Virus record (IMG/VR): IMGVR_UViG_3300032299_001134
Coordinates: 1 to 29,983 of that record
Source of the DNA: a virus
DNA: 29,983 nucleotides
Strand: one strand, 5' to 3'
Below are positions 1 through 29,983 of the stretch, piece after piece (position 1 is the first letter of the stretch; every line of letters begins with the position of its first letter). The notes beneath the pieces were generated by a model. The model did not search any database, was not told where the DNA came from, and worked only from the letters and a program-made list of their open reading frames with translations. Both the position numbers and the translations under genes were made by a program.

Positions 1-549
1 ACCTGTACTAATCTAGGAGCAGTAACTCAAACAACTATTCTTTGCACTAACCATGTTTATGACGATCCCTCTGCTATGTTTCCGTCAATTGAGAAGCATA
101 TGCCAGGAGGTAAAGCATGCGTGTACCTTCCATCAGTAACCGTCCAGCTTGCACGTAAACCGATGAAGTCTGATGATGGTAAAACAACAGACGGTGAACT
201 CGCCGTTGGTCAAAAATCTTATGCAGGTATTATTATTAGAGCTCTTACACGTAAAAACAGATTTATTAAACAGTATCTTGAAGGTGAGATGTACCTATCC
301 TTTGCTAACGGATTGGACAGGTATTATGGCATGCTTGATCTTGCGGTCGGTCTTGGAGTAGTTATTCAGAACGGATCGACATATGCTCTTGAAGATGGTA
401 CTAAGCTAGGATATTATCGTAATTTTAGAAAAGACACAACGTTGTGGGAAGAAACTATTCTTCCGAGATTAGACAGTCGAATTAAAAAAGAGTGGGCTTA
501 CAGTAATCTTGAAGAAGAGACACCAGAAGAAATAAGCGATGAAGCGTAA
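1..549 (+). CDS. uvsX: UvsX-like RecA-family recombinase, C-terminal part (5' truncated by window)
   Basis: The reading frame is open from base 1, so the start lies outside the window; 182 C-terminal residues are present. UvsX is the T4 RecA homologue that forms filaments on ssDNA and drives strand exchange and recombination-dependent replication. The segment beginning TNHVYDD, followed by PGGKACVYLPSVTVQLARK, matches the part of T4 UvsX after the Walker B strand (T4 has NHTYET, then TGGTGVMYSADTVFIIGKR). A region of the LDRYYGMLDLAVGLGVV type then corresponds to T4 IDPYSGLLDMALELGFVV. The Walker A part is not visible. The end is acidic (EEETPEEISDEA), as in T4-type UvsX tails. The stop overlaps the next gene by 11 bases. 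In T4, uvsX also lies close to gene 41. Family call by recalled alignment; confident. Confidence 0.88.
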   Translation, partial: TCTNLGAVTQTTILCTNHVYDDPSAMFPSIEKHMPGGKACVYLPSVTVQLARKPMKSDDGKTTDGELAVGQKSYAGIIIRALTRKNRFIKQYLEGEMYLSFANGLDRYYGMLDLAVGLGVVIQNGSTYALEDGTKLGYYRNFRKDTTLWEETILPRLDSRIKKEWAYSNLEEETPEEISDEA

Positions 550-1288
550 AAAATTAGTATTAGCATTTTCTGGAGGTATGGATTCATCTGTACTTCTCTT
601 TATGGCAGCAGATAGAGGGTATGAAGAAATTCATACTGTTACTTTCGATTACGGTCAGAGGCATCGTCGTGAAATGCAGTGTGTACCGCTTCAAAAATGG
701 GACCTCAAAGAGAAATATCCTAATGTTAAATTTACAAATAGAGTATTAGATGTAAGCTATCTAAAGGATATCTCTCCTACGTCTTCACTTACTAATTTAG
801 ATATAGATAATCCTGATATAAGTAAAATCGCCGGTGATGCACAACCTGTTTCATATGTTCCGTTTCGTAATCAAATGTTTATTACGATTTGCTGCGCTTA
901 CGCGGAAAGTCTCGGTGCAGACTCGGTTTGGTACGGTGCAGCGCAAGTAGATTCGCTAGCCGGCTACTGGGATAGCTCGCAAGAATTCGTTGATAGTATA
1001 AATCAGTTAGCAGCTCTCAACAGACAGCATAGGATCCTCATTGAAGCTCCATTGCTCTCCTTGTCAAAAGCAGACATCATACGAGAAGGCGTAAAACTAG
1101 GCGTTCAGTTCGAGAACACATGGACATGTTATAGTAACCGCGAGGATGGTCTTGCTGATGCTACTACACCGTCGAGTAGTTTGCGAGTTCAGGGCTTTAT
1201 TAGCGCTGGATATAAGGATCCCATCAAGTACCTTCAACAGGATAAGCTTGATGGGATATATGAAGAAAAGAATTGTAAGGAATTATAA
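539..1288 (+). CDS. queC: QueC-family PP-loop enzyme (7-cyano-7-deazaguanine synthase or archaeosine-type relative), zinc site degenerate
   Basis: 249 residues. The N-terminus has the PP-loop SGGMDSS (residues 11-17) that binds ATP, followed by QueC features: TFDYGQRH, VPFRNQMF and AYAESLGAD. Canonical QueC uses ATP and ammonia to convert carboxy-deazaguanine to the nitrile preQ0, precursor of queuosine, archaeosine and 7-deazaguanine DNA bases. Two points are odd. The usual GYPDCRPEF box reads GYWDSSQEF. Only the first of the four C-terminal zinc cysteines remains (C197 in TWTCY); where E. coli-type QueC has GCGECPSCNLR, this protein has L, A and S at the cysteine positions (residues 204-216), although the flanking LRxxGFxxAGxKDP is kept. 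The gene overlaps uvsX by 11 bases and converges with the next gene. It may be a neofunctionalised QueC, such as the QueC half of a GAT-QueC system. Family certain; exact reaction not. Confidence 0.88.
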   Translation: MKRKKLVLAFSGGMDSSVLLFMAADRGYEEIHTVTFDYGQRHRREMQCVPLQKWDLKEKYPNVKFTNRVLDVSYLKDISPTSSLTNLDIDNPDISKIAGDAQPVSYVPFRNQMFITICCAYAESLGADSVWYGAAQVDSLAGYWDSSQEFVDSINQLAALNRQHRILIEAPLLSLSKADIIREGVKLGVQFENTWTCYSNREDGLADATTPSSSLRVQGFISAGYKDPIKYLQQDKLDGIYEEKNCKEL

Positions 1289-2803
1289 TCCGTATCTTCT
1301 TAGTTCTTCTAGTTGATAAGAAGTTTTAGGCTTATATTTTTCTTTGAAAGACAAATTTTGTTGAGGTTGTATTCTTCTAACGCTATCGCTCCTTGTCTGC
1401 TCTGTTAGATATACAGCGGTAGTTAACTCAACACCTTCATTAAAAGTAAATTTCACCTCAGGTCCAATTTGATACGTTTTACGTAATCTTGCTATTTCTT
1501 TATCGAGATTATCTTTTGCTTCATTGTATGAAAGTTTAAAAGAACCTGCACTAGGTGACATACTAACTCCTTTACCAGCATTTCTTACAGCTTGCATAGC
1601 TGCTTTTAGGTTTTCTTTATCTTCATCACCAATCTGATTTAAAAACTCATCATTACCCTTCGAAATATCCATTACTGCCCCTGCAATTTCTTTACTGGTT
1701 TGATATGCTTTAGGAGCTAAATGACTACCTCCCACTGCTGCACCAACTAGCGCTGCGGCTCCCGCTAATCCTCTACCTGTACGCTTTAACGACTCCATGT
1801 CAACTTTCTCTGTTACAGTTGCTTTATCTTCTAGTGCTGCTAACACCTCGTCTTGTACCTTAAGTATATTAGGGTTTAAGCTTGTATTACTATAATCTTC
1901 AGCTAATCCTTCAAAATCTCCAGCGTTAGTCTGAGTCTCTTCCATCTCTTCGTCGTATGACTCTTCATCCTCTATAGAAGTTGCTTTAAGATTACCAATC
2001 ATATCCTTATTACCCATATCTGGCTCATGTATAACAACTCCTGCACCTCCATACGGCTTGAGATCATCAGCAATTTGTCTTTCGATCTTTTCGAGACCTA
2101 ACTTAGATATTATTTTACCGAGCTTGCTCGATACACCAAACACAACATCTACGCTTCTACCCTCTACCTCAATATCACTCTCATCTACAAATTTAGAAAG
2201 ATATTTAACAATTTGTGCGATGTCACTTAAATCGCTATCTTTATCTGCGATTATTTCTAGCAGATATTCATTACTATAAGATGATTCTAAAGAACCAATA
2301 AGATCGTCATACATGTTAACTGTTTGACTCATTGATGACATCGCACTAGCTGTTTCTTTTTTGCGTTCTAATCTTGCTACTTTCTTAGCTGCATTAAGTT
2401 CGTTGTTAAGTCTATTAACTTCGTAGCGTTGCTGAGCTGCATCAGTTCTGTTACCTGTAGTAAAGCTTACTTTATTCTCGAGTTGATCTTTAATATGAGA
2501 TTGAATCTCGTCGCGTTTTGCTTTTATTTTAGAAGCTATCCCATTCGACTCGAAGTACTCAACCATTCTACTAACTGACGGGTCATTCTTAAACATTCTA
2601 ACTACTGCATCATCAATAATATCTAAATCAAACAAAATACCTAGCATCGCTAAGCGACCTTCACGTGTACCAGAAGAAGCACCTCTCGATTTAGCTAATG
2701 AACGAGCTTGACCTTGAAATCCAGGCATTATCCTGTCCATTGGTGAATCTTTAGCTTCGTTTAAAGAAGTTAACCTTGATAGTAGCTTTGTAAAGGAACT
2801 CAT
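1283..2803 (-). CDS. putative internal head/virion protein with prohead-cleavage-like N-terminus
   Basis: 506 residues, no family recognised. The N-terminus MSSFTKLLSRLTSLNEAK is short and amphipathic and contains LNE-A (residues 14-17). That fits the T4 gp21 prohead protease consensus (L/I)-x-E before a small residue, as in capsid-targeting sequences of T4 internal proteins. Residues about 95-180 are rich in charged heptads and probably coiled. Residues about 335-360 are Gly/Ala-rich and hydrophobic (GLAGAAALVGAAVGG), a possible membrane-active helix. Several acidic stretches follow LxE-type sites. The gene is alone on the minus strand between plus-strand metabolic genes, and an exact TATAAATA late-promoter box lies six bases before the ATG, so it is probably expressed late. 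Role in the capsid or ejection with DNA is inference; another virion role is possible. Confidence 0.6.
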   Translation of the reverse strand: MSSFTKLLSRLTSLNEAKDSPMDRIMPGFQGQARSLAKSRGASSGTREGRLAMLGILFDLDIIDDAVVRMFKNDPSVSRMVEYFESNGIASKIKAKRDEIQSHIKDQLENKVSFTTGNRTDAAQQRYEVNRLNNELNAAKKVARLERKKETASAMSSMSQTVNMYDDLIGSLESSYSNEYLLEIIADKDSDLSDIAQIVKYLSKFVDESDIEVEGRSVDVVFGVSSKLGKIISKLGLEKIERQIADDLKPYGGAGVVIHEPDMGNKDMIGNLKATSIEDEESYDEEMEETQTNAGDFEGLAEDYSNTSLNPNILKVQDEVLAALEDKATVTEKVDMESLKRTGRGLAGAAALVGAAVGGSHLAPKAYQTSKEIAGAVMDISKGNDEFLNQIGDEDKENLKAAMQAVRNAGKGVSMSPSAGSFKLSYNEAKDNLDKEIARLRKTYQIGPEVKFTFNEGVELTTAVYLTEQTRSDSVRRIQPQQNLSFKEKYKPKTSYQLEELRRYGL

Positions 2804-2809
2804 ATACTA

Positions 2810-2817
2810 TATTTATA
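2810..2817 (-). promoter_or_regulatory. T4-type late promoter TATAAATA
   Basis: Exact match to the T4 late promoter box on the minus strand, with six bases (TAGTAT) between it and the ATG at 2803. By analogy with T4, where transcription starts about six bases after the box, the mRNA would start at or next to the start codon. No Shine-Dalgarno sequence is present. Confidence 0.65.
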
Positions 2818-2821
2818 CATT

Positions 2822-3145
2822 ATGCAATTAAATTGGAAAGATTTTAACGAAATGTCGTTTAATAATATCTGCAAGTTGCCAGGAATCGGTAAAAAAGCAG
2901 CAGAACGCATTATTGCCAATAGACCTTTTAGATCTAACAATGATCTCTTTAAAATAAAGGGATTAGGTACTAGAACTCTCAAGAATTTAGGTATTGAGAG
3001 GGTAAAAAAAGAGAGAAAATCATGGTATCTAATGGAAGACGGTATAGAATACCCTGATTTTGCACTTGCCAAAAACATTCTTACAGGAAAAATTGATTTT
3101 TTCTGGAGAATTCCGAAAGATAAACGAGAATACCTTGTAAAGTAA
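2822..3145 (+). CDS. small helix-hairpin-helix (HhH/ComEA-like) DNA-binding protein
   Basis: 107 residues. The core (about residues 10-60) holds two HhH hairpins: NICKLPGIGKKAAERII and LFKIKGLGTRTLKNLGI. Each has the hydrophobic-x-G-hydrophobic-G turn that contacts the DNA backbone without sequence specificity. The tail (residues 60-107) is charged and unlike anything I recognise. The protein has no nuclease motif, so it is probably an accessory DNA-binding factor. The gene is divergent from the late gene at 1283-2803, with only 18 bases between the two start codons. It overlaps the amidotransferase gene by one base (TAATG), so it is probably co-translated with it. Whether it directs the neighbouring modification-type enzymes to DNA is speculation. 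Confidence 0.75.
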   Translation: MQLNWKDFNEMSFNNICKLPGIGKKAAERIIANRPFRSNNDLFKIKGLGTRTLKNLGIERVKKERKSWYLMEDGIEYPDFALAKNILTGKIDFFWRIPKDKREYLVK

Positions 3146-3810
3146 TGTGTGCTATAGTAGGAGCTAGTAATGTATCAAGGTTTGAAGTTATGTATGCTGG
3201 TAATTTACCACGCGGTAATTTTGCTACTGGAGTTGTGTGCTTGCATAATGGAGACGATCAAATGGTCATTAAGAAACAAGGGACGTTAGATTTTGATCAA
3301 GTAAAATTAGATAATAGATGTGATTATTTTGTAGGACACGTTCAGGCGCCTACATCTGCTAAGCGTACATGGTCATATGATACGTCACACCCTTTCGAAT
3401 CACTATCTTGGTCAGTGGTTCATAATGGAGTACTTACTAACCACGAACAAATTAGAGCTAAGTACATTGATTGGGATGTTAATCCTGTGGATACAGCTGT
3501 AATTTCTAATCTATTACAACAATTTACTGAAGAATGTAAAGGTGAATGTCCTGCACATGAGATAATTAAAAGAGTATTGAATTTACTAGAGGGTACTTTT
3601 GCGTTATGTATGATAGATACTGACTGTAACGACGTTTATATTGCTAGACAGGGCTCAATTCTACACTATAACGATCATGGAGATTTTTCTACTATAGGCG
3701 GTGAGGGGTTTAAGGTATTACCCGAAGGTACAATCTTAATGCTTACAGATTTCAAAACATGGGAAGTGATTAATCACTTCGAAACCAAATCACCATTCTT
3801 ATTTTTATGA
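3145..3810 (+). CDS. stand-alone class II glutamine amidotransferase (Ntn hydrolase)
   Basis: 221 residues, a GATase domain with no synthetase domain attached. Class II GATases cut glutamine using the N-terminal cysteine freed by Met removal and pass ammonia to a partner. Here MCAIVG puts Cys at position 2. HNGV (residues 93-96) supplies the oxyanion Asn-Gly, and D116 in PVDTAVIS matches the Asp that binds the glutamine amino group. The usual GHTR box reads GHVQ (64-67), so the Arg that holds the glutamine carboxylate is Gln; K or R residues at 73-74 might replace it. With no synthase domain, an ammonia acceptor must come from another protein. The QueC-like gene 1.9 kb upstream is the obvious candidate, since fused GAT-QueC proteins are known. 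Its stop overlaps the next start (ATGA). Confidence 0.8.
   Translation: MCAIVGASNVSRFEVMYAGNLPRGNFATGVVCLHNGDDQMVIKKQGTLDFDQVKLDNRCDYFVGHVQAPTSAKRTWSYDTSHPFESLSWSVVHNGVLTNHEQIRAKYIDWDVNPVDTAVISNLLQQFTEECKGECPAHEIIKRVLNLLEGTFALCMIDTDCNDVYIARQGSILHYNDHGDFSTIGGEGFKVLPEGTILMLTDFKTWEVINHFETKSPFLFL
3763..3780 (+). other. perfect 18-bp palindrome inside the amidotransferase 3' end
   Basis: GAAGTGAT-TA-ATCACTTC reads identically on both strands. It lies 27 bases before the glycosyltransferase start. It has no following T-run, so it is not a standard terminator. It could be a binding site, an RNA hairpin affecting the downstream start, or chance within codons. Confidence 0.4.
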
Positions 3811-4481
3811 ATATATTTTATTTTTCAGCAACCAAGGGGAGTAGAAAAGATACACTACTAGCTAAAAACCATTCTACTTACAATAGTTTTATTTTTAAAG
3901 AGAATAACGCAGAACCTCTTCCAAAAATATATAACAAAGCTATAGACTTTGCTATTGAAGAAAATTTTGACGCTATTGTACTATGTCATGACGATGTAAT
4001 TATCGAGTCAGATCTTGCATATAGGTTACCTTCTATCATGCAAGATTTTGACGTTGTGGGGGTAGCAGGTACAACAGAATGTAAACTACAAGAGCCTGCA
4101 TTGTGGCATATTATGGGTGGTGGTTTTGGAGGTGGAAAACTTCACGGTGCAGTTGCTCATGGAGATGAAAAGAATAGATCTATGACCTCTTTTGGACCAT
4201 ACCCTAAGCGCGTTCTTTTACTCGACGGCGTGTTTTTGTGTATTAAAAAAGAAGCTTTTACAAAAGTGAGATTTGATGAAGCAAATCCTGCAGGATTTCA
4301 TTTTTACGATCTTTCGTATTGTTTGGATGCTACTCTTGCTGGGTTTAAATGTGGTGTGTCTGATATTATAATTACCCATGCTTCACCAGGATTAAAGGAG
4401 TTTACACCTGAATTTTTAGAAGGACAAAAATGGTTCTTGAACAAATATGAAAAATATAGGGGTAAAATTGTTACCGTTTAG
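3807..4481 (+). CDS. GT-A-fold glycosyltransferase (family 2-like)
   Basis: 224 residues. The fold signature is a Rossmann-type start (MNIFYFSATKGSR), PKIYNKAID, then EENFDAIVLCHDDVII with adjacent Asp62-Asp63 in the place of the DxD metal/nucleotide-sugar motif. GVAGTTEC and the region VLLLDGVFLCIKKEAF come next, and then GFHFYDLSYCLDATLAGFKCGVSDI, the typical acceptor/base region of Glyco_tranf_2_5-like enzymes (D/E-x-D followed by A-x-x-A-G). Such proteins transfer a sugar from a nucleotide donor to protein, lipid or, in phages, DNA bases or virion proteins. The gene overlaps the amidotransferase by four bases (ATGA), so the two are probably made together. Acceptor unknown; modified DNA or a virion glycan are both open. 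Confidence 0.7.
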   Translation: MNIFYFSATKGSRKDTLLAKNHSTYNSFIFKENNAEPLPKIYNKAIDFAIEENFDAIVLCHDDVIIESDLAYRLPSIMQDFDVVGVAGTTECKLQEPALWHIMGGGFGGGKLHGAVAHGDEKNRSMTSFGPYPKRVLLLDGVFLCIKKEAFTKVRFDEANPAGFHFYDLSYCLDATLAGFKCGVSDIIITHASPGLKEFTPEFLEGQKWFLNKYEKYRGKIVTV

Positions 4482-4507
4482 AACGTATTTTAATAAACTT
4501 ACCGTTT

Positions 4508-4537
4508 CGATTAGCTAAGACTAGTCTTAGCTAATCG
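4508..4537 (+). terminator. perfect 30-bp palindrome; operon terminator or operator
   Basis: The inverted repeat has arms of 13 bases (CGATTAGCTAAGA) around CTAG and is fully symmetric. As RNA it would be a strong hairpin after the glycosyltransferase. The following TTCCTTGT is only moderately T-rich, so termination is plausible but not textbook. It ends four bases before a -35-like box and could be an operator for the helicase promoter. A direct repeat TTACCGTTT occurs at 4471 and 4499. Confidence 0.6.
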
Positions 4538-4541
4538 TTCC

Positions 4542-4569
4542 TTGTATAAGTGGAAAGGTAAGCTATAAT
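4542..4569 (+). promoter_or_regulatory. sigma70-like promoter for the replication operon
   Basis: TTGTAT and TATAAT are separated by 16 bases in the only intergenic gap of notable size in this half of the window (4482-4575). The predicted start is at about 4576, that is at the GTG codon of the helicase, so the transcript may be leaderless. The GGAAAGG at 4552 is too far upstream to act as a ribosome binding site. Confidence 0.45.
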
Positions 4570-4575
4570 AATATT

Positions 4576-5892
4576 GTGAGTAAGTTAGATCTCGATTATT
4601 TTGAAAAAGTGCTTTGCTATAAAGCACTTTTTGATTCTACGTATCTTGCATCTATTGCAGATTACGTTAAGCCTAAGTATTTTAAGGATAAGAATATAGC
4701 TAGTGTTTTTAGCATTATTACAGAGTTCTATGAAAAGCGTAGCAAGCTACCTACACTCACAGAAGTAAAATCATACCTAACTACTGACGAGCTTAAATCG
4801 TCGTTTAAGAACTTAGTAGAGTCACTTAAAGATATTGATAAAAATATCGATAAAGATGAGCTGTATGACAATACAGAGCAGTTCTTAAAAGAGAAAGCTG
4901 TTTATAATACCATGCTCGATGTAGCTGGTGATATATCTAAAGGTAATATTGATACGTCACAAATTTTAGATAAGATTGAAAAGTCTTGTAATATTAATCT
5001 TGTTACGGATACAGGATTTGATCTATATAACAACATTGAAGTTCTTATTGACGATCTCTGTAACGTACAAAAGTCTATACCTAGTACTTGGGAGTGGTTA
5101 GACGAAGCTCTCAATGGAGGATTTCTTGAAAATGGAAGGTCGTTATATGTCTTTGCAGGTGAAACTAACATTGGTAAGTCTATCTTTCTAGGTAATATTG
5201 CTGCTAACATAGCTAACCAGGGTAAGAACGTTCTATTGATTACATTAGAGATGTCAGAGCTATTATATGCTCGGCGTATTTGTACTAATGTAAGTAAAAT
5301 CCCTCTTAAAGATCTTTCATCCAATACACATGCTCTTAGACAAGCCATTAAGGAACAAAAAGAAGCAGATAAAGGTAGAATCTTTATTAAAGAGTTTCCA
5401 CCTTCTACAATTACCCCTAACCAGTTAAAAGCTTTCATTAAAAAACTTACTGATACCGGAGTACCTATTCATGCTATTGTTTTAGACTATCTCAATTTGC
5501 TTCATTCTTCGGTTGGAACCAATTCATATGAAAGAATTAAAAATGTTACAGAGCAGGTTAGAGCTATGTCATATATATTCAACTGTCCCATTATATCTGC
5601 AACACAGTTAAATAGGTCAGGTTTTAATACCGATAATCCCGATCTTGCAACTATCTCTGAGTCTGTAGGCTTAGCAGCTACAGCTGATGTAATTGTATCT
5701 ATATTTCAAAACGAAGAAGATAGAGATCTAGGAATTATTAGATTAGGTATGATGAAGAATAGATACGGTCCTAGAGGCCATACACAGCCTATGAGGATTG
5801 ATTACTCTACTCTTACTATTACACAAGCCGAGAGTGATGTTATTAGTAGTGAGGATTCTACATTTAATACGTTGCAGCTACTATCAGGTTGA
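4576..5892 (+). CDS. 41: gp41-like replicative DNA helicase (DnaB family)
   Basis: 438 residues, GTG start. T4 gp41 is a hexameric 5'-3' helicase that unwinds the fork and joins gp61 to form the primosome. Residues about 1-150 are the helical N-terminal domain of DnaB-type helicases. The RecA-like motor follows: GGFLENG, then Walker A GETNIGKS (195-202, K201), LLITLEMSELLYARR (H1a-type), Walker B IVLDYLNLL (D304), ISATQLNR (H3/H4) and KNRYGPRG near the C-terminus. The length fits gp41 (475 in T4) with a shorter tail. The gene opens the replication operon behind a palindrome and a sigma70-like promoter. There is no plausible Shine-Dalgarno sequence. Confidence 0.92.
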   Translation: MSKLDLDYFEKVLCYKALFDSTYLASIADYVKPKYFKDKNIASVFSIITEFYEKRSKLPTLTEVKSYLTTDELKSSFKNLVESLKDIDKNIDKDELYDNTEQFLKEKAVYNTMLDVAGDISKGNIDTSQILDKIEKSCNINLVTDTGFDLYNNIEVLIDDLCNVQKSIPSTWEWLDEALNGGFLENGRSLYVFAGETNIGKSIFLGNIAANIANQGKNVLLITLEMSELLYARRICTNVSKIPLKDLSSNTHALRQAIKEQKEADKGRIFIKEFPPSTITPNQLKAFIKKLTDTGVPIHAIVLDYLNLLHSSVGTNSYERIKNVTEQVRAMSYIFNCPIISATQLNRSGFNTDNPDLATISESVGLAATADVIVSIFQNEEDRDLGIIRLGMMKNRYGPRGHTQPMRIDYSTLTITQAESDVISSEDSTFNTLQLLSG

Positions 5893-5902
5893 TAAAGTTC
5901 CT

Positions 5903-5922
5903 TCTATCTATAAATAGATAGA
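5903..5922 (+). promoter_or_regulatory. late-type TATAAATA within a 20-bp dyad abutting a GTG start
   Basis: TCTATCTA and TAGATAGA flank TAAA and form an 8-bp stem that ends at the base before GTG 5923. The centre contains an exact TATAAATA (5909-5916), six bases before the GTG, the same spacing as at the minus-strand late gene 2803. This could give a second, late transcript of the downstream genes, or the hairpin could hide the start. Confidence 0.45.
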
Positions 5923-6366
5923 GTGAAAATTTTTAATTATTATAAAAATGATAATCTAAAATCTAAAATAAGCGCCTACCGTAAGGGTGAAAGAGATTTT
6001 AATGTACAAGAGCTTAATGATATTAAGCTATATATTTCTAGATATAAAGATACAATAGATCATACGAAATTTTTTGTTGGGTCAATCAAAGAGTTTAAGG
6101 TAGTGAGCTGCTTTGCAGAGGACTTCTATGAAGAACTTCATTCACGAATGATTAACACTTATGGTGCAGATATTGCTATTATAGTAATATTAACAGAAAA
6201 ACGAATTTTGTTTAAGAAGAACACTAAAACATGCGACATAGATCTCTGTAAGCTTGCACAAATTTTAAGCGACGGTGAGTGTGATGAAACAACAACAGAT
6301 CTAGCTGCAGGTAAGTTAACAGATAATTTTATTAACCTTTCAAAGAAATTTATAGAATGTTTGTAA
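5923..6366 (+). CDS. hypothetical protein, possible stand-alone DHHA1-like domain
   Basis: 147 residues, GTG start directly after a small hairpin. The N-terminal third is charged and unrecognised. From about residue 48 the pattern (VGSIKEFKVVSCFAEDFYEE, then YGADIAIIVIL, and near the C-terminus LCKLAQIL followed by GECDETTTDLAAGKL) resembles the substrate-binding DHHA1 half of DHH phosphoesterases. There, a glycine-rich motif ending in AAG binds the nucleic acid end. The catalytic DHH half and a clean GGGH motif are missing, so nuclease activity is not expected. It may bind single-stranded nucleic acid. The gene lies between helicase and gp59-like loader and overlaps the next gene by ten bases. 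Domain call tentative. Confidence 0.45.
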   Translation: MKIFNYYKNDNLKSKISAYRKGERDFNVQELNDIKLYISRYKDTIDHTKFFVGSIKEFKVVSCFAEDFYEELHSRMINTYGADIAIIVILTEKRILFKKNTKTCDIDLCKLAQILSDGECDETTTDLAAGKLTDNFINLSKKFIECL

Positions 6367-6653
6367 AAACCTCAACAATAAATCCGTCGCAAGATATAAT
6401 AGATAGAGAGAGTGAGCATATACTATTATCTTTTTGCTCATTATGTACTTTGCTCAAAGGTAAAAAACTATCTTTTCAAAACGTTTTTATTCTAGTCTTA
6501 CAGGACGATAAGTTAAGAGAAATATTAAAAGATCTTTTAGGAGTTGATTCTAGCTATGAAATAGTTAAAATCTTTCTGGAGTATGATCCTACTATAACAA
6601 AAAGTAAATACATAACAAAATATATTAATAGCAATAAACGAAAATGTCTTTAA
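6357..6653 (+). CDS. hypothetical protein, T4 gp33 position
   Basis: 98 residues, not recognised. Middle hydrophobic stretch (FQNVFILVLQ) followed by a predicted helical EILKDLLGVDSSYEIVKIFLEYD; the C-terminus is basic. The gene overlaps both neighbours by ten bases, which suggests translational coupling. In T4 the order is 33-59-32, so by position this would be the late-transcription coactivator gp33, which is of similar size. The C-terminus lacks the acidic-hydrophobic sliding-clamp-binding tail of T4 gp33, so I do not assign it. Confidence 0.6.
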   Translation: MFVKTSTINPSQDIIDRESEHILLSFCSLCTLLKGKKLSFQNVFILVLQDDKLREILKDLLGVDSSYEIVKIFLEYDPTITKSKYITKYINSNKRKCL

Positions 6654-7306
6654 CGGAGAGTGAAAAAAATATTTATAATAATTATTTAATCGCTAGTAGA
6701 TCCGTAAAAAATAAACCATTTAAGTTACGTCAGGATTTTAATTCCTTAGACAGTCAAACCTATATTATACTAAAAAAGTTAAATTTATTTTTTACTAAAA
6801 ACGCCAATATAAAGCAGATTGACTTTTTTACTGCTCCTTACAATTATTACGGTGTAGATAATTATTTTGACTTACAGTACTTTCTTACTACTAGAGCCAT
6901 AAAGTGCTTTTCACTCTATCAAAAGAAAAAACAAACTCAAGATCCTGATAGTGACGATATCATCTCTAGTTGTAAAGAGTGTTGCTCTTTTATATATAAA
7001 TTTTGCAAGGAAAATAATATAACCCTACAAGACTATAAGAGTTTACAAAATGGTACAACGCCAATTATTATTCAACATTTGAGAGAGCATAAAATTAATT
7101 TTTACATTTTACACGGGCTGCAATGCGATAAAACTATAAAGCAAATTGAGCCTGATTTACTAGATTTCTTTGTCTCTAATTTTCAAAACCTGTTAAATGA
7201 GACAAGAGTAAACTTTCAAAGATCTGTTAGATTAAAGATAGTCATTAGAGAAGCTTTATCTATAATTGAAAAACAGCTCTTGAAAAATAAAATAACAACC
7301 ATATAA
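6644..7306 (+). CDS. 59: gp59-like helicase loader
   Basis: 220 residues (T4 gp59 has 217) and directly upstream of gp32, as in T4. gp59 loads gp41 helicase on gp32-coated forked DNA. The sequence is divergent but has matching patterns. NYLIASRSVKN sits where T4 has the YNWCMRV region. A helical block ending NYYGVDNYFDLQYFLTT resembles T4 LVANQDAWIGDISDADALVF. PIIIQHLREHKINFYILHGL matches T4 YIFKLLQSNIISFETFILLDSF. The C-terminal VNFQRSVRLKIVIREAL region is helical and basic. Assignment rests on position, length and weak similarity; a profile search would settle it. Confidence 0.55.
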   Translation: MSLTESEKNIYNNYLIASRSVKNKPFKLRQDFNSLDSQTYIILKKLNLFFTKNANIKQIDFFTAPYNYYGVDNYFDLQYFLTTRAIKCFSLYQKKKQTQDPDSDDIISSCKECCSFIYKFCKENNITLQDYKSLQNGTTPIIIQHLREHKINFYILHGLQCDKTIKQIEPDLLDFFVSNFQNLLNETRVNFQRSVRLKIVIREALSIIEKQLLKNKITTI

Positions 7307-7334
7307 TTATAACATATAACAAAACAATAAAATT

Positions 7335-8171
7335 ATGAGCGCATTCAATACATCAATGTTTCAATCAATTAAGGACGCACTAGCCAAAAATGATACCGAG
7401 AGTAGTACGGCAACATATACCGAAATCTTAAAAACAACACCCGGTAATACATATACAGTTAGATTGCTGCCGTTTGCGAAGGATCCTAAAAATACTTTTT
7501 TCCATTATTTCAATCATGGATGGGTTTCGTTCGCTACCGGTCAATATGTTCAATCTCTCTCTCCTATGACCTTCGGTGAAAGAGATCCTATTGCAGAAGA
7601 AAGATTTAAAATTCTTCGTACTGGGTCAGAAGATGAGAAAGAGAAGGTTAAGGCAATTAAGAGGTTAGAAAAATATCTCGTTAATGTTTACGTGATCGAT
7701 GATCCTACTAACCCTGATAACAACGGTAAAGTTAAAATGCTTCGCTATGGTAAACAGGTTCATAAAATTATTATGGAGGCTATCGAGGGTGAAGATGCAG
7801 AAGAGTTTGGTCCTCGCATCTTCGACCTCGGTACTAACGGCGTTAATTTTAAAATTAAATGCGAAAATCAGGGCGAGTATCCCACTTATGTTTCATCACG
7901 CTTTACTTCTGCTGGTAAGCTAAACCTTAACGACGATGAACAAAAGAAAATTTACGATAGTGTCTTTGACCTTGCTAAAGTGTATACTCTTAAGTCGTAT
8001 GATGAATTAAAGCAAATGCTTGACGAGCACTTCTACGTAAAAGATACTCAAACTGAAGCTGAGACAAAGCACCATTCTGTAGATGAAGCTCCTATTCCCA
8101 CTTTTACGAAATCCGTACAGGTAGAAAACTCCATTGATGATGACATTGACGAACTTCTTAAGGACCTATGA
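7335..8171 (+). CDS. 32: gp32-like single-stranded DNA-binding protein, zinc-free
   Basis: 278 residues. gp32 coats ssDNA cooperatively and coordinates replication, recombination and repair in T4. The OB-fold core is clear: NTYTVRLLPFAKDP, FFHYFNHGWVSF, LVNVYVIDDPTNPDNNGKVKMLRYGKQVHKII (T4 has [29 protein letters not shown]) and EFGPRIFDLGTNGVNFKIK. The acidic tail ends DDDIDELLKDL, nearly the T4 ending DLDDLLNDL, which contacts partner proteins. The basic N-terminus that gives cooperativity in T4 is replaced by MSAFNTSMFQSIKDAL. The T4 zinc ligands (His-x12-Cys-x9-Cys-x2-Cys) are absent: the region reads SPMTFGERDP and holds no Cys. The stop overlaps the next start (ATGA). Confidence 0.93.
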   Translation: MSAFNTSMFQSIKDALAKNDTESSTATYTEILKTTPGNTYTVRLLPFAKDPKNTFFHYFNHGWVSFATGQYVQSLSPMTFGERDPIAEERFKILRTGSEDEKEKVKAIKRLEKYLVNVYVIDDPTNPDNNGKVKMLRYGKQVHKIIMEAIEGEDAEEFGPRIFDLGTNGVNFKIKCENQGEYPTYVSSRFTSAGKLNLNDDEQKKIYDSVFDLAKVYTLKSYDELKQMLDEHFYVKDTQTEAETKHHSVDEAPIPTFTKSVQVENSIDDDIDELLKDL

Positions 8172-8614
8172 ATATAACTCCTGATGAACAACGCGCGTTA
8201 GTACAGTTCTTCGGAACTGTACACGCGCAAGCTAAGCAAACTGATCAAATGATTGTAGGCAACTCACAGTTTGTTAAGCCTGTAAGCCCTACTATTCAAC
8301 ATCAACTCGAGCAGGCTTTACGTATTCCAGTTCAAGCCGATCAACAATTTCAACACCAGCAACAATATATAGAGCAACCTCCGATTGAGGTAGTACAGCC
8401 TACACACGCTATGCAAGAACCGCAAGACTTGCATAGCTCGTCAGTCGTAGCTCCTACCTATGAAGAAGTAAGACCTCACCCAGTTAGCATTTCAACTAAT
8501 GATAATGTAATTGAGGTATTAAAAGAAATTAACTTGAATTTAGCTCGAATAGGAGATATACTAGAAAAACAAAATGGTAAACCAAAGAGAACTAAAGCTT
8601 CAAAATCGGATTGA
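8168..8614 (+). CDS. hypothetical Gln/Pro-rich protein downstream of gp32
   Basis: 148 residues, not recognised. A short helical N-terminus (MNITPDEQRALVQFFGTVHAQ) is followed by a disordered Gln/Pro/His-rich centre (about residues 45-110) and a C-terminal helix VIEVLKEINLNLARIGDILEK with a coiled-coil pattern, then a basic tail. The ATG overlaps the gp32 stop by four bases. AAGGA lies five bases upstream, one of the few good ribosome binding sites in the window. A strong RNA hairpin with a UUCG loop sits early in the gene. The tail overlaps the clamp gene by 41 bases. A linker or oligomerisation partner for the replisome is possible but unproven. Confidence 0.7.
   Translation: MNITPDEQRALVQFFGTVHAQAKQTDQMIVGNSQFVKPVSPTIQHQLEQALRIPVQADQQFQHQQQYIEQPPIEVVQPTHAMQEPQDLHSSSVVAPTYEEVRPHPVSISTNDNVIEVLKEINLNLARIGDILEKQNGKPKRTKASKSD
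8193..8228 (+). ncRNA. mRNA hairpin with C(UUCG)G tetraloop just after gp32
   Basis: Arms GTACAGTTC (8201-8209) and GAACTGTAC (8214-8222) close a TTCG loop. After a two-base bulge (8199-8200) the stem continues with GCGCGT/ACGCGC (8193-8198 with 8223-8228), 15 base pairs in all. The C(UUCG)G loop is known for exceptional stability and was first noted in T4 mRNAs. There is no T-run, so it is more likely an mRNA stability or processing element than a terminator. Confidence 0.6.
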
Positions 8615-9308
8615 CTGCATCAAGTACCTAGAGGCGATCTCGAAAATAAACGAGTCGACTATATTAAACGCAAATCAAGATCTTGGTTTAATATCCTCGT
8701 TAGTATCTTCAGCAGATAATACTCTTATACTATATAGTGAACTTTCTAATATTGAAGTAAACTATAATGGTAGTATTAATATTCCTGATATTAAGAAACT
8801 AATCAGAGTAGTTGATTCGATTGATACAAAAGATGTCAACTTACTAATTAATTCAAATAATATTGAATATAAAGGCAAATCCTTAAAGTTTAAATATCAT
8901 CTTTATGAAGATGGGTTCCTAACTAAGCCATCAATTAATATTGACAAGATTAAAAACTTTAACTATAACGTTAAATTTACTCTTAAAAAAGATACAATTA
9001 ACTCAATTATTAAAGGTAGTACCTTTGCTTCAGAGACTAATAAACTGTATTTATATACAGAAGATGGTAGATTGAAGGGTGAACTGACAGATAGAGCAAG
9101 ACATAATACTGATGTATTTGCTATTGATCTAGGTGAAGTAGATTTTGAGTTATCTCCCTTACCTTTAAACTTTGATAACATTAAATTATTATCGTTTATA
9201 AGTGACGATATAAATTTCGGTATTAATACGGAATATGGTGTAACTGTTATTGATATCTTAAATAATACTATTAAATTAAAATATATTATAACCTCTCTTA
9301 CACAATGA
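8574..9308 (+). CDS. 45: gp45-like sliding clamp
   Basis: 244 residues (T4 gp45 has 228). The clamp is a trimeric ring that tethers polymerase to DNA and, in T4, also activates late transcription. The sequence shows two similar halves as expected. In the first, LEAISKINESTILNANQ matches T4 LLKNFATINSGIMLKSGQ, followed by NIPDIKKLIRVVDSI. The second begins VKFTLKKDTINSIIKGSTFASETNKLYLYTEDGRLKGEL, parallel to T4 EIKAEDLQQLLRVSRGLQIDTIAITVKEGKIVING. The end, INFGINTEYGVTVIDIL, corresponds to the last strands. The start at 8574 overlaps the previous gene by 41 bases; no better in-frame start was seen. The clamp loader genes 44 and 62, next to 45 in T4, are not in the window. Confidence 0.75.
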   Translation: MVNQRELKLQNRIDCIKYLEAISKINESTILNANQDLGLISSLVSSADNTLILYSELSNIEVNYNGSINIPDIKKLIRVVDSIDTKDVNLLINSNNIEYKGKSLKFKYHLYEDGFLTKPSINIDKIKNFNYNVKFTLKKDTINSIIKGSTFASETNKLYLYTEDGRLKGELTDRARHNTDVFAIDLGEVDFELSPLPLNFDNIKLLSFISDDINFGINTEYGVTVIDILNNTIKLKYIITSLTQ

Positions 9309-9643
9309 ATATTAACAAAAATAAAATTACTACACTTTCATATTTTGTAAAACGTCTTAAGGATAGTGGATTTAATGTATGGAAGATCTGTAATAATTAC
9401 GCTCAATCCGATCCACGTAAATGGACAGTAATGATTGATCCTGGCAACTCCTCGGTTTTTGTTACTTGTTATGAAAATAGAGATTTTAAAAGTGAGAAAA
9501 TGTTTGAATTCAATGATGGTGGTAGATTGTTTCCTAAAAACTTCTCTCTTAAGACTACCTCTATTGAGGTAGTAGTTACAACACTTATTGAGAGAGGTAT
9601 TTCGCAAATCGACGGTGGTACTAAATATAATTATGAGCTCTGA
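9305..9643 (+). CDS. conserved-looking hypothetical protein
   Basis: 112 residues, function not recognised. It starts in a four-base ATGA overlap with the clamp gene. Sequence is compact and mixed alpha/beta: SYFVKRLKDSGFNVWKICNNYAQSDPRKWTVMIDPGNSSVFVTCYENR, then FEFNDGGRLFPKNFSLKTTSIEVVVTTLIERGI. The pattern suggests one small globular domain without catalytic residues I can name, no signal peptide and no membrane segment. Its fixed place between clamp and nuclease genes suggests a replication-linked role. Confidence 0.7.
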   Translation: MNINKNKITTLSYFVKRLKDSGFNVWKICNNYAQSDPRKWTVMIDPGNSSVFVTCYENRDFKSEKMFEFNDGGRLFPKNFSLKTTSIEVVVTTLIERGISQIDGGTKYNYEL

Positions 9644-9920
9644 TGATAATATGTTCTCAGAAGAGGATATAAAAGAACTCATTAAAGATGCCTTAAAGAA
9701 TAATTACGAAGGTAAGAAAAAATATAATAAAAAAATACAGCTTGAGAATGCTATAGCATCTACCCTCAAGGAATTTTTAGCAAATTTTATAGTTATTGGA
9801 TATGATCTTAACGGTAAGCCTGTTATTTTAAAACACGCTAAAACACCAATGGAGAAAGATGCTCTTTCCTCGCTTGCAATAAAATATATATCGTATTTAA
9901 TGTACGAAAATGGCCAGTAA
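9633..9920 (+). CDS. hypothetical protein in replication operon
   Basis: 95 residues if started at ATG 9633, which overlaps the previous stop by 11 bases; a farther upstream start (9588) would give 110 residues but overlaps more. A second Met at 9651 is also possible. The N-terminus is acidic (SSDDNMFSEEDIKELIKDAL), the middle basic (KKKYNKKIQLENAIASTLKEF), then a beta-like VIGYDLNGKPVILKHAKTPMEKDAL and a C-terminal helix. Not recognised; probably a small helical replication-module protein. Confidence 0.65.
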   Translation: MSSDDNMFSEEDIKELIKDALKNNYEGKKKYNKKIQLENAIASTLKEFLANFIVIGYDLNGKPVILKHAKTPMEKDALSSLAIKYISYLMYENGQ

Positions 9921-10233
9921 AAAAATAACACCAGGAGACATTTATGCAGTTCATACTGGCACATATGCTGGTGAAATGCTAATATATATTAAGAGTGAAA
10001 CAGTAGATCATTGCTTTCTGTCTGTACCAAATATGGTTAATAGGATTATACCTAAAATTATATTTGATCATGGAAGGAACAATAATATACTTAGATATGT
10101 AGAGAGAGTTCCTGTGTATGTTCTCAAGACATCAACCGCGCAATATGTAAAAAATGAAAAAACTAATAATAGACGGGAACAATCTTGTGCATCGAACGTA
10201 TTGGACAGCCAAAACCCAATCTCAACGAACTAG
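9910..10233 (+). CDS. small beta-rich hypothetical protein, long overlap with nuclease gene
   Basis: 107 residues, not recognised. The first 80 residues look like a small SH3-like beta barrel: ITPGDIYAVHTGTYAGEMLIYI, HCFLSVPNMVNRIIPKIIFDHGRNN, LRYVERVPVYVLKT. The last 27 residues (from KNEKTNN) are encoded where the next gene has already begun in another frame, an 80-base overlap, and are low in conserved-looking pattern. The overlap could be genuine, or the original stop may have been lost. Start ATG 9910 overlaps the preceding gene by 11 bases. Confidence 0.65.
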   Translation: MASKKITPGDIYAVHTGTYAGEMLIYIKSETVDHCFLSVPNMVNRIIPKIIFDHGRNNNILRYVERVPVYVLKTSTAQYVKNEKTNNRREQSCASNVLDSQNPISTN

Positions 10234-11026
10234 CACCGATACACAAGAACAAATAAATAATTTTCATATTTATTTTACTCTTAACGCAGTTTTTTCATAC
10301 GTTACAAAATTTAATCCAGATAAAACTATCTTCGTTTGGGACGAGAAGCCCGATTATCAAATAAACGAAAGAAAAGCTGAGTTTGCAAACTATAAGGGTA
10401 ATAGATCTGGAGACTCAGCTCCACATCAAAATAATGAAGCTATTAAGCTAATACTCCGTCACCTTGGCATACCATCTATTTTTCCTAGAGAGCTTGAAGC
10501 AGATGACGTTATCTCCTATATCTGTAATAAGTTCGTAGGTCAGAAAGTAATTATATCTGTCGATAAGGACTTTCTTCAGCTCGTACAGAACGATACAACT
10601 CTCTATGACCCTATACGTAAGAAAGAATTTACAATAGTTAACTTTGAAGAGGAGACTGGCTGGTCAAATGTAGGTGACTGGATGACAGCTAAGTGTTGCA
10701 TGGGTGATAAATCCGATAACGTCCCAGGAATCGAAAAATTCGGAAAGTCAAAAACGCAAAAGTGGATAGATGGTGAGATTTTTCTTAACGAAGATCAAAT
10801 GGCTATTTACGATAGGAATTTTAAGTTATTCAACTTAAGTAAAGTAATGACCATGTATGAAGAGTGTAAGTATTATCAAGAGCAGCTCGACGCGCCTATA
10901 CAAGCAAATTGGACAGCTTTTATTGAAGAGTGTACAGCTCGTAATTTTAACTCTATTCTTAAGAAAAAAGAATCCTGGTATTCGTTGTTTTTTCTTAAGA
11001 ACAAACTACAATCTCTATTTACATGA
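10154..11026 (+). CDS. rnh: T4 RNase H-type 5'-3' exonuclease (FEN/PIN family)
   Basis: 290 residues (T4 RNase H has 305). The enzyme removes RNA primers and adjacent DNA from lagging-strand fragments. Metal-binding acidic residues of the FEN family are visible: D7 in MKKLIIDGNN, E115/D117/D118 in LEADDVI, D137 and D139 in SVDKDF, and D185/D188 in GDKSDNVPGI, followed by the helix-hairpin-helix region FGKSKTQKWI. YKGNR near residue 80 fits the arch region. The stop overlaps the primase start by ATGA. The gene lies downstream of SSB and clamp, matching a lagging-strand maturation role. Confident. Confidence 0.9.
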   Translation: MKKLIIDGNNLVHRTYWTAKTQSQRTSTDTQEQINNFHIYFTLNAVFSYVTKFNPDKTIFVWDEKPDYQINERKAEFANYKGNRSGDSAPHQNNEAIKLILRHLGIPSIFPRELEADDVISYICNKFVGQKVIISVDKDFLQLVQNDTTLYDPIRKKEFTIVNFEEETGWSNVGDWMTAKCCMGDKSDNVPGIEKFGKSKTQKWIDGEIFLNEDQMAIYDRNFKLFNLSKVMTMYEECKYYQEQLDAPIQANWTAFIEECTARNFNSILKKKESWYSLFFLKNKLQSLFT

Positions 11027-12066
11027 TTAATATTCCTGAAGAATATACAGTAAGTAAGTTTTTTCAGTACATATACCAGCCTAGATTTAATAAATTTAAT
11101 AGTACGTACCAGGGAGGGTGTTGTATTTGTAGAGAGGGAGGATCTTTAGGTAGAAAGCGTAGATGTTATTACATTCCAAAGAATGATAATATATTTTGTC
11201 ATAACTGCGGATGGTCTAGTAAGCCTATAAAGTGGATTAAGGAGGTAACAGGTAAAACAGATGTTGAGATTATTGAAGAGATTAAACAATATGTAAATGA
11301 TCAAGATGTTATAGAAGTATCGGAGCAAGAGGTAGTTAAGATCAAAACAGAAACTCTACCCAAAGATTCAATAAATTTATACGACGATGCGCAAATAAAT
11401 TTTTATAAAAATAACTCTATAGTTCAAGCTTGCTTAAAATTAATAAAAGATAGAAGACTTGATACAGCTGTTAATAAACCAGATTCTCTTTATGTATCTT
11501 TAACAGATAGAGTACATAAAAACAGACTAGTAATACCTTTTATCAATGAGAATAAAGATATTGAGTTCTATCAGTCTAGAACTGTCGTGCCTAATGATAA
11601 TAAAATGAAACCTAAGTACATATCTAGAATAGGTGCAGAAAAGACATTGTTTAATATAGACAGATTAGACGACTCTTTTAAGAGTATTTTTATCTTTGAA
11701 GGTCCCCTTAATGCATTTTTCACTAAAAATAGTGTAGCTGTAGCTGGTATTACAGACAAAGGTAGTGCTACCTTTACAAAGAGACAGCAACATCAAGTTG
11801 ATACTGTTCTGAGGTGGTATGAAAAGATATGGGTGTTAGATAGTCAGTGGATAGACGATGCATCGCTAAGCAAGTCTGAGATCTTATTACAAAACGGTGA
11901 GAAGGTGTTTATATGGCCGGAAAAATTCGGTAGGCGCTTTAAAGACTTTAACGATATTTGTATAGCGTGTAAAATAGACGAGATAGCACATGAATTTATA
12001 CAAAAAAATTCCTTTGATGGACTCAAAGGAATTTTTACACTAGCTAATATTAAAAAAAATCGTTAG
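11023..12066 (+). CDS. 61: gp61-like DNA primase (zinc ribbon plus TOPRIM)
   Basis: 347 residues (T4 gp61 has 342). gp61 makes RNA primers on the lagging strand in complex with gp41 helicase. The N-terminal zinc ribbon has C33/C36 and C59/C62 (ICRE ... FCHNCGW). The TOPRIM core shows IFIFEGPLNAFF (E226), GITDKGSATF, WVLDSQWIDD (D273) and a final RRFKDFNDIC acidic motif. The gene closes the replication operon. Its last codons form a hairpin with A- and T-tracts, probably a terminator, and its stop overlaps the convergent minus-strand gene by four bases. No Shine-Dalgarno sequence is seen at the ATGA junction with the nuclease gene. Confidence 0.87.
   Translation: MINIPEEYTVSKFFQYIYQPRFNKFNSTYQGGCCICREGGSLGRKRRCYYIPKNDNIFCHNCGWSSKPIKWIKEVTGKTDVEIIEEIKQYVNDQDVIEVSEQEVVKIKTETLPKDSINLYDDAQINFYKNNSIVQACLKLIKDRRLDTAVNKPDSLYVSLTDRVHKNRLVIPFINENKDIEFYQSRTVVPNDNKMKPKYISRIGAEKTLFNIDRLDDSFKSIFIFEGPLNAFFTKNSVAVAGITDKGSATFTKRQQHQVDTVLRWYEKIWVLDSQWIDDASLSKSEILLQNGEKVFIWPEKFGRRFKDFNDICIACKIDEIAHEFIQKNSFDGLKGIFTLANIKKNR
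12004..12036 (+). terminator. intrinsic bidirectional terminator inside the primase 3' end
   Basis: Arms AAAAATTCCTTTGA (12004-12017) and its exact complement (12023-12036) flank a five-base loop. A-tract before and T-tract after the core fit a rho-independent terminator in either direction, between convergent operons. It lies within codons for NSFDGLKGIF. Confidence 0.65.
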
Positions 12067-12488
12067 ACGTATTTTAGTGATGAGTTATTTGATTGAGCTA
12101 AGAATCCTTTAAACGATTCAGCTAAAGCAGCTAGTTCTGTTGCAACTCTTGCAATTTTTCTTTGCTCTGATTGTCTCATTTTATCAAGAAGAGTGTCTGC
12201 CTCAGCATTAGCTAATGCTGTTTGAATTGAGTTTTCTGTTCCATTGAGATTTTCTAGAAACTCCTCCATATTTACAACCCACTCACGAACTTGAGATACC
12301 ATAGCAGCTTCTCTCTCTGAAAGTGCTCTAGATACTGCAGAATTAGGATCATTAATATCAGTTGCAGTATTTACTTCTGTATCAAAGTCTTGAGGGTCTG
12401 TACCTTTATCAAGAGTGCTTAGCATGGCTGCTCTATCTTCATCCTGTTCTTTTAAAACTTTAAAGAATCTATTTTCAAACTTACTCAT
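12063..12488 (-). CDS. putative head core/internal virion protein
   Basis: 141 residues, no family recognised. The N-terminus MSKFENRFFKVLKEQDED resembles that of the late gene at 1283-2803 (MSSF...LTSLNEAK): a short amphipathic helix ending in L-x-E (LKE at 12-14), the T4 prohead protease type of site. The rest is acidic then helical: AVSRALSEREAAMVSQVREWVVNMEEFLENL and SEQRKIARVATELAALAESFKGFL, likely coiled coil. A late-type AATAAATA lies five bases before the ATG. Scaffold, internal protein or small structural protein are all possible; head association is inferred from the N-terminus. Confidence 0.6.
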   Translation of the reverse strand: MSKFENRFFKVLKEQDEDRAAMLSTLDKGTDPQDFDTEVNTATDINDPNSAVSRALSEREAAMVSQVREWVVNMEEFLENLNGTENSIQTALANAEADTLLDKMRQSEQRKIARVATELAALAESFKGFLAQSNNSSLKYV

Positions 12489-12493
12489 ACATT

Positions 12494-12515
12494 TATTTAT
12501 TCAAATGCATAAATA
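12494..12515. promoter_or_regulatory. divergent pair of late-type promoter boxes
   Basis: In the 33-base gap between start codons, AATAAATA reads on the minus strand (12494-12501, five bases before the ATG at 12488). CATAAATA reads on the plus strand (12508-12515, six bases before the ATG at 12522). Each differs from TATAAATA only at the first base. Neither gene has a Shine-Dalgarno sequence. Confidence 0.55.
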
Positions 12516-12521
12516 TTTACA

Positions 12522-12851
12522 ATGAATAATGAAACTAATCCATACGCAACATATGCTTCGAACGCGCAACCTACATTACATATGGATGTATCTGATCAAT
12601 TAAAAGTACATCAAAAAGATGAATTAGCACAAAACGCCCCTAAAGTTCTTCCTTTTACCAGTGAAACATTAACTGAATACTTAAGTCAGATATATATGAC
12701 ATTATTACAAGTAAAAAAATGCATAAATTTAACTGAAAAAGAACCAAAAAGAGATAAACAAGCTATTAAGGATTCATTAAAAATTATAGATGAAATTGGA
12801 CAGAAAATAACAATAGATCTGCCAAATACTATTGAAAAATTACATTTATAA
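12522..12851 (+). CDS. hypothetical late protein
   Basis: 109 residues, not recognised. The first 45 residues are polar and probably disordered (NPYATYASNAQPTLHMDVSDQ); the rest forms helices (LTEYLSQIYMTLLQVKKCINL and KQAIKDSLKIIDEIGQKI). No catalytic motif or membrane segment. A late-type CATAAATA box lies six bases before the ATG, so the protein is probably made late and could be a minor virion or assembly factor. It heads a three-gene plus-strand group ending at 13517. Confidence 0.65.
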   Translation: MNNETNPYATYASNAQPTLHMDVSDQLKVHQKDELAQNAPKVLPFTSETLTEYLSQIYMTLLQVKKCINLTEKEPKRDKQAIKDSLKIIDEIGQKITIDLPNTIEKLHL

Positions 12852-12864
12852 GCTACAATAACGT

Positions 12865-13278
12865 ATGTTTAAGTTAGTAGCAGTATCGCTTTCAGTTACG
12901 CTTCTTGTTAGTTTTGGTATAGGGTTTGTACTAGCTGATGTTATAGGGTTCTGGCAGGGAGTCGTAAGTGCTATTATCGCTCAATTTCTAGGTTCATATC
13001 TTCTTGGATTAAAGAACAAAAAAACAAATATTGACGATCCGGATCTCAGCGAAGAGATTATCAATCTTCAAACAATACCAATTTCCTGCCCTTGCGGTAA
13101 AAACGTATTCTCTGCCCCAGTGTTTTATAATACAGAAAACGCTTTTTTATGCGAAAAGTGTGGCAGTAGATTTAAAGTTGAATTAAATTATGATACAGTT
13201 TTATTAACAGAACCAGTTAATATCGAGAATGTTTTCAATCAATTAAAAGAAAGGGAACTTTCGGATAATAAGGTATGA
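12865..13278 (+). CDS. small membrane protein with cytoplasmic-type zinc ribbon
   Basis: 137 residues, not recognised as a family. Two hydrophobic segments, about residues 4-26 and 30-49, form a helical hairpin with Gly-rich faces. The soluble part follows, with C75-x-C77 (SCPCGKNVFSAP) and C96-x2-C99 (LCEKCGSRF), a zinc-ribbon arrangement around a beta hairpin. Gly/Ala packing in the membrane part is reminiscent of small pore or anchor proteins, and a holin-like role cannot be excluded, but the zinc ribbon is atypical for holins. The stop overlaps the next gene by ATGA with AAGG before it. Confidence 0.7.
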   Translation: MFKLVAVSLSVTLLVSFGIGFVLADVIGFWQGVVSAIIAQFLGSYLLGLKNKKTNIDDPDLSEEIINLQTIPISCPCGKNVFSAPVFYNTENAFLCEKCGSRFKVELNYDTVLLTEPVNIENVFNQLKERELSDNKV

Positions 13279-13517
13279 GAAAATTCAAATTCGAATTAAA
13301 AAATGGTAGTGTAAAAGAAATGGATATTGATGAGCTTTCGAGATGGGCGTGTCTCCTAGAAGGTATTGATCAGGTAGCTAAAAAGTACGAAGAGCTGGGT
13401 GAGAGTATGGATAGCGAGGAGTGGATTAAGCCTCTTGCTTTCCAAAAATATATTGAAGAGAGATTTCACTCTATGAAGCATGACCTTACAGTAGAGGCTA
13501 TTATGGGTAGAATCTAA
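13275..13517 (+). CDS. small acidic hypothetical protein
   Basis: 80 residues, unrecognised. Pattern: a beta hairpin start (KFKFELKNGSVKEMDIDELSRWACLLEGI) followed by helices rich in Glu and Lys (VAKKYEELGESMDSEEWIKPLAFQKYIEERFHSM). It is translationally coupled to the membrane/zinc-ribbon gene (ATGA, with AAGG five bases upstream) and converges with the fibre gene, sharing four bases at the stops. It may partner the membrane protein, but nothing shows this directly. Confidence 0.65.
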   Translation: MRKFKFELKNGSVKEMDIDELSRWACLLEGIDQVAKKYEELGESMDSEEWIKPLAFQKYIEERFHSMKHDLTVEAIMGRI

Positions 13518-15832
13518 CTACTCGAAAGTATAAATCTCCATTCGGACTCGATATCAGGAGTATCAACCGCTATATCTACATATTCTGCTATACTATTAAC
13601 AGGTCTCGTAAAGTCTACTGAGACTCTACCTATACCGGTAACAGAATATGTAGTTAAAAAGAACTGTCTAGTATCTAGCGAGTAGTCAAATGACGTTAGA
13701 ACAAACTGCTGCGTTGAATATACCTTCTTATCTAATGCCGATGCAGTAGGCATAAAGGATAGTATTGTATCAAATAAACCAGTAGAAATTGTAACACCCT
13801 GATAAAAATCTACTCCTGATAGTAGATTTGTAGTACTATCTAAATAGATAAAATCAGCAGATACCGGGCGGAATGCCGATAAGAGAGGGTTAGAAGGTTT
13901 AAGACAATTTATAAAGTTAGTTCCAGAGATTGTACTAAGCAGCGTGTAGGATGTAGGTACACCGTCAAGAGCTGAAGCTATAGGCATTGCGGTTACGATA
14001 GTAAAGAAATCATCTTTTGACACTATACTATTTTTCGTAATATCAGTTGTGTATAAGGAAGATAATATAGTATTATTGGAAAAGTTAGTAGCAGAAAGTG
14101 TAGACTGCGCTACAAAGTTGGTTATAGCATCAGCTCTACCGGATAACAAGTAGTTAAAAGTTGAATTACCTCTATACCCCGTATCAACTATCTCTTTCCC
14201 GTCCCATATAACTCTAAATGCGTCAAGTCTACCAATAGCACTACAAGATAAATTAAAGCTATTATTATTACGAGTAATAGGTATTCTCGTTATGTATCTT
14301 CCGCTATAGGTAGTCGCTGTAACAAGTGAGAAGAGACTTGAATAATTATTAAATTCACCTGCAGGCGGTAAAATAGATAGGTACCAAACAGAATTAACTA
14401 CAGGTGAATCTACATATAGCTCATAAACATCGCTGTTATTAGTTTTACGGGTAAAGTTAATAGAACCAGATCCAGCACCTACAACAGAAGTATAGTTTGC
14501 ATCTTTGAGCAAGCTGTTATAGTAATCACTTCCTAGGAACCCTGTATTAACCTCTTCAACTCCATCGCAAAGCAAACGCAATCTGGTTGCTCCTGGTCCT
14601 AAATCGTAATTTAACACCGTAGTACCTAATGTCTTACCTGCACTTATTTGGATTCTCTTTGTACTCCTATTAGCTGATAATAAGAAACTATTAATAGGTG
14701 TAGTATACTCTCCGAAATAATCAACATCACAAGGATATAAAATATCTTCAAATTTAAACACTGGTAGAGTTATAAGCTTATCAATATCACCCAATATACC
14801 ACTTAAAGTCTCGCTACCACTTAAAGTTTCGCCCCAAGAATATCTATAAACAAGAGATATTAAGTTTCTTTTATTACATCCATAAATAGGTTCATAAACA
14901 GAAGATAAGCCTAATACATCAGTAATATCTCTGTAATTATATAATGTTAAGGGTACTTTGAATCTAGTTGCAAGAAATTTATTAGGAGTTTCTATATTGC
15001 CGTCAGCAACTAGAAGAGCGGTATTTATATTAGAATAAATAGCCGATCCAATTGGCGAAGATAAATTCTCATACTTTGTAAATACGGTAAATACCCTATT
15101 AGTATTGTCGATTACAGCAGAGACTATAGAGGGTGAAAAAGTAGATTCGGGTCTACTCTCAAATGAATATAATAGCTTAGAAGGATAATCGTCTCCAAAC
15201 TTAGGAAGCTCCTCATTATTATTCAATAGAATTAATTTATTATCAGAATAAAAGGTTCTATAATACGGTATGTTATAAACAACCGAGGTAGTAGGTATAT
15301 AGAAAGTTACATCATTAGCAGTATAGAAAGGAACGCTTGTCTCTTGTTTACCGTCCCAGTTTGTAGTTAATCTATACTCAAAATTAATATTTTGACCATA
15401 CTGAACCTCAACAGCTGATAGTAATACACTTCTAGCAAACCCAGTTTCTCTATCTGTTTTAATAGCAAACTCTCTTATAGTCTCAACCGAACTAGTTGAT
15501 TTAAAAGAACTAAATGTAGAATAGAAAATTCTAGTATCTAGATCGTAAGTAAATACTTCTATATTATTTCTAGATATATTAGAAAACTCTTTATTTATAC
15601 TCGGTGAAACTACTCCTGATAAACCATAACTTGCTGAAGTAGTAGCAAAGCTACTACTGGTTCCTAAATCTAATAAGTTAATTGCATCAGGTATAGCTGA
15701 TGTATATAAAGTTACAAGACCAGAGGACAAAATAGTATTTTTACACCAACCAGTATCAGTAACTATATTTCCACCGGAGAGTGTAGTTACTCTATACTCA
15801 CCATAAAGGTTTACTTTTACTAAATTATCCAT
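13514..15832 (-). CDS. large tail-fibre or adhesin-type protein with internal duplication
   Basis: 772 residues, very rich in Ser, Thr, Asn, Tyr and beta pattern, with few Lys or Cys, typical of phage fibres. The N-terminus (VKVNLYGEYRVTTLSGG, then TGWCKNTILSSGL) resembles the conserved start of phage tail appendage proteins. The C-terminal half holds two related segments. One has LLCDGVEEVNTGFLGSDYYNSLL, then INFTRKTNNS and VDSPVVNSVWYLSIL. The other has VIWDGKEIVDTGYRGNSTFNYLL, then VDFTRPVNS and VDTPDIESEWRFIL. An 18-base tandem repeat (14798-14833) encodes a repeated ETLSGS/I. It overlaps the upstream gene by eight bases. Receptor binding or baseplate decoration is inferred. Confidence 0.7.
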   Translation of the reverse strand: MDNLVKVNLYGEYRVTTLSGGNIVTDTGWCKNTILSSGLVTLYTSAIPDAINLLDLGTSSSFATTSASYGLSGVVSPSINKEFSNISRNNIEVFTYDLDTRIFYSTFSSFKSTSSVETIREFAIKTDRETGFARSVLLSAVEVQYGQNINFEYRLTTNWDGKQETSVPFYTANDVTFYIPTTSVVYNIPYYRTFYSDNKLILLNNNEELPKFGDDYPSKLLYSFESRPESTFSPSIVSAVIDNTNRVFTVFTKYENLSSPIGSAIYSNINTALLVADGNIETPNKFLATRFKVPLTLYNYRDITDVLGLSSVYEPIYGCNKRNLISLVYRYSWGETLSGSETLSGILGDIDKLITLPVFKFEDILYPCDVDYFGEYTTPINSFLLSANRSTKRIQISAGKTLGTTVLNYDLGPGATRLRLLCDGVEEVNTGFLGSDYYNSLLKDANYTSVVGAGSGSINFTRKTNNSDVYELYVDSPVVNSVWYLSILPPAGEFNNYSSLFSLVTATTYSGRYITRIPITRNNNSFNLSCSAIGRLDAFRVIWDGKEIVDTGYRGNSTFNYLLSGRADAITNFVAQSTLSATNFSNNTILSSLYTTDITKNSIVSKDDFFTIVTAMPIASALDGVPTSYTLLSTISGTNFINCLKPSNPLLSAFRPVSADFIYLDSTTNLLSGVDFYQGVTISTGLFDTILSFMPTASALDKKVYSTQQFVLTSFDYSLDTRQFFLTTYSVTGIGRVSVDFTRPVNSIAEYVDIAVDTPDIESEWRFILSSS

Positions 15833-16289
15833 TTATATATATTAAGTTAAAACTATTATATGACCCTACTGGTACACCATAAGGTCCAGATATATTTACA
15901 TTACTTACTGTTAACTTCCATGGCTCGTTAAAGCTTGAAAGTGATAGAATTACGCTTTTATCTATACTTTCGTAGTAAAAACCACTTAATCTATATAGGT
16001 TAGTACCCGTTAAACCTATATTTGCAGAGATGCAATAACCGAAATTAAAAATATCTATAGCTGTAGCAGCATTAACACATGTACTCTCGGGGCAAAAATT
16101 TATACCTATACAGCTACCCTCGTATAAATTATGATATGTGCTTATAGCATCACCTCCATCGCTAAAAGCGGGCTCATATGTCTTTATCTTAGGTATCTCA
16201 AATGTAACACGCTCTTTAGTATCGTACGGCGCTATATCATCAGGTATAACTATTCCGTAATCTGTATCTGTAAGAGCTGGTAATTTCAT
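15825..16289 (-). CDS. small cysteine-containing tail-associated protein, unknown
   Basis: 154 residues, no family recognised. Beta-rich with several Tyr and Gly residues and three Cys close together (SCIGINFCPESTCVNAATAIDIFNFGYC), which could form disulfides in a particle or bind metal. The end (VSNVNISGPYGVPVGSYNSFNLIYING) looks like a beta-sandwich edge. It sits between the collar-domain gene and the large fibre gene, overlapping the latter by eight bases, so a tail-fibre accessory or fibre connector is likely. No promoter seen before it; it is probably read through from upstream. Confidence 0.6.
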   Translation of the reverse strand: MKLPALTDTDYGIVIPDDIAPYDTKERVTFEIPKIKTYEPAFSDGGDAISTYHNLYEGSCIGINFCPESTCVNAATAIDIFNFGYCISANIGLTGTNLYRLSGFYYESIDKSVILSLSSFNEPWKLTVSNVNISGPYGVPVGSYNSFNLIYING

Positions 16290-16300
16290 CTAAAAGTAGA

Positions 16301-17080
16301 TTAAATCTTAATGCAGTAGAGCATCGCAATGTTTGCTGGTCTGGTTGTCATAACCATCGCATTCGCCTGTACTGAGTCTACAGTACCTGGGTAGTACCCA
16401 ATAATTTTTAAAGACGTTTCATTTACAGATGCAGGCTCACCGTATAGTAGGGACCTCATTGTCGCCGCACTATCATCAACATTATTCCACAACGAAACTA
16501 CCACTCTAGCAGTCTTAGAAGGATCACCCATCGGAACTACAGTAGCAGCTTGTTTTGAGCCAAAAGCTCCTGAAGTAGTACTGTCAGAGTTTGTACCACT
16601 ACCACGTACAAAATAACCGCGAAGATCAGGCAAGTTAAAAGTTGTGCTGTTGTTTCCAGTGCCATATAGTGTACCAATAGCAGCAAATAAATTAGCGTAT
16701 GTTGTTCTACTAACCGCTGCACCATCACAAACTATCCATCCACTAGGAGCTGTAGTCTTTGCAAAAGGCATCACTGCTCCCGACGGTATTGAGTTGTCAA
16801 TTTGCTGCTGTATATTAGATCTTGCACCTGCTAAATAACTTATTTCTGTAGCTGTAGTAGTTGAAGATCCAACCTTACCTATATTTGTTGAAACAAGAGC
16901 TTTTGATACTGGAAGATTTTCTGTATCAATAGTACTAGCAGCACCTTTTATTATACTTGATCTCAAAGAAGCTAATGTCCATCTTCTCTCTCCACCAGAA
17001 GCTGCTTCTGCAAATCCAACGACTTGATCCGTATCAACAGGAGCCGTCCCCTGAGCAAAATTATTAAAATTAACTGGCAT
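16301..17080 (-). CDS. tail collar-domain protein (short fibre-like)
   Basis: 259 residues. The central part is a Phage Tail Collar domain: GAVMPFAKTTAPSGWIVCDGAAVSRTTYANLFAAIGTLYG, then STTFNLPDLRGYFVRG. This trimerising module is found in T4 gp12-type short fibres and many fibre proteins. The N-terminus (NFNNFAQGTAPVDTDQVVGFAEAASGG) is a typical attachment segment. The C-terminus (SLKIIGYYPGTVDSVQANAMVMTTRPANIAMLYCIKI) replaces the usual GG-ending tip with a different beta segment. It lies in a run of fibre genes, upstream of the cysteine-containing protein. The start is preceded by an A/T alternating run and no Shine-Dalgarno sequence. Domain call confident; exact tail position unknown. 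Confidence 0.85.
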   Translation of the reverse strand: MPVNFNNFAQGTAPVDTDQVVGFAEAASGGERRWTLASLRSSIIKGAASTIDTENLPVSKALVSTNIGKVGSSTTTATEISYLAGARSNIQQQIDNSIPSGAVMPFAKTTAPSGWIVCDGAAVSRTTYANLFAAIGTLYGTGNNSTTFNLPDLRGYFVRGSGTNSDSTTSGAFGSKQAATVVPMGDPSKTARVVVSLWNNVDDSAATMRSLLYGEPASVNETSLKIIGYYPGTVDSVQANAMVMTTRPANIAMLYCIKI

Positions 17081-17094
17081 ATATATATATTTAG

Positions 17095-18078
17095 TTAAAA
17101 GGGATGAATCGGGAAGTTATTCTTAGTAAAGATCTGCGTACCATCCTCTAATGTCACTAGACCGAGTGGAGGTGCAGTTGTGGTAGTCGTAGGTAATGGT
17201 GGTATTATTGGCGCAGGGGTAGTTGTGGTAGTTGTTGTAGTGGTCGTTGTAGCAGTCCCTAAGTTAGGTACATATATATTTAAATCAGGATTAGTAGTAC
17301 CTTCTACGTGAAAGTTTTTAAGATACATTTTACCTACTCTATTATTTTGTATAGAACTTATAGGGGATGCAAAAGATATACCAGCGTTGTAGAATGTAGA
17401 AGTAGCAAAATTTAAAGTTACATCCTGAGATATTAAGTTTCTAAACTCCTCTTCTGGTGAATATCTATAATCTACATAAATCGTTCTACCTACATTACCC
17501 AATCTAACGCGTATGGTCTTATAAGTAAGTGTATCTTCTATAACTTTAAACCTACTGTCTATGCTACTTAATGGTTTATGAAAATTATAAATATTGAAAG
17601 AGTATTTAGGAAATCCACCCCTTACAGTAACAGAATTTTTATATATTTTATCTAGAGGTAGACCATCGCGGGTAGCTCCTGGTCCTGCTGTAGCAGACGC
17701 AGCAAAAAGACCTGTAGAATCAAAACCTACTGCTAAAACCCCTCCGTGTCTATAAGTAGAGTAATCTAATTCAGATTGTTCAGCTACTACTATGTTAAAT
17801 GCATTCTCCGTTTGTATAGAGCTTTGAGGTATATTAGAAGTATCGAGAAGAACATTAAGCTTTAACGGGCTAATAGAATATCCTAGATCAATACCTCCTT
17901 CTGAATCTCCAACACCAATACCACTACTGCATAAAAATGCAGTAAAACCGCCTTCAGTTAAAGAAGTTCCATTAATAATATAATCAAACGACCACACTAT
18001 ATCATAAAACGGAGAATACGCGTCTTTTGAAACTAGATTTAAGCTTTTAGCATTGCTACTAAGCGAGGGATACAACAT
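17095..18078 (-). CDS. lectin-like tail protein with threonine-rich linker
   Basis: 327 residues. Residues about 20-160 resemble an L-type (legume-like) lectin beta sandwich: GGFTAFLCSSGIGVG, GGIDLGYS, then GGVLAVGFDSTGLF. The latter two correspond to the strand pair that places the Asp of sugar-binding sites. A region GVLAVGFD-to-YVDYRYSPEE supports a complete domain up to about residue 270. Near the C-terminus is a run of 11 Thr after NLGTA, then PAPIIPPLPTTTTTAPP, a flexible or glycosylatable linker, and a short end GLVTLEDGTQIFTKNNFPIHPF. Thr codons are mixed, so the run is kept by protein selection, not by replication slippage. A late-type GATAAATA lies seven bases before the ATG. Binding of host or environmental glycans is inferred. 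Confidence 0.65.
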   Translation of the reverse strand: MLYPSLSSNAKSLNLVSKDAYSPFYDIVWSFDYIINGTSLTEGGFTAFLCSSGIGVGDSEGGIDLGYSISPLKLNVLLDTSNIPQSSIQTENAFNIVVAEQSELDYSTYRHGGVLAVGFDSTGLFAASATAGPGATRDGLPLDKIYKNSVTVRGGFPKYSFNIYNFHKPLSSIDSRFKVIEDTLTYKTIRVRLGNVGRTIYVDYRYSPEEEFRNLISQDVTLNFATSTFYNAGISFASPISSIQNNRVGKMYLKNFHVEGTTNPDLNIYVPNLGTATTTTTTTTTTTPAPIIPPLPTTTTTAPPLGLVTLEDGTQIFTKNNFPIHPF

Positions 18079-18085
18079 ACTCTAT

Positions 18086-18093
18086 TATTTATC
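18086..18093 (-). promoter_or_regulatory. late-type promoter box GATAAATA
   Basis: Minus-strand box seven bases before the ATG at 18078, differing from TATAAATA at one base. It lies between the stop of the small upstream gene (18094) and the lectin-like gene. Confidence 0.5.
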
Positions 18094-18306
18094 TCAAGAC
18101 TCTTTTACAAAGACACACGTTATACCTTTATCTTCCTCAAAACTAGATACATGCTTTAAAGTAAATCCCATTTTTTTATATTCCCGAAATAATACTTTAA
18201 AATGTTCTTTATCTATGTTTAAAACCACGCTTTCTCTTTTCTCATCCACGAGAACATAATCAGTAAACTCCTCACCTAAAGTATATGCTCTACTATGCTG
18301 TTCCAC
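18094..18306 (-). CDS. small hypothetical protein, GTG start
   Basis: 70 residues, starting with GTG; the ATG two bases earlier is out of frame and stops quickly. Sequence EFTDYVLVDEKRESVVLNIDKEHFKVLFREYKKMGFTLKHV and a final GITCVFVKES suggest a compact alpha/beta fold. No family recognised. It lies between fibre genes in a small-gene gap, eight bases after the stop of the 53-residue gene, so both may be one transcript. It lacks fibre-like composition and may be a regulatory or chaperone-type small protein. Confidence 0.6.
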   Translation of the reverse strand: MEQHSRAYTLGEEFTDYVLVDEKRESVVLNIDKEHFKVLFREYKKMGFTLKHVSSFEEDKGITCVFVKES

Positions 18307-18314
18307 ATAATTAT

Positions 18315-18476
18315 TTAATCATTTAAATACATTAATATCTGCGATAACTTATCGTGAATGTTTACTAAGTCGTCAAAACTTATCTCATCATTAATTGATG
18401 ACTTATATGACTCTACTATTTTTTTGAGAAGAACAAAATCTTCTTCATCTAATCCTTCAACTATTATCTCATTCAT
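18315..18476 (-). CDS. 53-residue acidic hypothetical protein
   Basis: ATG at 18476 to TAA at 18315. The product starts MNEIIVEGLDEEDFVLLKKI, continues VESYKSSINDEISFDDLVNIHDKLSQILMYLND, and is acidic and all-helical by pattern. It fills the gap between the large fibre gene (stop at 18483, six bases upstream) and the GTG-start gene eight bases downstream, which is why I accept it in spite of its size. No function recognised. Confidence 0.55.
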   Translation of the reverse strand: MNEIIVEGLDEEDFVLLKKIVESYKSSINDEISFDDLVNIHDKLSQILMYLND

Positions 18477-18482
18477 AATTTA

Positions 18483-20930
18483 TTAAAACTCAGCTTCTGC
18501 ATCCCATCCAATTTGATACAAGGTAGCTGCTGCAGGTGTATTTACAGGAGTACTAAAATAACCTAACCCCATAGTCGTTGTAGTATTAGTTGGTATAGTC
18601 GCACGGGACAATGTTTCACCATCGTTTTCTATCTCTGCCCCTGTAATTGCTGTTCTCGTACTGTTTAATATAGATGCTTTTCCTCTAGACGGGCTCCACA
18701 TATGAAATATAGGATCAAAAGCTTTAGGTACAGTAAATCTTATACCTGGATGATTAACTGTTGAAGGTGGTAGTACTACATGTATAGATCTTGATCCATT
18801 AGGGTCACTATTAAGATGTCCTCCTAATTCATAATACCGCTGACATAGAGCGAATTCCATTTGCTGGGGTCTATGTTCAAAAGGTGTAGGTCCTTTACCT
18901 ACTTCAAGTTGAATCTGTGCTATATCATAATAACCTCCATCTACACCAGATAATACATTAGTACAAAGTGTGGAAAGTACAGGCATAGTCATAAAATTAC
19001 CTATAGGGTAATCTAATTCTGTACCTGAACCGGGGTAGAAGTAATTAAATCCGTTAGCTGTAGCGCTTATAGAGTGTCCATGAGCTATAAGTATACCTCT
19101 AGACCAGTGAGTCTTAATATCCACTTGATATAACCACGAACTAAGAGGAGGTAAAAGACCTCTCGAACCTATAGGGGTATAACTAGGTCGTTCCGGATAC
19201 CGACCCCCAACAAGAGGAATTTCACCGGGATCATATGCAAATGCCGAGACTTGCTCAAAAGTAGGCATTGTATATGTATGTGTAAATTTCTGCCATTCTG
19301 TAGTTAGGGGCATTAAGTTTGAAATAGTTGCCGGTGTCCATAAACTACCTTCTCTTGAATGTATTTGGGATTCAGAGAAAATATAAGTATCTTTGCTCGC
19401 TCTTGCCCAAAAAGAAAGCGTTACTGGTTTACCTAGTATTTCGCTAGCGTTCTCTATATTCTGTATACAAAAATTACCAGTATGGTTAGACAGACTATCA
19501 TATAAGTTAGTACCGTCTCTATATGTACCTACGCCATTTTGATAGGAAAGTCTTAAGAAATAATTACCATTTAGTTGAAAGTCATCTCCGTCATCCCCTG
19601 TTATAGGAAAGTTAGTTCTATTATTATTCTCCCTTGTTACCGAAAACTCACCCCTTGCATTAGATGCCGCTGAAGAATAGGTATTCCACCTATCTGCCGT
19701 CATAACAGTACGAGTACCATTAGATGTATATGTTGGTATATTACTTACAGGTACATTTAGTGTTTGAGTTCTTCTCTGCCAGAAATCAAAATTACCGTTT
19801 ATAACTTTATTTCTAAATCCTAAAGATCCAGAAGTATCTAGCTCTATTTTAACTGAACCATCAAGAGGTGAAAATGATTCCTGGTTTTGCATTTCTGTAC
19901 CATTAACAGTTGCAACAAGAGGGTATGTTAGCTCCATATCGACATTCGCAACGTTATCTGGTAGCGCCTTAATAATATAAACCATTCCCTTAGCAGATAC
20001 AGGTGTCTCGTCTCCTAGCCCGCTCGCAACAGGATATAAAGTAGCTGTTTGTGGAGTCTGAGTACCGTAAATAGTTTTATTTCTTAAATCAGGAATTATA
20101 AAATTACCAGCTATAACATTGCCAATTATCTGTGCTAATTCAGGATATTCTGATTGCGCTACGCTTTGACCATGACAAGCAATCCAACCATACGGTATAT
20201 TGGTTGTATTTGTGCTAGGAAACGGCATGATAGTTCCAACTGGTACAATAGCGCTACCTGAAACAAATAGCGTTTCACCACCAGGGCTATCTCTCCAGTT
20301 TAAATTACCAGCAACATCAGAATATAAAAACCCAGCACCACCATTACCAGGAAGCGTGTAAGTTGTGCTGTTTCCAGTACCAATTTTATAATTAAAATTC
20401 CGAGGTAGAGTTACACTACTAAAGTTCTTAGTCGAAATTTCATCAACGTTTATGGTATTTGATAAAGTTATTTTATTAGATGGATCTAAAGTTAATCCAG
20501 AGCCAAGCGCATTTGTTGATATATTACCTGCAGATAGTGACCCTACTTTAATTTGATTTGTAAAAGAATCAATAGTTATAGTATTATCACCCTCAGTGTA
20601 TATACCACCAATAGCCTTCCAGCTCGACTCCTCTCTCCAATCGGGTCCGACGTATGTATATAGAGTATTATTACCTCCTGCGAAAATTAAATCACCTGTA
20701 AAGGTAGTTGCGAGTTGATTATATGGTAGAGGATACGTTCCGAGGAAACTAACACCCCCAGCAGGTACACCTCCTATAGTCTGCCCATCGCCTATATATA
20801 GCTTTTTTGTATCTACAGTATATCCTAATTCACCCTCAGATAGAGTTACGTTTTTTCTGTCTGCATCTGTACCTCTACGTACTAGTAGCTTGAGAAGAGT
20901 GTTTTCGTAGATTTCTATTTTCTTTGCCAT
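18483..20930 (-). CDS. multidomain tail fibre with attachment, collar and CBM-like domains
   Basis: 815 residues from ATG 20930; a longer frame to 20984 is open, but it would overlap the upstream gene and the paralogue starts at the equivalent residue. N-terminus: LVRRGTDADRKNVTLSEGEL, then GYTVDTKKLYIGDGQTIGG, the short fibre-attachment module seen in Mtd-N/phage fibre starts and shared with the next gene upstream. Residues about 230-320: collar domain (VGTIMPFPST, YGWIACHGQSV, GNFIIPDLRNKTIYG). From about residue 370 LGFRNKVINGNFDFWQRR opens a carbohydrate-binding-module-like beta sandwich (TADRWN, LRLSYQNG, VTLSFWARAS, WQKFTHTYTMP, QIQLEVGKGPTPFEHRP) often found in marine phage fibres. Receptor binding is the likely role. 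Confidence 0.8.
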   Translation of the reverse strand: MAKKIEIYENTLLKLLVRRGTDADRKNVTLSEGELGYTVDTKKLYIGDGQTIGGVPAGGVSFLGTYPLPYNQLATTFTGDLIFAGGNNTLYTYVGPDWREESSWKAIGGIYTEGDNTITIDSFTNQIKVGSLSAGNISTNALGSGLTLDPSNKITLSNTINVDEISTKNFSSVTLPRNFNYKIGTGNSTTYTLPGNGGAGFLYSDVAGNLNWRDSPGGETLFVSGSAIVPVGTIMPFPSTNTTNIPYGWIACHGQSVAQSEYPELAQIIGNVIAGNFIIPDLRNKTIYGTQTPQTATLYPVASGLGDETPVSAKGMVYIIKALPDNVANVDMELTYPLVATVNGTEMQNQESFSPLDGSVKIELDTSGSLGFRNKVINGNFDFWQRRTQTLNVPVSNIPTYTSNGTRTVMTADRWNTYSSAASNARGEFSVTRENNNRTNFPITGDDGDDFQLNGNYFLRLSYQNGVGTYRDGTNLYDSLSNHTGNFCIQNIENASEILGKPVTLSFWARASKDTYIFSESQIHSREGSLWTPATISNLMPLTTEWQKFTHTYTMPTFEQVSAFAYDPGEIPLVGGRYPERPSYTPIGSRGLLPPLSSWLYQVDIKTHWSRGILIAHGHSISATANGFNYFYPGSGTELDYPIGNFMTMPVLSTLCTNVLSGVDGGYYDIAQIQLEVGKGPTPFEHRPQQMEFALCQRYYELGGHLNSDPNGSRSIHVVLPPSTVNHPGIRFTVPKAFDPIFHMWSPSRGKASILNSTRTAITGAEIENDGETLSRATIPTNTTTTMGLGYFSTPVNTPAAATLYQIGWDAEAEF

Positions 20931-20934
20931 ATTA

Positions 20935-22122
20935 TTAAGTATATAAGTAAATTGGTATTGCGATACGTCCAGGTATTGTTTCACCGCTTTGTGTAGTAAC
21001 TCCAGATAATGATAAGAATCCTGCTGAACGTAACGTAATTAGGTTATTATTACTATCGTGAACAGTAATACCTGTTGTAGCTTCAGTATTTAAAGCATAA
21101 CCATTAAACGCAGTTAACCCAGGGTTAGTTGCACATGAGCTTAGTATATCATATACAGTGCTTACAGTACCTGTAACTCTGCCTCTATCATTTACTATAA
21201 CAGATTGTAAATATCCGGTTTTCTCTGTCTTCGCTAAGTTAGATGGTGGATCTCCTTCCACTAGAGTAAGAGCGTCTGAAACAACGGTGAACTGATTACC
21301 ATTATAATTTAAACCTAATCTACCGTCTGTAGGATCAAAGCTAACAGGAGGGTTATAATTATAAAATCTAGTATATATTAAAGCGCCAGCACCGTCTTGC
21401 TTCATCCCTTTAGTACTATCGAAGGTAGTGCTAAAATTAATATTACCAACAGATATAGAGGCTGCTCCAACAGGTACACCTGTCACCGCTAGTTGATTTG
21501 ATACAAATCCCAATCCTCCATTAGGGTTTAAGTTAAGCCCTATTTGACTTCCATTACCACCGTTTATTCCTCTGTTAAAAGAATTAGATCCTATATTGGT
21601 ATGATCTATTAAACCTACTTTAATCTGGTTTCTATCATTAATAATTACTGTAGACTTATCTACGTTTGCAGATAAGCCGTTAATAGATGTAGCAACAATT
21701 CCTCCTTGTGAATATGCTGCATCAGAATTAAACTTATTAGCTCCTACGCTGTTGTTTCTTAGCTGAAGTACACGTCTTTGACCCTTATTAACGTATTCTA
21801 TTGTTGTATCGTCTGTTTCTGCACCTATAAATTTCCATGCAGATAGCTGACTGTAGTCTGTACCAGTTAATTGATATAACCAACCAGCTTCATTTACTAT
21901 ATCGCCCTGTGCAGCGTTTGTGGTTGTTCTTAAATTTTGTGTGTTGACAGGTAAGTGAAATATAGGAGATACAGTACTACCGCCCTTCGTAATGCCATCA
22001 CCAACATATACACGACCTGTATCTACAGCATATCCTAGCTCTCCCTGTTCAAGAACCACTGTTCTGCGCTGAGCGTCCGTTCCGCGCCTTATTTTAAGCT
22101 TTATAATTGTAATATCTGGCAT
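20935..22122 (-). CDS. tail-fibre protein, N-terminal paralogue of the next gene
   Basis: 395 residues. The N-terminus (LKIRRGTDAQRRTVVLEQGE, then LGYAVDTGRVYVGDGITKGG) is the same attachment module as in the 815-residue fibre four bases downstream, so the pair arose by duplication of that module. The rest is repetitive beta-rich fibre shaft (NGGNGSQIGLNLNPNGGLGFVSNQLAVTG) without a recognised tip domain; the end GRIAIPIYLYT is short. It lies between the gp12-like gene (three bases upstream) and the larger fibre. It may trimerise with, or link, its paralogue. Confidence 0.75.
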   Translation of the reverse strand: MPDITIIKLKIRRGTDAQRRTVVLEQGELGYAVDTGRVYVGDGITKGGSTVSPIFHLPVNTQNLRTTTNAAQGDIVNEAGWLYQLTGTDYSQLSAWKFIGAETDDTTIEYVNKGQRRVLQLRNNSVGANKFNSDAAYSQGGIVATSINGLSANVDKSTVIINDRNQIKVGLIDHTNIGSNSFNRGINGGNGSQIGLNLNPNGGLGFVSNQLAVTGVPVGAASISVGNINFSTTFDSTKGMKQDGAGALIYTRFYNYNPPVSFDPTDGRLGLNYNGNQFTVVSDALTLVEGDPPSNLAKTEKTGYLQSVIVNDRGRVTGTVSTVYDILSSCATNPGLTAFNGYALNTEATTGITVHDSNNNLITLRSAGFLSLSGVTTQSGETIPGRIAIPIYLYT

Positions 22123-22125
22123 ATA

Positions 22126-22761
22126 TTATTGCGTTCTTGAATATACATACAACCCGTATGCTGGGGGAGTGTTAATGTGGGATTGACCACCACCGGCAGT
22201 TCCAGTGTTTATACCGTTAGCTCCTGGTAGTACTATGTCTTGCTGATCATACTTTCTATGAATTGGGTTGCGTTTTTGATAGATATTTATTGTATGATGA
22301 TGAGGAGGTATCTCTGGTAGAGTCAATGTATGGTAGTATTCACCTCTACTATCATTACCTGGACCGTAAACATTTGCGCCTGCAGGCATCCCCGCTTGTG
22401 CAGGTCCTGTACCTACACTAACTATAAATCTTCCTTGTGCTACCTGTTCCCATGTTGTGCCTGGATATCGCAAACCTGGATTAGTTGGATGACTGGAATA
22501 AATTGTCGATCCAATCGGGTATATTAAATCTATTATACCTTGCTTTGTTATAGACCAATCACTAACCTTTATTTCTTGACACTGTAGAGGTCCGCAAACC
22601 GTTACTCCATTACAAGCTCTACCTATCTTTATAGATGTTTTATTACCAATACCGTCAAACACATCTATCTGACCACTAGCAGGTAACTGCTCTCCACGAA
22701 AATGTAACATACCCTGATAAGTGTCACTAATATTTGAGTTTGTCAAGTCGGTTGTCGGCAT
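22126..22761 (-). CDS. short tail-fibre/gp12-type tip protein with HxH motif
   Basis: 211 residues. The core DLIYPIGSTIYSSHPTNPG, then TWEQVAQGRFIVSVGTG, followed by HTLTLPEIPPHHHTINIYQ and GGGQSHINTPPAYGLYVYSR, is the conserved phage tail tip module seen at the end of gp12-like fibres and phage baseplate spikes. The His pairs in such tips coordinate a metal (iron in T4-type tips). The N-terminus (MLHFRGEQLPASGQIDVFDG, then CNGVTVCGPLQCQEIKVSDW) is a small beta domain with three Cys. A late-type AATAAATA six bases before the ATG, with AAAGAG immediately before the start, gives this gene its own promoter. Confidence 0.75.
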   Translation of the reverse strand: MPTTDLTNSNISDTYQGMLHFRGEQLPASGQIDVFDGIGNKTSIKIGRACNGVTVCGPLQCQEIKVSDWSITKQGIIDLIYPIGSTIYSSHPTNPGLRYPGTTWEQVAQGRFIVSVGTGPAQAGMPAGANVYGPGNDSRGEYYHTLTLPEIPPHHHTINIYQKRNPIHRKYDQQDIVLPGANGINTGTAGGGQSHINTPPAYGLYVYSRTQ

Positions 22762-22767
22762 CTCTTT

Positions 22768-22775
22768 TATTTATT
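22768..22775 (-). promoter_or_regulatory. late-type promoter box AATAAATA
   Basis: Minus-strand box six bases before the ATG at 22761, in the 15-base gap after the stop of the propeller gene. The spacer AAAGAG may act as a weak Shine-Dalgarno sequence. Confidence 0.5.
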
Positions 22776-22776
22776 C

Positions 22777-24852
22777 TTAGTTATCTATTATCAATACATT
22801 ATCTAATTTAGAATTCTTATTAAATACACGCTTAATGTCAGATCCTAAATCCGGTTTAGTCAATTCAAGTAGCTTACGCTGAAGCTCTAACACATTTGAA
22901 AAGCTTCGATTAATAATTCCTATAATACCTTTTTCGTTTTCGTGTATGAAGTAATCCTCAGGCTCTAAAACATTAAATTCTGAAAAATCTAAATTATAAT
23001 TATAATCATCTAGCAAATATACATTCTTTTCATCGTATATACCGTTAAAACGACCTAATAAGTTATTTTTTAGTGCAAAAATATCTCTAGTTACTTTATA
23101 TATTTCCTTATTAATTGTAGACGCTTGAATATATTCCTCGTTCGAAACAGACATATCTACCTTACCGTATGACTCTAAGTTTGATGTTTTAAATACTCTT
23201 TTAAATGTATTTCTTTCATTAAAATAATATATTCTTCCCCCGGTAACCAAAAACATTTTATCATAACCCTCTTTAGTCTGAACCGCTCTCACATTTACAA
23301 AGGAAGTAGTAAACATAGATAGCATTTTAGCATCTATATCATTTACAACTTCTAGAGATGATCTTTCTATAACTTCTATGGTTCTGGATGTCTTATAAGT
23401 ATATCCAGGAATTAATACTGTCTCTCTTTTCTTTGCTCCCCAGAACCATTTTGACTCATTAATTTCAAACTCAATATGATTCCAGTAATTACTAGGGTTG
23501 TCCGTGCGACTGCTTTCAGGTACTGATACTTCCTCCTGTATAGTTACATACTTTTTAGTAGGTTCTGGTATTGTACTACCTTTACCTAAAAATAATTTAG
23601 AGTTTTGAAATCTACCTATTACTATATTAGGTCTAGAAATATGTAATTTATACACATGCTGATTAGTGCATAAGTAAAAGTAATCTGAGCTATTTTTTGT
23701 AAATTCTATATTCTTTACTACCTCAGCCGGAGTACTTTTACTTCTAGGTAGTAAAGATATACCTATATTTTTATACTCAGCTTGTTTTTTACCGCAGAGA
23801 ATATCATAAATGTAAAGATTTAAGGTATTATTAGTACCATAAGTAACTGCATATAGTAAATTATAGTGAGGGTTAATCTCGATGGCTGCTAAACGCTCCC
23901 TACGCAGAGGAAGCCCGTTTAATCTTCTAATAAAATTAAACTTTGTATCGAAGACTTTTAGCATGTAATTACCTGTATCGTGAACTACGATGTAATCGTC
24001 GTTAGAGGTAATTTCACTAGGATTCTTAAACTTAGATTTAATATCGTTTGAGCTCTCGCCTCCTAGTACCTCTATTAAATTGCGTCTATTTTTTAGTGCA
24101 GTATCTCTATTAAGATAGCCGCCTATCTCATACTTAACAATAGTACTTTCTTTATAATCAGTAATAAACACATAGTTTTTACTAATAGTAATTCCTCTCA
24201 AATCACCATACCTTAGTACATTTTGTTCATCCTCATAAAACGGCGATGAAACTACTACGTTCACCTCATCGTTATTACCTGTTATAGTAATAAAGTTAGT
24301 ATTAGTAACGCCAAATAAAACAAAGTAATCAGAATCGTCATCTCCAACTCCACATACATAAGACTTTAAACCAGATAAAGATTTAATATTAGGATCCTGA
24401 CTTTGATAAAACGGTATAGATGTACTAGTCTTGGTATCAACTCTCAATCTACCATTAAAATATTTACCATTATCGTGAGCATATCTAATAGTCTCAGCTT
24501 GTGGTAGGTCGTTGTTCGCCATGAACAAATTAGAAAAAACATACGTATTGTTATCGTGTAGATATGATAGTTTATCTTTCAGTAATCCATCATTAAGTAA
24601 ATCATTAGCCGCAAATAAAACATCGCTCTCATTATACGGTAGAGTTAAAGTATCGTTAATAGCTCTGGTTTTAAAGAAATCAGATATTAAAAATGTACCT
24701 TCAAAAGTCGGATATACCCCTAAAGTTTTATTGGTGTTGTAAACATACGGAACTCCTCCAGAAAGTTCAACAAATCCTGAATAATCACCTGACAGCGAAT
24801 AAAAAATACCCCTGTCAACGTACTGTAATCTATAAGAAGTGTAATCTATCAT
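22777..24852 (-). CDS. NHL/beta-propeller tail protein
   Basis: 691 residues. Residues about 180-400 carry NHL-type repeats: LRGITISKNYVFITDYKEST, then FKNPSEITSNDDYIVVHDTGNYMLKVFDTKF and AAIEINPHYNLLYAVTYG, the P-x-x-I/Y-x-V-x-D-T-x-N-x-x-x-x-V-F pattern of six-bladed propellers. The N-terminal 170 residues and the C-terminal part (from about 480) are beta-rich without recognised domain. No signal peptide, few Cys. It overlaps the LamG gene by four bases (ATGA on the minus strand), so the two are probably made in a fixed ratio. It may be a tail or baseplate-periphery protein; propellers in phages often bind partner proteins or glycans. Confidence 0.65.
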   Translation of the reverse strand: MIDYTSYRLQYVDRGIFYSLSGDYSGFVELSGGVPYVYNTNKTLGVYPTFEGTFLISDFFKTRAINDTLTLPYNESDVLFAANDLLNDGLLKDKLSYLHDNNTYVFSNLFMANNDLPQAETIRYAHDNGKYFNGRLRVDTKTSTSIPFYQSQDPNIKSLSGLKSYVCGVGDDDSDYFVLFGVTNTNFITITGNNDEVNVVVSSPFYEDEQNVLRYGDLRGITISKNYVFITDYKESTIVKYEIGGYLNRDTALKNRRNLIEVLGGESSNDIKSKFKNPSEITSNDDYIVVHDTGNYMLKVFDTKFNFIRRLNGLPLRRERLAAIEINPHYNLLYAVTYGTNNTLNLYIYDILCGKKQAEYKNIGISLLPRSKSTPAEVVKNIEFTKNSSDYFYLCTNQHVYKLHISRPNIVIGRFQNSKLFLGKGSTIPEPTKKYVTIQEEVSVPESSRTDNPSNYWNHIEFEINESKWFWGAKKRETVLIPGYTYKTSRTIEVIERSSLEVVNDIDAKMLSMFTTSFVNVRAVQTKEGYDKMFLVTGGRIYYFNERNTFKRVFKTSNLESYGKVDMSVSNEEYIQASTINKEIYKVTRDIFALKNNLLGRFNGIYDEKNVYLLDDYNYNLDFSEFNVLEPEDYFIHENEKGIIGIINRSFSNVLELQRKLLELTKPDLGSDIKRVFNKNSKLDNVLIIDN

Positions 24853-27800
24853 ATGAAGTCTAAAAATTGGATATCGTTTATACCTACACCAACTGGTAAC
24901 ATGCTTGCTGCATCTCTTAGAATTAGTGCCTTAATATTATTCTTTAAATCTTCGTTATTAATTCCTGCATTCTTAATATAAATGTTTATTTTCTTAGAAT
25001 TAGAGTTTATAGGACTAAACTTAAAATACCTTTCAATTTCCTCAATATTATTTCTCTGACCAGCAGGTATAGATAGTACTATTTCGTCGATATCCTTACC
25101 GAAAATATTAATCGCTAACACCTCCTCATCCGACAGTGGTCTATCATATATAAATAGATTTTTAAGAGTTAAATCCTTAGCAAAATAATATCCTGGTTGT
25201 TTTAAATATGATCCTAAATCCACACCGTTAAAGAATCCAGTTGCACCTACATAAAAGTCATCACTAAATATGTCCTGAATACCATATTTGCCTGTTGGAA
25301 CAGTTTCGTTTATAAACTTTTCACCGTCTACGAACAATGTAATATTACCCTGGGTAGAGTCAAACCTATAAGTAAAGGTGTGATAACCTCTATCAATGTT
25401 TGTATAATCGAAAGATATATCCTTATATATTATATCTTCTGTGGATAAGTAGTTAGTAAGAGTTAAGTTAAAATTAAGTTTGTTCTCTATAGGTAATTGC
25501 TTATAATAGTTAAAATTAGTAGCAACATATCTGTTAGGAGAGTTGGTAGTGTATTCTGTATACAATCCTGATAAACCAGTATTGACAATAATGTTAGATC
25601 CTATTTTGTAAAGATACACAGTGTTATTAGCATCCAAACCTGTAATAATATAATCTTCTTGCGCTGCTGAACTAAATCTTGTATACTCTCTAACTAAATC
25701 TACACCTACTCCTGTAAGAGAAAAAGTAGAAGAAGATAGTGATTGTGTATATAGCTGCTCTCTCTCCCTACTAAAGATTGAAAATTTATTCTTACCGTGT
25801 ATTAAAGCTACAGAATCTTCAGGTCCGACCACTATATCTTTTAATTGTCCAGAATCGCTTTCAATAAATGGAGTTATTTTATCAAGTCTAATATCATGCT
25901 TAATTAACTGCTGATTGTTAGATATATAATATATTGTATCTGGATCTATGTAATTAATTACATCAGCAGGTAAAAGATAAACCTCGTAGTTATACACCAC
26001 TATACCTTTAGGTATAAAATTTGGGTTATATTTATCGTAGCTCGTAAATCTCTTAGTAGGTAAGTCTGTTCTCGATAAGGTCTCCCGGTCTATTTTGATA
26101 CATTTACTATCTTTTAATAAAAAGTAAACACCGCTTTCATCAATATGATAATTAATGTATAAGGCTATTTCGTTTATTATTTCTAGCTTCTGCTTTATAC
26201 CAGCTACATTTAATTTATATACATATCCATCCTTACATATAACCAAGAAATCATCTAGACCTTTATATTTTATAATATCTTTTATATCTCTCTCAAAGTA
26301 TGTAGTGTACAGTAACTGCAAAAAAGTGTTGTAGCACTTTAGTTTATTATTTTGATATACGTATATAAATGGAGTTACTTGCTCATCGTTTATTACACCA
26401 AATCCCTTACTAGTTAAGTTACCTAAAAGTTGATAACCATAACTTTTACGAGGGTCGATATTTACCTCAAATGAAAGAGTAAACGAATTTTTATCATTTA
26501 TTGTATCAGATACAATAAACTTATTATATCTCTCACCATCATAGGTTATAGAATTAGAACTATATGGTTGTAAATTATTTTTAGTATCGTAATAGCCGTT
26601 AAATCCGCTCGCAATAGGCACCGAGGCGTTTACAATCTCTCCTATATCATCTACCCCTATTCTAGAATACTTATATAGAGTGTTAGGCATTAGAACCACA
26701 TCACTCTTTTTGTCGAAAAACGATTCAGATTTAAGTATCCCGATATTATTTGATACTATTCGATCTATTACGTTATCAAAAGTAATGTCAAATGCTGGAA
26801 TAGAGGACATTGCTTGTCTTCTTGTTATAGCGTCAGGGTAATAATATCTATCCACCCAAGTACCAGGTGAATCTAAACTTCCCGATAACCAAGTGCATAA
26901 ATATTTGCCGCTATCTACGCTTATAGGAGCAGATCTTACGTTGTAGAATTTATCGGATAGTCTAGGAGTCCTACCGGCAGTCGAGCCGTTATTAATAAAC
27001 TTAGTATCGTTTATGTTAATTTTTTCGTATGGATATAATGATGAAGGTGTTGTGAAGAAGGTATCCGATCCCGGAGATACTTTTATATCTTTATCATACC
27101 AAACATAAGTTAATGCAATATTATCATTTCCCTTCTCCTGGTTGTTACCTGTTTGAAGTGAGGTATAATCTCTAAACTCTACATCAGGAACATAAGGTGA
27201 TCCGTTAGTGGTGTTCGTACCTCTTTTTATGTAGTTTTTTTCTGATCTTTGATTGTTTAAAGTTAAGTAGTTTAAATCTATTCCATTAAAAGCTGTATTA
27301 TAATTAGCATGAAGCAAAAATTGATCTGACCTATCAAAGGTACTCTTAAGTTCATTGATAATTAAATCATTCTGTCTTTTAGGATCATAGCTTACCCATG
27401 ATGATTTGGTCTTAGGCTCAACGTATTTAAAATTATAATTTATTTTTATTAGGTTCTTTGAACTTCTGTATGTTGATCCTTGTTGAATAGGAACTAATCC
27501 TATATTATCGGATATAAGAGTTAGGATGAAGTTACCCTGAACTGTCTTTTTAAACAATTGTAGATACCCGTCACTATCTATAAGATATCTAAACATATCT
27601 TTACCTTCTGATGTATATGTATAATCTTCAGATTCTTTACTAATAAAGACTAGTTTAGTTCCATTTATATCACTACAAGCTAAGAAATAATCTCTTTTAC
27701 CGTTGTTGTGCTTAACTCTTAAAAACCTATCATCTAAAAACTCTAATTCAAAGTAGGTATTGTTTTTAATAGCTATCTGGCCACTTAATAGTGGAGCACA

Positions 27801-28145
27801 AGTAGTTACTCTTTTACTATCAGCGGTGGTTTGTTTATAAATGTATAGATATCTAGGTTGAGAATTTATATCTAGAGTATCAAATATTAGTTGCGTTGTT
27901 AATGTTTTGAGCTTAATGGCTTTGCTATTAACGTTAAAAATATCGTTAATAGTTTTTTTAGATGTTAAATATTGCGAAGTATAATTGTTTATAGTACTAT
28001 CTACAGTGCCGGAGAGAGCCTGTATTCTGGTAAAATTAAACCCCTGTTCATACCCAGTGCGATACTGCTTGTAGGTAAAAAACGGATCATAGTAACTAGC
28101 ACTTAATGTGTTAATAGCTGATACACTATTTATTTTTATATCCAT
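24849..28145 (-). CDS. very large tail/baseplate protein with LamG domain
   Basis: 1098 residues. Residues about 885-1015 form a LamG/concanavalin-like sandwich: LNFNLTLTNYLSTE, GYHTFTYRFDSTQGNITLFVDGEKF, FYVGATGFFNGVDLG, LKNLFIYDRPLSDEEVLAINIFG, the usual last strand and capping helix. The centre (about 540-840) looks propeller-like (DDFLVICKDGYVYKL, SGVYFLLKDSKCIKI). The N-terminal part has a possible trefoil-like repeat (YFELEFLDDRFLRV, DGYLQLFKK). The C-terminal end (IKNAGINNEDLKNNIKALILRDAASMLPVGVG, then INDIQFLDFI) resembles the end of baseplate wedge/J-type proteins. An exact TATAAATA lies nine bases before the ATG with AAGG in the leader. It is coupled to the NHL gene. Baseplate or tail position is inference. 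Confidence 0.65.
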   Translation of the reverse strand: MDIKINSVSAINTLSASYYDPFFTYKQYRTGYEQGFNFTRIQALSGTVDSTINNYTSQYLTSKKTINDIFNVNSKAIKLKTLTTQLIFDTLDINSQPRYLYIYKQTTADSKRVTTCAPLLSGQIAIKNNTYFELEFLDDRFLRVKHNNGKRDYFLACSDINGTKLVFISKESEDYTYTSEGKDMFRYLIDSDGYLQLFKKTVQGNFILTLISDNIGLVPIQQGSTYRSSKNLIKINYNFKYVEPKTKSSWVSYDPKRQNDLIINELKSTFDRSDQFLLHANYNTAFNGIDLNYLTLNNQRSEKNYIKRGTNTTNGSPYVPDVEFRDYTSLQTGNNQEKGNDNIALTYVWYDKDIKVSPGSDTFFTTPSSLYPYEKININDTKFINNGSTAGRTPRLSDKFYNVRSAPISVDSGKYLCTWLSGSLDSPGTWVDRYYYPDAITRRQAMSSIPAFDITFDNVIDRIVSNNIGILKSESFFDKKSDVVLMPNTLYKYSRIGVDDIGEIVNASVPIASGFNGYYDTKNNLQPYSSNSITYDGERYNKFIVSDTINDKNSFTLSFEVNIDPRKSYGYQLLGNLTSKGFGVINDEQVTPFIYVYQNNKLKCYNTFLQLLYTTYFERDIKDIIKYKGLDDFLVICKDGYVYKLNVAGIKQKLEIINEIALYINYHIDESGVYFLLKDSKCIKIDRETLSRTDLPTKRFTSYDKYNPNFIPKGIVVYNYEVYLLPADVINYIDPDTIYYISNNQQLIKHDIRLDKITPFIESDSGQLKDIVVGPEDSVALIHGKNKFSIFSREREQLYTQSLSSSTFSLTGVGVDLVREYTRFSSAAQEDYIITGLDANNTVYLYKIGSNIIVNTGLSGLYTEYTTNSPNRYVATNFNYYKQLPIENKLNFNLTLTNYLSTEDIIYKDISFDYTNIDRGYHTFTYRFDSTQGNITLFVDGEKFINETVPTGKYGIQDIFSDDFYVGATGFFNGVDLGSYLKQPGYYFAKDLTLKNLFIYDRPLSDEEVLAINIFGKDIDEIVLSIPAGQRNNIEEIERYFKFSPINSNSKKINIYIKNAGINNEDLKNNIKALILRDAASMLPVGVGINDIQFLDFI

Positions 28146-28154
28146 CCTTATATA

Positions 28155-28162
28155 TATTTATA
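28155..28162 (-). promoter_or_regulatory. T4-type late promoter TATAAATA for the LamG-gene operon
   Basis: Exact box on the minus strand nine bases before the ATG at 28145. The spacer ends in AAGG, so this is the only late start here with both an exact box and a recognisable ribosome binding site. Confidence 0.6.
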
Positions 28163-28185
28163 TGAGCAATATTCTTTACGTTTAA

Positions 28186-28218
28186 AATAAATAGCAATAC
28201 ATGAAGTTATAATAAATA
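28186..28218 (+). promoter_or_regulatory. tandem duplicated late-type box and start region
   Basis: AATAAATA occurs twice on the plus strand (28186-28193 and 28211-28218). The first is followed after GCAATAC by ATG (28201), which opens a three-codon ORF ending in TAA. The second is followed after ACAAT by the real ATG at 28224. The two units are near copies. Confidence 0.5.
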
Positions 28219-28223
28219 ACAAT

Positions 28224-29282
28224 ATGGCGAGCATACCGTTTAACGAAATTCCACTTATAAATCCAGCTAGTCTTGTAGGCCCTGAGACCTTCCCTATTGA
28301 GTCTGGAGGAATAACTTTTAGAACCTCACTTAAGGACATTCTGAGCATATCACAATCAATACCTGGTACCTCTATTAAAAGCTTAACTATAGACGCTACT
28401 CACCTAAAGCCAAACAGTGTTAATACTACCAATATAGTAGCTGGATCTATTAATACTTCACATATTCAAGGTAGATCCATAACAGGTCCTTTGGTTGCAC
28501 TTAAGACTCTATCTGCCGAACATATAGTGCCTGATGCTTCCTTTGTTTTAGATAAGGCAATCACTGCAAACAAATTAAGCGGTGTATCAAAAGTAAGATC
28601 TGGCGGTCTCGACCAACGTAACGGATTTCCAGAATCTGGTACAAGTGTATTATCTGCTATTACACAAAATTCTGCTCCTGTGTTTGGAGTAAGAGCATGG
28701 GGAATGTTAGAGTTTACCGATCCAACTAATGCTGGCACTCTAAAATATGTAGCTTCTATAAAATCAGGAGGCAATGTTAGTAAGGTACTTACGACGGGTT
28801 GGACAACAACAGGAGGCTGGAATGTAGTTAAAGTTAAGTTTGAGGTACCTATGCCTACAGAATATTATGCTGTAAACATTACCAGCGGACCTTTTCAAAA
28901 CGGAGATCATACTTATCAAGTCCTATATCAGGATAAAGAAGCCTTTTACTTCTTTAACTACGATGGTCCAGCTGCTAACAACACACTGCAAAAGATTACT
29001 ACAAATTCCTTCCCAGCAGGACTTTATGAAGGTGCACACGCTCCTTATTATTACAGCACAGGCTCTGCTCCGGTTGCAGCTCCAACTGCAACTTGGACGG
29101 CTGCTACAAACCAAACCACGCAAGGATGGCAGCAGCAAAGCGAACCATGGTATACAGCAGATAATATAAAAAGCGTTTACGGTTCTTTCAATAACATGGA
29201 TCTAGCAGGCGGTGTTGGTACAACTGCTCGACGTGTTACGAGAGCCAATTCATCGATTGTATACTTTACCGTTGTTTGTTAA
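28224..29282 (+). CDS. tail-fibre-like protein in reverse orientation to its neighbours
   Basis: 352 residues. The N-terminus (IPFNEIPLINPASLVGPETF) looks like an attachment segment. Residues about 50-125 show short repeats of the fibre shaft type (IDATHLKPNSVNTTNIV, INTSHIQGRSITGPLVAL, HIVPDASFVLDKAITANKL). The C-terminal half is beta-rich with Tyr, Gly, Trp and Asn (YYAVNITSGPFQNGDHTYQVLYQDKEAFYFFNYDG, WTTTGGWNVVKVKFEV), a likely globular tip, ending in a hydrophobic IVYFTVVC. It is the only plus-strand gene among minus-strand virion genes, has its own late-type boxes and converges with the next gene through overlapping stops. It is probably an accessory receptor-binding fibre, acquired or shuffled. 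Confidence 0.7.
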   Translation: MASIPFNEIPLINPASLVGPETFPIESGGITFRTSLKDILSISQSIPGTSIKSLTIDATHLKPNSVNTTNIVAGSINTSHIQGRSITGPLVALKTLSAEHIVPDASFVLDKAITANKLSGVSKVRSGGLDQRNGFPESGTSVLSAITQNSAPVFGVRAWGMLEFTDPTNAGTLKYVASIKSGGNVSKVLTTGWTTTGGWNVVKVKFEVPMPTEYYAVNITSGPFQNGDHTYQVLYQDKEAFYFFNYDGPAANNTLQKITTNSFPAGLYEGAHAPYYYSTGSAPVAAPTATWTAATNQTTQGWQQQSEPWYTADNIKSVYGSFNNMDLAGGVGTTARRVTRANSSIVYFTVVC

Positions 29283-29293
29283 ATATATTTAAC
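29278..29293. other. 16-bp palindrome over two convergent stops
   Basis: GTTAAATATATTTAAC is perfectly symmetric and holds the stop codons of both the plus-strand fibre gene and the minus-strand PKD-like gene. No T-run follows. It could aid termination or simply reflect A/T-rich stop regions. Confidence 0.3.
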
Positions 29294-29983
29294 GTTAGGG
29301 GTAATTAATATATCAGAAGAATACTCTATATCTACCCCCTCACAGGTAGCTAAATACGTAGTTACATTTACATAATCTATTACCGTTGGGTTATCAGGAT
29401 CTTCGTAGATGTAGACATAGTCTTGAGGCGGCTTGAGAGGCTCTATCTCATAACCAAAATCACTTCTTAGGGGTACACCCTCATCGCGCAGTGCTCCTAC
29501 AACTACAGCTTTATCTTTAAAGCTTTCAAGATTCAAAAACGTATCGTTTGTTTCTATAGGCTGTATTTGAGTGTCTAGTACTGATAATCTATCAACATCA
29601 TCATAGAAAGAGCCCCAATACACTATAATAGGCTGCTCGATATATATTAAGCTACCATCGTTATAGTAGAAAGTGAAAGATGCGGTGTACTTTAACGCGT
29701 ATGCTGTAGTGTCATTCGAGTAATCGTGAGAATAAATTAACAGCGCGCTACCCGCTACCTTGCCGTATAGAACCTCATTAAAGATAGATTGATTTTTATA
29801 ATTATAAAAAAGATCTCTTTTATAGGTTTCAACAGAGCTACCATCACCCCAATCAAGTTCTAAAAAATCAACTTTAAATTTAGCCTCACTAACCCCGGTT
29901 AGTACTATGTTTAAAGTACAAGCGCCCTTTATTAATAAAGGCGTAGCAGTTATTGTGGATCCACTAGGTAGATCGTTAATGTA
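29279..29983 (-). CDS. tail protein with PKD-like domain (5' end outside window)
   Basis: The frame is open from the TAA at 29279 to the window edge (no stop over 234 codons), so the start lies beyond 29983; an internal GTG at 29623 is not needed as start. The upstream part reads VDFLELDWGDGSSVETYKRD, with the WGDGS turn typical of PKD/Ig-like beta sandwiches. It is followed by a domain with SFTFYYNDGSLIYIEQP and, near the end, PPQDYVYIYEDPDNP. PKD modules are common in phage tail and fibre proteins, where they act as spacers or bind glycans. It converges with the fibre gene at 28224-29282. Virion location inferred from domain and neighbours. Confidence 0.65.
   Translation of the reverse strand, partial: YINDLPSGSTITATPLLIKGACTLNIVLTGVSEAKFKVDFLELDWGDGSSVETYKRDLFYNYKNQSIFNEVLYGKVAGSALLIYSHDYSNDTTAYALKYTASFTFYYNDGSLIYIEQPIIVYWGSFYDDVDRLSVLDTQIQPIETNDTFLNLESFKDKAVVVGALRDEGVPLRSDFGYEIEPLKPPQDYVYIYEDPDNPTVIDYVNVTTYLATCEGVDIEYSSDILITPNVKYI

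Follow-up and report, generated by a model that had tools for sequence, protein, structure and literature searches.

In a large group of uncultured aquatic phages, the DNA-replication block holds genes for a QueC-like enzyme and a stand-alone class II glutamine amidotransferase (GATase) beside one for a glycosyltransferase (GT), and the constant partner of the GATase is QueC, not the GT. We propose that the GATase and the QueC homologue act as a split Gat/QueC enzyme in making a 7-deazaguanine that replaces guanine in the phage DNA, and that this base is then probably modified by the GT. Taken whole, this reading is in our view evenly poised between right and wrong, and each of its chemical steps is put forward from gene content, co-occurrence, conserved residues and predicted folds.

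The window, by which we mean the whole stretch of DNA analysed, is the 29,983-base virus record IMGVR_UViG_3300032299_001134 (Table 1). The initial annotation described the GATase and GT genes as a coupled pair, preceded by a helix-hairpin-helix (HhH) gene with a one-base overlap and with a QueC-like gene nearby, and this layout is correct. The frames and coordinates hold, the GATase and GT genes have ATGA in common, the last A of the HhH TAA is the first base of the GATase ATG, and the nearby gene is a clear PF06508 member. The ATGA overlap was considered as a sign of function and rejected: overlapping genes are the rule in the window, with overlaps at 16/28 same-strand junctions (7 of them of 1 or 4 bases), so that ATGA alone is no evidence. 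QueC is the sole pathway gene in the window, FolE, QueD and QueE being found in relatives. Elsewhere in the window, two minus-strand genes (18483-20984 and 20935-22122) encode tail proteins that have, close to the N-terminus, the Mtd_N domain (PF18454) of the major tropism determinant.

Table 1. Genes of the replication block in the window, with the profile matches that identify them.
Feature	Position	Strand	Match
UvsX-like recombinase, C-terminal part, cut by window start	76..549	+	phrog_97 3e-11, profile 351-460 of 506
QueC homologue, 249 aa	539..1288	+	PF06508 1.4e-50; phrog_1550 6e-54
Small helix-hairpin-helix (HhH) protein, 107 aa, optional member	2822..3145	+	PF12836 (HHH_3) 6e-10
Stand-alone class II glutamine amidotransferase (GATase), 221 aa	3145..3810	+	GATase_6 4e-9, GATase_7 8e-7; phrog_12378 2e-11
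GT-A glycosyltransferase (GT), 224 aa	3807..4481	+	Glyco_tranf_2_5 PF13712 7e-9
DnaB/gp41-like replicative helicase	4576..5892	+	PF03796 5e-29; phrog_19 2e-76

Relatives were collected by GT-seeded scans (40, then 80 loci) and a GATase-seeded scan (best 80 of 291 loci), which gave 131 distinct contigs after repeats were removed; a further GT-seeded scan brought in clade B, lineage C and distant GT domains. A QueC-seeded scan (best 80 of 567 loci) selects for neither GT nor GATase and is the fairest test of linkage, and an extra scan was seeded by the GT of one sub-clade, to which its counts are biased. Loci on repeat contigs were left out before counting (30 in arriving at the 131 contigs; a further 9, and L028 and L032, which had been read again, for the UvsX-to-GT count; 14 for the QueC-selected count), and near-identical contigs from different samples were counted separately, such that the counts are not numbers of independent events. 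As far as each contig reaches, nearly all of the 131 follow the clade A order UvsX - QueC - (minus-strand gene) - HhH - GATase - GT - DnaB - gp32, and QueC and GATase are both absent from L028 and L032. Clade B has UvsX, one or more minus-strand genes, GT and DnaB at a locus without QueC or GATase. Lineage C has QueC, GATase, two small genes and GT at a locus without UvsX or DnaB, and in the loci that were read QueD and QueE lie upstream. In one locus (L346, 5773-7893) the GT lies between the other two, in the order QueC - GT - GATase. A tblastn search with three GT queries matched no named phage, and none of 24 bacterial genome stretches with the gene pattern was a relative.

Of the 87 contigs that reach from UvsX to GT, 57 carry QueC together with GATase and 30 lack the two, and neither occurs alone. 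Where QueC-selected contigs reach from QueC to DnaB, 38/38 carry the GATase and 34/38 the GT; where the locus has neither UvsX nor DnaB and extends more than 2.3 kb beyond QueC, the corresponding counts are 15/15 and 14/15. All four contigs without GT among the 38 (L323, L330, L331, L340) have an NAD-dependent epimerase after the GATase, separated from it in L331 by one small gene. Three of these (L323, L330, L331) carry a carbamoyltransferase before QueC, and in L330 another GT2 gene overlaps the start of the GATase frame. In clade B, 14 contigs of up to 207 kb were searched with PF06508 as part of a set of 22; 12 of them gave no match and the other two a weak one (25 bits, 55 residues). A separate GATase search there gave 0/12 with no positive control, and the GATase absence at the locus rests on the 87-contig count. 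On a tree of 80 GT rows, 3 changes of the QueC+GATase state suffice; few independent events therefore lie behind the linkage counts, and the synteny is largely inherited.

The initial annotation proposed conserved co-occurrence of its three genes in related phages as a check, and these counts show that the constant partner of the GATase is QueC. The GT is not bound to the pathway, because 30 of the 87 UvsX-to-GT contigs have it without QueC or GATase at the locus, and the HhH gene comes and goes, being undetected in 22 contigs reaching from QueC to GATase. Association of the GT with tail or capsid genes, which had been named as evidence against a role in DNA modification, is not seen in the main set; there the GT is found in the company of UvsX/DnaB or of QueC.

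The N-terminal Cys nucleophile (MC) and the HNG motif that mark class II enzymes are invariant in 29/29 aligned GATases. The window protein matches phrog_12378, the family of ValKK3 ORF135, end to end, and the best PDB matches to its predicted model (pLDDT 89.8) are the glutaminase domains of GlmS/GFAT. The Arg of a GHTR-type motif binds the glutamine carboxylate, and the observation that Gln stands in its place (GHVQ) is real, with Gln67 invariant in all 29 aligned GATases. As an anomaly of the window gene it was rejected, since it is a trait of the family: GH[VA]QAPT is present in 105/120 clade rows (the other 15 are partial or unmatched by the pattern), and ValKK3 ORF135 has Gln too (CHVQAPT). 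The GHTR-type Arg is thus missing from clade A and ValKK3 and is present in lineage C, whose GATase reads YHSRGPT in 13/13 members. The GATase and QueC lie on separate genes in the window and give separate matches in the relatives too, so the single polypeptide of Gat-QueC is not found here, and the two halves nonetheless occur together (57/57, 38/38 and 15/15).

The window QueC keeps SGGxDS, YGQRHxxE, VPFRN, YWD and TCY. Clade A as a whole (47 rows, the window and 46 relatives) has the canonical motifs of PF06508 cluster 1 (SGGxDS, YxQxHxxE, VPxRN and, in the zinc region, the CY tyrosine), with YGQRHxxE, V[PA]FRN and TCY in 47/47 rows and SGGxDS in 44/47, the other 3 rows starting late in the alignment. 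The C(x)8CxxCxxC zinc site and the YPDC cysteine are present in 0/47; three of the four zinc cysteines and the YPDC cysteine are gone from every row, with YWD[GST] standing for YPDC and ADA[TSY][TS]P[SA]SS[LM]R at the zinc-cysteine position (ADATTPSSSLR in the window). Lineage C QueC has both the zinc site and YPDC in 13/13, and more distant T4-like relatives (e.g. L309, L313, L316) have YWDG with zinc cysteines, for which reason the YPDC cysteine seems to have been lost before the zinc site. In E. coli QueC the motif tyrosines and an Arg are essential and zinc is required, according to the part of PMC13329287 (2026) covered here. Because the required zinc site is missing, the product of clade A QueC may differ, or the enzyme may not be a preQ0 synthase; one guess is that it stops at the amide. 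A QueC that retains the catalytic tyrosines and has lost the zinc site offers a way to test in which order the steps of QueC chemistry occur.

Other pathway genes were found in the IMG/VR contigs searched, with FolE in 13/24, QueD in 7/21 and QueE in 13/16, the last with phrog_2076, used in place of PF04055, which matched only 3/24. Long relatives such as G006, G007 and G015 carry all four of FolE, QueD, QueE and QueC, with QueE, QueD and FolE within a few kb, and both clade A and lineage C have a P-loop kinase near QueE, the two kinases being homologues (36.5%). In several QueE proteins (L192 3348-4124, L193 3605-4366, L253 1929-2735) CNL[ST]C is followed by the next cysteine 12 residues on (GCDS), a spacing unusual for cluster binding, and PF04055 mostly misses these proteins. 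A protein of 178-199 aa directly adjoins FolE (L192 6376-6912, L193 7523-8059, L196 4044-4643); it belongs to phrog_624 (DNA binding), with a weak Pyr_excise match in the L192 copy. DpdA was not found with phrog_887 in 16 IMG/VR contigs, some of which may be fragments, and the JenP1 control was positive; homologues of ValKK3 ORF138, a presumed DpdA2, were likewise found in 0/19 such contigs, which again may be fragments. PF01702 also found no TGT, a weak test, and was set aside as a DpdA detector, being uninformative because it missed JenP1's own DpdA.

Relatives carry further genes that could tailor a base, none of which was found in the window. Among QueC-seeded relatives, a GNAT acetyltransferase comes after the GATase in 7 contigs and a formyltransferase in 4, and in 8 the GT is preceded by a PF18909 dATP/dGTP diphosphohydrolase; in L309 and L311 QueC and GATase are separated by a protein with an IMPDH/GMP-reductase domain, and in L343 cytidylyltransferase-like genes flank the GT on both sides. 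Across 68 contigs with GATase then GT, a set that includes the sub-clade-biased scan, the two genes are adjacent in 24 and have a PF18909 diphosphohydrolase between them in 26, with GNAT in 19, formyltransferase in 10, cytidylyltransferase-like genes in 9 and other gaps in 15, these classes overlapping. MazZ of phage S-2L is a (d)GTP diphosphohydrolase encoded next to base-synthesis genes (PMC8342488, in the part covered), and by analogy the PF18909 proteins may act in the same way.

The GT model has a pLDDT of 73.8, with residues 88-139 low and unreliable. The top folds among those listed by VIA-align are majastridin (2qgi; Z 13.7, 182 residues, rmsd 3.5) and the fucosyltransferase WrtF (Z 13.2), and the only solved relative by sequence is GlfT2 (E 0.069). 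HDD is conserved in 128/131 and HxSPG in 129/131 clade GT rows. By its fold and motifs, the GT may modify a 7-deazaguanine base with a sugar. Glycosylation is the weak link of the pathway reading, because 30/87 contigs keep the GT without QueC and GATase; in clade B no acceptor base is apparent, since QueC is absent from the locus and the thymidylate-synthase-type hydroxymethylase family PF00303 was not found in 21 IMG/VR contigs that include this clade. Further GT2-like genes in the same genomes (L193 1-2215, L195 1865-2698) are candidates for virion or envelope glycosylation.

We envisage the following pathway. FolE, QueD and QueE, encoded elsewhere in the genome and seen in relatives, would make 7-carboxy-7-deazaguanine. 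The GATase and QueC would together correspond to the known Gat-QueC enzyme divided into two subunits, in which the GATase would release ammonia from glutamine and the QueC-like ligase, with ATP, would give the 7-amide, or perhaps a nitrile or amidine. The modified guanine would probably be synthesised at the nucleotide level and incorporated in place of dG during copying, as DpdA was not found and relatives carry the P-loop kinase and dGTP diphosphohydrolase. The GT would then most likely glycosylate the modified DNA base, and distant relatives would vary this last step with acetyl, formyl, sugar-nucleotide and carbamoyl enzymes. That the GATase works with QueC we hold with confidence, and it is likely that their product goes into phage DNA; the action of the GT on modified phage DNA is a tentative proposal that falls a little short of even. 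The strongest form of the model, in which guanine is largely or wholly replaced at the dNTP level by a 7-deazaguanine from a zinc-free QueC and is then capped (by sugar, or by acyl, formyl or carbamoyl groups in relatives) to give a modular glycosylated 7-deazaguanine DNA, is rather unlikely to be correct in full. The hypermodification set suggested by the initial annotation thus gains from the QueC+GATase linkage, from FolE, QueD and QueE, from the position between UvsX and the helicase and from the tailoring enzymes, and loses in that the GATase is tied first to QueC, the GT also occurs without the pathway and the HhH gene is variable.

The alternative with most weight, one we consider a substantial but minority possibility, is that QueC and the GATase modify DNA while the GT is unrelated, acting on a virion protein, the host envelope or something else, and shares the UvsX-DnaB neighbourhood by descent. 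The contigs with a GT and neither partner fit this, as do the other GT2 genes of the same genomes, the nearest GT folds, which act on glycans and proteins, and the two distant GT domains that were read (L268, L271), both in glycosyltransferase-rich islands with dUTPase-like genes. However, in a second lineage, where the genes do not lie in the UvsX-DnaB block, the GT again comes after QueC and GATase on 14 of the 15 QueC-selected contigs, and a sugar epimerase takes its place in each of the four exceptions described above. The converse grouping, in which the GATase and GT are the functional pair and a GlmS-like glutaminase helps to make an amino sugar for the GT to transfer, is very improbable. 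The two genes are within 60 bases of one another or overlap in 120/196 contigs with GT, and the glutaminase fold is nearest to GlmS/GFAT, but the 221-aa glutaminase stands alone with no sugar-isomerase domain, it is never without QueC where the region is covered whereas the GT is often without the GATase, and ValKK3 has QueC and GATase with no GT of the window family.

The pathway could also feed 7-deazaguanine to the tRNA queuosine system of the host rather than to phage DNA, a route raised for DpdA-less phages in the covered part of Hutinet 2019 (PMC6884629) and in keeping with the failure to find DpdA (0/16) or a DpdA2-like gene (0/19) in the IMG/VR contigs searched. We regard it as improbable: the dGTP diphosphohydrolase and IMPDH/GMP-reductase-domain protein of the relatives point to the deoxyguanine pool, and Campylobacter phages carry dADG without DpdA (PMC6884629, same part). 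Incorporation into phage DNA is thus our preferred reading, and the same source, so far as covered, names modified dGTP and undetected deoxyribosyltransferases as routes that might be taken, and reports that 7-deazaguanines shield phage DNA from restriction.

In the literature searched, no paper linked phage QueC to both a stand-alone GATase and a GT, and sugar-bearing 7-deazaguanines did not appear. The arrangement nonetheless resembles several known systems in part. Phage T4 likewise has a glycosyltransferase gene (b-gt, for beta-glucosyltransferase) beside uvsX and gene 41 (the gp41 helicase). The T4 enzyme has a GT-B fold, whereas the window GT is GT-A, and the hydroxymethylase family was not found in the 21 contigs searched. 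If the GT does act on 7-deazaguanines, guanine would be added to cytosine and thymine in the set of phage bases hypermodified in interchangeable steps. The Z-cluster of S-2L, in the part of its description covered, sets a dGTP diphosphohydrolase (MazZ) beside base-synthesis genes, as PF18909 does in the relatives, but the base replaced would here be guanine rather than adenine, and the window has no PF18909 gene. The Firehammervirus CP220 group, with DpdA-independent dADG, has QueC and FolE near DnaB, radical SAM genes and no DpdA found, and its DnaB is the nearest named one to that of the window (about 30%); it differs in a QueC with FPDC and zinc cysteines. Hutinet et al. (PMC6884629, as covered) describe Gat-QueC, a DpdA-less phage group, and Campylobacter phages that are highly modified with dADG. 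The Gat-QueC fusion of Nonagvirus (9g/JenP1), which makes dG+, shares a class II glutaminase and a QueC ligase, with FolE, QueD and QueE encoded; here, by comparison, there are two genes, DpdA was not found, QueC is without zinc cysteines and a GT is attached. The GT of the window family was found in none of ValKK3, JenP1 and CP220, all of which bear QueC.

The closest parallel to the GATase itself is in the Schizotequatrovirus ValKK3, a member of the same genus as nt-1, on which, as on phage 6E351A, others have made measurements. Its stand-alone GATase, ORF135 (L197 12720-13328), belongs to phrog_12378, has the HVQAPT motif and overlaps QueC in a cluster with FolE, QueD and a 7-cyano-7-deazaguanine reductase. 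ValKK3 differs in its QueF-like gene, in a QueC with the zinc site and in ORF138, presumed to be DpdA2 by its position and from the text of Hutinet et al. on nt-1, to which PHROG assigns no function. For this genus PMC12028318, in the text covered, names FolE, QueD, QueE, QueC, DpdA and QueF and reports 15% dG modification in phage 6E351A, consistent with dPreQ1; the term 'amidotransferase' was not found in that text. ORF135 is annotated as 'Nucleophile aminohydrolases' only, its record naming no glutaminase role. A split glutaminase would explain this role-less gene and, since ORF135 sits in cultured Schizotequatroviruses, the idea is testable now.
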